Shown: piece by piece, positions 1 to 64,000 of the stretch
Layout of the letters: every line of letters starts with the position of its first letter
How positions within the stretch are numbered: position 1 is the stretch's first letter
Origin: Gammaproteobacteria bacterium Gsub
Lineage (GTDB): Bacteria > Pseudomonadota > Gammaproteobacteria > PS1 > Pseudothioglobaceae
NCBI GenBank assembly: GCA_002007405.1
Contig: JYIN01000008.1
Coordinates: 1-64,000, forward strand
Direction: 5' to 3'
DNA length: 64,000 bases
Notes under the pieces: model-generated
Told to the model about the DNA's origin: nothing
The model's input: the letters and a program-made list of their open reading frames with translations, nothing else
The model's database searches: none
Made by a program: the position numbers and the translations under genes

Positions 1-102
1 GGTAGGGGGAGAGGTGCTGCCTCCATCTGAATCTGAGCCGTTACAAGCAGCGAGTGTTAAAACGATAAAACTGGTTAAAAATAATTTGCTTAGTTTAAAC
101 AT
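1..102 (-). CDS. Lipoprotein, N-terminal part only (runs off window)
   Basis: The reverse strand has an ATG at 102 opening a frame that stays open to the window edge (34 codons visible). The product starts with a short basic N-terminus, a hydrophobic stretch and a lipobox LAAC with the acylated Cys at residue 20. It is followed by a Gly/Ser/Asp/Pro-rich linker typical of exported lipoproteins. Only the signal region is visible, so function cannot be assigned. It resembles the N-terminus of the large lipoprotein at 33979-37179, which suggests, but does not show, another surface-exposed repeat protein. Confidence 0.7.
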   Translation of the reverse strand, partial: MFKLSKLFLTSFIVLTLAACNGSDSDGGSTSPPT

Positions 103-263
103 GGTTTTTCCTATTTTAAATAATTTTTAATGACAAAATATTGCCGAGTTAGAGCGTATTTTCTGCTATGATACCTAATTTTAGGTAACATGCAATGTTA
201 TTTAGCAAAATAATTGGTTTATATTAACCTAATAGAATAAACGCAGCAAACACTGGATATTTT

Positions 264-2507
264 TCAAACCGCTTCAATCAAAATAACATTCTGATAACCT
301 TTGGGCAATAAACTACCGCGCTTGGCACGGCTGGCAATATAGTTAGTTAAATCTTGAAACTTAACAGTGAAATGGCGTTTACCTGTCGTTATTTTAAGAT
401 TTTGAGTAGGCGACAATACGCAAACACTAGCTACAAATTCTTGTCTAGGTTTTAAATCTTTGGCTGGAATTTGAATGAGTTTGTTGCCTTTGCCTTTTGA
501 TAAAATCGGTAGCTCAGCAATAGGAAAAATCAATAAACGCCCACGATTGGTGGCAACAGCTACAAATTGTGATTGGATGTCATCTACCATCGCTACTTTC
601 ATCACTTTTGAATCCATAGGTAGTGCTAATACAAGTTTGCCAGCTTGCCTTAAAGATAATAAATCACCTATTGTGGCAATGAAACCATAACCTATATCAG
701 ATGATAATAGAATTTTTTGCTCGTTATCGCCCATCACCATATCAACAAATTGGGCATCAGTAGGCGGAGTGAGTCTGCCAGTTAAAGGCTCACCTTGACT
801 GCGGGCACTGGGTAGAGAATTGGCTACCAAAGTATAAGACCGACCTGTTGAATCAATAAAAATTACCGGCTTATTACTCCGTCCTTTGACACTGGTTTGG
901 TAGCCATCGCCAGACTTATAATTCAATGCAGATGGGTCAATATCATGACCTTTAGCGCTTCGCACCCAGCCCTTATCACTCAAAACAATGGTAACATTTT
1001 CAGCAGGGACAATGTCTTCTTTATTAAACGCTTGAGCAGAGATGACTTTTGCCATAATTTTACAACGGCGCTTATCGCCAAACTCTTTAATAATGGCTTT
1101 GAGTTCTTTTTTAAGATAGGTTTTTAGGCGTCTGTCACTGGATAATAATAATTCTAATTGTTTTTTCTCGGCTGCAAGCTCATCTTGTTCAGTTTGGATT
1201 TTCATCTCTTCTAACTTTGCAAGATGGCGGAGTTTGAGCTCTAAAATTGCTTCAGCTTGAACATCATCAAGGGAAAAACGCGCTATCAATACTGGTTTTG
1301 GCTTGTCTTCGGTGCGAATAATGGCAATCACTTCATCAATATTTAAAAACGCAATCAGCAAGCCTTGCAAAATATGCAAACGCATCAAAATTTTTTCCAA
1401 ACGGTAATTTAGACGGTTGGTAAGGATTTGTAATCTATAATTTAGCCATTCTTTAAGCATGGGTATCAGTGGCTTGATTTGCGGTCTACCATCTAAACCA
1501 ATCACATTCATATTGACACGATAATTTTTTTCTAAATCAGTGGTGGCAAATAAATGTAGCATCAAAGCATCAGCATCAACTCGATTAGAACGCGGGACAA
1601 TCACGATACGGGTTAAGTTTTTATGATCTGATTCATCACGGATATCATCCACTAATGGGAGTTTTTTAGCACGCATTTGGGTGGCAATTTGGGTAATGAT
1701 TTTAGATCCTGAGGTTTGAAAAGGCAGTGCTTCAATCACAATGTCATCATCTTCTTTTTGGTAAGTGGAGCGCATTTTTACCGAACCATAGCCAACATCA
1801 TAAAGCTGGCGTAGATCCGCTGCTGAAGATACAATATCGGCACCTGTTGGGTAATCTGGTGCGGGTAATAATTGCATAATATCGTCTAAATCGGTTGCTG
1901 GCTTATCCAATAATTGAATGCAAGCAGATAGCGTCTCGGTAAGATTATGTGGCGGCACATCAGTTGCCATGCCAACGGCAATACCTGAGGTGCCGTTGAG
2001 TAATAAATTCGGCACTTTTGCAGGTAGGCTTTCGGGCTCTTGCAGTGAGCCATCAAAATTATCTACCCAGCTGACAGTGCCTTGGTTAATTTCTGCGAGC
2101 AATAAATCAGCATAACGAGAAAGCCGAGATTCAGTATAGCGCATCGCTGCAAAAGATTTTGGATCATCGGCTACACCCCAGTTGCCCTGCCCGTCAATAA
2201 ATGGATAACGATACGAAAAGGGTTGTGCCATTAGCACCATCGCCTCGTAACAGGCGCTGTCGCCATGGGGATGAAATTTACCTAATACATCACCCACCGT
2301 GCGTGCTGATTTTTTGAATTTTGCACTGGATTTAAGCCCCAGTTCGCTCATCGCATAAATGATACGCCTTTGCACGGGTTTTAGCCCGTCGCCGACAAAA
2401 GGCAAGGCACGGTCAAGGATTACATACATTGAATAATCAAGATAGGCGCGTTCGCTAAATGCCGATACACTTTGCTGTTCAAGCTCGGTTTGAGGTATTT
2501 TTCCCAT
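264..2507 (-). CDS. parC: DNA topoisomerase IV subunit A
   Basis: Type IIA topoisomerase breakage-reunion subunit. With ParE it decatenates daughter chromosomes in the cytoplasm. The 747-residue length fits ParC rather than the longer GyrA. The N-terminal domain carries the [13 protein letters not shown] segment (the quinolone-determining region, with the sensitive-type Ser at residue 84) and the catalytic Arg-Tyr pair at 123-124 ([11 protein letters not shown]). A C-terminal beta-propeller follows from roughly residue 500. GyrA was considered, but the length, the weak C-terminal GyrA-box and ParC-like start favour ParC. parE is not in the window. The gene stands alone, about 90 bp downstream of the protease gene on the same strand. 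Confidence 0.95.
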
Positions 2508-2595
2508 TAGAGATTAGATGACAAAAGTTGATATTTTAATTTAACTTTTTATAGACCTTGACATAATTGATAGATAATCATGCTTAATCCAAAAT

Positions 2596-3573
2596 TTAAT
2601 TGACAGTGCGTGAGAGACGCAAAATTGAATTTTTTTTATCAATCACAAAATCAAAGTTTGTGAGCCAATCAAGACCTAACAAACCGTCAATATTATCAGG
2701 CAATTTTGCCGTTGGCAACACCACGACTGGGAATTTATTTTTCACCACTGTGCCTACCACTAAAGCATCTAATTTAACTTGGAAGGCTTCTATTTTGCCG
2801 TTTGCCGTGCTTAAAATAACCCTACCTGTTTGTGGGTAATTATTCGCAACTAAATGGTCGCCAAGTGTGGTGATACTCGCACCTGTATCTAAAATCAATC
2901 GTACGCTTTGATCATCAACAGTTGCGTCTATATGCCAAGAGTTACCATTGCTAATAAGTGGAATCTCAACCTCACCCTGCTGAAAAATCTGTGCATAATT
3001 GAGCTGCGCTTGCAGTTGGTCAAATTGTGATTTCCATTTGATATTATCCGCTAAAAAATTCAGTTGATATTGTGCTTGTGAATATTTCTCAAGGCTTAAA
3101 AACAGTTGAGTTAAAAAATAGCGCAATTGTAATTCATTCGGTAAAACATTAACGGCTTTATTGAGAAAATCTATCTTCAATTGAGGGTTATTCCCTCCCA
3201 GTTGTTGCAAATAAAGTTCGCTAATATCTAAAAACATTTTTTCTATTAGTGGCACAGGATAATCATTCTGGACCTGTGCAAGCACATTTTCAATATGGGT
3301 TAATGCCTTTAGATATTCGCCATTTTTAATTGCGATTTTGCTGTTTGCAATTAAAACTTCGGGTGAGTAGGGATCTTTTACACTACTCGTATTTTGCACC
3401 GTTGGAATCTGTTTGGATTTGACAATTTTTTGGGGTATTTGTGACTTGCTGGGTGTTGTTTCAATAGCGGGGGCTTGGTTTTGTGTTATTTGTGTCGCGG
3501 GTGCATTATCAAATTGCTGATTTAAAAACCAGCCCAACAATATACCCAACAGTAAAAATAATAAATTATTCAA
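2596..3573 (-). CDS. Membrane-anchored retropepsin-like aspartic protease
   Basis: 325 residues. An N-terminal hydrophobic helix (about 3-18) anchors or exports the protein. A Thr/Gln/Lys-rich linker follows, then an alpha-helical TPR-like segment (about 70-190) and a C-terminal clan AA aspartic protease domain. The domain has the DTGAS active-site motif at 229-233 and a second hydrophobic-Gly element, GLLGLDWL, near 297. Such single-domain proteases act as dimers, normally in the periplasm. The start is a TTG at 3573 preceded by GAAGA, and no ATG lies nearby that keeps the membrane helix. Substrate unknown. It lies upstream of parC with an 88-bp gap and is not obviously in one operon with it. 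Confidence 0.8.
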   Translation of the reverse strand: MNNLLFLLLGILLGWFLNQQFDNAPATQITQNQAPAIETTPSKSQIPQKIVKSKQIPTVQNTSSVKDPYSPEVLIANSKIAIKNGEYLKALTHIENVLAQVQNDYPVPLIEKMFLDISELYLQQLGGNNPQLKIDFLNKAVNVLPNELQLRYFLTQLFLSLEKYSQAQYQLNFLADNIKWKSQFDQLQAQLNYAQIFQQGEVEIPLISNGNSWHIDATVDDQSVRLILDTGASITTLGDHLVANNYPQTGRVILSTANGKIEAFQVKLDALVVGTVVKNKFPVVVLPTAKLPDNIDGLLGLDWLTNFDFVIDKKNSILRLSRTVN

Positions 3574-3688
3574 AATCTTCTACAATAAATCTCCACCGCA
3601 GACACGGTATTTTTTTTAACCGTGCTTTGTGTTTTAATACAGGCAATATTCCCAAAAGCCAGCTGGTTATTATAACCCTGATATATCA

Positions 3689-3712
3689 AGTTTAACAATG
3701 TATTGTTAAACT
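3689..3712. promoter_or_regulatory. Perfect inverted repeat, possible operator
   Basis: AGTTTAACAAT, a GT spacer, then ATTGTTAAACT: perfect 11-bp arms with a 2-bp centre. There is no T-run after it, so it is not a classic terminator. The symmetry suits a dimeric regulator binding site between the divergent protease and HTH genes. The regulator is unknown. Confidence 0.4.
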
Positions 3713-3897
3713 ATTCTTTGTTGCAATACCTTATCTCATCACACATGTTCTTACCTCTGTCGCTCTAAGGTTTGGCTCTCCGGTTTTACTTAAATATTAT
3801 TTTGGCATTTTATATTTTTTATTGGTTGATTTATTTATGCTAGTTTAAGGATTTAGATCTTTTTTTCTGTTGGAGAAAATGTAATGTGTTTTTGAAC

Positions 3898-3927
3898 TTG
3901 TGCATTCTTACAAAAAAATGATACAAT
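3898..3927 (+). promoter_or_regulatory. Putative sigma70 promoter of the HTH gene
   Basis: TTGTGC at 3898-3903 and TACAAT at 3922-3927 are separated by 18 bases. They lie about 40 bases upstream of the ATG at 3970, which has a strong GAGGAGA ribosome site. The -35 box is at the edge of the repeated sequence shared with the 46.2-kb region. Confidence 0.4.
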
Positions 3928-3969
3928 AAAAGCGACTTTTTGGTAGATTAGACAGTTTGAGGAGATAAA

Positions 3970-4407
3970 ATGGTCAAATTGAGCGTATCAGAGGCTGCTA
4001 GAATGCTAAATATTAGCCGTTTTGATATTCAGCAACAAATTAACAATGGCAAATTACAAACCCATGAAGGTTATGTAACTACAGACAGTTTGAGGCTGGC
4101 TTATCCACAAGCCAACTTGCATTCTGAACAGGACAAGCACATACAAAAAATGCGGCAGATTAAAAATAATGCGGTGTTTAAAGCAGGTAGTACTGATGCT
4201 GCCCATGCTGAAAATGAGAAAGCCTTTTTGAGCGTGATTGCAGGGTTAAAAACCAAACTACACAAAGAAACCATTAAAAACCAACATTATAAAGTGGTTT
4301 TTGAAGAATTAACCCAGCGTTTGCAAGCGCTTGAAGAATGTTGTCACGCTCAAGATAAAGAAGCGTTGCACCAGCTGCAGGGCTGGGTCAAGCAACAGCC
4401 GCATTGA
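3970..4407 (+). CDS. Small HTH / coiled-coil protein of unknown function
   Basis: 145 residues. The first about 50 residues look like a MerR/excisionase-type winged helix (LSVSEAARMLNISRFDIQQQ, then a short strand with a TTDSL turn and a YP motif). The rest is predicted helical and charged, including a likely coiled coil (about 75-125) and a CC pair at 118-119. There is no membrane segment. The ribosome site GAGGAGA sits 5 bases before the ATG. I recall similar N-terminal segments on ferredoxin/flavin-reductase-type proteins of sulfur bacteria, but no such catalytic domain is present here. A DNA-binding or adaptor role is inference only. Confidence 0.7.
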   Translation: MVKLSVSEAARMLNISRFDIQQQINNGKLQTHEGYVTTDSLRLAYPQANLHSEQDKHIQKMRQIKNNAVFKAGSTDAAHAENEKAFLSVIAGLKTKLHKETIKNQHYKVVFEELTQRLQALEECCHAQDKEALHQLQGWVKQQPH

Positions 4408-4408
4408 T

Positions 4409-5230
4409 TTATTCTAAATTGTTTATAATTTGCAAACAGGGGTCGGCGCGATTCATCGAATAAAAATGAAAACTATCCACCCCTTGGGTTTTTAAAGTTT
4501 GACATAAATTAGACACCACCTCAGTGCCGAATGCCCTCAAAGAATCCAAATCGTTTTGATAAAAAATAAGTCTTGATAAAATCCATTTGGGAATCTCTGC
4601 ACCACATAAATTAGAAAATCTAAATAATTGAGCGTAATTGGTAATGGGCATAATACCAGGGGTGATGGGCACATCAATGCCGAGTTTTTCCACTTCGTCT
4701 TTAAATCTAAAATAAGCATCAGCATTATAAAAATATTGAGTAATTGCCGCATTAGCACCAGATTTAATTTTGTTGGCAAAATATGCTAAATCAGTTTGAA
4801 TATTTTTGGATTGCGGGTGCATCTCTGGATAAGCGGCAACCTCAATATAAAAATGATTACCATACTCGGATTTAATAAAAGCCACCAACTCATTGGCATA
4901 ATGAAAATCACCAATATCACGCATTCCAGAGGGAATATCTCCGCGTAAAACAACGATATGATTGATGCCAGCAGATTGATATTGATTGAGCAAATTTTTG
5001 ATTTTAGATGCAGAAGATCCAATACAAGATAGGTGTGGCGCTACTGCAATATGGTCATTTTTTTGAATATCTAATGCTGTTTCTAAAGTGACATTCTGAG
5101 TTGTGCCACCTGCACCAAAAGTTAGCGAAAAATACTCTGGTTGAGTAGTGCCCAACACTTGGCGTACTTGCCTTAGAGTTTGCTTGCCTTCATCAGTTCT
5201 AGGTGGAAAAAATTCAAAACTTATTTTCAT
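4409..5230 (-). CDS. metF: Methylenetetrahydrofolate reductase
   Basis: FAD-dependent reductase converting 5,10-methylene-THF to 5-methyl-THF for methionine synthesis (cytosolic TIM barrel). About 273 residues from the ATG at 5230, slightly shorter than the about 295-residue E. coli enzyme. Family motifs are visible: SFEFFPPRT at the N-terminus (the catalytic Glu is in FEFFPP), LTFGAGGTTQ, HLSCIG, VVLRGDIP and ITPGIMPI. A TTG three codons upstream would also be in frame, but the FEFFPP start pattern supports the ATG. It is convergent with the HTH gene, with only one base between stop codons. Confidence 0.95.
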   Translation of the reverse strand: MKISFEFFPPRTDEGKQTLRQVRQVLGTTQPEYFSLTFGAGGTTQNVTLETALDIQKNDHIAVAPHLSCIGSSASKIKNLLNQYQSAGINHIVVLRGDIPSGMRDIGDFHYANELVAFIKSEYGNHFYIEVAAYPEMHPQSKNIQTDLAYFANKIKSGANAAITQYFYNADAYFRFKDEVEKLGIDVPITPGIMPITNYAQLFRFSNLCGAEIPKWILSRLIFYQNDLDSLRAFGTEVVSNLCQTLKTQGVDSFHFYSMNRADPCLQIINNLE

Positions 5231-5367
5231 GGCTTGCAAAACATCAATAAAAACCCGTTATTATACCCACGAGGGTATAAATTTCACACAGAATGATTGT
5301 TATCGCCAAACCAGTTGCAATCGGGTAAAATGAGCCAATTTATTAAATTTAATAGCAAAAAATACTA

Positions 5368-5586
5368 ATGTCAAAAAGTGACTATATTGAGTTAGAAGGC
5401 GTAGTGAAGGAAAAGCTGCCAAATACGACTTTTACCGTTGAATTGGAAAACGGGCATAGCATATTGGCACATATTTCTGGGAAAATTCGCAAGCATTATA
5501 TTCGTATCTTGCCGGGCGACAAAGTAACAGTAGAAATGACGCCATACGACCTAACTAAGGGTAGAATCACTTTTAGGCACAAATAA
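5368..5586 (+). CDS. infA: Translation initiation factor IF-1
   Basis: 72 residues, exactly the usual length. It is an OB-fold S1-like protein that binds the 30S A-site during initiation. Characteristic segments are [40 protein letters not shown] and the C-terminal GRITFRHK. It is followed within 10 bases by tRNA-Leu, so the two may share a transcript. Confidence 0.98.
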
Positions 5587-5594
5587 AAAAATAT

Positions 5595-5679
5595 GCCGAT
5601 GTGGTGGAATTGGTAGACACGCTGGATTCAAAATCCAGTTTCTTCGGAAGTGACGGTTCGACCCCGTCCATCGGTACCA
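5595..5679 (+). tRNA. tRNA-Leu (anticodon CAA)
   Basis: 85-nt cloverleaf with a long variable arm as expected for a class II tRNA. The acceptor stem GCCGATG pairs with CATCGGT, discriminator A and encoded CCA at 5677-5679. The anticodon stem CTGGA/TCCAG encloses the loop TTCAAAA, giving anticodon CAA (reads UUG). The T-arm contains GGTTCGACCC and the variable arm has a TTCGGAA hairpin. It is located between infA and oadG. Confidence 0.97.
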
Positions 5680-5693
5680 ATGATTAAATAATT

Positions 5694-5933
5694 ATGCAAC
5701 ATACTTCGTTATTAGCAGATACACTCAACTTAACCTTGTTTGGTATGGGGTTTGTATTCTTATTTTTAGTGTTATTGGTTTTTATTACTCAATTGATGTC
5801 GGTCATTACGCAAAAAATTAACCCAAAAACTGAAGAAGATTCACCCAATAAAAACACGCCAATAAAACAGGAGCTAGATGAAGAAACCAAGTTTATTATT
5901 AAACAAGCAATTAAAATGCACAGAGGGGCTTAA
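5694..5933 (+). CDS. oadG: Oxaloacetate decarboxylase gamma subunit
   Basis: 79 residues: one transmembrane helix (about 15-38) followed by a charged, flexible cytoplasmic tail, as expected for OadG, which anchors and assembles the alpha and beta subunits of the Na+-pumping decarboxylase. The tail is Lys/Glu/Asn-rich and lacks the His cluster seen in some OadG proteins. Identification rests strongly on position directly before oadA (3-base gap) and oadB. Confidence 0.85.
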   Translation: MQHTSLLADTLNLTLFGMGFVFLFLVLLVFITQLMSVITQKINPKTEEDSPNKNTPIKQELDEETKFIIKQAIKMHRGA

Positions 5934-5936
5934 ATT

Positions 5937-7754
5937 ATGCTAAATATTTTTAAAAAAAAACCCAAAAAACCCAACAATAAAGTAGAAATTACCGAGCTGG
6001 TTTTTAGAGATGCACACCAATCTTTATTTGCAACCCGTTTGCGCATTGACGATATGTTGCCGATTGCTGATAAACTCGACAAAATTGGCTATTGGTCAAT
6101 GGAATCTTGGGGGGGAGCAACCTTTGATGCGTGCATTCGCTATCTTGGCGAGGACCCTTGGGATCGGATTCGAGAAATTAAAAAAATTATGCCCAATACG
6201 CCACAGCAAATGCTGCTTAGAGGGCAAAATTTATTGGGTTATCGCCATTATAGTGATGATGTGGTGCGTAAATTTGTGGATCAATCAGTAGAAAATGGGG
6301 TCAGTGTTTTTCGTATTTTTGATGCAATGAATGATATGCGTAACCTTAAAACTGCAATTGATCAAACCATTAAATTATCCCAACATGCACAAGGCACCCT
6401 CTCTTATACCGTCAGCCCAGTACATACCATGCAAACTTGGGTTGATATGGCAAAAACCATTGAGGATATGGGTGCCCATTCACTGTGTATTAAAGACATG
6501 GCAGGATTATTACAACCTTATGTGGCATACGACTTGGTCAAAGAAATCAAAGCGGCAATTAACATCCCTGTTCAATTACATGCCCATGCCACTACTGGAC
6601 TTTCAACTGCCAGTATTATTAAAGCAGTTGAAGCGGGTATCGATAGAGTAGATACAGCGATTGGCTCAATGAGTATGACTTACGGGCATTCTGCTACTAA
6701 CTCTGTGGTTTCCATCCTTGAAAACAGCCCTAGAAAAACCAGTTTAGATTTAAAAAAACTCGAGAAAATTGATGCTTATTTTAGACCGATACGCCATAAA
6801 TACGCGCAGTTTGAAGGCTCTCTCAAAGGGGTAGATTCAAGAATCTTACTCTCTCAAGTGCCAGGTGGGATGCTAACCAATATGGAAAACCAATTACGGG
6901 AACAAAATGCCGCTGACAAAATGGACGAAGTGCTGGCTGAAATTCCACGAGTGCGTAAAGATTTGGGTTATATTCCACTGGTTACCCCCACCTCACAAAT
7001 TGTTGGTACCCAATCTGTGCTTAATGTGCTGACTGGCGAGCGTTATAAAACCATTACTAAAGAGTCAATTGGAGTTTTAAAAGGTGACTACGGGGCAACC
7101 CCCGCTGCCGTTGATAAAGTCCTGCAAGATAGAGCGCTTGACGGTGAGTTGCCTATTACTTGCAGACCAGCTGATAATATTGCCCCAGAAATGCCCATTC
7201 TTGAGCAAGAATTTGACAAAATTGTAGTTGAGAAAAATATTACCCTAGCAAAGCATAAAATTGATGATTTATTAACTTATGCGCTGTTCCCTCAAGTTGG
7301 TATTTTATTTTTGGAAAATCGCGATAATCCCGATTTTTTTGAACCAGCACCACAAACCAATGACAAAGCTGATATAGATAATGAAAACGGCACTTACACA
7401 GTCTCATTTAAAGGCACTTCTTACAGCGTTGAGGTCTCTGCTGGCGGTGATATTACCTCAATGAAGGCAGCATCGGATATCGCACCTAGCCCTAAAGCCA
7501 ATCCAAAAGAAATTTTAGACGACAGCGCCGCACCCGAAGATGGTGAGATAATTACTGCTCCTTTATCAGGTAATATTTGGAAAGTATTGGTTGAAACTCG
7601 GCAAAAAATCTCTAAAGGGGATGTATTGGTGATTTTAGAAGCAATGAAAATGGAAACCGAAATCCGCGCTGCAAGAAATGGTGTTGTGGTAGATGTGGGT
7701 GTTAAAAAAGGTGATACAGTTAATGTTGGTCAAACTTTATTAACGCTTGCTTGA
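5937..7754 (+). CDS. oadA: Oxaloacetate decarboxylase alpha subunit (biotinylated)
   Basis: 605 residues. The N-terminal carboxyltransferase TIM barrel starts [17 protein letters not shown] and contains the metal and substrate motif QLHAHATTG. The conserved PYC/OADA domain lies around 300-470. A short Pro/Ala linker leads to a biotinyl domain with EAMKMET, biotin-accepting Lys571. The subunit transfers the carboxyl group of oxaloacetate to biotin, and OadB then decarboxylates it while exporting Na+. Pyruvate carboxylase subunit B is a possible alternative name, but the adjacent gamma and beta genes decide for the decarboxylase. The biotin ligase at 10981 could modify Lys571. Confidence 0.95.
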
Positions 7755-7767
7755 AGCGTCAATTAAT

Positions 7768-8898
7768 ATGCAACAATTAAACACTCTTTGGATGAATACT
7801 GGCTTGCATCAAATAGCATGGGGACAAGTGTTGATGCTGTTAATCGGGATGTTGCTTTTGTATTTAGCAATTGTCAAAAAATTTGAACCTTTATTGTTAT
7901 TACCCATTGGTTTTGGGGCAATTCTAGCGAATATTCCAGGGGCTGGTATTGCACAAGACGGAGGCATTTTGCATGTGTTTTATGTGGTCGGTATTGAATC
8001 GGGTGCTTTCCCATTGATTATTTTTATGGGGGTCGGGGCGCTGACTGATTTTGCCCCATTATTGGCAAACCCTAAAACACTACTACTGGGTGCAGCAGCA
8101 CAATTTGGTATTTTTGCTACTTTGTTAGGAGCGATTGGTCTAACGGCTGTGGGTATTTTTGACTTTAGCTTAACCGATGCAGCAGCGATTGGTATCATTG
8201 GCGGTGCTGATGGTCCGACCAGTATTTATGTTGCATCAAAATTAGCCCCTGATTTATTAGGAGCAATTGCCGTTGCCTCGTATTCTTATATGGCACTTGT
8301 GCCACTTATTCAGCCCCCGATTATGCGTGCTTTAACAAATGAAAAAGAACGCCAAATTGAAATGCAGCAACTCCGCAAGGTGTCAAAAACTGAGAAAATT
8401 GTTTTCCCAATTATGTTATTAACATTGGTGGCACTATTATTGCCAGCTGCAGCACCACTGTTAGGTATGTTTGCCTTTGGCAACCTGATGAAAGAATCGG
8501 GCGTAGTTGAACGCCTGAGTGATACAACCCAAAACGCCTTAATCAATATTGTTACTATATTTTTGGGTTTGGCAGTCGGCTCAAAACTCATAGCTGATAA
8601 ATTCCTTCAATTAGACACCTTAGGCATTTTGTTATTGGGTATGGCAGCTTTTGCAATTGGCACTGCCTTTGGTTTGTTGATGGCAAAATTGATGAATCTG
8701 TTTAGCAAACACAAAATCAACCCTCTAATTGGTTCTGCTGGCGTTTCTGCCGTGCCGATGGCGGCAAGGGTATCAAATAAAGTGGGTTTAGAGTCAAACC
8801 CGCATAATTTTCTACTTATGCACGCCATGGGTCCAAATGTTGCAGGGGTCATTGGTTCTGCGATTGCCGCTGGCATTATGATTCAATTTTTAGGTTGA
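7768..8898 (+). CDS. oadB: Oxaloacetate decarboxylase beta subunit (Na+ pump)
   Basis: Integral inner-membrane subunit that decarboxylates carboxybiotin and pumps Na+. About 376 residues from the ATG at 7768; a TTG at 7747 overlapping the oadA stop would add seven residues. About nine to eleven hydrophobic helices are apparent. Conserved family stretches are visible: [11 protein letters not shown] (contains the key Asp of the family), [15 protein letters not shown] and the terminal [16 protein letters not shown]. It is the last gene of the oadGAB operon. Confidence 0.95.
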
Positions 8899-9034
8899 TA
8901 TATTGCGGATTTATTAGGCTTATCAAAACACGATAGAATAAACCAAACATGATATAACCCTGTCTTCTGGGTAAAAATTTTAGGCTTTATATTTTAGCTA
9001 AAGTTTTATGTTTTAGCTAAATTTATTAAAATAA

Positions 9035-10894
9035 ATGCAAAAAACAAAAACAAAACAAAAGCGGGCAAAGCCTCAAAAAAGGCTAAAAAACCAAAAACTG
9101 CTATTGGATTTTGAGTTTAGAGATTTATTTACTAAAGACTATCGTTGGGCTTTGTTTGCTCTAATCGTTTTACCACTATTGGTTTATTTACAAGTGTGGC
9201 ATTTTAAGTTTGTTTGGGATGATTCAGGGCATTTGTCTAATTCATTTGTAATCAATCCCTCATGGGCGAATCTTAAAAATCTTTTCAACCTGCCTTATTT
9301 CGGGATGTATATTCCTATCAATTATCTGTTTTTAGGCGTGCTTAAAGCCTTTGCCGAGTTATTATCATTGCCATTAAACAGTGTTCTACATCTCACAAAT
9401 GTGGTGGTGCATATTATAAATGGTCTGCTGGTTTTTACCATTCTCAAGCAGTTTGTAATAAATAAGTGGGCAGTGTTAATTGGCACTGGGTTTTTTCTGC
9501 TACACCCGCTTCAAGTCGAGACAGTAGTTTGGGTGAGTGAGCTTCGGAGTTTGTTGGGGTTTGGTTTTTCGATGGCGGCTTTGTATTGGCATATAAAAAA
9601 TCCTGAAAAATTGTCTTATACTTCGTTATTATTTTTTGTTCTGGCAGTTTTGAGCAAGCCCTCAGCAGTCACTTTAGTGTTGTTTGTTTTTCTCATTAAC
9701 TATTTCCATTATAAATTTAACCTTTTAAAAAATATTTGGAAAACCTTACCGTATGCACTAATTGCCTTGATAGCTGTTGTGATTGCCCACTCAGTTCAGG
9801 CTCAATACGACGCTAATATTTCCCAATACACCATCGCCTTTTGGCAACGACCGTTTGCTTGGTTAGATAGTATGGTTTTCTACTTTTATAAAATCCTCTA
9901 TCCTTACCATTTAAGTGCCTCCTATACGCTGTCACCAAAGTTTATTGCTACGCAGTGGTGGTTTTATCCTTTAGCGTTGTTGCCACTTGCTTTAGGCTGG
10001 TTGTTGTGGTTAAAACGCAAAAAACAACCGCTGTTAATATTTGCCATTCTGCTTTTTATCACTGGATTTTTCACCACCTCAGGTTTTGTAGATTTTGCCT
10101 ATCAAAGGTATTCTTTAGTGGCAAATAGGTATTTGTATTTTTCAATGTTTGGGGTGGGATTATTCGTTGCAACTGTTTTTGCTAAAGTTGATAAAAAATA
10201 CTGGCAAGGATTGATTATCGGGGTGCTGGTTGTTTTTGCTACTTTATCAGTATTTAAACAGATTCCGACCTGGAAAAATGAGATTACATTATGGACAAAT
10301 GCTGCCGCTTATGAAGTGGTACCAAATTATGTGTATATTAATCTAGGTCTTGCTTTGTCTCGTCAGGGAAAATATTCTCAGGCAATTACCTCCTTTGATA
10401 GGGTCATTGATTATTACCAAAAACATGCGGTTTCAAAAAATACCACCCACTATGTCAGCAAGGCTTTTTTCAATAAAGGCAATGCCCTATCACAGCAAAA
10501 AAAATACCCTCAAGCAATGATAAGTTTTGATAAAGCAATTGCCAATTATCCAAAAGGTGCAATTCCACAAAGTGCGCTCCCGCATATTAGCAAGGCTTTT
10601 TTTAACAAAGGCGGGATTTTATTCGGACAAAAAAAATATCCTCAGGCAATTGTAAATTTTGATAAAGCAATTGCTTGTTATCCAAATGGTGTGATTCCAA
10701 AAAATGCCATCCAGCATATAAGTGAGGCTTTTTCTAGTAAAGGTGCGGCTTTATTTAATCAGAAAAAACATGACCAGGCTTGGATAGCATTTAACCAAGC
10801 CGTAAAAATCAATCCAAAAAACAAAATGGCACATAATTTGAAGGCGATTACACTGGATTTATTAAAAAATAAGGCAGATAAAACAAAACCCTAA
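9035..10894 (+). CDS. Polytopic membrane protein with C-terminal TPRs
   Basis: 619 residues. A very basic N-terminus (about 1-25), then about 11 transmembrane helices (about 38-425), including a short loop with WDDSGHLSN after the first helix, then at least four TPR-like units (about 435-610). The architecture resembles TMTC/PMT-like GT-C glycosyltransferases fused to TPRs, where the acidic pair in the first loop is catalytic. Assignment to that class is inference. Three central TPR units are near-identical at the DNA level, with a 132-bp period (see repeat). It stands alone between oadB and the biotin ligase gene. Confidence 0.75.
   Translation: MQKTKTKQKRAKPQKRLKNQKLLLDFEFRDLFTKDYRWALFALIVLPLLVYLQVWHFKFVWDDSGHLSNSFVINPSWANLKNLFNLPYFGMYIPINYLFLGVLKAFAELLSLPLNSVLHLTNVVVHIINGLLVFTILKQFVINKWAVLIGTGFFLLHPLQVETVVWVSELRSLLGFGFSMAALYWHIKNPEKLSYTSLLFFVLAVLSKPSAVTLVLFVFLINYFHYKFNLLKNIWKTLPYALIALIAVVIAHSVQAQYDANISQYTIAFWQRPFAWLDSMVFYFYKILYPYHLSASYTLSPKFIATQWWFYPLALLPLALGWLLWLKRKKQPLLIFAILLFITGFFTTSGFVDFAYQRYSLVANRYLYFSMFGVGLFVATVFAKVDKKYWQGLIIGVLVVFATLSVFKQIPTWKNEITLWTNAAAYEVVPNYVYINLGLALSRQGKYSQAITSFDRVIDYYQKHAVSKNTTHYVSKAFFNKGNALSQQKKYPQAMISFDKAIANYPKGAIPQSALPHISKAFFNKGGILFGQKKYPQAIVNFDKAIACYPNGVIPKNAIQHISEAFSSKGAALFNQKKHDQAWIAFNQAVKINPKNKMAHNLKAITLDLLKNKADKTKP
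10461..10856 (+). repeat. 132-bp tandem repeats encoding 44-residue TPR units
   Basis: The landmark AGGCTTTTT followed by AAAGG recurs at 10461, 10593 and 10725, a strict 132-bp period. The units encode SKAFFNKGxxLxxQKKYPQA then FDKAIAxYPxGxIP. A 44-residue period is longer than the canonical 34-residue TPR because of an inserted IPxxAxxH loop. The first two copies are the most similar, the third is drifting. Confidence 0.8.
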
Positions 10895-10980
10895 AAAACA
10901 CCTACCCCTATTATTCCCATTATTGATAATTTCTTTTTTGATTTCCATGTTTAAGATTGAGACAAGGTAAAATAAGAAAA

Positions 10981-11718
10981 ATGAGTGATTATTCCAGCTT
11001 GCCAAATTTACTCGGTGACGAGGTTGAGTGTTTTGTTTTTGATTCAATACCCAGCACCAATGATTATCTCGCCAGCTTGCCATTTTCTAATAATCCTCAG
11101 GTTTGTATTACCCGACAACAAACCAAAGGCAGGGGGCAATATAATCGCCGCTGGTTGAGTAAAAAAGACAGTAGTATTTTATTATCGCTGCGTTATGTAT
11201 TTCCAGGTGATATTTTATTAAACGGGCTGAGTCTGGTTGCGGGGATTGCTATGGTTCGGGTGTTAGAAAAACATGCAATCCACGATTTAAAATTAAAATG
11301 GCCCAATGATATTTATTTTAAAGACAAAAAAATGGCGGGTATTTTGGTTGAAAGTTCCCTGCAAAATGATATTCAATCAGTCATTATTGGCTTAGGAATC
11401 AACCACAATATGGGGGATTTTGATTGTCAAACGCCATGGATAGATATTCAACAAATACTGGGCAAAGGCTTGAATAAAGTGGGCTTGAGTGTGGATTTAA
11501 TCAGCCAATTAATTGATTTTTGCCAGCTGTTTGCAAGGCATGGTTTTAATAAATTTAGCACCCAGTGGCAGGCGCTGGATTATCTATGCGGTAAGCAAAT
11601 TAGTTTTGAAGGGGGTACGGGGCGCTGTTTGGGGGTTAATCAACAAGGATGTTTGCTACTTGAGACTCAGGACCAAGTGCGGGCTGTTTGTTCTTCCACT
11701 TGTCTATCTTTTCGTTAA
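10981..11718 (+). CDS. birA: Biotin--[acetyl-CoA-carboxylase] ligase (no HTH domain)
   Basis: About 245 residues from the ATG at 10981. It activates biotin as biotinyl-AMP and transfers it to target lysines. The catalytic core shows STNDYL, the biotin/AMP-binding GRGQYNRRW, LKWPNDIYF, KMAGILVES and GLGINHN, then a small C-terminal SH3-like domain. The N-terminal helix-turn-helix of E. coli BirA is absent, so this is a monofunctional enzyme and not the bio repressor. Likely clients are OadA (3 kb upstream) and the acetyl-CoA carboxylase carrier. Confidence 0.93.
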   Translation: MSDYSSLPNLLGDEVECFVFDSIPSTNDYLASLPFSNNPQVCITRQQTKGRGQYNRRWLSKKDSSILLSLRYVFPGDILLNGLSLVAGIAMVRVLEKHAIHDLKLKWPNDIYFKDKKMAGILVESSLQNDIQSVIIGLGINHNMGDFDCQTPWIDIQQILGKGLNKVGLSVDLISQLIDFCQLFARHGFNKFSTQWQALDYLCGKQISFEGGTGRCLGVNQQGCLLLETQDQVRAVCSSTCLSFR

Positions 11719-11780
11719 CTAAGGCGTGCTAAACATTGGTTTAATGCTAAAATCCCAATTCCAATCAATATTTAGATTCT

Positions 11781-12506
11781 ATGCCTGAGAATACTTTAAA
11801 GATAAAAAACATCAATAAATCGTATGCAGGCAGAAATGTGGTAATAAATGCCACATTTTCAGTAAAAAGTGGTGAAGTGGTTGGTTTGTTGGGTCCAAAC
11901 GGTGCTGGCAAAACCACTTGTTTTTATATCACCTGCGGTTTAGTTCGGGCTGACTCAGGTCAAGTGCTTCTAAACTATCAAAAAATTGACCATTTACCAA
12001 TGCATCAGCGCTCTAAACTAGGGCTGGGCTATTTACCACAAGAGCCTTCTATTTTTCGCAAACTTTCTGCAGAAGATAATGTTATGGCAGTCCTACAACT
12101 CAATACCAATCTCAACCCTCAACAAAGACAGTCGCGATTAGCCCAGTTACTGGCAGAATTTAATATTGAATCAATTCGTCATCTTAATGGTATCAGTCTA
12201 TCTGGCGGTGAAAGAAGACGGGTAGAGATTGCTAGAGCTTTAGCCATGAATCCAAAATTTATCCTACTTGATGAGCCTTTTGCTGGAGTTGATCCAATTT
12301 CTGTGGGTGATATTCAACACATTATTTATCATTTAAAAGACCAAGGTATTGGGATTTTGATTACTGACCACAATTACCGTGAAATGTTAGATACCTGCGA
12401 CCATTCTTATGTGCTTCATAGTGGTATTATTATTGCCAAAGGTAGCAAAAAAGAAATTCTTGATAATAAAAAAGTGCGAGAAGTTTATCTTGGTGAATAT
12501 GAATAA
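11781..12506 (+). CDS. lptB: LPS export ABC transporter ATPase
   Basis: 241 residues, the full length of LptB. It is the cytoplasmic ATPase that, with LptF/LptG, drives lipopolysaccharide extraction from the inner membrane. Walker A is GPNGAGKT, the Q-loop region YLPQEPSIF is the LptB-type hallmark, the ABC signature is [15 protein letters not shown], Walker B is [13 protein letters not shown], and the switch His is in ITDHN. The usual neighbours lptA, lptC and rpoN are not seen here, so the locus is rearranged relative to E. coli. Confidence 0.95.
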
Positions 12507-12531
12507 TTTTGCATCTATAAATCTATAACCT

Positions 12532-13557
12532 ATGTCTGTTGAACATAATTTTATCACTTTGGGAATTGAAAGTTCCTGTGACGAAACTGGCATAGGTTTG
12601 TATGCCACTAAACAAGGGCTAATTGCTCATCGGCTATTTTCGCAAGTTAATATTCACGCCGAGTATGGTGGCGTAGTGCCAGAATTAGCATCACGCGAGC
12701 ATATCCAAAGAATTGTGCCGTTAGTCAAGATGGTTTTAGCAGATGCTAATTTGAATCTGGCAGACTTAGGGGGTATTGCTTATACCGCTGGTCCCGGCTT
12801 GGCAGGAGCACTTCTGGTTGGCGCTGCGGTGGCTAAATCTTTGGCATGGGGTTTGGGTATTAACGCTTTGGCAGTCCATCACATGGAGGGACATTTGCTG
12901 GCACCTCTACTTGAAAATCTGCAACCAAAAATGCCTTTTGTGGCTTTGTTGGTTTCTGGCGGACATTCGTTATTGGTTGATGTTCGTGGCATCGGATGTT
13001 ATAAAATTTTAGGTCAATCATTAGACGATGCAGCAGGTGAAGCCTTTGATAAAACTGCCAAGATTTTAGGGCTTGGTTATCCGGGTGGTCCAGCACTAGC
13101 AAAACTTGCTGAAGAAGGCGATGAATCGGTTTTTAAATTTCCCCGACCAATGACAAATCGCCCTGGCTTAGATTTTAGTTTTAGCGGGCTAAAAACTTTT
13201 GCTAGAAACACCTTTATCCAACACCCTCAGAAAAAAGCCGATATTGCCAAAGCTTTTGAAGTGGCAAGTATCCAAACATTAACAATTAAATGCCGTCGTG
13301 CCTTAGAACAAACAGGTTATAAAACACTGGTGGTTGCTGGCGGTGTGAGCGCTAATTTAGCCTTACGCAAGAGATTAGACATAATGGGGGAAAATCTCAA
13401 AGTTGCGGTTTTTTATCCACGCCAAGAATTTTGCACCGATAATGGCGCAATGATTGCTTTGGTTGGACACTTGCGCTTGCTTCAAGGACAGTGCGATAGC
13501 GATAATAACATCAATATCAAGCCACGCTGGAGTTTGGAAGAATTGTTAGCCGTATGA
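12532..13557 (+). CDS. tsaD: tRNA N6-threonylcarbamoyladenosine synthase, TsaD subunit
   Basis: 341 residues. The Kae1/Qri7/TsaD ASKHA-fold enzyme transfers threonylcarbamoyl to A37 of ANN-decoding tRNAs, working with TsaB, TsaE and TsaC. Motifs: [11 protein letters not shown] at the N-terminus, the metal-binding HMEGH pair (His117 and His121), [29 protein letters not shown] and the C-terminal metal Asp in [10 protein letters not shown]. Its stop overlaps the comM start by 4 bases (ATGA), so the two are probably translationally coupled. Confidence 0.97.
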
Positions 13558-15062
13558 GCAAACTCAGTCAATTATTCACCCGCGCCTCTACTGGGCTTGA
13601 TGCCCCTTTAGTAACTATTGAAGTGCATATTTCAAGAGGGTTGCCGGGTTTTTCTATTGTAGGTTTGCCAGAAGGTGCGGTGCGTGAGAGCAAAGATCGC
13701 GTGCGGAGTGCGATTATGACTTCGCAATTTGAATTTCCCAAAGGGCGGATTACCGTGAGCCTCGCTCCTGCAAATTTGCCCAAAAGTGGCGGGCGTTATG
13801 ATTTGCCGATTGCCATCGGTTTGTTACTGGCCTCTAAACAAATTGAATCTAAAATTAAATTGGATAGCTTTGAATGCTATGGTGAGCTAGGCTTAGACGG
13901 CTCTTTGCGTCCCACCGAAGGCTTATTGCCAGCGGTGATTGCTGCTTGTAAGGCAAAACATCCACTGATTGTGCCAGAAGAAGAATCCAATCAATATGCT
14001 TTAGCGAGCAAGGCTGTGGTTTATCCTTGTCATCATTTATTACAAGTATGTGCATTTTTATCTGGGCGCTGTGATGTAGATAAACTCTCGTATAATTTAA
14101 CTGATACCCAACCCATCTACAATCTTGATTTTTCCCAAGTTAAAGGGCAACATCATGCCAAACGCACCTTAGAAATTGCTGCTAGTGGTGGGCATAATTT
14201 ACTCTTAATCGGTCCTCCCGGTGCTGGTAAAACCATGTTAGCAGAGCGCCTGCCTTCAATCATGCCACCATTAGAGAGCAACAAAGCCTTAGAATGTGCC
14301 AGCATTTATTCGATTGCCAACAAAACACTAGACTTAACCCAGTTAAAGGTGCGCTCATTTCGTTCCCCACATCACTCATCATCCGCTGTAGCTTTAGTCG
14401 GTGGTGGTTCAACCCCCAAACCGGGTGAGATTTCATTAGCACATGAAGGAGTATTATTCTTAGATGAATTGCCCGAATTCCCGCGTAGCGTTTTAGAAGT
14501 TTTACGCCAACCTTTAGAAAGCGGCGTCATTCACCTCTCACGCGCTGCTCAGCAAGTCAGTTTCCCCGCCAATTTTCAACTCATTGCTGCTATGAATCCC
14601 TGTCCTTGTGGTTTTTATGGCGATGGCACCGCCAAATGCCACTGCACCGAAGACCAAATTAGCCGTTATAAAAATAAAATATCAGGTCCCCTATTGGACA
14701 GAATTGATATGGTTTTAACCGTGCCACCACTACCCAAAGAAATACTACTGAAGCAAGACACACAAAATGTAGAAAACAGCAAAACTATCAGAGAAAGAGT
14801 AATCAAGGCCCAACATATCCAAATCCAACGGCAAGGAAAATCAAACGATAAACTCGCCCCTGATAAAATAGAAAAAATAATTAATTTAACCCAAGACAAC
14901 AAACAACTTTTATCCAAAATGATTGACAAACTACACCTCTCAGCCCGTGCCTATCACCGTATTTTAAAAGTCGCCTGCACTATTGCAGATTTAGAGGGTA
15001 GCGAAGCTGTTAATAAATCACATTTGATTGAGGCAATCGGATACCGGCGTTTTGAAAATTAA
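13554..15062 (+). CDS. comM: ComM/YifB family Mg-chelatase-like AAA+ ATPase
   Basis: 502 residues. It has an N-terminal ChlI-type/Lon-protease-like domain ([20 protein letters not shown]), a central AAA+ core with Walker [16 protein letters not shown], Walker [14 protein letters not shown] and AMNPCPCG, and a C-terminal lid with [20 protein letters not shown]. In naturally competent bacteria ComM is a hexameric branch-migration helicase that extends heteroduplex during transformation. The homologue occurs widely, so competence here is not proven. It overlaps tsaD by 4 bases. Confidence 0.93.
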
Positions 15063-15094
15063 AATCCCCACCAACCACTACTTAAAAATTTTTA

Positions 15095-15112
15095 GATTTT
15101 TTTAAAAAAATC
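15095..15112. terminator. AT-only palindrome between convergent genes
   Basis: GATTTTTTTAAAAAAATC is a perfect 18-bp palindrome in the 87-bp gap between the convergent comM and hda genes. It could end transcription from both sides through its T-runs, but the stem has almost no GC, so this is a weak candidate. Confidence 0.3.
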
Positions 15113-15149
15113 GTGGATTAGTTAGCCTTTAAAAACCAATAAAGATACC

Positions 15150-15824
15150 TTAAACCCCAAGAATTTGTTTAACAAGTGGAATAGTAATGTTGCTTTTTTG
15201 TTGTAGCGATGCTTTGTCTAATTGGTTGATGGCACTTAATAGGTAAGATAGATCTCGTGAATAGTGTTTAAATAAATAGTCGTAAATTTTGCTCTCAATT
15301 TTTAAGTTGCGAGCGTTTATTTGTTGTTCAATGATATGTTTTTTGCTGACATCACTAAGCGTTTCAAGGTGGAATGGTGTGGCTAAGGACAGGCGTGTTT
15401 TTAGGTCATTCAATAAATTTAACTCGGCAGGTATAACATTACCACTGATAATCAATTTAGTTGTGGTATTTGCCACATGATTATAAATATCAAATAGATT
15501 TTGCTGCTGGTTTGGGGTTAAAAATCCAACATTATCAATGCAAATCCAATTGTTATCATCAAGATTATGCAAAACATCGCTAGGCAAAGTTTGGGCGAAG
15601 TCAAGATAAGCCACTGAGTATGATTTTTCCAAAGCAGCAAAGGCACAACCTTGTAATAGGTGGGTTTTGCCACTTGATTTTTCACCGTAAATATACACTA
15701 CTGATGAGGTTTTTAGGGTCAATAAATTAGATAAAAATTCAACAATTTGGCGGTTTTTAGTGCCAATAAAATTACTCAATAGCATTTTACTATTGAGTGC
15801 AAAAGGCAGAGTTAATTGGTTCAT
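15150..15824 (-). CDS. hda: DnaA regulatory inactivator Hda-like protein
   Basis: 224 residues, a DnaA-like AAA+ domain without the DNA-binding domain IV. With the sliding clamp, Hda stimulates hydrolysis of DnaA-ATP and prevents re-initiation. The N-terminus MNQLTLPFALNSKM matches the clamp-binding QLxLPF motif. The P-loop is GEKSSGKTHLLQG, and a Walker B-like CIDNVGFL follows. Located directly upstream of pgsA's end (2-bp gap), so hda is probably cotranscribed downstream of pgsA. Confidence 0.9.
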   Translation of the reverse strand: MNQLTLPFALNSKMLLSNFIGTKNRQIVEFLSNLLTLKTSSVVYIYGEKSSGKTHLLQGCAFAALEKSYSVAYLDFAQTLPSDVLHNLDDNNWICIDNVGFLTPNQQQNLFDIYNHVANTTTKLIISGNVIPAELNLLNDLKTRLSLATPFHLETLSDVSKKHIIEQQINARNLKIESKIYDYLFKHYSRDLSYLLSAINQLDKASLQQKSNITIPLVKQILGV

Positions 15825-15826
15825 TA

Positions 15827-16381
15827 TCAGCGTTCTTGCAAAATGACTTGTTTAATCCAAATCCACACATAATCCGCACCGCTGAGCACGGTTGAGGTTG
15901 CTACCACAATGAAAAACACCTGTAGCCATTGGGTGGATATTGGGTAAATTTGTGCCAAAATTAGGAATAATACCAAGCTAATTTGTAAAACAGTATTAAA
16001 TTTAGATAGGTTTGAAGGGGTTAATAATTCATCTCTTTCGGTATTTGCACCCAAAAAATAACCAACTGTGGCAGCCACAATCATTACATCACGCAAAAAA
16101 ATCAAAACCAACAACCACCATGGCAATAAATCAATCAAAAAAAGGGCAATAAAACTGCCTGTTAATAACAATTTATCCGCCATCGGATCAAGAATTGACC
16201 CTAATCTGCTTTGATAACAAAACCGTTTGGCAATCCAACCGTCTAAGGCATCGGTAATCCCAGCAATAAAAAACAATATAATGGCTAAAGAATAATTATG
16301 ATTTAATAAGGTCATTACTACAGGTACTGTTAAAATAATGCGTAAAATTGAAAGCACATTGGGTAATGAATAAAGTCCCAC
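15827..16381 (-). CDS. pgsA: CDP-alcohol phosphatidyltransferase (PgsA-like)
   Basis: Inner-membrane enzyme making phosphatidylglycerophosphate from CDP-diacylglycerol and glycerol-3-phosphate. The CDP-alcohol signature is present (DGWIAKR, eight residues on G, then DPMADK), with about five membrane helices. The frame stays open to an ATG at 16438, but that ATG lies inside a 40-bp palindromic element, and the extra 19 residues do not look like a PgsA N-terminus. I prefer the GTG at 16381, giving VGLYSLPNVLSILR, close to the usual N-terminus. The visible ribosome-binding signals are weak, so the start remains uncertain. Confidence 0.85.
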   Translation of the reverse strand: MGLYSLPNVLSILRIILTVPVVMTLLNHNYSLAIILFFIAGITDALDGWIAKRFCYQSRLGSILDPMADKLLLTGSFIALFLIDLLPWWLLVLIFLRDVMIVAATVGYFLGANTERDELLTPSNLSKFNTVLQISLVLFLILAQIYPISTQWLQVFFIVVATSTVLSGADYVWIWIKQVILQER

Positions 16382-16425
16382 TTTTGATTTAACTGACAAA
16401 AAATTTAAACGACCAATTATACTTG

Positions 16426-16465
16426 GAGACCTTTGCATAGTTATGAATAATTATGCAAAGGTCTC
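16426..16465. repeat. 40-bp near-perfect palindromic element (copy A)
   Basis: The left arm begins GAGACCTTTGCATA and the right arm ends TATGCAAAGGTCTC. Arms are 19 bp with one G/T mismatch around a 2-bp GA centre. It lies in the divergent promoter region of pgsA and purM. Degraded copies are at 22907-22947 and 46332-46371. The ends resemble terminal inverted repeats of some IS5-type elements, so a MITE-like origin is inferred. In RNA it would form a strong hairpin on either strand. Confidence 0.85.
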
Positions 16466-16479
16466 ATTTAAAAACTACC

Positions 16480-17481
16480 ATGCCATCACTCACTTACCAA
16501 AACTCAGGGGTTGATATTAACAAAGGCAATGCGTTGATTGATTGCATTAAACCGATTGCTAAATCTACTGTTACAAAAGGAGTACTCGGCGGTCTTGGTG
16601 GTTTTGGTGCCATGTTTGAGATTCCCATTAGACAATACAAAAACCCAGTCTTAGTCTCAGCTACAGATGGCGTTGGTACCAAACTTAAAATAGCCCAAAT
16701 GTTAAACAAGCACGACACCATCGGCATTGATTTAGTGGCAATGTGTGTTAATGATTTAATTGTACAAGGGGCAAAACCGCTATTTTTTTTAGATTATTAT
16801 GCCACTGGCAAACTCAGCACTGAAGTTGCCACATCTGTTATCTCTGGCATTGCCGAGGGTTGTCGCCAAGCACGGTGTGCTTTAATCGGTGGTGAAACTG
16901 CAGAGATGCCGGGCATGTATCAAGGCGAAGATTACGATTTGGCGGGCTTTTGTGTTGGCATTGTAGAAAAAAACGCCATCATTAACGGCAACAAAATAAG
17001 CGCTGGCGACCATATTATTGGCTTGCCCTCTTCTGGCGTGCATTCTAACGGCTACTCACTGGTTCGCAAAATACTGCTGCAATCAAACCCAACCCAAGCA
17101 CAGCTAGAGGCACTGATAAAGCCAACCAAAATTTATGTTGAATCTGTTTTATCGTTAATTGAAAAATTCAAAATTCATGGTATCTCGCACATTACTGGTG
17201 GTGGATTATTAGAAAATATTCCTCGCATATTACCCACAAATCTAAGTGCTAAACTTAATAAAAATTCTTGGCAACTGCCTAATATTTTTAAATTCCTACA
17301 AACCAATGGTAATATTAAAATGATGGAGATGTATCGCGTTTTTAACTGTGGTGTTGGCATGGTGGTTATACTCCCAGCCCAGCAAAGTATGGCCGCTATC
17401 AAACACCTCAATAAAAATGGCGAAAACGCTTGGCTCATTGGCGAGATTACCCAAAACAATGGCAAACAAGTCATTATCTAA
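16480..17481 (+). CDS. purM: Phosphoribosylformylglycinamidine cyclo-ligase
   Basis: AIR synthetase, the fifth step of purine synthesis (FGAM + ATP to AIR). About 333 residues from the ATG at 16480, starting [20 protein letters not shown] as in known PurM proteins. An upstream in-frame ATG at 16453 lies in the palindromic element and adds nine unrelated residues. Motifs: [54 protein letters not shown] and [17 protein letters not shown]. It overlaps purN by 23 bases and is divergent from pgsA. Confidence 0.97.
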
Positions 17482-18037
17482 TATTGTAGTTTTAATCTCA
17501 GGTTCTGGTTCAAACCTGCAATCTATTATTAACAATGCTGATAATATTGGGGTTAAAATTAAATGTGTGATTAGCAATAAAGCGGATGCACTTGGCTTAC
17601 AACGGGCAAAAAATGCTGGTATTCAAACCCGCATTATTACCCCCAAAAACCCTACCAAACGCAAAGAATTTGAAAAAGAATTGGCAGAAAATATCAATAA
17701 ATTTCATCCAAAACTGATTATTTTAGCGGGCTTTATGTGGATTTTATCAAGCGAGTTTGTTGAAAAATTTGAGGGGAAAATCCTCAACATCCACCCTGCC
17801 CTTTTGCCAAAATTCAAAGGTTTAAACACCCATCAACGCGCTATTGACGCAGGCGAACGGGTGGCGGGTGCTAGCGTGCATTTTGTTAGCTCTGAGGTAG
17901 ATTCAGGTGCGATAATTATGCAAAAAAAAGTGTTAATTGCAACAGATGATACTGCGCAAACACTGGCAAAAAAAATTTTGGCACAAGAGCATATTCTTTA
18001 CCCATTGGCAATTAAAAAAGTTTTACAAAATTTATGA
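17459..18037 (+). CDS. purN: Phosphoribosylglycinamide formyltransferase
   Basis: About 192 residues. GAR transformylase uses 10-formyl-THF to formylate GAR, the third purine step. The start is taken at the ATG at 17459, giving [21 protein letters not shown], which has the family P-loop-like GSGSNLQ. The catalytic Asn-His-Asp set is visible in [14 protein letters not shown] and [13 protein letters not shown]. An upstream open frame inside purM is not part of the protein. The order purM-purN with overlap matches many gammaproteobacteria. Confidence 0.96.
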
Positions 18038-18636
18038 GAATACTATTTTTATTATTATTATCAAGTGTAGCCTTTGCCCTTAAGCCACACACTGCGACTT
18101 ATTCATTATCAATAATGGGGCTTGAAATCGCCGAAGAACAGCGGCAACTGACCCAAGAAAATGGCGTCTATCGCTATCTTGAAAATGCCCAAACCACAGG
18201 CTTGGCAAAGCTAATTAAAGATTATCAAATCAATGCACAGTCTAATTTTGTAATTGATGAATCTGGTATCTATTCACAGCATTACAAACTGTTTGAACGC
18301 GATGGCGAGTTGATAAAAAAAGACATTGATATTCAACCTCAAAAACCACAAATAGACCCGCTCAGTTTATTTTTGTCACTCAGCCACGGCTTAGCACAAA
18401 ATCCAAAACAAAGTGATTTTTATTTTGTTGTTAATGACGGAAAAAAAGTTGAAAAACACCATTATCAACAAGTGGAAAATAAAAACAGCAATCTTATCAA
18501 AATCATCAACCCAGAAAAACACATTGAGGCTTATTTTGCCAAAAATAAACATTATCTGCCGGTGATTGTTAATAAGAAAAAGTTCAGTTATAAACTCAAT
18601 GAAGTTACCTTTTTGGCACCTAAAGAATCAAAGTAG
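18034..18636 (+). CDS. DUF3108 family exported protein
   Basis: 200 residues with an N-terminal signal peptide ([17 protein letters not shown]). The mature part is beta-rich with [18 protein letters not shown], characteristic of DUF3108, a periplasmic family often found after purN in gammaproteobacteria. Its role is unknown; a lipid- or envelope-related function is often guessed from its lipocalin-like fold. It overlaps purN by 4 bases (ATGA) and is convergent with uvrA, overlapping its end by 9 bases. Confidence 0.8.
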
Positions 18637-21444
18637 CGGTTTTAAATATTGTCCGGTATAAGATTTTCCTATCTCAGCCACCGCCTCAGGAGTGCCAGTG
18701 GCAATAATATCTCCGCCCCTATCACCTCCCTCAGGACCTAGATCAACAATCCAATCAGCAGTTTTAATCACATCTAAATTGTGCTCAATAATAACGATGC
18801 TATTATCACGCTCACGCAATCGGTTAATGACTGATAATAATTGTTTAATGTCATGAAAATGTAGCCCTGTGGTTGGTTCATCAAGAATATAAAGCGTTTT
18901 TCCAGTGTCTATTTTTGCAAGCTCTTTGGCGAGTTTAATACGCTGCGCTTCACCACCAGACAGGGTTATGGCATTTTGCCCGAGGGTGATATAAGACAGC
19001 CCAACATCAACGAGAGTTTGTAGTTTTTTGTTAATTTTTGGAATCGGATTAAAAAACGCTGTCGCAGTTTCTACGGTCATATTCAATACTTCGGAGATGT
19101 TTTTGCCTTTGTATAAAATTTCCAAAGTTTCACGATTATATCGCTCGCCATCGCATACATCACACGATACATAAATATCGGGCAAAAAGTGCATTTCTAC
19201 TTTAATTAATCCATCACCTTTACAGGCCTCGCAGCGACCGCCTTTGACATTAAAACTAAAACGCCCTGCCTTATATCCTAGAGAACGCGCCTTTAAAGTT
19301 TGTGAAAATAAATCACGAATCAGGGAAAACAAGCCTGTATAAGTTGCTGGATTTGAGCGTGGTGTGCGTCCAATCGGGCTTTGATTAATATTAACCACTT
19401 TATCAAAATACTCCAGCCCAGTAACGCCCGTATAAGCCGCAGGTATTGTTTGCGCGTGGTTTAATTCTCGAGCCACCAAAGCATATAAAGTATCGTTAAT
19501 AAGGGTAGATTTACCAGAACCAGACACACCAGTAATACAAGTCAGCAACCCTACAGGAATAGACAAATCAACTTGGTTGAGATTGTTACCTGAAGCACCC
19601 TTAATAATAAGCCAATGATTCGTGGGCTTACGCGCATTTGGCACTGCAATAGTTTTACGGGTACTGACATAATCGCCCGTTAATGATTTAGTATTATCGC
19701 TTACCTGTTGTGGAGTGCCATGAGCAATAATCTCACCACCATGCACACCAGCACCAGCACCGATATCAATCACATAATCGGCTTGTTTAATCGCCTCTTC
19801 ATCGTGTTCAACCACAATCACGGTATTGCCAATATCGCGCAGGTAAGTCAGGGTATTGAGTAGTTTTTTATTATCTCTTTGATGGAGTCCAATAGAGGGC
19901 TCATCCAACACATATAAAACCCCCATCAAACCTGCACCAATTTGGCTGGCTAGGCGAATCCGTTGTGATTCACCGCCTGATAGACTGTTAGCACGGCGTT
20001 CTAAACTCAAATATTCCAGCCCGATATTGATTAAAAATGTCAAACGCTGAATAATTTCTTTTAATATTTTTTCTGCAATTTGACCACGCACACCTTCAAT
20101 CTTTAAATGCTTGAAAAAATCATGGGCATTGGCAATAGAGAGGCTGCTAATATCATTTAGATTTTTCCCATTGATAAAAACATTTCTAGCCGACTCATTT
20201 AGCCTGCTGCCACCACAACTGACACAATCTCGACTCACTATATAACGCGAAAGATCTTCTCTAACTGAACAAATTTCACTTTCTTCATAACGGTGTATCA
20301 TTCTTGGAATTACACCTGCAAACGGTTTTGCTTTACCTATCCACCGCCTACGACCTTTAATTTTAGAAAAATCAATTATTTCTTTACCGCTACCATAAAG
20401 GATAATTTTCCTGTGTTGCTCACTGAGTTGCTGATAAGGAATATCAATACTAAAACCATAATGTTTGCCAACTGACATTAAGATCTGATAAAGATAAGTA
20501 TTTGACCGACCCCAGCCAGAAATTGCCCCATCTGCTAGACTCAACTCAGGATTGGTGACTACTTTCTCAACATCAAACATATCTTTAATGCCTAACCCAT
20601 CACAAACTTGACAAGCACCAACTGGATTATTAAAAGAAAATAATCTCGGCTCTAATTCGGTTAATGAATAACCGCATTCAACACAGGAAAATTTAGCCGA
20701 AAACACTAATTCTTTTTGCTTGGATTGATTGTCCATAGGTGCAACACGCACCAAACCCCCACTCAAATTAAGCGCAGTTTCTAAAGATTGAGACAAACGC
20801 AGGGCAATATCTTTTCTAACACTTAGACGGTCAATTACAATTTCAATATTGTGGTGGGATTTGCCATCAAGTGCCTCCATTGAATCTAAATAAACAACCT
20901 TACCATCCACTCTTGCACGCAAAAATCCTTGATGAGAGAGCTCTTCAAGCATTTTTGTGTGGCTACCTTTGCGATTTTGCACCACTGGAGACAGTAGCAT
21001 AATTTTCTCACCTTCGGGCAACTGTACTACACTATCAACCATTTGTGAAACCGTCTGAGTGGTTAAATCAATTTTATGCTTCGGGCATTTTGGCACGCCT
21101 ACTCGGGCGAACAACAGCCTTAAATAATCATAAATTTCAGTAATGGTACCGACAGTTGAACGCGGGTTATGCGAAGTGGCTTTTTGCTCAATAGAAATGG
21201 CAGGCGACAAACCCTCAATATGATCGATATCAGGCTTTTCCATCAGTGATAAAAATTGCCGTGCATATGCTGATAAAGACTCAACATAACGGCGTTGTCC
21301 TTCGGCATAAATAGTATCAAATGCTAAAGAAGATTTACCCGAACCTGACAGACCGGTAATGACCACCAATTTGTTACGCGGAATATCAATATCAATATTT
21401 TTAAGGTTGTTCGTGCGTGCGCCACGGATACTAATTTGCTCCAT
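18628..21444 (-). CDS. uvrA: Excinuclease ABC subunit A
   Basis: Damage-sensing ATPase of nucleotide excision repair. 938 residues from the ATG at 21444, matching the 940-residue E. coli protein and its start (M[15 protein letters not shown]). The frame is open 22 codons further, but those residues are not family-like. There are two ABC modules: Walker [15 protein letters not shown] and [14 protein letters not shown], with signatures [14 protein letters not shown] and [15 protein letters not shown]. Two zinc sites are present: CVECG with CQVC, and CEACKGDG with CDVCDG. It is divergent from pyrH. Confidence 0.97.
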
Positions 21445-21533
21445 TCTAAAGCCAGATTTCGTTGTAACAAAAGCCTCCATTATAACGCTCAAGGTAGGTA
21501 AAATCACCATTAATTTAATTGTCTCCAGTAACC

Positions 21534-22268
21534 ATGAGTCAATATCAACGCATATTAATTAAATTCAGTGGCGAAGCACTTGCTGATGCAAAAGATACCA
21601 TTAGCCCAAATACTTTGGATAAGATTACAAACATTATTCAATCTGCACTTAAACAAAAAGTTGAAGTGGCTATTGTTGTTGGCGGAGGTAATATTTTTCG
21701 TGGTGCAACGCTTTTGAACGCGGGTATAAACCGTGTTACTGGCGACCACATGGGCATGCTTGCCACAGTGATTAACGCCCTAGCACTGGCCAACACATGC
21801 AAACACGCCAATATTGATACTTTAGTTATGTCGGGTTTTCCAATTGGTGGCGGGGTTTGCGTCCCAACCAACCACAACCAAGCAAAACAAGCACTCAGCA
21901 AAGGGCGGGTTGTGATTTTTTCGGCTGGCACTGGAAACCCCTGTTTTACCACCGATACAGCTGCGGTGCTACGCGGTATTGAAATAGGTGCAGATATTAT
22001 TTTTAAAGCCACTAAAGTTGATGGCGTCTATACCCATGACCCAATAAAAAATCCCAAAGCTAAGCGTTATCAAACACTTAGTTTTAATGAGGCGATTGAA
22101 AAAAACCTCAAAATTATGGATACTGCTGCTTTTGCGATGTGTCGCGAACACAATTTAAAAATTTGTGTATTCAGCATGTTAGATAATACACAAACTTTAT
22201 CTAATATTTTAAAAGGCGCACCACTGGGCACAATTATTAGTAATCAAACAAACACAATGGAGGGATAA
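21534..22268 (+). CDS. pyrH: Uridylate kinase
   Basis: Hexameric UMP kinase (UMP + ATP to UDP) of the amino-acid kinase fold. 244 residues from the ATG at 21534 ([18 protein letters not shown]). Motifs: [47 protein letters not shown] and [13 protein letters not shown]. Its stop shares bases with the frr start, as in the common pyrH-frr operon. tsf and rpsB, often upstream, are not here. Confidence 0.97.
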
Positions 22269-22828
22269 TGATGTTAAATGAAATACAAAATGATGCCAAT
22301 GAACGCATGAATAAAACCCTTGCTACATTAGACAGTGCATTTAGTAAAATTAGAACCGATCGCGCCCACCCTACCCTATTGGAGCAAATCCAAGTAGATT
22401 ATTATGGGCAGATGGTGCCAATTTCACAAGTTGCCAATATCAGCGCCGAAGATTCACGCACCCTTAAAGTGTTGCCATGGGAGAAAGATATGGTCGCAGT
22501 AGTTGAAAAATCAATTATGACTTCTGATTTAGGGCTGAACCCACAAACCATAGGGCAAGTAATACGAATCCCTCTACCACCACTTAACGAGGAACGCCGC
22601 CGTGAATTGGTTCGCGTGGTCAAAGACGAGGCAGAACAAGCCAAAGTCGCAGTGCGTAATATTCGCCGCGATGCCAATTCTGACTTTAAAGAATTATTAA
22701 AGGAAAAGGAAATTTCACAAGATGAGGCACACAAGGCGGAAAATAACATTCAAAAAATTACCGATAATCACATTAATATCATTGATGAAAAGTTAAGTAA
22801 AAAAGAAAATTCGCTACTTAAAATATAA
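22268..22828 (+). CDS. frr: Ribosome recycling factor
   Basis: 186 residues, the usual length. With EF-G it splits post-termination ribosomes. It is a three-helix bundle with a small beta domain. Characteristic segments are [48 protein letters not shown] and [20 protein letters not shown]. Two adjacent Met codons (22268 and 22271) follow GGAGGGATA, a strong ribosome site. It overlaps pyrH by one base and is followed by a rho-independent terminator. Confidence 0.97.
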
Positions 22829-22845
22829 TCATTTTAAAAAATAAT

Positions 22846-22874
22846 AAAAAAGCCTGCAACCGCAGGCTTTTTTA
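22846..22874 (+). terminator. Rho-independent terminator of pyrH-frr
   Basis: The stem AGCCTGC/GCAGGCT with an AACC loop (22851-22868) is flanked by A6 and T6 runs and lies 20 bases after the frr stop. The flanking A and T runs make it potentially bidirectional. Confidence 0.9.
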
Positions 22875-22906
22875 TTGGGGTTTTATTTGTCGGGGTTTTA
22901 TTAGTA

Positions 22907-22947
22907 GAAACCCTTGCATAATGTATGAATAATCATCAAAAACCCAT
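22907..22947. repeat. Degraded copy B of the 40-bp palindromic element
   Basis: GAAACCCTTGCATA with a TATGAATAAT centre aligns with copy A at 16426-16465 apart from a one-base insertion and a decayed right arm. About 55 bases further, at 22994-23006, TTGTAAAAAGTCTC reads like another end of the same type. This may therefore be a remnant about 100 bp long rather than a solo palindrome. Confidence 0.55.
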
Positions 22948-23005
22948 CTTCAACCAACTTAGCAAAATCTCCTATTTTACTAATCACATACATTGTAAAA
23001 AGTCT

Positions 23006-23401
23006 CTAGTAATTTTCTACGCAATCAAAATAATCTTTCCATCTGCCAGGTGAAAATTCAGTGCCTAGTGCATCAAGCGGACCTGTATTATATAAAAAAC
23101 CACTTGACAATGCATCTTTAAATCTTTGAATGTTGGCAGCCGATAAACCTAATCTATCTTCACAAGCTTTATGCGCCTCAGCAGTTACTGGTGTGCCAGA
23201 AGTTGTGTGCCCAATAACTTTTTTAGAGGTGTCAGTTAAGGTCATATTTTTTGCATCTTTATCACCAACCACAGCTTGGTCAGCTGCTGGTGATAGTGCA
23301 TCTAACGACTCAACTGGACCTTTATCACGATCATCACCACCTGCTATTACTCCAGTTATTAAAGCAAATATTGCTAAAAAATTTAAAATTTTTTTTGTCA
23401 T
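23006..23401 (-). CDS. Small secreted protein of unknown function
   Basis: 131 residues with a clear signal peptide (about 1-20, KKILNFLAIFALITGVIAG), an acidic Asp/Lys-rich segment, then a region with paired cysteines (Cys82 and a C-terminal CVENY). No domain is recognised. The stop codon (TAG, 23006-23008) falls at the edge of the IS-like remnant, so the C-terminus may be altered or shortened. The gene has a GAGAACA ribosome site and its own promoter region, divergent from cmoB. Probably periplasmic. Confidence 0.65.
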   Translation of the reverse strand: MTKKILNFLAIFALITGVIAGGDDRDKGPVESLDALSPAADQAVVGDKDAKNMTLTDTSKKVIGHTTSGTPVTAEAHKACEDRLGLSAANIQRFKDALSSGFLYNTGPLDALGTEFSPGRWKDYFDCVENY

Positions 23402-23473
23402 TGTTGTTCTCCAAAAAGTAAAAAAATGTAACGAACCTGTATTTTATACCATTTATTTTTTAAAATAGACCTT

Positions 23474-24433
23474 ATGATTAATAATTTTTCTAAATATTGC
23501 GCATCAACTCAAATATCAACAATTTGTACTCCGCTAATTCAGCGCTCAAACCAAGCCTTTGTAGTTAATAATGGCAATATTCTTAGATGGAGGAAATCGC
23601 TTGAGACAATCAAACAACAAAAGGCTGGAAAACTAAACTATGCAAAGCCCTATCTTCATATTGATACTTGCATCAATCAGGCAACTTTACAAAAATCTCT
23701 AGAAAATCTTATCCCGTGGCGTAAAGGACCGTATCAAATTGGTAATTTGCAGGTGGATAGCGAATGGCGTGGCGACATGAAATGGGATAGACTGAGCCCA
23801 TATATTCGCCCACTTAAAAATAAAACCATCCTTGATGTTGGTTCTGGCAATGGTTATTTCACTTATTTAATGGCAATGGAAGGGGCGGATATTGCACTTG
23901 GAATTGAGCCCTTTTTACTGTTTAATTATCAGTTTCAGGCAATCCGCTGTTTAATTAAAGATCCACCAAAAGCCTTTGTTTTGCCTCTGTCTTTAGAACA
24001 GATGCCAGATTCTCAAGTGTTTGACACGATATTTTCAATGGGTGTGCTCTACCATCAAAAAAAGCCTTTGCAACATCTACATAAACTTAAAAATCTGCTG
24101 ACCAAAGAGGGAGAATTAGTTTTAGAAACTTTGATTATTGATAAAAAGCACGGCACCCAAATCATCCCTAAAAACCGCTATGCAAAAATGCGTAATGTTT
24201 ATTGCCTACCCTCGGTAGAATTATTACAAACTTGGCTAACAACAGCTGGTTTTAAAGCTATTAAATTGGTAGATATTAACCAAACTAGCTTTGTAGAACA
24301 ATGCGCAACACGCTGGATTGGCGATAATGCACAATCGTTGCAGGATTTTTTAAACCCAGACGATATAAATTTAACCATTGAGGGTTTGCCCGCACCCAGA
24401 CGCGCTTTATTTATCTGCCATAAAAATGTATAA
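23474..24433 (+). CDS. cmoB: tRNA U34 carboxymethyltransferase
   Basis: 319 residues, family length. It transfers a carboxymethyl group from carboxy-SAM to 5-hydroxyuridine at wobble position 34, giving cmo5U. The N-terminal helical domain ends in WRKGPYQIGNLQVDSEWRGD. The Rossmann core has LDVGSGNGYFTYLMA, GIEPFLLFNYQF and DTIFSMGVLYHQKKP, diagnostic for CmoB. The partner cmoA is not adjacent. Confidence 0.96.
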   Translation: MINNFSKYCASTQISTICTPLIQRSNQAFVVNNGNILRWRKSLETIKQQKAGKLNYAKPYLHIDTCINQATLQKSLENLIPWRKGPYQIGNLQVDSEWRGDMKWDRLSPYIRPLKNKTILDVGSGNGYFTYLMAMEGADIALGIEPFLLFNYQFQAIRCLIKDPPKAFVLPLSLEQMPDSQVFDTIFSMGVLYHQKKPLQHLHKLKNLLTKEGELVLETLIIDKKHGTQIIPKNRYAKMRNVYCLPSVELLQTWLTTAGFKAIKLVDINQTSFVEQCATRWIGDNAQSLQDFLNPDDINLTIEGLPAPRRALFICHKNV

Positions 24434-24440
24434 TTGACCG

Positions 24441-25256
24441 ATGATTTTTCGTGTGATATTAATTGCTTTTTTATTTAGCAAAAATGCCATTGGCGCACCT
24501 GATATTGTGGTTAGCATCAACCCCCTTCATTCAATTGTAAGCGCACTCACCAAAGGCATCACAACGCCAAAATTATTGTTAAAAACTGGGCAATCAGCGC
24601 ATCATTTTCACTTGCATCCCGCGCAATTATCTTTATTAGAAAAGGCAGATTTAATCGTTTTGGTACATCCTGATTTTGAACATGGGATTGCCAAAGTGCT
24701 TAACCACATCAAACCCAACAAGCAATTAAGGCTAAATCAAAAAAGCCAAAATAATCATCACAGCTGGTTAGACATCAACCATATCCAGCATTTTGCCGCA
24801 GCACTTAGAGATAAATTAAAACATATTGATATGGAAAATAAGACTATCTATCAGCAAAACTTCAAATTACTTAATCAGCGATTAGAGCAGTTAAAATCTA
24901 CCGTTAAAAAAAAATTATCAATTTATAGTGAAGTGCAAGTTATACCGTTTTCCAATGCATTTGCCTATTTTCTAAAGGCCAACAATCTAACCCATACACC
25001 CCCTATCACCCAATCGCACGCACAAAGATTGAATATCAAAGCAATATTAAATGGCAAACGAACTATTAAAAATACTCAAGCAAAATGCTTACTCAGTAGC
25101 TCGCAAATACCTCAAAAACAAATCCGCGTCATCATTGAAAGTTCTAATATTAATACAGTTAGCATTGATATTATAGGTGCGGGTATCCCCCCAGGTCCGC
25201 AACATTATTTCCAACTGATACAAAATATTACCCACAGACTCATTCAATGTCTATAA
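24441..25256 (+). CDS. ZnuA-like metal ABC transporter substrate-binding protein
   Basis: 271 residues with a signal peptide (about 1-18). It is a cluster A-I type solute-binding fold: VVSINPLHSIVSAL, SAHHFHLHPAQLSLLEKADLIV with the first metal His, then a helical backbone and a C-terminal IDIIGAGIPPGPQHYFQLI. The usual second-lobe ligand motif F-H-D-A-x-x-Y-F is replaced by FSNAFAYF, so a key His appears to be missing. No His-rich loop and no znuB or znuC neighbour are seen. It may bind metal weakly or have another ligand. It overlaps bioC by 10 bases. Confidence 0.8.
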   Translation: MIFRVILIAFLFSKNAIGAPDIVVSINPLHSIVSALTKGITTPKLLLKTGQSAHHFHLHPAQLSLLEKADLIVLVHPDFEHGIAKVLNHIKPNKQLRLNQKSQNNHHSWLDINHIQHFAAALRDKLKHIDMENKTIYQQNFKLLNQRLEQLKSTVKKKLSIYSEVQVIPFSNAFAYFLKANNLTHTPPITQSHAQRLNIKAILNGKRTIKNTQAKCLLSSSQIPQKQIRVIIESSNINTVSIDIIGAGIPPGPQHYFQLIQNITHRLIQCL

Positions 25257-25999
25257 AAACAGCGTTTAATAAAGCCTCTGCCAATTACAATGCACATGCT
25301 TTTTTGCAAAAAGAAATTGGATCGCGTCTGGCTCAAAAATTGAGGGTTATTTCCACCAATACTGAGGCTATTCTAGACCTCGGTTCAGGCACAGGATTAC
25401 TCACCACACAACTACAAACATCCCATCCAAATGCACAAATTATCTGCCTAGATTTTGCTCGTCTGATGTTAAAAAAAAACCCTGCAAATCATAAAATATG
25501 TGCCAATGCCTACGCCCTACCACTGGCTGATAATAGTGTTAATATGATTGCCTCTAATCTGATGATACAATGGTGTCCTGATTTAGAAACGCTGTTTTAT
25601 GAATGCCATAGAGTGCTTAAAAATGACGGACTGTTGCTATTTTCCAGCTTTGGCACTGACACCTTAAAGGAGTTAAAAAAAAGCTGGTCAATGGTTGATG
25701 ATAAACCCCATGTTAATACTTTTATGGATATGCACGACATTGGCGACCAATTACTCCAAAGTGCCTTCCAATCACCTGTAATGGAGATGGAAACTCTAAC
25801 ACTAACTTATCAAAAAGTTAGTGATTTATTACAAGACATCAAAGCGATTGGTGCCCAAACAGTAGATAATCGCTCAAAATCTCTTACCGGAAAAAATAAA
25901 TTCCAATTGATGACAAAAATGTATGAAACTTATCGCACACAAGGAAAATTACCTGCAACCTATGAGGTCATTTATGGACATGCATGGAAAGTTGGCTGA
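25247..25999 (+). CDS. bioC: Malonyl-[acyl-carrier protein] O-methyltransferase
   Basis: 250 residues. SAM-dependent methyltransferase that masks malonyl-ACP so it can prime pimelate synthesis for biotin. The N-terminus FNKASANYNAHAFLQKEIG, motif I LDLGSGTGLLT, and MIASNLMIQWCPDLETLFYE with HRVLKNDGLLLFSSFG match BioC. No other bio genes are in the window. Biotin supply is relevant to the oadA product. Confidence 0.9.
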   Translation: MSIKTAFNKASANYNAHAFLQKEIGSRLAQKLRVISTNTEAILDLGSGTGLLTTQLQTSHPNAQIICLDFARLMLKKNPANHKICANAYALPLADNSVNMIASNLMIQWCPDLETLFYECHRVLKNDGLLLFSSFGTDTLKELKKSWSMVDDKPHVNTFMDMHDIGDQLLQSAFQSPVMEMETLTLTYQKVSDLLQDIKAIGAQTVDNRSKSLTGKNKFQLMTKMYETYRTQGKLPATYEVIYGHAWKVG

Positions 26000-26070
26000 A
26001 CTCAGTTTGGTTTTTATGAGATTTTTGGTGGAAAAATGGGAAGGATTGGCAAAATGGAGGTAGATGGTTT

Positions 26071-27828
26071 TTAATTAAGTTGGATGCGCGACCCCCATGG
26101 CACTTGCTGTTTGCCTTTTACCAGCCATAATACCGGGTAGTTTGGCTCAGATTTTGGAAATCTGCCCTTGGCATCGGTGAAATAGATTAACACATCATTT
26201 GGTGTGTTTTTGGTTTTGATGTAATCAAATACGGGGTTAAAATCAGTGCCACCGCCACCGCCAAATGAATCAGGAAATTGGATTTTTTCCCAAGCCTCAA
26301 AATGCCAAGGTGAATCCTGTGCCAATTTGTCGTCGCAGGCAATTAAAGTAATGCTGGCACGAATATTGGCTTTAATGGCATTAATTTCTGAGGTAAATTT
26401 ATCAATCTCGTCTTGAGAAATTGAGCCTGAGATGTCAATAGCTACGGTGATACTCATTTGTCTTGATTTAAGAGATGGAAAAATAGCATCTCCCATACGC
26501 CGCGAGGGGCGGGAATAAGTAAAATCATCATACGCAAAAGCCGACATATACTGGGCTAAGAGCGATTGCCATGGAACCTGGGGTTGCAGGAAAAAACCAA
26601 TCAACTTAGCAAATTCTGCACTAAGTCTGCCCGCTTGTTGTGCCAATTGTGCGCTTGAGGCTAAGTTTTTTTGCCACTGGCTTGCTAGTTTATCTATTTC
26701 ATCGGGTTGTAGAGGCTTTGGCTGCTGCGCAAATTGTGCACTATATTGGCTTTGGCTTTTCTTAGATTTATCTTTTTGTTTTGGGGATGAGTTTTGTAAT
26801 TGATCTTCGCTGATTTTATTGCTAGATTGCAAAAGGTTGTCATTATTAAAGTCGTCATATAAATGTTGATCCATTGGCTGTTGATTAAGATTATCAGCAA
26901 TCATGGGGTAAATTTCCTCGGCAATCATGCCCTCATACTGTTGATAGATTGGCACCTCAATAGGCGGACGAAAACCCTCTTTAATTAACAATGGATTGAT
27001 AGCAAAATCACAAGCCAGATCCCATTTATGTTTGCTACGCATGCCTCGACGAGCAAAATGCGTGAGCGCACAATGCAGTGCTTCGTGAATCAGCACAAAT
27101 TTAATCTGCGAATTATCTAGTGCATCAATAAACGCAGGGTTATAATAAAAATTTTTAGCATCAGTGGCACTGGTTTTGCACCAATCATCTGCAACAACAA
27201 GTGGCAAACGCAGCACCAAATTACCCAAAAAAGGCTTATCTAACATTAACTGGGTGCGAGCCTTAGTGAGTTTTGCCATAATTTTATCTAAATCTAGTGC
27301 TTTTTTATCTGTATCAATTACAAGATCCTCAGCAACCACTTTAACCCCTATCTTAGTTTGCAACTCCTCACCCTGCCCTATTTTCTTAACTTTATTTATT
27401 TTGGGGTGTTTTGCACTTAACTGTTTGATGTTTTTTCGTTGCCCGTTCGTGAGTAATGCTATATTGGGGAATAATTCTCTATCCTCTGCCCTAGTATGGG
27501 TTTTTAATAAAGTGCCAAATTCAGCCAATAGATCAGGTTTTTCCACCAATGCTTGTGCTAATTGATAGAGTTTTTGGTGTTCATTAATAAGCCGGGTGCA
27601 TAAGGCATCTAACTCAGCTGATTTGCCTTTAAGTGGAGTGAAAATTGCCTTTTCTTCGGTCTCAAAATGGGTTTGAAAACTAGCCCTAAAAGTTGTTGAA
27701 ATTTGCAAACAAAGAGCGTCAATCTCAGTCAAACTCCCAGATTTTGCAACATTCACTGCCTTATTGCCAAGCGCTAGAGAAATATGGTGTTCCTTAGCTA
27801 AAACCAATAATTCATCGGCTACTTTCAT
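26071..27828 (-). CDS. Hemerythrin-like / DUF2201 metallopeptidase-like / VWA fusion protein
   Basis: 585 residues from the ATG at 27828. Residues 1-125 look like a hemerythrin HHE domain with ligand pattern His15, His54-x3-Glu58, His84, His111-x4-Asp116. Residues 185-320 match the DUF2201 putative metallopeptidase with HEALH at 248-252. A low-complexity Gln/Ser/Lys linker follows (about 315-375). The C-terminal VWA-like domain (about 455-585) has the MIDAS motif DISGS at 465-469 and TDF near 528. The last two parts are the usual partner of MoxR ATPases. The hemerythrin fusion is unusual. The start overlaps the nnrS stop as TGATG. Confidence 0.85.
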   Translation of the reverse strand: MKVADELLVLAKEHHISLALGNKAVNVAKSGSLTEIDALCLQISTTFRASFQTHFETEEKAIFTPLKGKSAELDALCTRLINEHQKLYQLAQALVEKPDLLAEFGTLLKTHTRAEDRELFPNIALLTNGQRKNIKQLSAKHPKINKVKKIGQGEELQTKIGVKVVAEDLVIDTDKKALDLDKIMAKLTKARTQLMLDKPFLGNLVLRLPLVVADDWCKTSATDAKNFYYNPAFIDALDNSQIKFVLIHEALHCALTHFARRGMRSKHKWDLACDFAINPLLIKEGFRPPIEVPIYQQYEGMIAEEIYPMIADNLNQQPMDQHLYDDFNNDNLLQSSNKISEDQLQNSSPKQKDKSKKSQSQYSAQFAQQPKPLQPDEIDKLASQWQKNLASSAQLAQQAGRLSAEFAKLIGFFLQPQVPWQSLLAQYMSAFAYDDFTYSRPSRRMGDAIFPSLKSRQMSITVAIDISGSISQDEIDKFTSEINAIKANIRASITLIACDDKLAQDSPWHFEAWEKIQFPDSFGGGGGTDFNPVFDYIKTKNTPNDVLIYFTDAKGRFPKSEPNYPVLWLVKGKQQVPWGSRIQLN

Positions 27829-29006
27829 CACCCAAACTGCCCATCAATCCTAACTTTAAAAAATAGTGGCGTGTAAATTAGCAAAAACATTACAAACGAT
27901 ACAATCCACAAAACCTGTGAGCTAAATATCCAATAAATATAATACTCAGGGCTTATAATAGGGGCTATCACCCTAAAAACAAAAGATAGACTCAATATTA
28001 TAAAAAGCCTATTTAATAGTCTGGGCGGCGCAAACACATTACGCCCAGTATGCCCCAGGGACACCCTACTCATCATACTAAGGGTCATCAGTGCAATACC
28101 AAAGGCAAAACTATGTAGTGCTATATTAGGCATAAATATCACAAAATAAGACAAAGCATTAAGCCCAAAACCCAAAATAATAAACCCATAAGCACAATAA
28201 ATACTCCACAGTAGCGGCTTTTTCCAAATACCTGGGTGATGCCAATTAAACAATCTAAGACTGTGAATGACAAACAAAATACCCGCCAAAATAGCGGATA
28301 AAACACCTTGTGAAAAAACCTCAATCGGAATAAATAATAAAACCAAAAATAGTGAAGATAAATCTAACCATTTAGAATTTTTTAATCCACTATCTAAATG
28401 CAAACCACGCTCAATAAAAAACGGAATCAATCGCCGTGCCATCATTAAAATTAGACTGATGATTAAATAAAAACCCAAATACAGCCCCCAAACTTCACCA
28501 TGCTCAACAATGCCGAGCAAACCCAAATAAAATAAGCCATGTGCCACTGTTATTAACAATAATTTACCAATAATGCCAATCTGTTGTTTTTGCTTGGTTT
28601 TAATAATTGGATAGGCAATTGCAACAATCGCAAAACCCAAAAAACCCACATCAATTAACGCCTGAAACGCAAGATATTGCAAAGGTATAAAAGGTAAGAA
28701 ACGCCCCGCTATCCACAGCACAAAAAGTGCTAATAGTGGCTTGCCATTTAGGGTTTGTAAGTTTGTCCAGTTCTTAACTGCACTCAGCAAAAAACCAACA
28801 ATGACTGCCACTGCATAAGCAAAAACCATCTCATGTCCATGCCAAAGGTTAACGCTTATATTAAGATTTAATATGTGGGTATGAAAAAACACCAGCCAAA
28901 GTGCCATAAAAATAACCCCAACCAAACCAGCAGCAAAGAAAAACGGTCTAAACCCTAAGCGTAAAAAAGGTACTATTTTGTGTTTGTGTTGTTCAAGACT
29001 TACCAT
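27828..29006 (-). CDS. NnrS family membrane protein
   Basis: 392 residues with about 12 transmembrane helices. NnrS is a heme- and copper-containing inner-membrane protein tied to nitric-oxide resistance and denitrification regulons. Family features visible: LRLGFRPFFFAAGLVGVIF at the start, LWHGHEMVFAYAVAVIVGFL in helix 2-3 with conserved His residues, the ARRLIPFFIERGL loop and SRVSLGHTGR near the C-terminus. It sits between the MoxR gene and the hemerythrin fusion gene, with TGATG stop/start overlaps on both sides. This indicates one translationally coupled operon. Confidence 0.92.
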   Translation of the reverse strand: MVSLEQHKHKIVPFLRLGFRPFFFAAGLVGVIFMALWLVFFHTHILNLNISVNLWHGHEMVFAYAVAVIVGFLLSAVKNWTNLQTLNGKPLLALFVLWIAGRFLPFIPLQYLAFQALIDVGFLGFAIVAIAYPIIKTKQKQQIGIIGKLLLITVAHGLFYLGLLGIVEHGEVWGLYLGFYLIISLILMMARRLIPFFIERGLHLDSGLKNSKWLDLSSLFLVLLFIPIEVFSQGVLSAILAGILFVIHSLRLFNWHHPGIWKKPLLWSIYCAYGFIILGFGLNALSYFVIFMPNIALHSFAFGIALMTLSMMSRVSLGHTGRNVFAPPRLLNRLFIILSLSFVFRVIAPIISPEYYIYWIFSSQVLWIVSFVMFLLIYTPLFFKVRIDGQFG

Positions 29007-30046
29007 CAATCAAATATAACATCGGCAACTTTCCCTGCCCAGTCACTAAATTCGGCAATGGAAAAAATATCTTCACCGATGGCACGCTGCATATCTGATA
29101 CTAACATCACGCCAAGTTCTTTTTGTGGAAAATCACGCGCAAAATTAAGAATATTACCCCAAATTTTATTAGCGTTGGCATGGTTTTTAACACTAATCGC
29201 TCTACCGACTAAAGCACAACAGATGGCGTATTGCAAATCAATTGACTCTGGGATTGGAGTAACCTCACCAGCAACAATCAAATCAAGATCTGGCAAATCT
29301 TTAAGGTGTTCAATAAAAGTTGTTACTTCAAGACCTGCTGCCTCGCCGACACAAGCACTGGCAGCTTGACTAAATAAATCTAGATTATGGTCAAATTTTT
29401 GCAAAGCACGATGGGTAAACTCCCAAGTCCTAGGTGAGGGAAAGGCGTTAGGATTGTGCGCAAAATCAAATTCAAATAAACGCTCTGGACGATAACGCAA
29501 AAAACTAATAATACGCTCATCAATCTTATTTTTATACGCCCAAGCCACCCAATCGTCTAAATTAACATCTAGTTCATAATGAGAAAAACGATTCGCCAAT
29601 GGTGCAGGCATAGAATAAGTAACACCGCGGTCGCCCTGACGATTACCAGCAGCAAAAATTACCCAGCCATCAGGCATTTGGTAATCCCCCAAACGGCGAT
29701 CTAAAATTAACTGATATGCGGCGGCAGATACGGTGGGTGGCGCTGAAGTAATCTCATCCAAAAATAAAATCCCACGCTTACCATGACGCACCACATCGGG
29801 CAATAAAGACGGAATAGACCAATCCACCAATGCCCCATTTTTAAATGGAATACCGCGCAGGTCACTCGGCTCCATTTGCGACAGGCGAATATCAATCATT
29901 GCCACCTTATGCTGAGTTGCCACCTGCGCAATAATTTGTGATTTACCAATCCCCGGCGCCCCCCACAACATCACTGGCGTGTGATGCCCAAGGGTAACCG
30001 ATTTAAACTCTTGATTAAGAATTGCACTAACTTGCTGTGGACGCAT
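29006..30046 (-). CDS. MoxR family AAA+ ATPase
   Basis: 346 residues. Walker A GAPGIGKSQIIAQ near residues 30-42, a PSDLRGIPF loop, Walker B GILFLDEITSAPP, sensor 1 FAAGNRQGDRG and the arginine segment LANRFSHYEL. MoxR ATPases work with VWA proteins as chaperones that insert cofactors or remodel metalloenzymes. The VWA partner here is encoded two genes downstream. It is first in the operon; upstream lies the divergent ybeD with a 63-bp gap. Confidence 0.92.
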   Translation of the reverse strand: MRPQQVSAILNQEFKSVTLGHHTPVMLWGAPGIGKSQIIAQVATQHKVAMIDIRLSQMEPSDLRGIPFKNGALVDWSIPSLLPDVVRHGKRGILFLDEITSAPPTVSAAAYQLILDRRLGDYQMPDGWVIFAAGNRQGDRGVTYSMPAPLANRFSHYELDVNLDDWVAWAYKNKIDERIISFLRYRPERLFEFDFAHNPNAFPSPRTWEFTHRALQKFDHNLDLFSQAASACVGEAAGLEVTTFIEHLKDLPDLDLIVAGEVTPIPESIDLQYAICCALVGRAISVKNHANANKIWGNILNFARDFPQKELGVMLVSDMQRAIGEDIFSIAEFSDWAGKVADVIFD

Positions 30047-30109
30047 AAAAACTTGATAAAGATAAAAAGCGCTTATTCTACCGTAATAAAAAGTTAAAAT
30101 CTCTAAAGT

Positions 30110-30388
30110 ATGAATAACTCAAACTCCATCTCAGAAGAATTATTTAATTTTCCTTGCGATTATCCAATCAAAGTGATGGGGCAAGATTGTAAGGAGTTAA
30201 ATACCAATATTTGTGCTATTATTGAGCACCACACGGGCAAATTACACCCCAGCCAAATTAGTAGTAAAAAAAGTAGCCACGGCAGATACATCTCTTATAC
30301 AGTTAGAATCATTGCCACCAGTAAAATACAGCTTGATCATATTTATCAAGAATTAGAAAACAGCCCTTGGGTGGCTTATGTTCTATGA
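30110..30388 (+). CDS. ybeD: YbeD/DUF493 family protein
   Basis: 92 residues, a small ferredoxin-like fold with [12 protein letters not shown] near the N-terminus and [14 protein letters not shown] in the core, both DUF493 hallmarks. It is commonly encoded just before lipB, as here (4-base overlap). A role linked to lipoate synthesis is suspected from context only. Confidence 0.88.
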
Positions 30389-30990
30389 AAATTATCAATC
30401 TGGGTCTGGAAGATTTTTCACAGACTTGGAACAATATGAAAACTTTTACCGATACCCGTGATATTAACACCGAAGACGAACTGTGGGTTGTTGAGCATAA
30501 TCCAATATTTACTCAAGGCATCTCAATTAGAGAAAAATATCCATCAAGTATTGGCAATATTCCAGTTATTAAAACTGACCGCGGCGGGCAAATTACCTAT
30601 CATGGACCAGGGCAGATTGTGATTTATTGCCTGATTGATATTAAACGCCTAGGCATCGGGGTTAAAAAAATGGTATCTTTTATACAGTTCTCCATCATTG
30701 ATTTACTCGCTCGTTATCAGCTTAAATCACATTTAATCAAGGATGCACCTGGAGTGTATGTTGATAACGCTAAAATTGCCGCTTTAGGGTTAAAAGTCAA
30801 ACAAGGTAAAACTTACCACGGGTTAAGCCTCAATGTTGATATGGATTTATCGCCTTTTAAAAAAATTAACCCGTGTGGATACGATAATTTAAAAATCACC
30901 CAGCTGAGAGATTTAACGGATAATATCAAATTAGAAAATAGTGGCAACGAATTAACTCAGATTCTCACAGAATATGTTACAAACAGTTGA
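30385..30990 (+). CDS. lipB: Octanoyltransferase
   Basis: About 201 residues from the ATG at 30385, which overlaps the ybeD stop. It transfers octanoyl from ACP to the lipoyl domains of 2-oxoacid dehydrogenases and GcvH. Motifs: [36 protein letters not shown] (catalytic Lys region) and the acyl-thioester Cys in INPCGYDN. The GcvP system at 42.7 kb depends on this pathway through GcvH. Confidence 0.96.
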
Positions 30991-31912
30991 AATCAAAGCC
31001 TTAAAGGGCGAATCTAAAATATCGCGTTTAAAAATTAAACCCGACCCAACGCGCCCAGCCTTAAGAAAGCCAAGCTGGATCCGTAGCAAACATCAGGCCA
31101 GTGCAAGATCTGAAAATTTAAAAAAAATTTTAAGAGAACAAAAACTCTTTACCGTTTGCGAAGAAGCCTCCTGCCCCAATTTGAGTGAATGTTTTAGCCA
31201 CGGCACTGCCTCATTTATGATTATGGGACAAATTTGCACGCGTCGCTGCCCATTTTGCGATGTTGCCCACGGAAAACCGCAGGCTTTGGATGCTCACGAA
31301 CCACAGCATTTAGCTGAGACCATTAAAAAAATGGGATTGCAATATGTCGTCATTACTTCAGTGGATAGAGATGATTTAGACGATGGTGGCGCAAGGCATT
31401 TTAAACAATGTATTGATAAAATTCGCCAAATCATACCACAAACTAAAATTGAGATATTAACCCCCGACTTTAGAGGCAGAGTTGAAAAAGCCTTAGAAGT
31501 TTTTAAAACTTGCCCACCCGATGTCTTTAACCACAATCTTGAAACCGTCCCCAGCCTCTACCCAAAAGTGCGTCCCGGCGCCGATTATCAACATTCCCTG
31601 CGGCTATTACAAACTTTCAAACACCAACACCCCAAAGTAACAACCAAATCTGGCTTAATGCTAGGCATTGGCGAGAGCCAAAAACAAGTTTTAAATGTCC
31701 TCCAAGATTTAAGAAAACATGGGGTGGACATGCTAACCCTAGGTCAATATCTACAGCCAAGCAAATACCATTTGTCGGTAGAGACTTACATTACCCCCGA
31801 ACAGTTTATCAATTACAAAACAATGGCTACCCAAATGGGTTTCTCCCAAGTTGCCAGTGCCCCTATGGTGCGCTCATCTTATCATGCTGATTTGCAGGCG
31901 GCTGGGTTATAA
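30974..31912 (+). CDS. lipA: Lipoyl synthase
   Basis: 312 residues. Radical-SAM enzyme inserting two sulfurs into the octanoyl chain. The auxiliary cluster motif is [12 protein letters not shown] and the radical-SAM motif CTRRCPFC. Further segments are [34 protein letters not shown] and the C-terminal [11 protein letters not shown] with the conserved Ser ligand region. The ATG at 30974 overlaps lipB by 17 bases. Confidence 0.97.
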
Positions 31913-31962
31913 ATAAAAAACCCTCTGCTTTTAGTTTTACAACAAGCTTTGATTATTCACCA

Positions 31963-33930
31963 TCAATTATTACTATCACAAAGGTCATTTATTACACCAC
32001 TATTTGAGTATTCAAACGCCTCAGCATTGCCACAATTAACTGTGCCTGAGACTGATTGATTGACACTACCAGGAGCAACAGAGGATCCTTGTTCTGCTGC
32101 TTCGTAAGTGCTAAAGCTGAAGATTGCAAGATCGCCATTAATATCAGAATCTGCCTCACTAAAAAAGGAACTATTTTGATACATTTCTATATCACCATTG
32201 ACGATAGTGCCATTGTATAGAGATAGATTGCTATTACCAAAAATTTCAAAATTAGCTGGCATTGTGCCACCATTTTCATTTACAAAAGAAGATTGCAGCT
32301 CAATATTAATATTTATATTGCCCCCACTGGGATGAGAAAATTCAACGGCATAAGGAGATAATTGATTTGCCTCGTCTGACACAATCAATAATGAATTTTC
32401 CTCAATGTCAATATCTTCTGTGGCAACACTAATTGCATTTTCACTACGAGGAATTAATAACATATTGGATGATGCACAAACCTCAATCTCACTAAATGAT
32501 GTATCAATGGCAACTTGTTGAGCAATAAAAGAAGAATTAAAACACACTTCTAAATCACCAGTGATTTGATTACCGGTGCCATCTTGTTCAAAACGCGTTT
32601 GTTCAAATGTAGATTTCACTATGCTTAATGAGTTAATGATGTTATCAGCCCCTCTGAGCGAGATAGCAACCCCATTTATCGCCGCCAAGCCATAATCATC
32701 ATTGGCATTTGCTGCAGCATTAAGGGTATTGCCTGATTTTAAAACAACACTGGAATTAACCGAAGCAAAAATACCCGAACCACAAAATGGATTATTACAA
32801 GTCCCATTGCCACTACCATCAATACCAACAGTACCATCAGTATTAATCGTGATATCCGATAAAATTGCCACCGAATTATTAAACAGACGCATACCATAAT
32901 TATGTCCATTCAAATCAACATTAATTAACCGTACCCTACTGTTATTGCCTATTCTCATTGCATGAAAATTTAAACCAGCATTGATCGTTAAATCTTTCAA
33001 GGTAAAACGCCTATCCCGAGTCTCAAAGGCTCCAGACATACCATTGCCGCCAGTATTAGGCTGTCTTTGTACTAAACCTACTGGATTGATTGAGGTATAT
33101 TGATAATTCTCATTTTCTGCACTACTAAAACCAGTAGCGTTACCTTGAATAATGTTAGTATTTTTATTGCCAGACCCACCTGAACCTTGGATGGTAATGC
33201 CATCACGGCGCAAATAAATATCATCAATACAAGTACCAGTTATTTCAATGACCACCTTGCCATGTAAAGGTGAGGTTTCAATCGCTGCTTGTAAAGATTC
33301 TCCACTACTACAATCAACGCTAATAATTGGATTATCTGCGCTACTAACAGTAACTGCGGCAGTGTTAGAGCCGCCAATAGATACTTGATTTACGAAGTTA
33401 GTTATTGCTGTTGCTGATGCTCGTAAATTATCAATTGCATCGGCATTGGTCGCTATATTGCTTGTATTGGTTTGAATATCATCAACTGTTGCTGTTGCTG
33501 ATGCTCGTAAATTATCAATTGCATCGGCATTGGTCGTTATATTGCTTGTATTGGTTTGAATATCATCAACTGTTGCTGTTACTGAGGTTTGTAAGGTGTT
33601 AATTGCTGTTGTATTGTTTGTAACATTACCTGTATTGGTTTGAATATCATCAACTGTTGCTGTTGCTGATGCTCGTAAATTAACAATTGCATCGGCATTG
33701 GTCGTTATATTACCTGTGTTGACACTAATGCTATTGGTATTAGTAGCAATCCGGCTATCATTATCATCCACCGCATTTTTTACATTTGTAAAATTTGCAT
33801 TCACATCATCGGCCACCGCTGGGGTGTTTGCCACAAAAGTGTTTAGAGTGGTTACACTACCCGCCCAAACCATACCACTTATAAATAGAATAAACGCCAG
33901 TATGGTAGTGGCTTTAGTTAACTGTTTCAT
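31963..33930 (-). CDS. Exported repeat protein: coiled-coil stalk plus beta-helix
   Basis: 655 residues. Signal peptide 1-23 (ending VWAG). A helical stalk of 28-residue repeats (about 60-180; TATVDDIQTNT, then NADAIDNLRASA) fits four heptads each and recalls trimeric autotransporter or tail-fibre stalks. Residues about 210-640 are Ser/Asn/Gly-rich with a pectate-lyase-like right-handed beta-helix pattern (repeated short strands such as RVRLINVDLNG, AILSDITINT, SIVKSTFEQT). There is no C-terminal membrane anchor. Probably secreted or surface-located, with adhesion or glycan binding inferred only. It lies directly downstream of the large lipoprotein gene on the same strand. Confidence 0.75.
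   Translation of the reverse strand: MKQLTKATTILAFILFISGMVWAGSVTTLNTFVANTPAVADDVNANFTNVKNAVDDNDSRIATNTNSISVNTGNITTNADAIVNLRASATATVDDIQTNTGNVTNNTTAINTLQTSVTATVDDIQTNTSNITTNADAIDNLRASATATVDDIQTNTSNIATNADAIDNLRASATAITNFVNQVSIGGSNTAAVTVSSADNPIISVDCSSGESLQAAIETSPLHGKVVIEITGTCIDDIYLRRDGITIQGSGGSGNKNTNIIQGNATGFSSAENENYQYTSINPVGLVQRQPNTGGNGMSGAFETRDRRFTLKDLTINAGLNFHAMRIGNNSRVRLINVDLNGHNYGMRLFNNSVAILSDITINTDGTVGIDGSGNGTCNNPFCGSGIFASVNSSVVLKSGNTLNAAANANDDYGLAAINGVAISLRGADNIINSLSIVKSTFEQTRFEQDGTGNQITGDLEVCFNSSFIAQQVAIDTSFSEIEVCASSNMLLIPRSENAISVATEDIDIEENSLLIVSDEANQLSPYAVEFSHPSGGNININIELQSSFVNENGGTMPANFEIFGNSNLSLYNGTIVNGDIEMYQNSSFFSEADSDINGDLAIFSFSTYEAAEQGSSVAPGSVNQSVSGTVNCGNAEAFEYSNSGVINDLCDSNN
33405..33740 (-). 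repeat. 84-bp tandem repeats coding a coiled-coil stalk
   Basis: The landmark TGCTCGTAAATTA (or TAACA) recurs at 33418, 33502 and 33670, and a diverged copy sits at about 33586, giving four units of exactly 84 bp (28 codons). Units 33418 and 33502 are near-identical. Eighty-four bases equals four heptads, so expansion or contraction keeps the coiled-coil register. Confidence 0.85.
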
Positions 33931-33978
33931 TGTTATCCTCCTAGTTGTTAAATTTAAGTTGTCACTGTTTTATATGCT

Positions 33979-36900
33979 CTATTCTTGTGCCTGCCAAGTA
34001 CTCCCGTCATTCCACATAAATTGCCCCCAAATCGCACCTGATGCCGGTGTGTCACTTACTGTAATAGTAAAGGCAGGCAGGGAAGATTTAACGCCATTAG
34101 CCACAACACTAACGATAATATTACTAAAAACCCCAGTACTACTTGGAATGCCGCTAAATGCACCAGTATCAGAATTAAAATTTGCCCAACTAGGCTTGTT
34201 CTGAATCTCAAAACTCAAGGAATCACCGTCAATATCGGCGGCATCTGCTAGGGTAAATGTATAAGTTGTACCAACCGTGGCACCTGTAATTGGACTAGCA
34301 CTAATCGTTGGGGCATCATCAACAGGGTTAATGGTAATATTCACAATAATCGTATCAATACCGCCATTATTATCCGCTACTTGAAGAGTGAAACTATCTG
34401 TGCCATTATAGTTGGTATTAGGTGTATAAGTGATAGTAGGGGTATTGCCAGTGCCACTGACAACAGCGTTGCCATTAGTGGCATCAGTAGTTAGAGACCA
34501 GCTGAGTGTGTCGCCAATATCTTCATCAGTTGCGCTAATGGTTGGAGCAACAAAGGCAGTTGGGGTAGCATCTTCATCCATAGTGATAGTAACACTATTG
34601 CCTTGGGTAATAATTGGGGCATCATTAGTATTATTAACAGTGATGATAAAAGATTGTTGAATACTGGTACTGACATCACTAACTTGACTGGTACTGACAT
34701 CATCACTAACTTGAATAGTAACGCTATGCGTGCCAACATCACTATTTGTTGGTGTACCCGAAAGAACTACATCACTAAAACCCAACCAAGTAGGGATATT
34801 TATTACACTAAAATATAGGTCGTCTCCATCTATATCAGTGGCAGTGGCTGAATAACTATAGAGAACATCCTCAGTGGCAGTGGTTTTACCATTGGAGGTA
34901 AAAATTGGGATATCGTTCACTGGATTTATCTCTATGTTAATCACCACTTCAGCCCTGCCACCACTATTATCTACCACGAGCGCAGTGAAACTATCTGTGC
35001 CATTATAGTTGGTATCAGGTGTATAAGTGATAGTAGGGGTATTGCCAGTGCCACTGACAGTGGCAGTACCAAAGTTGGCATTTGTAGCCAATGACCAAGT
35101 TAAAGCACCCCCCATGTCGCTGGCACTAACATTGACATTAAAACTTGTAGCGTCGTCCTCATCTACTGTGGCAGCAACTGGGCTAATAACCATAGGGTTA
35201 AGATTGACAGTGAGTAGATAAGAATCACTGGCTGCTTCGCATTTATCGCTCTCAGTAGTACTGGCAGTAATGGTTGTAGTGCCAGAATCAACAACACTAA
35301 TTTCATCTGTGCTGGGTTGAATTGTAGCAGTGGAGGTGTTACTGGAAGTGTAGGTAATTGTGCCCTCACATGCGGCGGGTTGAATTGTAGCAATTTGTGC
35401 CGTGACAGTTGAACCTATATCACCACTAATAAATCGATTATTTCCTGCATCAATATTAGGCTTCGCCAAACGGGTGGTTATATCTGTTGTCTTATCCCCT
35501 CCTGTTGAATCACAAAAGTCATCCACATTAACAGTTATTTGGGTGCCGGCTGTGGTAGTAACCGTTAAAGTTCCGCTAAAACCTGCTGGAATATATTGAA
35601 ACGCAATAAACCCACCCCTATTAAACTGTCGTGTCTCATCAATATCAGCATCTGGGACTAATAAATTGAAACGATACGGAGTGAAATCAGCCCTATCTAA
35701 CGCATCTTTTAAATTAAATCTTGAGGTGCAGCTAGTTGAATAAAACCAATCCAAATTATAATACGACAAATGGGTTGCTGAATAAACTACATCATATAGG
35801 CCATCTGAGGTATCACTATCAACCACCTCTCCCTCAGATTCATAAGTCCATTTGCCTGTATCTTCATCATAACTCCAAATGGGCACCATATCACCTATAT
35901 TCACCATCTCGCCTTCGCCATCTTTGATGTCCTGTGGAAACTGCATTGCCACTTTAATAGGCTGGCTAAAATTGCGCACTTTATTACCATCTCCATCAGT
36001 AATGGTAATTGCAGCAAAGCTTGCGGATTTGAAACTAATTGGCATCTCACCAGTTTGACTCTGCCCATCAATCGTTAGACCATCTACTTGTGCAACCACA
36101 TTCAAGCCACCCGGATAAGCAGCCAAAGCTCGGGGCATAGTTGGGTCAAAATTAGTAACTCTCAACACAGTTGCTGCAACAGTATTGCCTTGTCTATCAG
36201 TGAACATTGTGTCTGGTGGAATGGTTACTTCAACTGTAGGGCTGCCAGCTTGTGCTGTTATTGTAAGTGTTTCATTAACCATTCCTGTACTCATTTGCCC
36301 ACTGATATCCTGTTCAGAGACCATTATGCCTATGCCTGGTGCATTTAGTTGGGTGCTAACTAAGTTTAAATTTATTTCATAAATTCTTTGCTGTTTTGAT
36401 AAGATTACTGAAGATCCAGAGTCTATATAGCCATCTGCCTTAGTGATTATGACCAATTCTTGGTCGTTACTTGGATCATTAATTAAAAAAACAGTGGCAG
36501 TTTTGGTAATGCTGTCTATGATCATTTGATTTATTTGCTTGCCCGTGTTATCAATAACAGCCGCACCTGTAAAAGTTAGAGTGACTGGCGTGTCAATCGT
36601 AGCAGCAGAATTCGCATTAGTCAGATCGATAAAAACACCATACATATTGCTGCGTAAATGTGAAATGGCTTGGTTTTCATCAACCAAAGACACGCCTGCA
36701 ATTTGGGCTAAAGTATCTAAAGCATCATCATCATCAAAATTAAGACCATCGTCTGTAAATTTATCAGCAACATCGGGGCTAATATCAATGGTGCTGGTGA
36801 TCGTGCCGTCATCATCTAAGGATTGTAACAATCTAGCTATTTTAACAACGGTATTATCAGTAAAATTATCTCTCTTGACACCAGCAAGATCCTGGGGGAA

Positions 36901-37179
36901 AATTTTATTATCAGCAGGAAAAGTCTTCATGATGGTGCCTAACTCCAGAGATCCTATTTTGAAAGTAACGGGAGTATTTTGACAATTAAATTCACCCCCA
37001 TTTTTGGTGATTTTGGTGATGCCATCACAAGTATAACTCACACCATTAATCGGTGAATCAGTAAGAATTCTAGTGACGCCCTGATTATTGTCTGCAGAAC
37101 CAGTTGTAGAATTACAGGAAGTTAATAAAATAGTGAACAATAAAATCAATAATAATTTAAATTCAATTTGTGCAAACAT
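33979..37179 (-). CDS. Large lipoprotein with tandem cadherin/Ig-like domains
   Basis: 1066 residues. Lipoprotein signal with lipobox LTSC (acylated Cys22). The central region (about 30-570) is beta-rich with acidic calcium-type motifs. Residues about 575-665 form a Big-type Ig domain (SSNTSTATIQPS). Two cadherin-like modules (about 665-755 and 860-955, each with VSGTGNTPTITYTP and TNYNGTDSF) alternate with two He-PIG-type Ig domains (about 755-855 and 960-1045). The C-terminus ends IWGQFMWNDGSTWQAQE. Likely outer-membrane anchored and surface exposed. Near-identical 70-bp DNA copies within it point to recent domain duplication. Confidence 0.8.
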   Translation of the reverse strand: MFAQIEFKLLLILLFTILLTSCNSTTGSADNNQGVTRILTDSPINGVSYTCDGITKITKNGGEFNCQNTPVTFKIGSLELGTIMKTFPADNKIFPQDLAGVKRDNFTDNTVVKIARLLQSLDDDGTITSTIDISPDVADKFTDDGLNFDDDDALDTLAQIAGVSLVDENQAISHLRSNMYGVFIDLTNANSAATIDTPVTLTFTGAAVIDNTGKQINQMIIDSITKTATVFLINDPSNDQELVIITKADGYIDSGSSVILSKQQRIYEINLNLVSTQLNAPGIGIMVSEQDISGQMSTGMVNETLTITAQAGSPTVEVTIPPDTMFTDRQGNTVAATVLRVTNFDPTMPRALAAYPGGLNVVAQVDGLTIDGQSQTGEMPISFKSASFAAITITDGDGNKVRNFSQPIKVAMQFPQDIKDGEGEMVNIGDMVPIWSYDEDTGKWTYESEGEVVDSDTSDGLYDVVYSATHLSYYNLDWFYSTSCTSRFNLKDALDRADFTPYRFNLLVPDADIDETRQFNRGGFIAFQYIPAGFSGTLTVTTTAGTQITVNVDDFCDSTGGDKTTDITTRLAKPNIDAGNNRFISGDIGSTVTAQIATIQPAACEGTITYTSSNTSTATIQPSTDEISVVDSGTTTITASTTESDKCEAASDSYLLTVNLNPMVISPVAATVDEDDATSFNVNVSASDMGGALTWSLATNANFGTATVSGTGNTPTITYTPDTNYNGTDSFTALVVDNSGGRAEVVINIEINPVNDIPIFTSNGKTTATEDVLYSYSATATDIDGDDLYFSVINIPTWLGFSDVVLSGTPTNSDVGTHSVTIQVSDDVSTSQVSDVSTSIQQSFIITVNNTNDAPIITQGNSVTITMDEDATPTAFVAPTISATDEDIGDTLSWSLTTDATNGNAVVSGTGNTPTITYTPNTNYNGTDSFTLQVADNNGGIDTIIVNITINPVDDAPTISASPITGATVGTTYTFTLADAADIDGDSLSFEIQNKPSWANFNSDTGAFSGIPSSTGVFSNIIVSVVANGVKSSLPAFTITVSDTPASGAIWGQFMWNDGSTWQAQE
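34391..35058 (-). repeat. Near-identical cadherin-like segments about 600 bp apart
   Basis: About 70 bases around 34390-34460 (encoding SGTGNTPTITYTP then TNYNGTDSF) recur almost unchanged around 34987-35057. The flanking parts of the modules differ much more, so the core strands look homogenised or recently duplicated. Confidence 0.75.
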
Positions 37180-37298
37180 GTCTTGACTTCCTCAACTAAC
37201 TACCGACTTATATGATTAAATGTAAAATACCTATCGGCTATTTTAACTTACCTTTACTGATTTGTCAAGTATAAATAACATCAATCTTAATTTGATAG

Positions 37299-37628
37299 TT
37301 ATTCAGTTATTCCAACTATATACACCAGCGCATCAGAAGTGCTCGTCTTAGCCGCGGTTTGTCGCAATCACAACTAGCACAATTATTAACTGTGAGTCGT
37401 AGTGCCGTCAGCCAGTAGGAGTCGGTTGAAAACTCATCCCCCAGCACTCAACATCTACTGCAAATATCAAAAATATTAGGGGTGAATTTTGAATGGCTGG
37501 CAACAGGTGGTAATACAAGTCAAAAAGACATTGTAGAAATTATTGATAAACCTGAATTTAGTGCCGAAGAATTAGAGATTTTAGAAACAATTAACACATG
37601 CCAGTCGGTAAAAAAAGAGCTTTATTGA
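37299..37628 (+). pseudogene. Broken XRE-family HTH regulator
   Basis: Reading codons from 37299 gives RIRSARLSRGLSQSQLAQLL, then TVSRSAVSQ, a stop TAG at 37416-37418, then ESVENSSPSTQHLLQISKIL, GVNFEWLATGG and a C-terminal acidic tail to TGA at 37628. The XRE helix-turn-helix normally continues SAVSQWE, so a single TGG to TAG change explains the stop. No ATG is found at the expected start either. The gene is therefore inactive unless read through. It is probably a former phage-type or SOS-like repressor homologue. It sits between the lipoprotein gene and efp. Confidence 0.85.
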
Positions 37629-37817
37629 CTTTTTTAAAATATGAAATAGTCTCGCATAATTGTGAATGATCAAAAAAACCCGCCCCTATTTAGCAATTTC
37701 ATTGCTGTAAGCAAAGCTACGCCCACAACCTTAAAGACCTAGCCGTACTCTTGATAGAGTTTAAATTTTTGCCTGCGGATAAAAATTGCGTAAAATGGGG
37801 GGTTTTTTGAGGGAAAT

Positions 37818-38381
37818 ATGGCAAATTACGCAACCAGCCAATTTAAAAACGGCTTGAAATTAATGCTTGAGGGTAACCCTTGTGAGATTTTGAATAATGA
37901 GATTGTCAAACCTGGCAAAGGTCAAGCGTTTAACCGGGTTAAATTTCTCGATTTAATCACTGGGAAAATTTTGGAAAAAACTTTTAAATCTGGCGAATCT
38001 TTAGTGGCCGCTGATGTGATGGAACTGGACCTGCAATATCTTTACAATGACGGCAATACATGGCATTTTATGCACCCAGAATCGTTTGAACAATACGCTA
38101 TTGACGAGGGCATTATAAGCGATGCTAAAGGCTATTTGGTGGAACAAGATATGTGTGTGGTTATCCTTTGGAATAATAACCCCATCTGTGTTACCCCGCC
38201 TAATCATGTGGTGCTTGAAGTGGTGGATACCGACCCTGGATTAAAAGGCGATACCGCAGGCACAGGTGGCAAACCAGCCACTATGAATACTGGCATTGTA
38301 ACTCAAGTGCCATTATTTATTAATATTGGTGATAAAGTCAAAATAAATACACGCAATAATGAATACACGGGCAGGGCTTAA
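37818..38381 (+). CDS. efp: Elongation factor P
   Basis: 187 residues, family length. It rescues ribosomes stalled at polyproline stretches. The N-terminal KOW-like domain carries the modification loop KPGKGQAF with Lys34 as the site of beta-lysylation, and the C-terminal OB domain ends [13 protein letters not shown]. The ribosome site is GAGGGAAAT. It overlaps the lysyl-ligase gene epmA by 23 bases, so enzyme and substrate are cotranslated. EpmB, also needed for beta-lysine, is not in the window. Confidence 0.97.
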
Positions 38382-39237
38382 CAAACACCACCAATGCCTA
38401 CAAAAAATTCGCACTTTTTTTGACCAACAAGGTCTAATTGAAGTGCAAACACCGATGTTGCTTAATTATCCAGCCCCTGATGCTTATATTGATAGTATTG
38501 CCGCAGTTGTGAATCAACAAATTGATTCAAAAAAAACCCAGTATCTGCACACTTCACCAGAATTAGCAATGAAACAATTATTAGCACATGGCAGTGGCGA
38601 TATTTACCAAATTTGCCCTGTGTTTCGTGATAATGAACAGGGACAGCGTAATTTTAATGAATTTACCTTGTTAGAATATTACCGTTTGGGGTTTGATATT
38701 CATGCTTTAATGGATGATATTGCACAACTACTAAAAATACTCGGAATCAAACATAAGGTTAAAAAAATATCTTATGTTCAGGCCTTTTTTGAGTATGCAA
38801 ATATTGATATTTTAAATACTGATTTTGATGCCCTCAAAGCAGTTGCCATAAAGCTTGGTTTGAGTGTGGATTTTAAATGGATTGAAGATTTACAAATACT
38901 GTTATTCACCCATCTTATTGAACCAAAATTAAAATCACTCCCACTGTGTTTTATTTACGATTATCCTGCTACACAATCCGCATTAGCAAAAGTTACAGGG
39001 GCAGTAGCACACCGTTTTGAGCTGTATATGTCAGGTGTTGAAGTTGCTAATGGGTATGATGAATTACAAGATGCAAAAGCCTATCGGCTGTGTTTTACCA
39101 ATGAGATTAACAAAAGGTCCGCCTTGGGCAAAAAATCGCTCTGTGTTGATGAAGATTTCTTGCTGAATTTGTCCAGCCCTGTGCCACAGTGTTCTGGCGT
39201 GGCAATTGGGTTGGATAGATTATTAGAAAACCTCTAA
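38359..39237 (+). CDS. epmA: EF-P beta-lysine ligase
   Basis: 292 residues, a truncated class II lysyl-tRNA synthetase paralogue (PoxA/GenX) lacking the tRNA-binding OB domain. It attaches (R)-beta-lysine to Lys34 of EF-P. Class II motifs: motif 2 [21 protein letters not shown]-like stretch (split here as FRDNEQGQ and [10 protein letters not shown]), and motif 3 [10 protein letters not shown]. The start at 38359 lies inside efp; a later Met is unlikely because the helix [12 protein letters not shown] is part of the fold. Confidence 0.93.
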
Positions 39238-39298
39238 AGTAGATTGACCCTATATAAATTCGGTTAAAATTACCAAAGATTAACCACACTCTTAACCT

Positions 39299-40639
39299 AT
39301 GATTAGATTTATTTACCCCATTCTTTTGTTATCTCTATCAGTACAGGCGTTGCAAATTTTGCAGCCTGTTGATACTCATAAAACAACGCCTCAACACGGC
39401 GACAACAAACAAAATGTGCAACATTCAATGGATAAAGCTTTGGTTAATTTGAAAAAATCTGCCAAAAGTGGCGATGCACATGCTCAGTTTAATTTAGCTA
39501 ATATTTATCATAATGGAATCGGGGTAGAAGTCAATCAAAAACTGGCTTTTTACTGGTATTTCCAAGTTGCCAAACAAGGCTATGCTAATGCGCAGTTAAA
39601 TGTTGCCAACAGTTATTATCATGGCAAAGGCGTAGCAAAAAACTTGAAAAAGGCAATTTATTGGTATGAAAAATCCGCTAAACAGGGCAATCTATCAGCA
39701 CACTATGATTTAGCATTGTTACGCCTTAATGGCAACGGCGTTGAACAAGACACAAAAAAAGCCCTATTAACTTTGCTTGATTTATCAGATAAAGGCTATG
39801 CTTTGGCACATTATCAATTATTTTTAATTTATCAAAGAGGGGTCATTACCAATAAAGATAGTGAGTTAGCTAAATTTTATTTGCGTAGAATTTCACAACC
39901 CAAACATGCCAAAATCCAATACCAACTCGGCAAAGATTTCTACGATCAAGGCATGAATGAAGATGCCTATTTTTGGATTAAATTAGCCGCTGAAAACAAC
40001 CACTTACCAGCAGCTGAGTTATTAGAAAAACTTGACAAAAGCAAACAACAACAAGCAGCCGAATTGGCAAAAATAGAAGAAGAAAAAGCTATTGAAGCAC
40101 AAAAAAGGGTTGCCGCCGAAAAAGCTGCAGAATTAAAAAAAATACAAAAGTTGGCAGAGTTGATAAAAACCAAAAAATTAACAAAAATACCAAAACCATT
40201 ACCCCAGTCTATATCAAACTTTCCATTAATTACCCAAAATACGCTAAATAATCCACTATTAACAAAAAATAGTGTAAATTTTATTCCTAGTCATTCGCAA
40301 ATTGCCGAATCATTAAACAATAACTCCAAAACGCTAAACAGCCTAGAAAATTTAGTGTTAGTTGCCAAACAAGGCGACCCAATTGCACAACATAACCTTA
40401 GCCTACTTTATAGCGCTGGTGAAATCGTTCGTAAAGACAATAGAGCTGCGTTTATTTTAATGAATAAAGCAGCTAATCAGGGGCTAACCCAATCACAAAA
40501 TGCTTTGGCAGTAATGTATATCAAAGGCACAGGAGTAGAGAGCGACCATAAAAAAGCCTATTATTGGGCTACTATTACAGCACAAAAGGGCGACAAACGA
40601 GGCAAGCAGATTTTGCTGTATTTAATCAATAACTTTTAA
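39299..40639 (+). CDS. Sel1-repeat protein
   Basis: 446 residues with a signal peptide (about 1-17). Four or more Sel1-like repeats at about 55-215 (AQFNLANIYHNGIGVEVN, AQLNVANSYYHGKGVAKN, AHYDLALLRLNGNGVEQD). An Ala/Glu/Lys-rich coiled coil follows at about 235-290, then a linker, and two more Sel1 units at about 355-440. Sel1 proteins are protein-interaction scaffolds. Likely periplasmic. No enzymatic domain is seen. It stands between epmA and the DUF2914 gene. Confidence 0.85.
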   Translation: MIRFIYPILLLSLSVQALQILQPVDTHKTTPQHGDNKQNVQHSMDKALVNLKKSAKSGDAHAQFNLANIYHNGIGVEVNQKLAFYWYFQVAKQGYANAQLNVANSYYHGKGVAKNLKKAIYWYEKSAKQGNLSAHYDLALLRLNGNGVEQDTKKALLTLLDLSDKGYALAHYQLFLIYQRGVITNKDSELAKFYLRRISQPKHAKIQYQLGKDFYDQGMNEDAYFWIKLAAENNHLPAAELLEKLDKSKQQQAAELAKIEEEKAIEAQKRVAAEKAAELKKIQKLAELIKTKKLTKIPKPLPQSISNFPLITQNTLNNPLLTKNSVNFIPSHSQIAESLNNNSKTLNSLENLVLVAKQGDPIAQHNLSLLYSAGEIVRKDNRAAFILMNKAANQGLTQSQNALAVMYIKGTGVESDHKKAYYWATITAQKGDKRGKQILLYLINNF

Positions 40640-40694
40640 TATCAAAAATACTTGGGGTATTTTTTTATAAATATATGATGACCTAAATGAATTG

Positions 40695-41099
40695 ATGAAA
40701 AAATATTCAATTTTGTTACTTTTATTACTAACAAATAGCGTGCCTGCAAATTGGCAACATAAAAATATTTCTCAGGCTGTTTTTGCCAAATCGGTTGAAA
40801 ATAGAATGCCAATTGAGATAATTACTGAAGCAGATAATTCCCTAGATAAAATTTATTTTTTTACCAATATCCGTAATCTTGCGGGCGATAAAATTACCCA
40901 TCGCTGGATTTATCAAGACAAGGTCAAAGCTGAAGTTAGTTTTGCCATCCAAGGCAACCGCTGGCGTGTTTGGTCAAGTAAAAAACTTTGGCACACATGG
41001 GACGGACGCTGGCAGGTTGAGGTCGTTAATAACTTGGGTGATGTTTTATTAAATAAAGAATTTACATACAAAAAACAACCGAAACAAAAAAATGAATAA
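40695..41099 (+). CDS. DUF2914 family exported protein
   Basis: 134 residues with a signal peptide (about 1-18) and a compact beta-sandwich-like mature part. The pattern [20 protein letters not shown], then [12 protein letters not shown] and [15 protein letters not shown], matches DUF2914. I chose the ATG at 40695, not the TTG before it. It overlaps argG by 8 bases, which suggests cotranscription but no obvious functional link. Confidence 0.8.
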
Positions 41100-42315
41100 A
41101 ATAAAAACAAAAATAAATAAAGTGGTGCTTGCCTATTCGGGTGGTTTAGATACCAGTATCATCGTCAAATGGCTACAAGATACCTACCAATGTGAAGTTG
41201 TAACCTTCACCGCTGACATTGGTCAAGGCGAGGAAGTTGAGCCTGCGCGTCTAAAGGCCAAAGCCGCTGGCGTTAAAGAAATCTACATTGAAGATTTACG
41301 CGAAGAATTTGCCCGTGATTTCATCTTTCCGATGTTTCGCGCGAATGCTATTTATGAAGGCGAATATTTACTCGGCACTGCGATTGCACGCCCTCTAATC
41401 GCTAAACGACTAGTGGAAATTGCCCACGAAGTCAATGCTGATGCCATCGCCCACGGAGCAACTGGCAAAGGCAATGACCAAGTGCGTTTTGAGCTAAATG
41501 CCTACGCCTTAGATGCCAGTATTCAAGTGATTGCCCCATGGCGTGAATGGGATTTATCCTCACGCGAATCTTTAATGAATTTTGCCACAAAACATGGCAT
41601 TAAAATTGACTATAAAAAGCAGGGCAAAAAATCCCCCTATTCAATGGATGCTAATTTACTCCACATTTCTTATGAAGGTGATATTTTAGAAGACCCATGG
41701 ATACCGCCAGAAGAAGAGATGTGGCGCTGGAGCACCGCACCTGAGAATGCTCCAAATAAACCACAATATATAGAATTAGAGTTTGAAAAAGGTGATATTG
41801 TTGCCATTGACGGCAAACCTATGTCGCCTGCAACAGTGATGACATGGCTCAACAAATGTGCTGGCACACATGGCATTGGTCGTAATGATATTGTAGAAAA
41901 TCGTTTTGTCGGAATGAAAGCACGCGGCTGTTACGAAACCCCAGCAGGTACGGTGATGTTAAAGGCGCATAGAGCAATGGAATCACTCACACTGGACCGC
42001 GAAGTAGCCCATCTCAAAGATGAGATAATGCCCCGATATGCACAGATGATTTACAATGGCTTTTGGTTTGCCCCAGAGCGCGAAATGTTACAAGCAGCAA
42101 TTGACCAAACCCAAACAAGCGTCAGTGGTATAGTGCGGTTAAAACTCTACAAAGGCGGTGTTAATGTTATCGGGCGCAAATCAAAAAACAGTTTATTCAA
42201 TGAAAAAATTGCCACTTTTGAAGACGATAACGGCGTCTATGAGCAACAAGATGCACATGGATTTATTAAACTAAACGCTTTAAGATTAAAGCTTAAAACA
42301 TTAAAAATAACATGA
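41092..42315 (+). CDS. argG: Argininosuccinate synthase
   Basis: 407 residues. ATP-dependent condensation of citrulline and aspartate, the penultimate step of arginine synthesis. The PP-loop is [15 protein letters not shown] near the start. Further motifs are [32 protein letters not shown] and [18 protein letters not shown]. The stop overlaps the HIT gene start by 4 bases. argH and other arg genes are not in the window. Confidence 0.97.
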
Positions 42316-42650
42316 ATGATTGTCTATTTTGTAAAATTATTGCTGGGGATATTCCAACGGATAAAATTTATGAAGATAAAGAAGTATTGGCATTTTTTGA
42401 TATTGATGCACAAGCCCCAAAGCATTTTCTGGTTATTCCCAAACGCCACATTGCTACCCTCAATGAAGTTGATGATACAACTTTAATGGGTAAATTGAGC
42501 CTAACTGCCACTAAAATTGCCAAACAACTCGGGCTTTCCAAGCAAGGCTATCGACTGGTAATAAATTGTGGCGAGCAAGGCGGACAGATGATTTATCATC
42601 TACATTTGCACTGTCTGGGTGGGCGCCAATTAAACTGGCCGCCCGGCTAA
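42312..42650 (+). CDS. hinT: HIT family nucleotide-binding protein (HinT type)
   Basis: 112 residues. The N-terminal [19 protein letters not shown] and the histidine triad near the C-terminus ([11 protein letters not shown]) identify a HinT-like purine nucleoside phosphoramidase. The physiological substrate in bacteria is uncertain. It overlaps argG by 4 bases. Confidence 0.92.
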
Positions 42651-42715
42651 TTTTTTTATAAAACACGGCTTTAATAGATTAAAATCTCTGCATTTTTATA
42701 ACTTTTTTATATGTT

Positions 42716-45526
42716 ATGAGTAGTGAATTTTTAAATCGACATATTGGTCCAAAACAAACAGAAATTGAACAAATGCTAGACAGTATTGGTTGTGATTCTT
42801 TAGAAGAAATGGTGGCAAAAACAGTACCAAAGGAAATTTTGCTCGGTAATCAAATAGGTCTTAGTGAGGGCTTGAGCGAGCACGAGACTCTATCTTTAGC
42901 AACAAAATTAGCCACTGAAAACCAACTACTGAGAAATTTTATCGGTCAAGGCTACTATGGTACTTTAATGCCAGCGGTGATTGAGCGTAATATTTTGCAA
43001 AATCCGGGCTGGTATAGTGCTTATACGCCTTATCAGGCAGAAATCTCTCAAGGTCGTTTGGAAATGTTGCTTAATTTTCAACAGATGATTATTGATTTAA
43101 CGGGCATGGATATTGCCAATGCTTCACTGTTAGATGAGGCAACTGCCGCCGCTGAAGCAATGATGATGGCAAGGCGTATTAATAAAAACAATAAATCAAA
43201 GCGTTTTTTGGTGGATCGCAACACCCATCCGCAAACTCTCACCATTTTACAAACCCGTGCCAAACCTTTAGGAATTGAGCTGATAATTACAGACCTACAA
43301 CAAAATGAATACAATGATTGTTTTGCTTGTTTGTGGCAATATCCAGCTACAAATGGTGTTGTGCGTGATTTGACAAATGATATTGGCAAAGCAAAAAAAA
43401 GCGGTCATATCACCATTGTCAGCTGTGATATTTTGGCATTAACACTGCTTAAAACCCCAGCTGAGATGGGGGCGGATATTGCCATTGGCAATTCACAACG
43501 CTTTGGTGTGCCCATGGGTTTTGGTGGTCCGCATGCGGCGTTTTTGGCAGCGGGCAATGAATTTAAACGCCTACTGCCGGGGCGCATTATTAGTGTGAGT
43601 CAAGATGTACTTGGTAATTTAGCAATGCGTATGGCGTTGCAAACCCGTGAGCAGCACATTCGCCGTGACAAAGCCACTAGTAATATTTGCACCGCCCAAG
43701 TACTGTTGGCAGTTTTGGCAGCAGCTTATGGTATTTACCATGGCGCTGAAGGTCTGCGCAGTATTGCATTGAGAGTGCATACGAATGCTGCTCGTTTGGC
43801 TAAAAGTTTAAGTGTTGCGGGTTTTGAACTGGAAAGTGGGCAATTTTTTGATACCCTTACCTTAAACACCAACAATGCTAAAACTTTATTTGTTAAAGCA
43901 CAAACCCAAAATATCAACCTCCGCTTAATTAACCACACTCAACTGAGTATGGCAGTTGATGAGACCACAACTGAGGATGATTTATTGGCATTATTAAAGA
44001 TATTTTCAATCCACAAAATACTAGATTCTAAAATTAAATTGTCAAAAAATATGTTTAGAACTTCTAATTATTTAACCCATCCTGTATTTAATAATTATCG
44101 CTGCGAAACTGAGATGATGCGTTATTTAAAACGCCTTGAGAATAAGGATATTGCCCTTAATCATTCCATGATTGCGCTCGGTTCTTGCACAATGAAACTC
44201 AATGCTGCAGTGCAGATGCATACCATTTCATTACCGGGTTTTTCATTGTTACACCCTTATGCACCTAAAAATCAAACTCAAGGATATCAAAAATTATTCA
44301 CAGATTTAGAATACGCATTGGCGGAAATAACTGGCTATGATGCGGTATCTTTGCAACCAAATGCTGGATCTCAAGGCGAATTTTCTGGCTTGTTGGCGAT
44401 TCGCCACTATCATCACTCGCGTGGTGAGTCACAGCGTAATATTTGCCTAATTCCCGCTTCCGCCCACGGCACCAACCCCGCCAGTGCGGTGATGGCAGGA
44501 ATGGTTGTGGTGATTGTGCGCTGCGACAAGTTTGGCAATATTGATATTAATGATCTACAGACTAAGGCTCAAAAACACGCGGATAAACTCTCATCAATTA
44601 TGATTACTTACCCTTCCACACACGGTGTATTTGAGGCAGAAATCAAACAAGTCTGCGATATTATTCACCATAATGGTGGGCAGGTTTATTTGGATGGTGC
44701 AAATCTAAATGCGATGGTGGGTATTACCCGAATGGGCAAATTCGGTGCTGATGTTTCACATATTAACCTCCATAAAACTTTTGCCATTCCCCATGGCGGT
44801 GGTGGTCCGGGCATGGGACCTATTGGGGTCAAGGCACATTTAGCACAATTTTTGCCTGGTAATCCGCTGGTAAAAGATTCTAACGCGGTATCGGCAACAA
44901 TGTATGGCAGTGCCTCAATTTTGCCAATTTCTTGGGCATATATTAAATTATTGGGAAAACACGGCATGCAACATGCCACTGAGATTGCAATTCTAAGTGC
45001 AAATTATATTGCCAATCGACTACAGAATTATTTCCCCATTCTATATCAAGGTGAAAACGGTTTTGTAGCACATGAGTGTATTATTGATATTCGCCCCTTG
45101 AAAGATGCCAGCAGAATCTCTGAAGAAGATATTGCCAAGCGTCTAATAGATTATGGTTTTCACAGCCCGACCATGTCGTTTCCAGTGGCAGGGACTTTGA
45201 TGATTGAACCCACTGAGAGTGAATCAAAACCTGAGATTGACCGTTTTATTGCTGCGATGATTAATATTTATGGTGAAATTCAAAAAGTCATCAACGGGGG
45301 GTGGGATAAAACCAATAACCCCCTTAAAAACGCCCCCCATATTGCACTTGAGATGGCTAGCGATTGGAATTATCCTTATTCTAGAAAGGAGGCTTTTTAC
45401 CCACTTAAATCTTTAGAAAATAATAAATATTTCCCGCCAGTCAAACGCGTTGATAATGTATATGGCGACCGCCATCTATTTTGTGCTTGTCCAGAAATTT
45501 CTGAGATAGATGAATCTGATTTATAA
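42716..45526 (+). CDS. gcvP: Glycine dehydrogenase (decarboxylating), P-protein
   Basis: 936 residues, the single-chain form. PLP-dependent decarboxylase of the glycine cleavage system; it passes the aminomethyl group to lipoylated GcvH. The PLP lysine is Lys687 in HINLHKTF, followed by the glycine-rich HGGGGPGMGPIG. The N-terminal half contains FIGQGYYGTLMPAVI and YTPYQAEISQGRLE. gcvT and gcvH are not adjacent. Lipoylation enzymes are encoded at 30.4-31.9 kb. Confidence 0.97.
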   Translation: MSSEFLNRHIGPKQTEIEQMLDSIGCDSLEEMVAKTVPKEILLGNQIGLSEGLSEHETLSLATKLATENQLLRNFIGQGYYGTLMPAVIERNILQNPGWYSAYTPYQAEISQGRLEMLLNFQQMIIDLTGMDIANASLLDEATAAAEAMMMARRINKNNKSKRFLVDRNTHPQTLTILQTRAKPLGIELIITDLQQNEYNDCFACLWQYPATNGVVRDLTNDIGKAKKSGHITIVSCDILALTLLKTPAEMGADIAIGNSQRFGVPMGFGGPHAAFLAAGNEFKRLLPGRIISVSQDVLGNLAMRMALQTREQHIRRDKATSNICTAQVLLAVLAAAYGIYHGAEGLRSIALRVHTNAARLAKSLSVAGFELESGQFFDTLTLNTNNAKTLFVKAQTQNINLRLINHTQLSMAVDETTTEDDLLALLKIFSIHKILDSKIKLSKNMFRTSNYLTHPVFNNYRCETEMMRYLKRLENKDIALNHSMIALGSCTMKLNAAVQMHTISLPGFSLLHPYAPKNQTQGYQKLFTDLEYALAEITGYDAVSLQPNAGSQGEFSGLLAIRHYHHSRGESQRNICLIPASAHGTNPASAVMAGMVVVIVRCDKFGNIDINDLQTKAQKHADKLSSIMITYPSTHGVFEAEIKQVCDIIHHNGGQVYLDGANLNAMVGITRMGKFGADVSHINLHKTFAIPHGGGGPGMGPIGVKAHLAQFLPGNPLVKDSNAVSATMYGSASILPISWAYIKLLGKHGMQHATEIAILSANYIANRLQNYFPILYQGENGFVAHECIIDIRPLKDASRISEEDIAKRLIDYGFHSPTMSFPVAGTLMIEPTESESKPEIDRFIAAMINIYGEIQKVINGGWDKTNNPLKNAPHIALEMASDWNYPYSRKEAFYPLKSLENNKYFPPVKRVDNVYGDRHLFCACPEISEIDESDL

Positions 45527-45586
45527 ACACCCATTCAATCGTCATTTCGTAACATAAAACTTGAATTAGAAAGCATGGGTGAATAT

Positions 45587-45826
45587 TTAGGCGTCATCAA
45601 GACCAGGAATATACATAGATTCCAACACCACTTTTTTAACTCTAGGGTCGCAACCGCCCTCGTCTTCTATACGCTCTTTAACACGCTCAGCACATTCAGT
45701 TAAATCTTCACACTGAAAAACAACGGTTTTAGTCGCACCGTTTTCTTCTAAATGTATGCTAAGTTTTGCACCTGCAAGGGCTAAATTAACAAAGCTAAAA
45801 GCCAATAGTATAATGATTGTTTTCAT
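45587..45826 (-). CDS. Small secreted protein of unknown function
   Basis: 79 residues with a signal peptide (MKTIIILLAFSFVNLALAG). The mature part of about 60 residues is acidic, has two CxxxxxC-type cysteines in FQCEDLTEC plus one in GGCDP, and ends PGLDDA. The GAGG ribosome site is close to the ATG. No family recognised. Probably periplasmic. Downstream of gcvP in convergent orientation. Confidence 0.65.
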   Translation of the reverse strand: MKTIIILLAFSFVNLALAGAKLSIHLEENGATKTVVFQCEDLTECAERVKERIEDEGGCDPRVKKVVLESMYIPGLDDA

Positions 45827-45961
45827 TTTGCATACCTCCTCTTATAAAAATATTATAATATAATAACATACTAATATTATATAAGCAAATATTTTGTGCC
45901 CACCCATAACACATTACACTTCTCTTTGTATATTCTTTCTCATTCATTATTAATATATTCA

Positions 45962-46060
45962 ATCGGGCATTTTCCCAAGTGAATAATGCACTCTTTTAGG
46001 GTTATACCAAAACAAATAATCGCTCATTTTATCGTTAAACTCTTTGCCGTTATTCGTTAG
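45962..46060 (-). pseudogene. Integrase-core transposase remnant (IS481-like)
   Basis: The reverse strand reads LTNNGKEFNDKMSDYLFWYN then PKRVHYSLGKMP. DNGKEF and the FN..YL.WYN.KR.H.SLG pattern are the start and end of an rve-type transposase core, so the middle (containing the RFN..QEEF part) has been deleted. A shifted frame continues as IEYINNE and later CNVLWVGT, like the end of such transposases. Clearly inactive. Confidence 0.7.
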
Positions 46061-46191
46061 CAGATGTTGCATTTCAAATAGATAATATTTTAAGATTAGT
46101 TAAAAAACAGTCTAGTTAAAAATCCTCCAGCCTCGGACACGCTACAAAATGGGAAAAAGCAAGTGCTAATTTAAGATTATTCAGGTCTTCC

Positions 46192-46225
46192 TTGTTGGGG
46201 AAAATGTAGTGTGTTTTTGAAGTTA
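46192..46225 (+). repeat. Sequence shared with 3867-3900, probable IS-end relic
   Basis: TTGTTGGGGAAAATGTAGTG and the following GTGTTTTTGAA match TGTTGGAGAAAATGTAATG and GTGTTTTTGAA at 3868-3896 with only a few differences. The nearby transposase remnant makes an IS terminus the likely source. Confidence 0.55.
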
Positions 46226-46331
46226 TACAATAATAAATCAAGAAAAAACTACAATACTGATGCTGTTTCTACCAATAAAAATAATCTTTAAAAGGCTATA
46301 ATATTTAAAAATGTAGGCTCTAAATTTAACT

Positions 46332-46371
46332 AAGATCTTTGCATAATTATAAATAATCACCCAAAAGTCTC
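46332..46371. repeat. Degraded copy C of the 40-bp palindromic element
   Basis: Same 40-base length as copy A at 16426-16465, and by hand alignment 32 of 40 positions agree. The left arm (ATCTTTGCATAATTAT) is well kept, while the right arm has lost pairing in the middle (CACCC). Confidence 0.7.
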
Positions 46372-46418
46372 TAACCGATGCAAAAATAACCAATACAAAA
46401 AATCTTACCTAAAAAAAT

Positions 46419-47642
46419 ATGCCCAATTCAGCCATTAAACTAAGACGCAATATTACTTATCCGTTGCTCACTTTGTATGGATTAGGGACTATTCTGGGGG
46501 CAGGTATTTATGTATTGATTGGCAAAATTGTAGCAAATGCAGGAATTTATGCCCCAGTTGCTTTTTTATTAGCCGCTATTATTGCTGGATTTAATAGTTA
46601 TTCTTATGCTGCTCTTAGTTCTCGTTATCCTCAAAGCGGAGGCGAGGTTAATTATGTTAATGCCGCTTTTGATATAAGATGGCTATCAACTATCGTTGGA
46701 ATATTGCTTATCTTAACGGGCATTGTCAGTGCAGCAACCTTGGCAAATGGTTTTGTTGGCTATCTTAATGTTTTTATACTTTTACCTGAGATTTTAGTGA
46801 TTAGTTTATTGGTTATTATTATGACATTGATTGCCGTATGGGGGGTTAAGCAATCTTTAATTATTGCTGGTCTAATCACCCTAGTTGAGATAGGCGGTTT
46901 GTTATGGGTGGTGATTAACAATATTGGTGCGTTGTCAAATCTAGGCGAATATTTACCCAAACTCAACTATTTGTTGGTGGATATGACGCCTTGGTTTGGG
47001 ATATTCGCTGGGTCATTTTTGGCGTTTTATGCTTTTATTGGTTTTGAAGATATGGTTAATATGTCAGAGGAAACCATACAAGTTAAAAAAACTATGCCCA
47101 AAGCGGTTATCAGTGCTTTAATTATCAGTTCTATCATCTATATAATAATTGCAATAATTGCCATTTTAGCAGTGCCCATCTCCCAATTAGCCAATAGTTT
47201 AGCACCGATAGCACAGATTATGAAAAGTCATAGTCAACAGGCTTATTTTATTATTAGTTTAGTGAGTCTGATAGCAATTATCAACGGCATACTGGTGCAA
47301 ATTATTATGGGTTCAAGAGTGTTGTATGGAATGAGTAGTAGTCAGTTAATATCACCACATTTAAGGCGGCTACATCCAAATTTTCAAACCCCAATTATTG
47401 CCACCCTATTCGTTGCTTTAATGGTATGGATTAGTGCGATTAGTTTGCCCTTGGTTACCTTAGCACAATTAACCAGTTTTATCGTCATTATTATTTTTTT
47501 ATTGGTTAATATTGCCTTAGTCGCCATTTTAAAAAAAGAAGCCTCACTACCGACAGACGCCATGTTTATCCGACCCTGGATAGTATGGCTTACAATTTTA
47601 TTAAATATTAGTTTTTTACTGACCAAACTGTTTATCTTCTAA
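46419..47642 (+). CDS. Amino-acid permease (APC superfamily)
   Basis: 407 residues with about 11-12 transmembrane helices. The first helix motif YGLGTILGAGIYVLIGKI has the substrate-binding G-x-G-I of APC transporters. FYAFIGFEDMVNMSEETI in helix 6 and the following cytoplasmic loop are also typical. Substrate cannot be read from sequence; a cation or polyamine/amino-acid antiport or import role is possible. It is flanked by IS relics upstream and hisA downstream. Confidence 0.88.
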   Translation: MPNSAIKLRRNITYPLLTLYGLGTILGAGIYVLIGKIVANAGIYAPVAFLLAAIIAGFNSYSYAALSSRYPQSGGEVNYVNAAFDIRWLSTIVGILLILTGIVSAATLANGFVGYLNVFILLPEILVISLLVIIMTLIAVWGVKQSLIIAGLITLVEIGGLLWVVINNIGALSNLGEYLPKLNYLLVDMTPWFGIFAGSFLAFYAFIGFEDMVNMSEETIQVKKTMPKAVISALIISSIIYIIIAIIAILAVPISQLANSLAPIAQIMKSHSQQAYFIISLVSLIAIINGILVQIIMGSRVLYGMSSSQLISPHLRRLHPNFQTPIIATLFVALMVWISAISLPLVTLAQLTSFIVIIIFLLVNIALVAILKKEASLPTDAMFIRPWIVWLTILLNISFLLTKLFIF

Positions 47643-47737
47643 ATTTAAATTATCCTCATTTTGTTGCGAAAAAAACACCATGAGCATCAAGTATTTTGTT
47701 TGTAAAATGATGCCCTTAAAAAGATTTCAAATAAATT

Positions 47738-48469
47738 ATGATTATAATTCCAGCAATAGATTTAAAAAATGGGCAATGTGTGCGCCTTCGGCAAGGGGCA
47801 ATGGAAGAGAGCACGGTATTTTCTGATAACCCCCTACAGATGGCAGTACAATGGGCGGCACAAGGAGCAAAAAGATTGCATTTGGTTGATTTAGACGGTG
47901 CGTTTGCAGGCAAGCCAATGAATATTGTGAATGTTACTGAAATTACCAAAGCAGTTCCCAATCTACCAGTGCAAGTTGGCGGCGGTATTCGTAATATGGC
48001 AGTTGCTAATACCTATATTGAGGCGGGTGTGAGTTATTTAATTATTGGCACTATGGCAGTAACAAAACCCGAATTTGTCACTGAATTATGTGCCGAATTT
48101 CCCGGTAAGGTGATTGTCGGTTTAGATGCAAATAAAGGTCTAGTGGCAACCGAGGGGTGGGCTAGGCAAACGGATTTACAGGTGCTGGATTTAGCAAAAA
48201 AATTTGAACAAGATGGGGTGAGCGCTATTATTTACACTGATATTGCCAGAGATGGCATGATGCGTGGGGTAAATGTTGAGGCGAGTGCTAATTTGGCAAG
48301 GCAAACCACAATCCCAATTATTGCCTCAGGTGGCATTACCAATATAGATGATATTAACCGCTTATTAAATGTGGCACATCAAGGTATTTTGGGGGCAATT
48401 ACAGGGCGTGCAGTTTATGAAGGTACGCTTGATTTTAAACAAGCACAAGCACTTTGTGATGCACATTGA
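47738..48469 (+). CDS. hisA: ProFAR isomerase of histidine synthesis
   Basis: 243 residues, a (beta-alpha)8 barrel. N-terminal catalytic Asp in [18 protein letters not shown], phosphate-binding loops QVGGGIRN and IASGGITN, second catalytic Asp in [13 protein letters not shown]. It performs the Amadori rearrangement in histidine biosynthesis. No other his gene is adjacent in the window. It overlaps the following rnfH-like gene by 11 bases. Confidence 0.95.
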
Positions 48470-48752
48470 AGTTGCCTACGCCCTAGCGGATAGACAAACC
48501 CTACTCCACCTTGAAGTGGATGAAGGCACAACACTCAAACAAGCGATTGATCTAAGTGGTATTTTGGACAATTATCCGCAAATTGATTTAACAAAAGACA
48601 AAACTGGGATTTTTGGTAGAATTGCTAAGTTGGATACAGTTTTGCGTGAAAAAGACCGCGTAGAAATCTATCGTCCATTGATCGCCGATGCCAAAAAAGT
48701 GCGTAAACAAAGAGCGCTCGCAGGCAAAACTATGCGTAGTAAAAAAACTTAG
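48459..48752 (+). CDS. rnfH: RnfH family ubiquitin-like protein
   Basis: About 97 residues from the ATG at 48459. The beta-grasp RnfH/UPF0125 family: [40 protein letters not shown] and [17 protein letters not shown] are characteristic. Function is uncertain (toxin-antitoxin RatB in one naming). It usually neighbours ratA and smpB, which are not here; instead it overlaps hisA. Confidence 0.88.
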
Positions 48753-48792
48753 TTTTAGGTAAAATATCAACCCTATTGTTAATGAATTTTGT

Positions 48793-49644
48793 ATGAACAA
48801 AAAGCAACTTATAACGATTTTACCTTTTCTACAAAGACTCAAAAAAATTTTTCACCCGCCAATACATTCTAAAGATGCGCTTTTGCAGGTTCTAAAAGAA
48901 TCTGAAGAAAGCCATATTATTGACTCACACTCGCGCTTGATTATTGAAGGCACAATGCAGCTTGAAAAATTGGAAGTGCGTGATGTTATGGTGCCAAAAT
49001 CAAAAATGGTAATGATTGAACACAATACGCAAGTCAAAGCATTGCTTGATATTATGATTCATTCATCGCATTCTAGATTTCCAGTTATCAATACAGATAG
49101 TAATAGGATACTGGGCATTATTTTGGCAAAAGATTTGCTGGGTTATCTTGCCAATAACAATAAAAAGATCGAATTTAATTATCGGGAATACTTGCGTAAT
49201 GCAATTTTGGTGCCTGAAAGCAAAACCCTAGGCGCCCTGCTGAGGGATTTTCAAAGTAAAAAATCACATATGGCAATTGTAATTGATGAGTATGGCGAAA
49301 TTGCTGGTTTGATAACACTTGAGGATGTGCTGGAGCAAATTGTGGGTGAGATTGAAGATGAACATGATTTTGAACAAGACAGCATTATTGATTTTGGTGA
49401 TGGGCGTTATTTACTCAAAGCCAATACCCCATTAGAAGAATTTAATGATTTTTTTAAGGTTAAGTTAGCTATTGATGATGTTGATACCGTAGGAGGTTTT
49501 GTAGTTGCAGGCTTTACCTATCTACCAAAGCAAATGAGTAATATTGATTTGCAAGGTTTTAATTTCAAAATTTTAAAAACCGATTCTCGGCGCTTGCATT
49601 TGTTAGAGGTAAAAAAAATTGGGACTAGCACCAAAAACACTTAA
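48793..49644 (+). CDS. corC: CorC/YbeX family CBS-domain protein
   Basis: 283 residues. N-terminal helical segment, then a CBS pair (about 60-185; VRDVMVPKSKMVMIEHNTQ, then HMAIVIDEYGEIAGLITLED) and a C-terminal CorC_HlyC domain (about 200-280). It is connected with Mg2+/Co2+ efflux and ribosome/envelope functions in E. coli. The last about 27 codons plus 20 bases after the stop are duplicated at 56606-56709 before pmbA, showing that corC and pmbA were once adjacent. Confidence 0.93.
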   Translation: MNKKQLITILPFLQRLKKIFHPPIHSKDALLQVLKESEESHIIDSHSRLIIEGTMQLEKLEVRDVMVPKSKMVMIEHNTQVKALLDIMIHSSHSRFPVINTDSNRILGIILAKDLLGYLANNNKKIEFNYREYLRNAILVPESKTLGALLRDFQSKKSHMAIVIDEYGEIAGLITLEDVLEQIVGEIEDEHDFEQDSIIDFGDGRYLLKANTPLEEFNDFFKVKLAIDDVDTVGGFVVAGFTYLPKQMSNIDLQGFNFKILKTDSRRLHLLEVKKIGTSTKNT

Positions 49645-49667
49645 TCAATGTCATCTTTAGAACAGGT
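49563..49667 (+). repeat. Left copy of the corC-pmbA junction repeat
   Basis: 105 bases covering the 3' end of corC, its stop, the short spacer and the first codons of pmbA (MSSLEQV). The right copy is 56606-56709, with four to six differences and one A deleted in an A-run. The identity breaks off sharply after AACAGGT in both. These repeats bound the 7-kb insertion. Confidence 0.95.
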
Positions 49668-49923
49668 GGGTTTAGAATTACTAGATAGAGAATATTCATC
49701 CACGATGATTGTTAAATTTGGGGGAGAACCTGTTGGTATTGATACCATTGCCACTGCCATTGGTGAGGAAAAAGGCACGATTGAAGACATAATAGAGCCT
49801 TATTTCATGATAGAGCCTTATTTAATTCAACAAGGTTTTGTTATGCGAATGCCTAGGGGACGAACAGCAACAGACCTTGCTTATCAACATTTAGGACTCA
49901 AACCACAAGGAAAATTATTGTAA
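49648..49923 (+). pseudogene. Chimera: pmbA start fused to RuvB C-terminal domain
   Basis: 91 codons open. Residues 1-7 (MSSLEQV) come from the duplicated pmbA start. Residues 8-91 match the RuvB winged-helix domain III ([57 protein letters not shown]). The AAA+ domains are missing, so no motor activity is possible. An 18-bp tandem duplication (49792-49827) inserts six residues (IEPYFM). It keeps a start and stop and may still be translated, but looks like a relic. Confidence 0.88.
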
Positions 49924-49934
49924 TTGATATTATT

Positions 49935-52076
49935 ATGAATATCAAAATTAACAATCAAATCATTGTTGTTTGTTTACTATTATTTTCTATTGATGCCTTT
50001 GCTGACAAAATAGTTATTGCTGCACTGGCTTTCTCAGGTGAAGCTTATGCTCAAAAATCGTGGCAACCAACAATTGATTACTTACAACAACATATTCCTG
50101 AGCATTCATTTAAGTTAATTAGTATTGAGCCTAGCAATGTTAAAACTTTAGAAAACTTAGTGGCTAATCAACAAATAGATTTTGTTATTACTCAACCTAT
50201 TTCTTATGTTGATTTAGAAGTTTTGTATGGGGCAATCAGTATTTTAACTCTGGTTGATAAATCAAAATATGCTCAATTTGGTTCGGTTATTTTTACCCAT
50301 TTAGAAAAACCTATCTATACCTTAAAAGATGTTCAAAACCGTGTTATTGCAGGGGCAACCCCCAAAGGATTGGGTGGGTGGTTGATTGGCTATAACACAT
50401 TTTTAGAAGCAGGATTTAACCTACATAAAGATGCTAAACAAGTTAGATTTTTAGGTGTGCAAGACAATATTGTCAAAGCAGTTTTAACTCAAGAAGTTGA
50501 CATAGGTATTGTGCGTACTGGTGTTTTAGAGAGAATGATGAATGATAATGAACAAATTGCTGAAAAAATTCGCATTATTCACCCACAAACACAACCCAAT
50601 TTTCCTTATTATTTAAGTAGTGAACTCTATCCTGAATGGGCGTTTGCTAAAACCAAAAAAGTGAGTAATAAATTAGCTAAGCAAGTCGCTTCTATTTTGC
50701 TATCAATGCCAGAAAATAGCCCAGCTGCAAAAGCACGCGGTTATTGGGAATGGATCACACCGATTGATTATCAACCGATACACAGTTTAATGAAAAAACT
50801 CAAAATTGGTGCTTATCATCATCATGATAAAGTAAGTTTTATGCAATATACCAAACAAAATGTTTTGCAAGTTATTTTGGTCATTGTATTATTGTTGGTG
50901 TTGATAATCGCTAGTGCTTGGATATTCAAACTTAATCGTGGCTTGAAGAAGTCACAATATTCATTACAAAAACGCCATGATTTGATGCTAAATTCGGTTT
51001 ATGATGGTATTTATGGCGTTGATTTATCGGGCAAATGCACTTTCATCAATAAAGCCATGACTGATATAACAGGTTGGCAGGCTGATGATATGATAGGCAA
51101 ACAGCAACATCCAATCTTACACCATAGTCATGGTGATGGTGCCCATTATGCCATTGATAAATGTCCTGTTTATCAGACAATTTTAGATGGAAAGAATCGC
51201 TTTATTGAAGATGATGTTTTTTGGAAAAAAAGTGGTCAATCTTTTGCTGTTGAATATAGTTGTACAGCAATCAAAGATAAGTCTGGTCGTATTACCGGCA
51301 GTGTTGTTGTTTTTAGAGATATGAGTGAAAAATATAAAACACAACAAATATTACAAAAATATCAATCAGATTTGTTTCATATGGCTCGTATTAATACTTT
51401 AGGAGAAATGGTATCAGGCATTGCCCATGAACTTAATCAGCCTTTAACAACGATTAATACCAGTGCTTTTGTTGCCAAACAGTTGTTAAATAGTCCAAAA
51501 ATTAATCGCGAAAAATTATTAGAAACAACACACCTTATTAGCACGCAAGCTGAACGCTCTGGCAAAATTATTAAACAATTACGCCTATTGATTAAAAAAG
51601 AATCATCTCAAAGACTTTTAGTTAATATCAATAATTTGATTGAAGATGTGTTAAAAATTATTCAAATTGAAGCAAACAAACTGTCGGTTAGAATTGATTG
51701 TTATTTTGAAAAAAATATACCTAAAATATCAGTTGAGCCGATTCAAATAGACCAAGTGATTTTAAATTTGTGTAAAAATGCCATTGAAGCACTTCAATTG
51801 ACACCAATTGGTCAGCGTCAATTAACTATTAGCACAAAAATAGTCAACGATGTTATTGTTGTCAATATTAAAGATAATGCAAAAGGCGGTGTTAATACAC
51901 AAATCATAGACACCTTGTTTAATCCATTCATTAGCAGTAAGCAACAAGGCATTGGTTTAGGATTGTCAATTAGTAAAGAGATTATTAGTGCTCATAATGG
52001 CCATCTATATCTCAAATCTTCAGATAATCAAGGCAGTGAGTTTGAATTAACTTTACCTATTTTGAATAATGATTAA
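49935..52076 (+). CDS. TtrS-like sensor histidine kinase with PhnD-type sensor
   Basis: 713 residues. Signal peptide 1-23; PhnD/SBP-like periplasmic domain about 25-295; one transmembrane helix about 311-332; PAS domain about 345-465 with an unusual His/Cys-rich patch (HHSHGDGAHYAIDKCP); HisKA with phospho-acceptor His498 in GIAHELNQPLTTI; HATPase with N-box LNLCKNAIEAL and GIGLGLSISKEI. The same layout is found in TtrS, the tetrathionate sensor, but the ligand here is not shown. It overlaps its response regulator gene by 8 bases. Confidence 0.9.
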   Translation: MNIKINNQIIVVCLLLFSIDAFADKIVIAALAFSGEAYAQKSWQPTIDYLQQHIPEHSFKLISIEPSNVKTLENLVANQQIDFVITQPISYVDLEVLYGAISILTLVDKSKYAQFGSVIFTHLEKPIYTLKDVQNRVIAGATPKGLGGWLIGYNTFLEAGFNLHKDAKQVRFLGVQDNIVKAVLTQEVDIGIVRTGVLERMMNDNEQIAEKIRIIHPQTQPNFPYYLSSELYPEWAFAKTKKVSNKLAKQVASILLSMPENSPAAKARGYWEWITPIDYQPIHSLMKKLKIGAYHHHDKVSFMQYTKQNVLQVILVIVLLLVLIIASAWIFKLNRGLKKSQYSLQKRHDLMLNSVYDGIYGVDLSGKCTFINKAMTDITGWQADDMIGKQQHPILHHSHGDGAHYAIDKCPVYQTILDGKNRFIEDDVFWKKSGQSFAVEYSCTAIKDKSGRITGSVVVFRDMSEKYKTQQILQKYQSDLFHMARINTLGEMVSGIAHELNQPLTTINTSAFVAKQLLNSPKINREKLLETTHLISTQAERSGKIIKQLRLLIKKESSQRLLVNINNLIEDVLKIIQIEANKLSVRIDCYFEKNIPKISVEPIQIDQVILNLCKNAIEALQLTPIGQRQLTISTKIVNDVIVVNIKDNAKGGVNTQIIDTLFNPFISSKQQGIGLGLSISKEIISAHNGHLYLKSSDNQGSEFELTLPILNND

Positions 52077-52704
52077 ACTCAAAAATCATTCAGCAACTAT
52101 TTTTGTTATTGACGATGATGTTCAAGTTTGTAAAGCCATTAAATTATTAATGGAATCTGTTCATCTGAATGTGATTAGTTTTACCAGTGTACAAGATTAT
52201 CTTGAGACATTTGACCAAACGCAGATAGGTTGTTTAATTGTTGATGTGCGTATGCCGAAGATGAGTGGGATAGATTTACAACAGTATTTTTTGGATAAAA
52301 AAATTCAACACCATCCACCTATTATTGTTATCAGTGGTCATGCTGACATCACTACTGCGGTTAAAGCAGTACAGTTAGGTGCATTAGATTTTATTGAGAA
52401 ACCATTTAATAATCAGCAGATGATAGATATTGTTCATAAGGCAATTAAAATAGACAAGGCAGCCTATCATGATTTTTTGCATATGAAAACTTTGCATAAG
52501 AACTATCAAAGTTTAACTAAAAGAGAACAACAAGTTTTTGAAGTAGTTGTTACAGGTAAAGCGAATAAAGTCATTGCTTTTGATTTATCTATTAGTCAAT
52601 CAACCGTAGAAGCCCATCGTGCCAAAGTGATGGAAAAAATGTCAGCAAATAATCTATCGGAATTAGTTAAGATGGCAATCTTACTAGGACTATTGAGCAC
52701 TTAA
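52069..52704 (+). CDS. LuxR/FixJ-type response regulator (TtrR-like)
   Basis: 211 residues. The receiver domain (about 10-125) has the acidic pocket DDD near 15-17, phospho-acceptor Asp59 in LIVDVRMP, and Lys in FIEKPF. The C-terminal LuxR helix-turn-helix (about 145-205) has LTKREQQVFEVVVTGKANKV and QSTVEAHRAKVMEKM. As partner of the preceding kinase it should bind upstream of the DsrE-porin genes; the 106-bp gap 52705-52810 is the obvious target. Confidence 0.92.
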   Translation: MIKLKNHSATIFVIDDDVQVCKAIKLLMESVHLNVISFTSVQDYLETFDQTQIGCLIVDVRMPKMSGIDLQQYFLDKKIQHHPPIIVISGHADITTAVKAVQLGALDFIEKPFNNQQMIDIVHKAIKIDKAAYHDFLHMKTLHKNYQSLTKREQQVFEVVVTGKANKVIAFDLSISQSTVEAHRAKVMEKMSANNLSELVKMAILLGLLST

Positions 52705-52813
52705 TTTATTGGTATAAACCCCAATACAAATTACTATATCTCCTAATTTATTTATCTTTTATTGTTATTGATAATGAGCATCTTGTTTATTATTTCAAAA
52801 TAGGGAGAGTGTG

Positions 52814-53248
52814 ATGTTGCAAATGGCAATCAAATTAGTCTTGATATTAGGTTTAGCATTTACCCAACTGGTTTATAGTGCTGATGATGATTTTATTGAA
52901 AAGAAAGTGGTGCTACAAATCAGTGATTACAATCCCCAAAAACAAACCTTGGTATTGAATGTGGCAAATAATGTAATTAAGCATTATGGTCAAGATGTGG
53001 TTAAAGTTGAGGTGGTTGCTTTTGGACCGGGGTTGCGCCTATTGCAAGAGGGCAATGCAAATACGGGCAGAATACAATCATTGGTTGACAAAGGAGTGCG
53101 TTTTAGTGCGTGTTCTAATACGGTGAGGAATTTTGGTAAAAAGCTCGGGCATGATTTGGCGCTAAACTCAAATGCGGTTAGAGTTTCAGCGGGTGTAGTT
53201 AGAATTATAGATCTATCAGCAGATGGTTATCAACTTATCAAACCGTAA
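52814..53248 (+). CDS. DsrE-superfamily periplasmic protein
   Basis: 144 residues from the ATG at 52814, preceded by GGGAGAG. Signal peptide about 1-22. The mature part has the periplasmic DsrE-like pattern: VLQISDYNPQKQTLVLNVAN, VEVVAFGPGLRLLQ, GVRFSACSNTVRN and AGVVRIIDL. A single Cys in ACSNT lies at the position of the conserved Cys of this family. Role in sulfur transfer or binding is possible but not proven for periplasmic members. Next to an OprO/P-like porin. Confidence 0.85.
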   Translation: MLQMAIKLVLILGLAFTQLVYSADDDFIEKKVVLQISDYNPQKQTLVLNVANNVIKHYGQDVVKVEVVAFGPGLRLLQEGNANTGRIQSLVDKGVRFSACSNTVRNFGKKLGHDLALNSNAVRVSAGVVRIIDLSADGYQLIKP

Positions 53249-53287
53249 GATTAAATTAAATCATATTAAATTAAGGAGTAAAAAATC

Positions 53288-54577
53288 ATGAAAAAAATAT
53301 TATTATTGTTAGTTGGAATTTCGGTTTTGCCTGTTAATGCGGCAAACTGGCTAATGTTACAAGGTACTGAGCCTGAGGGCTCATCGGATCGGGCAAAAGT
53401 TTGGGGCTTTGTGCAGCCTGAGTATGTGCGCACCAGTGACACTAAAATTAAAGCTGGACCTTGGGCTGGGCAAAAAGCTATTTTTAACCAGAATAGACCA
53501 GATTCAGTGGCTGATGAATTTAATGTACGCCGTGCTAGAATTGGGGTCAGAGGGGTTGGTTTTCCGCTTGATTCTAAAACCAATTATTTTATGTTGGCAG
53601 AATTTGGTAACAACGGTATCACCAAAAACGGTAGTGGCAGTGCCAAAATTACCGATATGAGTGTTACTATGAATCACATTCCAGGTTTTAGAATTCGTGC
53701 AGGGCAGTTTAAATTCCCTGGCTCAGAAGAGGCTTTGCGTGCTATCCATGTGGCAAATTATAACCATTTTTCTAATTTTACCAATCAAATGATTTTAGAG
53801 CGTTTTTTTGATGGCACTGGTGCAGCAACTAATACAGCCAATGTGCTAAATGGACCTGTCGGGGCGTTTAGAGATATTGGGGTGCAGATATTTGATACCT
53901 TTAAACAAGAAAATGGCTGGGAATACAGTTATGCAGTTATGGTTGGCAATGGTAATGGGATTGCCAGAGGTGATAACGATGATAACAAAGACACTTATTT
54001 GTATTTCTCAGCTGAGAAGGTTTATGGTGGTAAAGGTCCTAGAAGAGACCATCTTAAATTATTTGTTTGGTCACAAGATGGCGAGCGTACCCTAACCAAA
54101 GAAGGCGCTGGAGAATATGACCGCGAAAGAAGTGGCATTGGCGTTACCTATAAACAAGGCAAATATCGTGCTGGCGCTGAATTTATGCGTGCCGATGGGA
54201 TGATTTTTAACGGCACTGATGGGGCCGCTCTACCAGGTTCTGAGGGTAGTAATGGGAATATTGCCAGTTTTAATATAGCCACAGAAGGCGAGGCAGATGG
54301 TTATTATCTACATTTTGGTTATGCAATTACCCCAGAATTAGAATTAGATATTCGTCATGATGTGCTTAATAGATTAACTGATAATAACACAGCTGAGCGT
54401 GAATTTACCACCACCACTTTAGGAGCACAATATTTCTTTAATAAAAAATCTCGTTTAACGCTTAACTATGAATCACGAGATGCAGAAGCACCCGGTCTTG
54501 CTGGTAATCATAATGCCAATGTGATTCTTAGTGGCATAGATGATAGAATTTCTGCTCAATTATTGTTTATTTTCTAA
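53288..54577 (+). CDS. OprO/OprP-like porin
   Basis: 429 residues with a signal peptide (about 1-19, ending NAAN). The mature part is a repeating beta-strand pattern with aromatic girdles and ends in Phe (AQLLFIF), typical of a 16-strand outer-membrane barrel. VWGFVQPEYVRT, FNVRRARIGVRG, and GQFKFPGSEEALR match the phosphate-selective porin family. Transported anion unknown; in this setting an oxyanion such as tetrathionate or thiosulfate is a guess. A strong ribosome site AAGGAG precedes it. Confidence 0.88.
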   Translation: MKKILLLLVGISVLPVNAANWLMLQGTEPEGSSDRAKVWGFVQPEYVRTSDTKIKAGPWAGQKAIFNQNRPDSVADEFNVRRARIGVRGVGFPLDSKTNYFMLAEFGNNGITKNGSGSAKITDMSVTMNHIPGFRIRAGQFKFPGSEEALRAIHVANYNHFSNFTNQMILERFFDGTGAATNTANVLNGPVGAFRDIGVQIFDTFKQENGWEYSYAVMVGNGNGIARGDNDDNKDTYLYFSAEKVYGGKGPRRDHLKLFVWSQDGERTLTKEGAGEYDRERSGIGVTYKQGKYRAGAEFMRADGMIFNGTDGAALPGSEGSNGNIASFNIATEGEADGYYLHFGYAITPELELDIRHDVLNRLTDNNTAEREFTTTTLGAQYFFNKKSRLTLNYESRDAEAPGLAGNHNANVILSGIDDRISAQLLFIF

Positions 54578-54591
54578 GTGCATTTTTCTTT

Positions 54592-54636
54592 CCTTGCTTA
54601 AAGCAATTAATTATTTAGTTTTAAGCAAGGTTTTTA
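54592..54636 (+). terminator. Rho-independent terminator after the porin gene
   Basis: CCTTGCTTAAA (54592-54602) pairs with TTTAAGCAAGG (54620-54630), followed by TTTTT. The loop is long (17 nt) but the stem is perfect. It separates the porin from the truncated cytochrome gene. Confidence 0.8.
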
Positions 54637-54686
54637 TTGTTTAAAAAACATAATAAAAAATGCAACTCATCTCTCTTTATTATTAG

Positions 54687-55187
54687 CAACTTAACCAATG
54701 CTTTAGACGCAGTATGAATGGTACTAATTTGTGTGAAGATGATTGTGATGACAATAAAGACATAAATGCTATTAAGGACTATATGCAATGGCTCACAGAT
54801 GTTTATTATGACAGCCATACGCAAACGCCTGTCTATGGATTTCCTACATTAACCATTTATCCAGTGGGTAACATTGCCAATGGTGAAAAAATTTATAATC
54901 AAAAATGTGCGTTTTGTCATGCAGATAAAGGACAAGGTCGTTATGAAAATAACCGTTATTTTCGCCCTGCACTATGGGGTAATGATTCTTACAATAATAG
55001 TGCTGGCATGAATAAGGTTTATAAGTTAGCAGAATTTATTCGTGCTAATATGCCTTATGGTAGTGGTGGTTTGCTAACCAATCAAGAAGCAAAAGATGTT
55101 GCTTGCTTTATTAATAAACACGACCGTCCTCAAGGCAACTTTGATGCTAGTCATACCGACTCAAGAAATGACTGTCAAAACAGATGA
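54687..55187 (+). pseudogene. 5'-truncated TsdA-like cytochrome c
   Basis: Open frame from CAA at 54687 (after an in-frame TAG); the first ATG is at 54714. QLNQCFRRSMNG and KDYMQWLTDVY correspond to the middle of thiosulfate dehydrogenase TsdA, and one heme site CAFCH (65-69 from the ATG) with ALWGNDSYNNSAGMNKVYKLA and EFIRANMPYG match its second heme domain. The signal peptide and the first CxxCH domain are absent. A protein lacking them would stay in the cytoplasm without heme, so I call it a relic. Confidence 0.85.
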
Positions 55188-55238
55188 TATTGCCAATCGG
55201 TTAAAATGTGAGTAGTGGTAAATTTTAAAGAGAACACA

Positions 55239-55301
55239 ATGAAACAATATCAATCAACAAGTCTAACAGTGGTATTTTTAAGTCTTAATAGCGATTTTTA
55301 G
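55239..55301 (+). pseudogene. Short leader-like ORF, possibly truncated gene start
   Basis: ATG with an upstream AAAGAGA ribosome site encodes 20 residues, MKQYQSTSLTVVFLSLNSDF, then TAG. It looks like the beginning of a signal peptide cut off after the hydrophobic part. It lies between the tsdA relic and the DUF4395-like gene. It could also be a chance ORF. Confidence 0.35.
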
Positions 55302-55343
55302 TTAAAGCTTTATCAGTGAGTTGCGCTGTTATAATTCGTTATT

Positions 55344-56024
55344 ATGTCAGCAATATTCAAACAATTATGGTTTCGTAATCCTAAAGAGTCTAGTCCTTAT
55401 ATTAATGATATTGCAGTGCGTATTAGGGCAGGGATATTGCTTATTATTCCGTTATATCTTGGCTTAGTTTTGTATGATGTTTCTTATACTTATCGTTGGG
55501 TAGTGGATGAGGCAAGCATTCATGATACTTATGAGACAAATTGGGATGGGCAAATTATTTATAGTGCCGAAGTACTAAGACGAACTTATGATTACACGGT
55601 GCAAACTTGGGTGTTGTTTTATGCCTTGTTTGAAATGTTAGTCAGTTTATTTGTTTTTACCAGTCGTCTATCACCGACTATTTTAATCAGTAGTTTGTTA
55701 GCTAAGCGGATGCCCCCTGTTTATAAACCGCTTGTTGTTAAACGATTTGCTTGGGTAATAGGTGCAAGTTTGATTACTGTATGCCTTGTATTTTTTAACC
55801 CAGATACTGTTGCAACTTGGGTTAATGCGATATTTGCAACACCATTACTACCGACAGATGAAAACTTTTTGCCCAAAGATACCGGCATTGTTATGGTTTG
55901 GATTTGTTTAAGTTTAATGTGGTTAGAGGCAATTCTTGGATTTTGTGTGGGTTGTCAGGTTCATCATTTGTTAGTTCGTTTGGGTATTGTAGATAAACCT
56001 TGTGATATCTGCCGTAGTGAATAA
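55344..56024 (+). CDS. DUF4395-like membrane protein with terminal Cys pairs
   Basis: 226 residues with four or five transmembrane helices (about 30-48, 85-110, 130-155, 185-210). The C-terminal helix ends WLEAILGFCVGCQVHHLL, matching the DUF4395 signature (AxLExxxGFCxGC). A second pair, CDIC, sits at the very C-terminus. Residues 48-85 form an outside loop rich in Asp/Glu/Tyr. Cys pairs suggest redox or metal chemistry. DUF4395 proteins are linked in my knowledge to thioredoxin-like or sulfur genes, so a partner of the neighbouring sulfur genes is plausible. Confidence 0.7.
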   Translation: MSAIFKQLWFRNPKESSPYINDIAVRIRAGILLIIPLYLGLVLYDVSYTYRWVVDEASIHDTYETNWDGQIIYSAEVLRRTYDYTVQTWVLFYALFEMLVSLFVFTSRLSPTILISSLLAKRMPPVYKPLVVKRFAWVIGASLITVCLVFFNPDTVATWVNAIFATPLLPTDENFLPKDTGIVMVWICLSLMWLEAILGFCVGCQVHHLLVRLGIVDKPCDICRSE

Positions 56025-56030
56025 AAAAAA

Positions 56031-56605
56031 GGGGGGCTGACACCACCATGTATGTAAAACATTGTAAATGAAAGAAAAATAAGCAACTGGAATTGATAAA
56101 ATACTTCGTTGCAAGCACAACAGCTAGAACAGCTGCTGATTTAAGTAGTGTTCATCACAATACTGCGATGAGATTTTTTTATAAACTGCGAGCGAAAATC
56201 GCTCACAAACAAAATGAGCGAAACGAGCAGTTTTATGGAAAAATCAAATTAGATGAGAGCTATTTTGGTGGTAGAAAAAAGGCAAAAGAGACAGAGGTGC
56301 TGGTGGTAAAGTTGCAGTTTTTGGCATTTTAAAACGAGGCGGAAAAATCTACACTCAAATCATTATGGACGCTAAAGCAAACACTCTACTGCCCATAATA
56401 GGTGATAAGATAAAACCTGACAGCATTGTCTATAAAACTTTTGGAATCAAGCAAAAAGACACATGAGAAAATTTAACGGTATTCCTAAAGAACACTTTGA
56501 ATTATTCTTTCAAGAATATGAGTGGCGATTTAATATTGGTTCGCCTAGATTGTTATTAGCAGACTTGAAAAATCTGCTTAAAGAGGATTATTAGGTGTCA
56601 GCCCC
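56031..56605 (+). mobile_element. Decayed IS1595-type (ISXO2-like) element
   Basis: Bounded by 12-bp inverted ends GGGGCTGACACC (56033-56044) and GGTGTCAGCCCC (56594-56605). About 575 bp instead of roughly 1 kb. The transposase frame inside is frameshifted and internally deleted. The right end touches the right copy of the corC-pmbA repeat exactly. Confidence 0.9.
56070..56592 (+). pseudogene. IS1595-family transposase, frameshifted and deleted
   Basis: The first part reads KQLELIKYFVASTTARTAAD, then LDESYFGGRKK (DDE-type core with the DES and GG motif). The frame breaks at the A-run 56275-56280 (one extra A) and continues as KRDRGAGGKVAVFGILKRGG and IMDAKANTLLPII. After VYKTFG a deletion removes the catalytic H-N-F part; the end RKFNGIPKEHFELFFQE is the normal ISXO2 C-terminus. 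Inactive. Confidence 0.9.
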
Positions 56606-56709
56606 TTTCAAAATTTTAAAAACTGATTCTCGGCGCTTGCATTTGTTAGGGGTAAAAAAATTGATACTAGCACCAAAAACACTTAATCAATGTCATCTTT
56701 AGAACAGGT
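56606..56709 (+). repeat. Right copy of the corC-pmbA junction repeat
   Basis: 104 bases matching 49563-49667. Here the copy retains only the last codons of corC out of context, and its downstream part is the genuine start of pmbA. Differences between copies (for example C to T, A to G, and GG to AT) show the duplication is not recent. Confidence 0.95.
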
Positions 56710-58006
56710 CGCACAACAAGCTACACGCTTGTTGAGACAATACAAAATCAGTGATTACGAAATATCATTAAACACTGGTTCTGGGATTACTACTACAGTT
56801 AGGTTGGGCAAGGTTGAGGCGCTACAATACCATTTAGGTAAGAATTTTGACATTTTTGTCTATATCGGGCAAAAAAAAGGATACGCCTCAAGTCTTGATT
56901 TAAGCCAAGACGGCTTAAACAAAACGATAGAATCTGCCTATCTAATTGCAAAATACACCCACGATGACCCTTTTAACGGTTTAGCACCGAAGGCACTAAT
57001 GGCTTTTAATGCACCAGATTTAGACCTTTATCACCCTTGGGATTTAAGTGCGCAACGCAGTATTGATTTGGCAAAGGAATGTGAGTCAATTGGCTTGCAA
57101 CAAAGTGAGATTGATAATTCGCAAGGTGCTGAAGTGTCTAGTTTTCAAGAGCAAATGCTCTATACCAATTCTCGGGGTTTGGTTGCTTTGCAAAACACAA
57201 CCCGACATTCATTAAATTGTGGGTTAATTGCCAAGCGCCTTGATGACAAGCAAACAGGGTATGAATACACTACAACGCTTGATGCTAAAGAGATGGAATC
57301 ACCAAAACAAGTGGGCGAAAAAGCTGCGTTGCTGGCACAACAAAAACTCAACGCAAAATCACTCAACGCTAGAAAATGCCCAGTTATCTTCATCCCTCGT
57401 CTTTCAAATGGGATATTTTCACAATTATTAGGGGCTTTGAACGGGTCCAATCAATACCAAAAATCTACCTTTTTATTGGATAGCATGGACCGACTTATAT
57501 TACCTGAGAGTATTAGTTTAATTGAAGATCCGCTGGTCAAAAAAACACTCAACGCTAGGGCATTTGACCAAGATGGTGTGTTAAAACGCCAACAATATTT
57601 TGTCCAAAACGGTCGTGTTTGTTCTTATATAATGGGGCAATATTGTGCAAACCAACTGGGCTTAAAAACCACTGCCAATGCAGGTGGTGTAAATAATGTA
57701 ATGATTACTCCTAATTTTTCAGGAGGACTTGATGAAATGATTAAAACCATGAATAAAGGTTTAGTGGTAACTGAGCTGATGGGGCAAGGAATAAATCTCA
57801 CAACAGGTGATTATTCTCGCGGTGCGGCAGGTTTTTGGGTGGAAAATGGTGAAATTCAATACCCAGTCTCAGGCATTACCATTGCTAGCAATTTAAAAGA
57901 TATGTTTCTGGGCGTGGTGCATATTGGCAATGATATTGATAGGCGCAATAATATAAAAGTCGGCTCAGTACTGGTTAATCAAATGGCAATTGCAGGGCAA
58001 CTATAA
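56690..58006 (+). CDS. pmbA: TldE/PmbA metalloprotease subunit
   Basis: 438 residues. It pairs with TldD, which carries the zinc site, to digest peptides such as microcin precursors and CcdA. Family features: KISDYEISLNTGSGITTTVR, QKKGYASSLDLS, ARKCPVIFIPRLSNGIFSQL, TANAGGVNNVMI, GQGINLTTGDYSRGAAGFWV and a C-terminal MFLGVVHIGNDID. The start ATG is at 56690 inside the junction repeat. tldD is not in the window. It overlaps the ubiH-like gene by one base. Confidence 0.95.
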   Translation: MSSLEQVAQQATRLLRQYKISDYEISLNTGSGITTTVRLGKVEALQYHLGKNFDIFVYIGQKKGYASSLDLSQDGLNKTIESAYLIAKYTHDDPFNGLAPKALMAFNAPDLDLYHPWDLSAQRSIDLAKECESIGLQQSEIDNSQGAEVSSFQEQMLYTNSRGLVALQNTTRHSLNCGLIAKRLDDKQTGYEYTTTLDAKEMESPKQVGEKAALLAQQKLNAKSLNARKCPVIFIPRLSNGIFSQLLGALNGSNQYQKSTFLLDSMDRLILPESISLIEDPLVKKTLNARAFDQDGVLKRQQYFVQNGRVCSYIMGQYCANQLGLKTTANAGGVNNVMITPNFSGGLDEMIKTMNKGLVVTELMGQGINLTTGDYSRGAAGFWVENGEIQYPVSGITIASNLKDMFLGVVHIGNDIDRRNNIKVGSVLVNQMAIAGQL

Positions 58007-59175
58007 TGGTTCACTCTAAATTTGATATTGCCATTATTGGCGGTGGCATGATAGGACAGGCATTTGCACTGAGCATGGTCAATACAAATAATAAAATTGT
58101 CATTATTGAGCCAAATAATGTAAATCCAAAGATCAACCAGACATTTCATCAACGGGTGAGTGCCATCACCCCAGCTTCAGAAGCATTGTTAAAAAAACTC
58201 GGGGCTTGGGATTTAATTAAGCGTAAATACACTTTTATCAATACCAAAGTTTGGGAACAAAATTCACCCGGTCATTTGGATTTTTATGCAGCAGATGAGG
58301 GTTTGACACATTTAGGGCATATTATTGAAAATGATGCGATGCAGTCTGCTTTATTCACTGCACTGGATAATACAGATGTTCAATTTATTAACGCCAAACT
58401 TGGACATATTAAAAAGACCGAAAAAGGTTATCAAGTAATATTGAATAACAATCAACAATTACACTGTGATTTGTTGATTGGCGCAGATGGTGCGCACTCA
58501 AAGCTTCGATTGTTGGCTGGTATTGAAGTGAGCAAAATTGATTATCAACAAAAGGCTATTATTTGTAATATTAAATCTAGAAAAAGCTTTCAAAAGACTA
58601 CTTGGCAACGGTTTTTGTCCGATAGCATTATTGCCCTATTACCACTGAGTGATAATCAAGCCGCAGTAGTTTGGTCAGCTGAAAATCATCTTGCTGATAC
58701 ATTGATTACACTGCCCCAAAAAACTTTTGCTAATAGGCTTGCAGCAGGTGTGGAATATCAATTCGGTACATTTGAAATATTGGGTAAAATTCAAACTTTT
58801 CCACTCATTGGGCGCAGCGCTAAAACCTATGTTAAAGAAAATTTAGCCCTCATTGGTGATGCTGCACACAACATTCACCCACTGGCAGGACAAGGAGTCA
58901 ATTTGGGTTTTTCTGATATTGAGGTTTTATCTAAACAATTACAAAGTAATAGCAAACTGCTTGGTGACTATGGTGTGTTGCGTGCTTATGCACGAGCACG
59001 CCGATTAGACAACGAATTGATGGCAAAAACCATGACTGGATTGAATTGGATTTACAAAGAAAATAACGAGCCACTTAGATGGCTACGGGGCTGGGGGATG
59101 AATTCAATTAACAAAACTCCAATATTGAAATCATTTTTTCAAAAATATGCTATTGGTAGCAAGCACTTGGGGTAA
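58006..59175 (+). CDS. UbiH/UbiF/VisC family FAD monooxygenase
   Basis: 389 residues. N-terminal FAD-binding Rossmann motif IAIIGGGMIGQAFALSM, the middle motif DLLIGADGAHSKLR, and the conserved ALIGDAAHNIHPLAGQGVNLGF. Such hydroxylases act in ubiquinone ring hydroxylation, and the exact position (UbiH, UbiF or UbiI) cannot be fixed from sequence alone. It directly follows pmbA and is convergent with fau, overlapping its end by 26 bases. Confidence 0.92.
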   Translation: MVHSKFDIAIIGGGMIGQAFALSMVNTNNKIVIIEPNNVNPKINQTFHQRVSAITPASEALLKKLGAWDLIKRKYTFINTKVWEQNSPGHLDFYAADEGLTHLGHIIENDAMQSALFTALDNTDVQFINAKLGHIKKTEKGYQVILNNNQQLHCDLLIGADGAHSKLRLLAGIEVSKIDYQQKAIICNIKSRKSFQKTTWQRFLSDSIIALLPLSDNQAAVVWSAENHLADTLITLPQKTFANRLAAGVEYQFGTFEILGKIQTFPLIGRSAKTYVKENLALIGDAAHNIHPLAGQGVNLGFSDIEVLSKQLQSNSKLLGDYGVLRAYARARRLDNELMAKTMTGLNWIYKENNEPLRWLRGWGMNSINKTPILKSFFQKYAIGSKHLG

Positions 59176-59704
59176 TAATTGCATTGGGTTTTATATCCCA
59201 AATCTCAGCACTTAATTTTTCTACTCGTTGGCAGTCAAATGCCAGCCCGTATAGTCTTGGGCTTTGCCACTGTTGCATTTGTTTTTTAAACGCCAAAGTG
59301 CGGTCATAAAATCCACCTCCCATACCAAGCCGATTTTTATTTTTATCAAACCCAACCAGCGGCATAAAAATAATCTCCAGTTGCTGGGCGTTTAAAATAT
59401 GGGTGGAAATCGGCTCATCAATGCCAAATTTATTTTTTTTATAAACTTTTCCAACTTTTGCAAATTTAAGACTTTTGCCTACCAATATTGGTAGATAGAT
59501 TTTAAATCCTTTATTTTCTAAAAATTTTTTTATATATTTTGTCTCAATTTCACCGTCATAGGGCAAATATAATGCAATTTTTTCTTTGAATTGAAAAGAG
59601 AGTATTTTTTGCACTTGAGAAGATAATTCTTGAGCAAACCTTTCTCTATTTAATACCGATATGGCATGTCTTTTTGCGCGTAGAGACTGTCTTAATGTTT
59701 GCAT
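59150..59704 (-). CDS. fau: 5-formyltetrahydrofolate cyclo-ligase
   Basis: 184 residues, family length. It converts 5-formyl-THF to 5,10-methenyl-THF with ATP. Motifs: LRAKRHAIS at the N-terminus, ALYLPYDGEIET, and LVGFDKNKNRLGMGGGFYDR for nucleotide and folate binding. Just upstream lies a 6S RNA, the same ssrS-fau order as in E. coli. Confidence 0.94.
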   Translation of the reverse strand: MQTLRQSLRAKRHAISVLNRERFAQELSSQVQKILSFQFKEKIALYLPYDGEIETKYIKKFLENKGFKIYLPILVGKSLKFAKVGKVYKKNKFGIDEPISTHILNAQQLEIIFMPLVGFDKNKNRLGMGGGFYDRTLAFKKQMQQWQSPRLYGLAFDCQRVEKLSAEIWDIKPNAIITPSACYQ

Positions 59705-59742
59705 GATTTAAGCATTATAGCCAACAATTAGGATTAAAAAAA

Positions 59743-59919
59743 GAATCCATTGTGCCGTGCCTGAGGAACCTGAACCATAAGGCTCAAGGTGGAAGTTTGA
59801 AGCCTACCGCAGGCTTCCCAGCCGCACTGGGCTTGCTCAATAGTAGTCTATCGCATCTCCTATTTTATTTATTTATCGGCTCAGGAACATAATCAACCAC
59901 AAGCACAACAGACAGTTAT
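59743..59919 (-). ncRNA. ssrS: 6S RNA
   Basis: Reverse strand, about 177 nt. It contains CCTGAGCCGATA (complement of 59874-59885), the same string as near the 5' end of E. coli 6S RNA. The 3' half CCACCTTGAGCC, GGTTCAGG and GGCACGGCAC matches the known 3' half (CACCUUGAACC, GGUUCAAGG, GCGGCGGCA). A closing stem TTGTGC/GCACAA and a 3' T-run follow. Directly upstream of fau as in enterobacteria. 6S RNA binds sigma70 RNA polymerase. Ends are estimated. Confidence 0.9.
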
Positions 59920-59932
59920 TATTATCACCCTT
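59920..59932 (-). promoter_or_regulatory. Putative -10 region of the 6S RNA promoter
   Basis: On the reverse strand the bases just before the estimated 5' end read GATAATAATAA, an extended AT-rich -10-like box. No convincing -35 was fixed. Confidence 0.3.
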
Positions 59933-60152
59933 TTAATCCACTAAGATTAGACTTTTTTTGCAAAATCTAAATTTTTATCCTAGACTTTTGCAACAATCTC
60001 GTAGGAGTGGATTTTTAATCTGCCTGTTGAGGATTATTGACATAAACCAATTAGAACCCGACCATAATCATGCTAAAAATCCATGGCAGTAAAAGCAAAT
60101 TCTCGTATGCTACACTATATTTAGAATAAGTTAAAGCGGATCTAAAGTTTCC

Positions 60153-60554
60153 CTAAATTGGCTCAATATCTAACGCTTCCCAATTATTACTATCAAAGTT
60201 AATGACAAACCCGCACAGCATATTTGAAGCCTGAACTTTCATTTCATCAGACAACTGCCAAATACGGTTACACTCTGGAAAACCGACAATATCCATATAA
60301 TTATTGATGCGCATAACCTCTTTTTTGCTAAGTTCTAGATTGGAAAAAGTGATGATGACATCATCAATAAATTCTGGCTTTTTTAAATTATAGTAGCCCA
60401 GTGCTTCATATTTTTTAACAATTTTTATGCACTCTTGTAAATGTTGTTTGAGTTTTTCGCTGTTGTTGTATCCTTGAGTAATAGAGCTAACATTATCCTC
60501 TTCAATAACGATTGCGGTTATCTCTGGATAAACTATGATTTTTTTTCTGCTCAT
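60153..60554 (-). CDS. Uncharacterised protein downstream of purH
   Basis: 133 residues, no signal peptide or membrane helix. Mixed alpha/beta with hydrophobic strands (KKIIVYPEITAIVIEE) and a helix-rich middle; one Cys pair far apart. No family recognised. It begins 3 bases after the purH stop on the same strand, so it is probably cotranscribed. It may be a lineage-specific gene. Confidence 0.6.
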   Translation of the reverse strand: MSRKKIIVYPEITAIVIEEDNVSSITQGYNNSEKLKQHLQECIKIVKKYEALGYYNLKKPEFIDDVIITFSNLELSKKEVMRINNYMDIVGFPECNRIWQLSDEMKVQASNMLCGFVINFDSNNWEALDIEPI

Positions 60555-60557
60555 AGG

Positions 60558-62096
60558 TTAGTGTCTAAAATGACGCAGGTGAGTGAAAACCATAGCAATA
60601 CCATGCTCATTCGCTGCTATAATTACTTCGTCATCACGCATTGATCCACCAGGTTGAATAATAGCTTTAATCCCTGCTTTGGCAGCAGCATCAATGCCAT
60701 CTCGGAACGGGAAAAAAGCATCTGATGCCATTACTGAGCCTTCAACAATTAGACCCTCGTCACTGGCTTTAATGCCTGCAATTTTAGCAGAATATACCCG
60801 CGACATTTGCCCAGCGCCGATACCAATAGTCGCTTGGTTCTTAGCATATACAATGGCGTTAGATTTCACCATTTTGGCAACCTTCCAAGCAAACAATAAA
60901 TCTTTCATTTGAGCTTTAGTTGGAGATAACTTACTCACGCATTTAATATCGTCTTCACCAACCATACCCAGATCGGTATCTTGCACCAGCAAACCTCCAG
61001 TTACCCGTTTGTAATCAAATGAAGGCTTGGCAGCGGCTAAATTGCCGCATTCTAATACCCGTACATTAGACCTGCTTGATATGACTATTTTTGCATCATT
61101 ATCAACCTTTGGGGCAATAATCACTTCAACAAATTGTTGGTTAATAATAGCTTTTGCGACCGTTTTATCAAGGGTGCGATTAAAGGCAATAATACCACCA
61201 AAAGCAGAAGTTGGATCAGTTTTAAAAGCAGCTAAATAAGCATCATGAATATTGTCACGAACTGCTGAACCACAAGGATTAGCATGTTTTACAATGACAC
61301 AAGCAGGGGCAGTGAAACTACGCACACATTCAAGTGCAGCATCGGAGTCAGCTATGTTATTAAATGACATTTCCCGACCTTGAGATTGGGTTGCTGAGGC
61401 AATGCAAGATTGGGTAATGTTATTTTCAATATAGAATGCGGCATTTTGATGCGGATTTTCCCCATAACGCACGGATTGTGCTTTTTGCAGTTGGAGGTTG
61501 ATGGTATTTGAAAAACCATCTCTATCTTTACCCAAATAATTGGCAATCGCCCCGTCATACTGAGTGGTGTGCTCAAAAGCTTTGATCGCAAGTTTGCTAC
61601 GCATCTCTGAATTGATATTGCCAGCTTTATTGATTTGATCAATCACCATTTGATAATCCGCATTATCAATCACAACCGTTACAAAAGCATGATTTTTTGC
61701 AGCTGAGCGCAACATTGCTGGACCGCCAATATCAATGTTTTCAATCGCCTCTTCAAGAGTGCAATTTTTTTTATCAATAGTGGCTTGAAAAGGGTAGAGA
61801 TTGACCACTACCAAATCAATTGGCTTAATGTTATTTTCAGTCATTACAACATCATCAATGCCACGCCGCGCCAGAATGCCGCCATGAATTTTTGGATTAA
61901 GGGTCTTAACACGACCTGCCATCATTTCGGGGAAACCAGTATAGTCTGATACCTCAATCACGGGAATATTATTGTCAGCCAGAAGTTTTGCAGTGCCGCC
62001 TGTGGATAAAATCTCAATTTTTTTATTGGCTAAAAAATCAGCCAATTCCAAAATGCCAGTTTTGTTAGAAACACTAATTAAAGCACATTTAATCAC
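60558..62096 (-). CDS. purH: Bifunctional AICAR transformylase / IMP cyclohydrolase
   Basis: 512 residues. It does the last two steps to IMP. The N-terminal MGS-like cyclohydrolase domain has [30 protein letters not shown] and [13 protein letters not shown]. The C-terminal transformylase has the catalytic K-H pair in [13 protein letters not shown] and ends [20 protein letters not shown] with a terminal HLRHFRH. Upstream is fis in the same orientation. Confidence 0.97.
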
Positions 62097-62226
62097 GGTA
62101 TTGCAGGCTTTCTTGGAAACCTTTTATTAATTTGATTATATCTTTGGTTTTTTTTGTAATATTTCTTCGCTTTATACCTAATTTTATAGTTGTCATTTTT
62201 TGCTATTTTTCAAGTCGTCAATTTTT

Positions 62227-62457
62227 TCAGAGATTATAAAGCTTAATTTTTTTCTTAAGAGTACCGCGGTTGATGCCTAGAATTTTTGCAGTCTGGCTAT
62301 GGTTTCTTTCGGTGTGTTCTAATACAAATTTAATCACCAAAGATTCAGACTCTTGCATTACCATTTTATGCACGCCATTTGCACATTCGCCATTTAATTG
62401 TTGAAAATAACGCCTAAGTTTTGCGTCAATACATGCGGGTAAATCAGTCGAACTCAT
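62227..62457 (-). CDS. fis: Fis family nucleoid protein
   Basis: 76 residues, shorter than the 98-residue E. coli Fis at the N-terminus. The C-terminal helix-turn-helix is well kept: VIKFVLEHTERNHSQTAKIL and GINRGTLKKKIKLYNL. It binds and bends DNA and regulates growth-linked promoters. The order fis-purH is frequent in gammaproteobacteria. Confidence 0.93.
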   Translation of the reverse strand: MSSTDLPACIDAKLRRYFQQLNGECANGVHKMVMQESESLVIKFVLEHTERNHSQTAKILGINRGTLKKKIKLYNL

Positions 62458-62566
62458 TTAAAAAATTCCTAAAATAATTAGCATCGATTATGGTTTTTTA
62501 TCAAAGTGTGTAGCATACCAAAAAATAGGCTTGGCTGGATAACTAAGTGCTCAATTTTCACTAATT

Positions 62567-63118
62567 TTATGCTTTGGCAGCTTTTTTAGTTTTTTCTAAT
62601 AAGCGTTTTTGCTTGAGTTTGGATAAATAATCCACAAATAAAATACCGTTTAAATGGTCAATTTCATGCTGAATGCAAATGGCGAGCAATCCTGTTGCTT
62701 GTAATGTAAATGTCTCGCCTTTTTCATTGAGTGCCTGAACCATAATATGATTAAAACGCGACACTTCTGCTTGAAAACCAGGCACCGACAAACAGCCTTC
62801 AATATGGGTTTCTCGCCCATCTTTTTCGGTGATTTTCGGGTTGATAAAACACAAAGGACGGGACTGGTCCTTGGTCTCACTAATATTGTGTTTGCGGTTT
62901 TTTAATAAAAGGTAGTCATCTTCAGAATCAAGCACATCCGTCACTACTACTTGCAGGTGATGATTAACCTGAGTGGCAGCTAGCCCAATGCCGTCTTCAG
63001 CATGCATTGTTGCAAACATATTTTTAACTAACTTTTTAATTGTATTATCAACCGTGCTAACTTTTTTAGCAACGATGCGTAAGCGACGGTCAGGATAGCG
63101 AAGAATAGGCAAAATCAT
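62567..63118 (-). CDS. def: Peptide deformylase
   Basis: 183 residues. Metal-dependent removal of the N-formyl group from nascent proteins. Motif 1 GIGLAATQV, motif 2 EGCLSVPGF with the metal Cys, motif 3 HEIDHLNG. Compared with E. coli an extra acidic/basic loop of about 15 residues ([18 protein letters not shown]) sits between motifs 1 and 2. fmt is not adjacent; the stop of nadB overlaps the def start by 4 bases. Confidence 0.94.
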
Positions 63119-64000
63119 GATTTTTGGATTATGGTATTGGTTGGTTTTTTTAATTGTTCCAAGTAGTCTATATTGTAATGCAAACCGCGGCTCTCAGTTC
63201 TGTTAATTGCAGATTGAACAATAATTTGTGCGGTTTCAACTAGGTTTCTAAGCTCAATTAAATCGGCTGAGATCAAATACAATCGATAATATTCATCCAC
63301 CTCAATTTGGATTTGAGACAGGCGTCTTTGCGCTGAATAAAGACGCTTATTACTACGCACAATGCCAACAAAATTCCACATAATGCGCCTGATTTCATCC
63401 CATAGATGTGATACCACCACTTTTTCTTTTGAAGGTGAGACTCTTGAAGCATCCCAATCGTTAAAATTTGGATATTCTAAGCTTAGATTTTGCTGGCTGA
63501 TATGACGCGCACAAGCACTGGCAAATACCATACACTCTAACAGTGAATTACTCGCCATGCGGTTTGCACCATGCACACCAGTATGGGCAACTTCACCAAT
63601 GGCGTATAAATTGCCAATATTGCTACACGCATTAATATTGGTTTGGATTCCGCCACAAGTATAATGCGCCGCTGGTACGACAGGAATAGGTTGGACGGAA
63701 ATGTCAATCCCAAAAGAAGTACATTTTTTATCAATAGTGGGGAAATGTCTTTTAATCCAATTTTTGTCTTTAAAAGTAATATCTAGATAAACACAATCAA
63801 AACCATGGGTTTTCATCTCTGAGTCAATCGCTCGGGCTACAATATCGCGGGGCGCTAATTCTTCTCTAGGATCGTATTTATACATAAATGCCTCCCCATT
63901 TGGCAATATTAGTTTGCCACCTTCCCCGCGTAGTGTCTCAGAAATTAAAAATGATTTAGCATGGGGATGGTAGAGGCAAGTGGGGTGAAATTGGGTAAAT
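63115..64000 (-). CDS. nadB: L-aspartate oxidase, C-terminal part (5' end outside window)
   Basis: The frame is open to the window edge (about 295 residues visible). [16 protein letters not shown] with SETLRGEGG, then [32 protein letters not shown] and NSLLECMVF are the succinate-dehydrogenase-like flavoprotein motifs of NadB. The C-terminal helical domain follows. It oxidises aspartate to iminoaspartate for NAD synthesis. The visible in-frame Met and Leu codons are internal, not starts. It overlaps def by 4 bases. Confidence 0.93.

Follow-up and report, generated by a model that had tools for sequence, protein, structure and literature searches.

The window analysed here is the first 64,000 nucleotides of contig JYIN01000008.1 of Gammaproteobacteria bacterium Gsub. 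Between its divergently oriented purM and pgsA-like genes lies a 40-bp palindrome, which we call copy A (Table 1). Its position and its 19-bp arms with a single mismatch were reproduced exactly as first described; a palindrome with arms of this length and at most one mismatch is expected by chance about 0.0004 times per 64 kb. As the sole mismatch is G-T, the RNA hairpin on the + strand is unbroken, with a folding energy of -25.0 kcal/mol. An ATG within copy A is the mechanical ORF start for the pgsA-like gene. The preliminary description had also named two diverged copies of the same size and centre. Copy C is a real 40-bp relative; copy B belongs to the family, but as a 100-bp element.

Table 1. 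Coordinates of the features discussed, in window positions
Feature	Position	Strand	Remark
Copy A, 40-bp MITE, probably internally deleted	16426..16465	+	hairpin unbroken on + strand, one G-U pair
Left target-site duplication, copy A	16421..16425	.	ACTTG, from ACTTA; basis: same-genus empty site ATTATACTTAAAAACTA
Right target-site duplication, copy A	16466..16470	.	ATTTA, from ACTTA
purM (AIR synthase)	16480..17481	+	copy A in spacer just upstream
pgsA-like CDP-alcohol phosphatidyltransferase, divergent neighbour	15827..16405	-	translated range; true start uncertain
Copy B, full-length 100-bp MITE, right end decayed	22907..23006	+	
Left target-site duplication, copy B	22902..22906	.	TAGTA
Right target-site duplication, copy B	23007..23011	.	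TAGTA; exact repeat of left
Copy C, diverged 40-bp MITE	46332..46371	+	upstream of amino-acid permease gene (46419-47642)
Left flank repeat, copy C	46327..46331	.	TAACT
Right flank repeat, copy C	46372..46376	.	TAACC, one mismatch to left
6S RNA gene	59740..59917	-	Rfam 15 match

Within the window, matches to the arm with up to three mismatches occur at the chance level (15, with 15.2 expected), and a genome-wide search was therefore needed. Across the 1.37-Mb genome the arm GAGACCTTTGCATA occurs 9 times, compared with 0 for its reversed control, and the 11-bp core ACCTTTGCATA, allowing one mismatch, 75 times compared with 7 for the control. The family is dispersed, with at least 37 copies in this genome: 35 compiled by hand, some of them half-elements, and two further palindromes (C2:102821 and C11:87858). 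Reading the loci separated a long class of ~101 bp (variants of 73-167 bp) from a short class of 30-40 bp palindromes, the terminal inverted repeats of the family being GAGACCTTTGCATAA. Nearly all copies are intergenic, and six of the 35 listed have a tRNA or tmRNA gene no more than about 75 bp away (C3:70198, C4:43401, C7:139074, C9:1300, C10:57113 and C11:112752).

The window holds other repeats as well. A segment of ~105 bp is duplicated 7 kb apart at 96% identity (49563-49667 and 56606-56709), around the starts of ORFs 49648 and 56690, and tandem repeats within long ORFs comprise four copies of an 84-nt unit (33321-33721) and three of a 132-nt unit (10364-10759).

Target duplications and the parent insertion sequence

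The suggestion that these are MITE-like units with IS-like ends is borne out. The elements are short, numerous and mostly intergenic, have terminal inverted repeats, a fixed 5-bp duplication and no coding capacity, and in relatives have their ends in common with an autonomous element. Scanning 80 of 118 fetched public loci yielded 126 elements from relatives, of which 86 are flanked by exact 5-bp duplications, compared with 2.25 expected from shuffled flanks. In the window genome 27 copies have both ends; exact duplications flank 5 of them (0.29 expected), and 10 match at four or more of the five flank positions (2.0 expected). The low share of intact duplications is as expected of old insertions.

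The flanks of copy A itself agree at only three of five positions, and the duplication becomes visible only with the empty site ATTATACTTAAAAACTA in G001, a genome of the same genus. At this site the window reads ATTATACTTG-[40 bp]-ATTTAAAAACTA, so that ACTTA, the duplicated target, stands on both sides, each copy altered since at one position. Thirty purM loci were fetched and 29 classified, the one in G009, at a contig end, being left out; in every one of the 29 a divergent pgsA-like gene stands upstream, and the terminal-repeat motif is absent from the other 28 classified purM spacers, occurring only in the window genome. A search for a second empty site, at copy C, with the N-terminus of the permease as query gave no match in five genomes.

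A conserved motif, TTAATTATACGG, occurs with at most two mismatches in 27 of the 29 purM spacers, G001 and the window having the shorter ATTATACTT. The motif is -10-like and may be part of a promoter. Since the insertion sits between it and the purM start codon, the purM mRNA would probably carry the hairpin of copy A close to its 5' end. The proposal that copy A is a transcription-stop hairpin found no support: terminator-like sites (a hairpin followed by a T run) number 0 in 16300-16560, and the copy is placed upstream of purM in a spacer between two divergent genes. Nor is a protein-binding palindrome required, since transposon ends, target duplications and the empty site account for the palindrome.

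In two related genomes, G057 and G022, the ends of the MITE bound an IS of 1.22-1.27 kb. Its transposase of 331-336 aa combines DUF772 with DDE_Tnp_1 and scores 245 bits against the IS5-family model NCBIfam NF033581 (cut-off 140), and exact 5-bp duplications flank four of the eight distinct IS copies examined there. The duplications point to a DDE enzyme. A full IS with the same ends, which the preliminary description had proposed to look for, thus exists in relatives and was not found in the window genome. Matches to the transposase occur in 20 of 95 genomes, some distant, whereas the window genome gave no match to it and none to PF01609, for which a control search was positive in 9/14. Because no such transposase was found, the copies in the window genome look stranded, although the assembly consists of 14 contigs and the IS could sit in a gap. 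Identity between MITE and IS is limited to the first ~14-17 end bases, so that their kinship is seen at the ends alone and a transposase other than this IS5-type one is a possible mover. Two other candidate parents were rejected. A DUF4372 (PF14294) transposase, hinted at by a left-end peptide, matches 4 of 95 genomes, none in the window's family, and the IS of G036, with a transposase 34% identical, lacks these ends in the two copies compared.

The 101-bp element itself matches 29 of the 95 genomes, all of them among the 60 from the window's own family, with no match in the 35 genomes from other families of the class. Among the matches listed, the ends are carried by Bathymodiolus thiotrophic gill symbionts, by Ca. 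Thiodubiliella endoseptemdiera and by gammaproteobacterial MAGs; Thiodubiliella belongs to the Pseudothioglobaceae in the NCBI taxonomy. Exactly 161 bp is the length of 86 of the 126 elements from relatives, and 6 of 132 lie within an ORF by a simple ORF call. The family is strongly multiplied in two related genomes: an 18-bp end with at most one mismatch occurs 378 times in G036 and 270 times in G015. In G057, two loci (L125, 875-1245; L127, 583-953) carry a ~370-bp repeat, 97% identical, which starts with the end GAGACCTTTGCATAAATA and has a different interior.

We conclude, with a probability of roughly 0.88, that a MITE mobilised in trans by an IS5-family DDE transposase left the palindromes behind as relics, many of them later shrunk by internal deletion. 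In the mechanism we propose, the transposase would recognise the GAGACCTTTGCATAA ends and duplicate 5 bp of target, and after insertion many copies would lose their middle by deletion between repeats in the inverted-repeat sequence.

Short palindromes and internal deletion

Deletions between direct repeats were enumerated in the 101-bp sequence, the longest repeats giving predicted product sizes of 30 bp (CATAATTATG, a 10-bp repeat), 50 bp (TAATCAT, 7 bp), 39 bp (TTTGC, 5 bp) and 40 bp (ATAAT, 5 bp). The direct repeats are present because the ends are palindromic, and the element thus holds the means of its own collapse. The short classes found are of 30-33 and 40 bp in the window genome and, one each, of 50-51 bp in relatives. 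Copy A is one change off the predicted 40-bp product and would be a remnant of the ATAAT deletion. Copy C and four others are 4-8 changes off this product; copies C, C4_62174 and C12_32972 differ from the nearest predicted 40-bp product by 7-8 changes, and short copies so far from it may be older or have arisen at other junctions. From these sizes, we infer that the short forms arose by deletion in place between direct repeats.

A different origin, in which the 30-40 bp palindromes are minimal mobile units spreading at their own size in the manner of REP sequences, is improbable, although it has points in its favour. Short palindromes are common in the window genome, with 10 sites of the 30-bp class and 6 of the 40-bp class, and rare in relatives, where the 30-bp class is found once or twice per genome in 10 of 59 other genomes; and exact 5-bp repeats flank the short copies C8_43886, C9_24635, C10_87435 and C1_67840. 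Such flank repeats fit both views, since the duplication made at the first insertion would survive internal deletion. Against independent spread, the sizes are those of deletion products of the 101-bp form, and in a 30-bp unit the two transposase sites would have about 15 bp apiece and nothing between them.

Changes that preserve symmetry are not in clear excess in the short forms: 7 compared with 4.4 expected among 17 copies of the 30-bp class (p about 0.1), and 1 compared with 2.3 among 7 copies of the 40-bp class. Selection for palindromy in the short forms was rejected on this basis. In three relatives (G002, G048 and G038; loci L310, L311 and L312, from 1499) a short palindrome stands at apparently the same intergenic site, and the G002 and G048 copies differ from that of G038 by mirror-image differences on both arms.

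These symmetric differences between apparent orthologues are one reason to consider a role in the host, with the palindromes retained as operators, terminators or mRNA-stabilising hairpins; the almost exclusively intergenic location of the copies, and the six near tRNA or tmRNA genes, are another. We nevertheless regard host function as very improbable for the family, given the missing terminator-like site at copy A, its absence from the other classified purM spacers, the want of excess symmetric changes in the short forms and the lack of sense bias in the long elements (counts below). Individual copies may have been adopted by the host.

Pairing on one strand of the longer elements

Elements of 90-215 bp were oriented by a sequence motif, and not by folding, to read ...GGATGATTAGCAAAAT.... 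For 136 of the 142 distinct sequences, the strand so chosen gives a more stable fold than the complement (51/52 in one set, of which a few are probably chance end pairings, and 85/90 in the other), with values such as -72.2 compared with -48.7, and -96.7 compared with -51.3. The difference arises because mismatched pairs are G-U on the oriented strand and A-C on the complement.

Covariation was followed in 17 divergent 160-class elements, 15 picked from 94 for diversity and two (L099 and L095) added by hand. Their consensus hairpin has 63 pairs, with 95.8% of cells paired. Both-sided changes occur at 25 pairs, compared with a shuffled value of 11.9 (none of 500 shuffles reached 25) and 5-8 when the pairing is slid. 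By parsimony on a FastTree tree of these elements, 58 changes of Watson-Crick pairs led to G-U and 18 to A-C (p 5e-6), returns numbered 38 from G-U and 2 from A-C, and there were 21 double Watson-Crick replacements. Correction of the palindrome at the DNA level would yield compensations only, and is therefore inadequate to explain why G-U is preferred to A-C on one strand.

The bias differs with how widely the changes counted are shared. Among 67 public 160-class copies, one-sided changes comprise 209 G-U and 31 A-C, figures inflated by shared ancestry, and variants found in at least four copies comprise 13 G-U types and no A-C type. Copy-specific changes in the same 67, at 30 G-U and 20 A-C (p 0.2), have no clear bias. 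For the 101-bp class, one-sided changes are 45 G-U and 19 A-C in 11 copies from relatives, and 8 and 9, respectively, in the small sample of five copies from the window genome.

After 25 edge cases and 6 elements inside ORFs were dropped from 132, 30 were sense to genes, 42 antisense and 29 between opposed genes; relative to local GC skew, orientation was 43 and 48. A function in host mRNA as the source of the strand asymmetry was rejected on the first count, and a mutation bias of the replication strands on the second. With shared variants biased, copy-specific ones not clearly so, and orientation random, pairing seems to matter for multiplication and not for the adjacent host gene. As judged from these substitution patterns, selection in the multiplying lineage seems to act on a single-stranded hairpin, probably of RNA; Rfam 15 gave only sub-threshold matches at six element loci and, in the window, only the 6S RNA and a tRNA, both outside the element.

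We therefore offer, tentatively and at a little short of even odds, the reading that this is a gene-less bacterial DNA transposon whose multiplication needs a hairpin on one strand, probably of an element RNA. It would pass through G-U intermediates and double compensations while multiplying, and drift freely after insertion or after loss of the parent IS. In relatives where multiplication has taken place, the 100-190 bp forms appear to have been selected for folding of one particular strand into a hairpin, most likely as RNA, which is a separate claim and less certain than that of transposition and deletion.

It is quite possible, if on balance doubtful, that the one-strand signal instead reflects a single-stranded DNA hairpin in transposition or replication, or a strand-biased mutation process. 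G-T is the best tolerated mismatch in DNA too, it is as DNA that the element moves, and strand symmetry is also lacking among changes at unpaired positions. An outside mutation bias is at odds with the random orientation of the elements to GC skew and to genes, and the 21 double replacements favour selection on pairing; between the two kinds of single strand, RNA is our preferred reading.

That a small protein encoded on the complement strand explains the asymmetry is hardly likely at all. In 59 of 94 160-class copies one complement frame runs through the element without a stop, compared with 0-1 for the other five frames, but these 59 share a common ancestry and are not independent. Shared substitutions in the open frame (14 synonymous, 39 nonsynonymous and 1 stop) match the unconstrained expectation of 0.25/0.70/0.05, with no third-position excess, and a protein-coding interior was rejected for this want of codon-level constraint. 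At two loci of relatives (L097 from 1501 in G053, and L100 in G038) a left-end fragment stands in frame directly before argB, and in these two genomes the ATG of the element could serve as the start of the argB protein (MNNHQNT-MSNNTHN...).

Relation to known elements

The palindromes first reported are ordinary in kind, being worn copies of a MITE. MITEs are mostly regarded as DNA passengers that play no active part and whose ends define them. Strand-specific pairing that is strong in spreading variants and weak in copy-specific changes would, if true, give the interior a role in the life cycle of the element. The deletion series, in turn, offers a simple origin for short extragenic palindromes, as wear products of palindromic elements that collapse through their own repeats. 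In the parts consulted of the literature, including reviews (PMC10969869, PMC2229807) and PMC9769881, we met no description of this family or of a strand-specific pairing signal, and the words 'compensatory' and 'hairpin' do not occur in the text seen of PMC2229807.

The closest likeness at the ends is to the IS5 family of the NF033581 type, as in the IS of G057 and G022: the MITE has the same terminal repeat and 5-bp duplication, but lacks a transposase gene and has only the ends in common. The Correia/NEMIS, ERIC, RUP and YPAL elements, as far as described in the text seen of PMC2229807, are intergenic MITEs of 100-200 bp with terminal inverted repeats and target duplications, whose transcripts are predicted to form long stem-loops and some of which have open frames. 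The present family resembles them in size, intergenic sites, terminal repeats, target duplications and stem-loop folding. It differs in its GAGACC... ends and 5-bp duplication, in its nested series of 30, 40, 50, 101, 161 and 191 bp, and in the strand-specific G-U covariation tested here, which is weak or absent among copy-specific changes. The IS982-derived MITE of Cardinium, according to the portion seen of PMC9769881, is likewise a symbiont MITE specific to its lineage, and intact copies of the parental IS probably maintain it; there the IS family is a different one, whereas the window genome is without a detected parent IS. Finally, REP sequences and REPINs are, in the passages seen (PMC3116915, PMC3733652), many-copy extragenic palindromes of 20-40 bp, which the short forms resemble in size, location and number; the palindromes described here differ from them in having transposon ends and flank duplications and in matching the deletion products of a longer element.

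Follow-up and report, generated by a model that had tools for sequence, protein, structure and literature searches.

The window, by which we mean the whole stretch of 64,000 nucleotides analysed here, comes from a small relative of Thioglobus, a marine sulfur bacterium, and carries a three-gene operon on its minus strand, located on contig C1 and adjoining lipB/lipA. As read from the sequence, it consists of moxR (29006..30046), nnrS (27828..29006) and a fusion gene (26071..27828) that combines an HHE domain, a DUF2201 metallopeptidase-like domain and a VWA domain. The genes are joined by two exact TGATG stop/start overlaps (29004..29008 between moxR and nnrS, 27826..27830 between nnrS and the fusion gene), and at both junctions one base is common to the upstream stop and the downstream ATG. 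This coupling had been described in the first-pass annotation, as had the domain composition, with which the Pfam matches agree. A divergent intergenic region of 63 bp (30047..30109) leads toward DUF493-like/lipB/lipA genes and contains no exact DNR/FNR-type palindrome.

The moxR product (346 aa) is a MoxR-family AAA+ P-loop ATPase, the kind found in MoxR/VWA pairs, with a Walker A (GAPGIGKS) and a Walker B motif (ILFLDE). It matches the Pfam family AAA_5 above the cut-off (E 6e-6) and AAA_3 weakly, below the cut-off. Full-length orthologues in the Thioglobus/SUP05 family share 78-86% identity, and among solved structures the AAA modules of Midasin come closest by sequence. The second gene encodes the only NnrS of this genome, a member of a membrane haem-copper NO-tolerance protein family (392 aa from the ATG). 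Like other NnrS proteins, it gives a full-length match to PF05940 (E 1.5e-93; 314 bits against a cut-off of 28; model positions 1-371 of 371), but it differs from them in its coupling to an HHE gene and its place between moxR and duf2201. A PADLOC search of the three window proteins for an anti-phage role gave no convincing match.

The fusion protein (585 aa from the ATG) matches PF01814 hemerythrin (E 6.1e-11), PF13203 DUF2201_N (1.9e-40) and PF09967 DUF2201 VWA-like (8e-23). Its N-terminus is an HHE bundle of the di-iron type (residues 1-139; 27412..27828). The first-pass annotation had named a four-helix bundle with clustered ligands in residues 1-125 as a check; the AlphaFold2 model indeed shows one for residues 1-144 with a pLDDT of 95, places the candidate ligands on all four helices and resembles FBXL5 and other hemerythrin-like folds. 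A linker predicted to be disordered follows (residues 141-170; 27319..27408), at the position where the HHE stop and the DUF2201 start overlap in relatives. The DUF2201_N domain (residues 186-448; 26485..27273) is a putative metallopeptidase with an HExxH-type zinc motif, HEALH (H248-E249-A-L-H252), and the VWA domain (residues 462-585; 26074..26445) has an intact MIDAS of the DxSxS-T-D type (D465, S467, S469, T528, D552). Both motifs, located correctly before, are retained by at least 19 of 20 DUF2201 homologues, and every ligand and functional motif in both halves of the fusion is intact.

The candidate ligands of the bundle are H14/H15, H54/E58, H84 and H111/E115. H54, E58, H84 and H111 are conserved in 19-20 of 20 homologues, H14 and H15 each in all 20, and the cysteines C40 and C77 are invariant. 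The earlier ligand list was therefore right for H15, H54, E58, H84 and H111, but not for its last entry: position 116 is D in 16 of 20 homologues and N in four, whereas E115 occurs in 20/20, which makes E115 the probable final ligand. The resulting set of four His and two Glu, ending in HxxxE (H111-x3-E115), lacks the HxxxxD final motif of O2-binding hemerythrins, and the putative di-iron site appears to be of the type found in the nitrosative-stress protein YtfE instead of the hemerythrin type assumed at first. The YtfE ligands (H84, H129/E133, H160, H204/E208; PMC9052748) follow the same order in a four-helix bundle, a correspondence by sequence and helix position, not by atomic distances, and the NO-linked neighbourhood is a further likeness to YtfE/RIC/DnrN. 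In contrast to these proteins, the window protein starts with the bundle and has no Pfam match to ScdA_N (DUF542), scores 16.3 bits against the RIC model TIGR03652 (cut-off 204.7), and its HHE domain is coupled to NnrS and fused to DUF2201-VWA. By analogy, the domain would bind iron and take part in NO chemistry.

In Thioglobus/SUP05 relatives, HHE has a gene of its own of about 147 aa, and the locus reads moxR-nnrS-hhe-duf2201(-rhodanese). Six genera share the arrangement of the first four genes, usually with overlaps of the ATGA/TGATG type, and 12 family genomes have an intact NnrS-HHE pair at the moxR site, so that the predicted position of NnrS between MoxR and HHE/DUF2201 is conserved. 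A search for the fusion itself in other genomes had also been suggested. No second intact HHE-DUF2201 fusion was found in the family, the class sample, plasmids or genome contigs searched, and a long apparent match (L165) overlaps moxR and lacks HHE. HHE-DUF2201-VWA is thus not a general architecture; the fusion is a local event, and in relatives HHE and DUF2201 belong to separate genes. The draft genome of G002 lacks this region. One decaying locus (L177 in G035) also carries fragments of HHE and of DUF2201 in a single frame, and such fusions can therefore arise by small indels.

Comparison across genomes divides the operon into two modules, NnrS-HHE and MoxR-DUF2201. Of the 22 family genomes with a canonical NnrS, 20 have HHE right next to it, including copies relocated to a thiF/AhpC locus or to a dihaem-cytochrome locus. 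The pair lies away from MoxR-DUF2201 in eight genomes, and the moxR site is its commonest and, we infer, ancestral one. Where NnrS was lost from the site, HHE has lost ligands in G065 and G067. Within the family, NnrS-HHE has been lost, decayed or relocated while MoxR-DUF2201 remains. DUF2201 occurs in about one third of the sampled Gammaproteobacteria, adjacent to the same MoxR in many genomes and often followed by a gene of ~375 aa without a name; neither HHE nor NnrS, which set the window apart, was seen near any of the 39 class loci inspected. As the modules separate both ways, the idea of NnrS as an obligate client of MoxR-DUF2201 was rejected, although NnrS may still serve as client or sensor. 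As MoxR-DUF2201 is found widely with neither NnrS nor HHE, its main client must be something else.

The NnrS-HHE pair is linked to NO, as had been suspected. NorB is present in 8 of 83 family genomes, all eight of which carry intact NnrS-HHE (Fisher 8e-6; 3e-4 without genus g4), and about 5.5 of 7 independent phylogenetic pairs point in the same direction with none opposite (median p 0.03). NnrS occurs without NorB in 14 genomes. Tracking of NnrS by nirK was not seen, and the pair test did not support nirK as driver of the association. In G046, a truncated HHE adjoins nirK. An exact TTGAYNNNNRTCAA box, a DNR/FNR-type palindrome with 9 occurrences in 366 kb of background, lies upstream of the relocated cytochrome-nnrS-hhe operon in G076 and G077, upstream of norCB in four genomes and upstream of nirK in G056 and the genome studied here. 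Besides nirK, norC and norB, the latter genome encodes a Crp/Fnr regulator. No convincing NsrR or DNR/FNR box was found in front of the window operon.

NnrS was reported to protect against formation of iron-NO complexes, and signalling from it to Fe-S repair proteins has been proposed (reviewed in PMC5710167), and NO regulons are common to NnrS and YtfE/DnrN (PMC1274295). Iron insertion is the task of NorQD, and for the VWA partner it was suggested that the N-terminal domain sets the target (PMC9976466; PMC13036017). Like NorQ-NorD and CbbQ-CbbO, the window combines a MoxR AAA+ ATPase with a C-terminal-VWA partner that has an intact MIDAS and a variable N-terminal part; unlike them, its MoxR is not of the CbbQ_C type, the partner is a DUF2201 metallopeptidase-like protein bearing a di-iron-type HHE domain, and nnrS lies between both genes. 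Literature searches for DUF2201 with hemerythrin, MoxR with NnrS and hemerythrin, and Thioglobus with NnrS returned nothing, and in agreement with the first-pass annotation no described system of MoxR-NnrS-hemerythrin/DUF2201/VWA composition was found.

Most likely, with a probability of about 0.5, the operon tethers a putative di-iron domain for NO tolerance or iron repair to a MoxR-VWA machine. NnrS and the small YtfE-like HHE protein would form an NO-tolerance pair accompanying NO-generating and NO-reducing respiration, and MoxR would work with DUF2201-VWA as co-chaperone. By analogy to NorQ-NorD and CbbQ-CbbO, the VWA domain would plug the MoxR hexamer, with the choice of target left to the N-terminal portion of the VWA protein. 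In the window, HHE would take this N-terminal position on a flexible tether of ~30 residues and would therefore be carried, with the fusion docking on MoxR, to whatever iron enzyme the machine opens. There it may supply or exchange iron or clear NO, while NnrS would limit NO damage to iron at the membrane. Architecture, conservation, ligand pattern, the NnrS-HHE pairing and the NO reductase association support this reading; against it stand the restriction of the fusion to one genome, the wide occurrence of MoxR-DUF2201 alone, NnrS without NorB, the failure of nirK to track NnrS and the missing upstream box. In a less probable explanation, the modules are neighbours without joint function: NnrS-HHE would have been inserted between moxR and duf2201 early in this family, sharing transcription, and the fusion would have arisen by a near-neutral accident where two genes overlapped. 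The free parting of the modules, the in-frame fragments in G035 and the MoxR-DUF2201 loci elsewhere favour it, but the gene order kept in six genera, the prevalence of the moxR site and the intact motifs in both fusion halves do not. That HHE is instead an O2 or redox/iron sensor switching the MoxR machine is unlikely; the FBXL5-like fold and the invariant C40 and C77 would suit a sensor, yet the NnrS neighbourhood, norB association and box on relocated copies indicate NO, and the carboxylate pattern is YtfE-like.

It is similarly doubtful that the cNOR of this genome receives or regains its iron from the machine in place of NorQ-NorD. The cNOR operon (a 104-aa gene, norC, norB) lies on contig C7, apart from the window operon. 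No norQ or norD was found in the genome; the sole ATPase of the NorQ/CbbQ type is CbbQ and the sole NorD-like protein CbbO, both next to RuBisCO, and CbbQ (contig C6) gives the only PF08406 (CbbQ_C) match. In all 18 class genomes inspected, this type-A cNOR likewise lacks adjacent NorQD, and DUF2201 is over-represented among class genomes that have cNOR (45/80 vs 64/290). However, the cNOR type that usually comes with NorQD (35/63) and the NorQD-less type (11/18) show about the same enrichment, so a substitution specific to type A was discarded; moreover, MoxR-DUF2201 is present in ~40 family genomes without NorB, and type-A cNOR may need no NorQD or may use CbbQO.

NnrS is a long-known NO-response gene whose mechanism is obscure. 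Its tight HHE partner offers a direct handle on it and agrees with the proposal in the literature that NnrS communicates with proteins of iron-sulfur repair. The fusion and the operon suggest, but do not prove, that the MoxR machine tends NO-exposed iron proteins, and the attachment of a di-iron-type domain to a MoxR co-chaperone gives a clue to the role of the widespread, unstudied MoxR-DUF2201 pair. At its most far-reaching, and improbable as a whole, the system would be a dedicated iron-repair chaperone for nitrosative damage, in which MoxR/VWA and the di-iron domain load or restore iron in NO-exposed respiratory enzymes, including the NorQD-less cNOR, while NnrS protects that iron at the membrane. 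Which factor inserts FeB can be put to the test with the NorQD-less cNOR.

Sequence and Pfam analysis confirmed that moxR, nnrS and the fusion gene form a three-gene operon on the minus strand, with TGATG overlaps at both gene junctions as described in the first-pass annotation. NnrS gave a full-length Pfam match, and on the fusion protein the hemerythrin HHE, DUF2201_N and DUF2201 VWA domains were all significant. The genome (1.37 Mb) belongs to a family whose SUP05-type bacteria include Candidatus Thioglobus perditus. Downstream of lipA, two long minus-strand genes (31963-37179) encode a secreted-looking protein of 655 aa and a lipoprotein-like protein of 1066 aa with repeats.

The predicted fusion protein consists of a helical bundle, a disordered linker (141-170, pLDDT about 32), a metallopeptidase-like domain, a second disordered stretch (327-362), a helical region and the VWA domain. 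Modelled with 20 family sequences (pLDDT 95), the HHE domain is predicted to form the proposed four-helix bundle (helices 5-30, 33-66, 71-93 and 98-125, plus a short fifth), and putative ligands lie on all four helices: H14/H15 on helix 1, H54/E58 on helix 2, H84 on helix 3 and H111/E115 on helix 4. E13, H14, H15, C40, E58, E59, C77, E83, H111, R113 and E115 are invariant in the 20 sequences. Most of the originally listed ligands thus stand, namely H15, E58 and H111 together with H54 and H84 (both 19/20), but D116 (16/20, N in four) gives way to E115. YtfE, whose site comprises four His and two bridging Glu (PMC9052748), has the same ligand order (H, HxxxE, H, HxxxE), and the HHE domain may likewise hold metal. 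PDB sequence searches with HHE yielded no significant match; Foldseek gave a high probability, but E >0.01, to archaeal PF0695 (3cax) and Neisseria NMB1532 (2p0n), and the full model led it to the FBXL5 hemerythrin. Two cysteines, C40 on helix 2 (27709-27711) and C77 on helix 3 (27598-27600), are invariant in all intact family HHE proteins and, by residue count, wide apart along the bundle.

Across 83 family genomes, DUF2201 is present in 48, HHE in 34 (remnants counted) and NnrS in 28 (pseudogenes counted). In relatives, HHE is a gene of its own (~147 aa) that overlaps the DUF2201 gene by ATGA or similar. Complete loci run moxR-nnrS-hhe-duf2201 and adjoin divergent DUF493-lipB-lipA genes; a rhodanese gene (104 aa), missing from the window, usually comes next after duf2201. 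Many relatives carry moxR-duf2201 alone, and NnrS is decaying in genus g5, a pseudogene stage of loss. One decaying g5 locus (G035, L177:4926-5729) holds HHE and DUF2201 fragments in a common frame, a fusion of independent origin that is probably non-functional. In four g8 genomes (G049, G052, G056, G057), PADLOC placed a candidate defence pair, PDC-M12A/B (AbiLi-like ATPase and RloB-like protein; L071:3123-4942, also L043, L038 and L057), directly upstream of DUF2201. Another 6 kb or so separates this pair from moxR, upstream of it, in G052 and G057, so the operon was split by the insertion.

NnrS and HHE are the tight unit. HHE directly follows canonical NnrS in 20 of 22 genomes, the exceptions being G053 (HHE remnant) and G056. 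Both genes were relocated jointly to a thiF/AhpC locus (G052, G054, G057, G058, G059; also G055, with broken NnrS) and to a dihaem cytochrome locus (G076, G077). A tree of NnrS plus HHE shows the pair most often at the moxR site, which it also infers to be ancestral, and accounts for each other site by one move; support is weak at some of its deep forks, and the branch of the window is long.

This unit is associated with nitric oxide reductase. The genome encodes a NorB (E 7e-96 to cNOR 3o0r), grouped with nirK, norC and a Crp/Fnr regulator. All eight family genomes with NorB (8/83) have intact NnrS-HHE, and about 5.5 of 7 independent phylogenetic pairs pointed in the same direction, none in the opposite (median p 0.03); nirK alone showed no such association. 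The exact palindrome TTGAYNNNNRTCAA, rare in the background (9 in 366 kb), lies upstream of nirK (own genome, G056), of norCB (G045, G061, G062, G076) and of the cytochrome-nnrS-hhe operon (G076, G077); no exact match was found in the window. Before the latter operons, identical copies of the DNR/FNR-type palindrome TTGACTTAAGTCAA occupy L145:3178-3191 and L146:3846-3859, and TTGACTTATGTCAA (L174:6366-6379) precedes nirK of the window's genome. In G046, and apparently on the same contig in G014, a truncated HHE directly adjoins nirK; upstream in G046 are two tandem glycine-rich, secreted-looking proteins with NNxGPFSGG repeats (L170:3858-5174). In published work, nnrS and ytfE/dnrN belong to the same NO regulons (PMC1274295), and NnrS is reported to guard iron against NO, with possible signalling to Fe-S repair proteins (PMC5710167). 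The HHE protein may take part in NO chemistry.

The cNOR of this genome is of a type that comprises only a 104-111-aa gene, norC and norB (L174 on contig C7; likewise L187 on G076 C69, L188 on G045 C65, and L194-L211). In the family the other cNOR type is accompanied by NorQD, whereas NorQ/NorD was found within ~1.5 kb of this one in 0/18 class genomes. For a CbbQ/NorQ-type ATPase and a NorD-like protein, the genome yielded none but CbbQ and CbbO beside RuBisCO; a third MoxR, on contig C12, is of the common AAA_3 type. Within the class sample, DUF2201 is enriched among cNOR genomes (45/80 versus 64/290), counts that ignore kinship among genomes. Since this enrichment is about equal for both cNOR types, substitution of NorQD by MoxR-DUF2201 is conceivable but not supported.

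A class sample of 370 genomes contained DUF2201 in 121 and NnrS in 185, and outside the family no NnrS stood near DUF2201 among the matches listed. About half of 39 inspected class loci have a conserved ~375-aa gene (370-390 aa) directly downstream of DUF2201 (L103, L105, L107, L110, L112, L113, L128, L130, L134, L135 and others). It has no Pfam or NCBIfam match, may resemble DsrS and, at several loci, is followed by a gene resembling sirohaem synthase; it is possibly tied to sulfur metabolism. Neither NnrS nor HHE occurs at any of the 39 loci. The primary task of MoxR-DUF2201 is therefore unrelated to NnrS, and its coupling to NnrS/HHE is a trait of this family. Mapped onto the tree of MoxR-DUF2201, the presence or absence of NnrS-HHE at the moxR site requires six changes. 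That the two pairs are simply neutral neighbours, here joined in one operon and one fusion protein, seems to us less likely than not, but a real possibility.

In NorQD, the VWA domain acts as a plug in the ATPase ring, while the choice of target has been proposed to lie with a variable N-terminal domain (PMC9976466; PMC13036017). By analogy, the fused HHE would face the target, or serve as cargo, in a MoxR/VWA machine; the fusion protein would dock on MoxR, and the two modules may act jointly.
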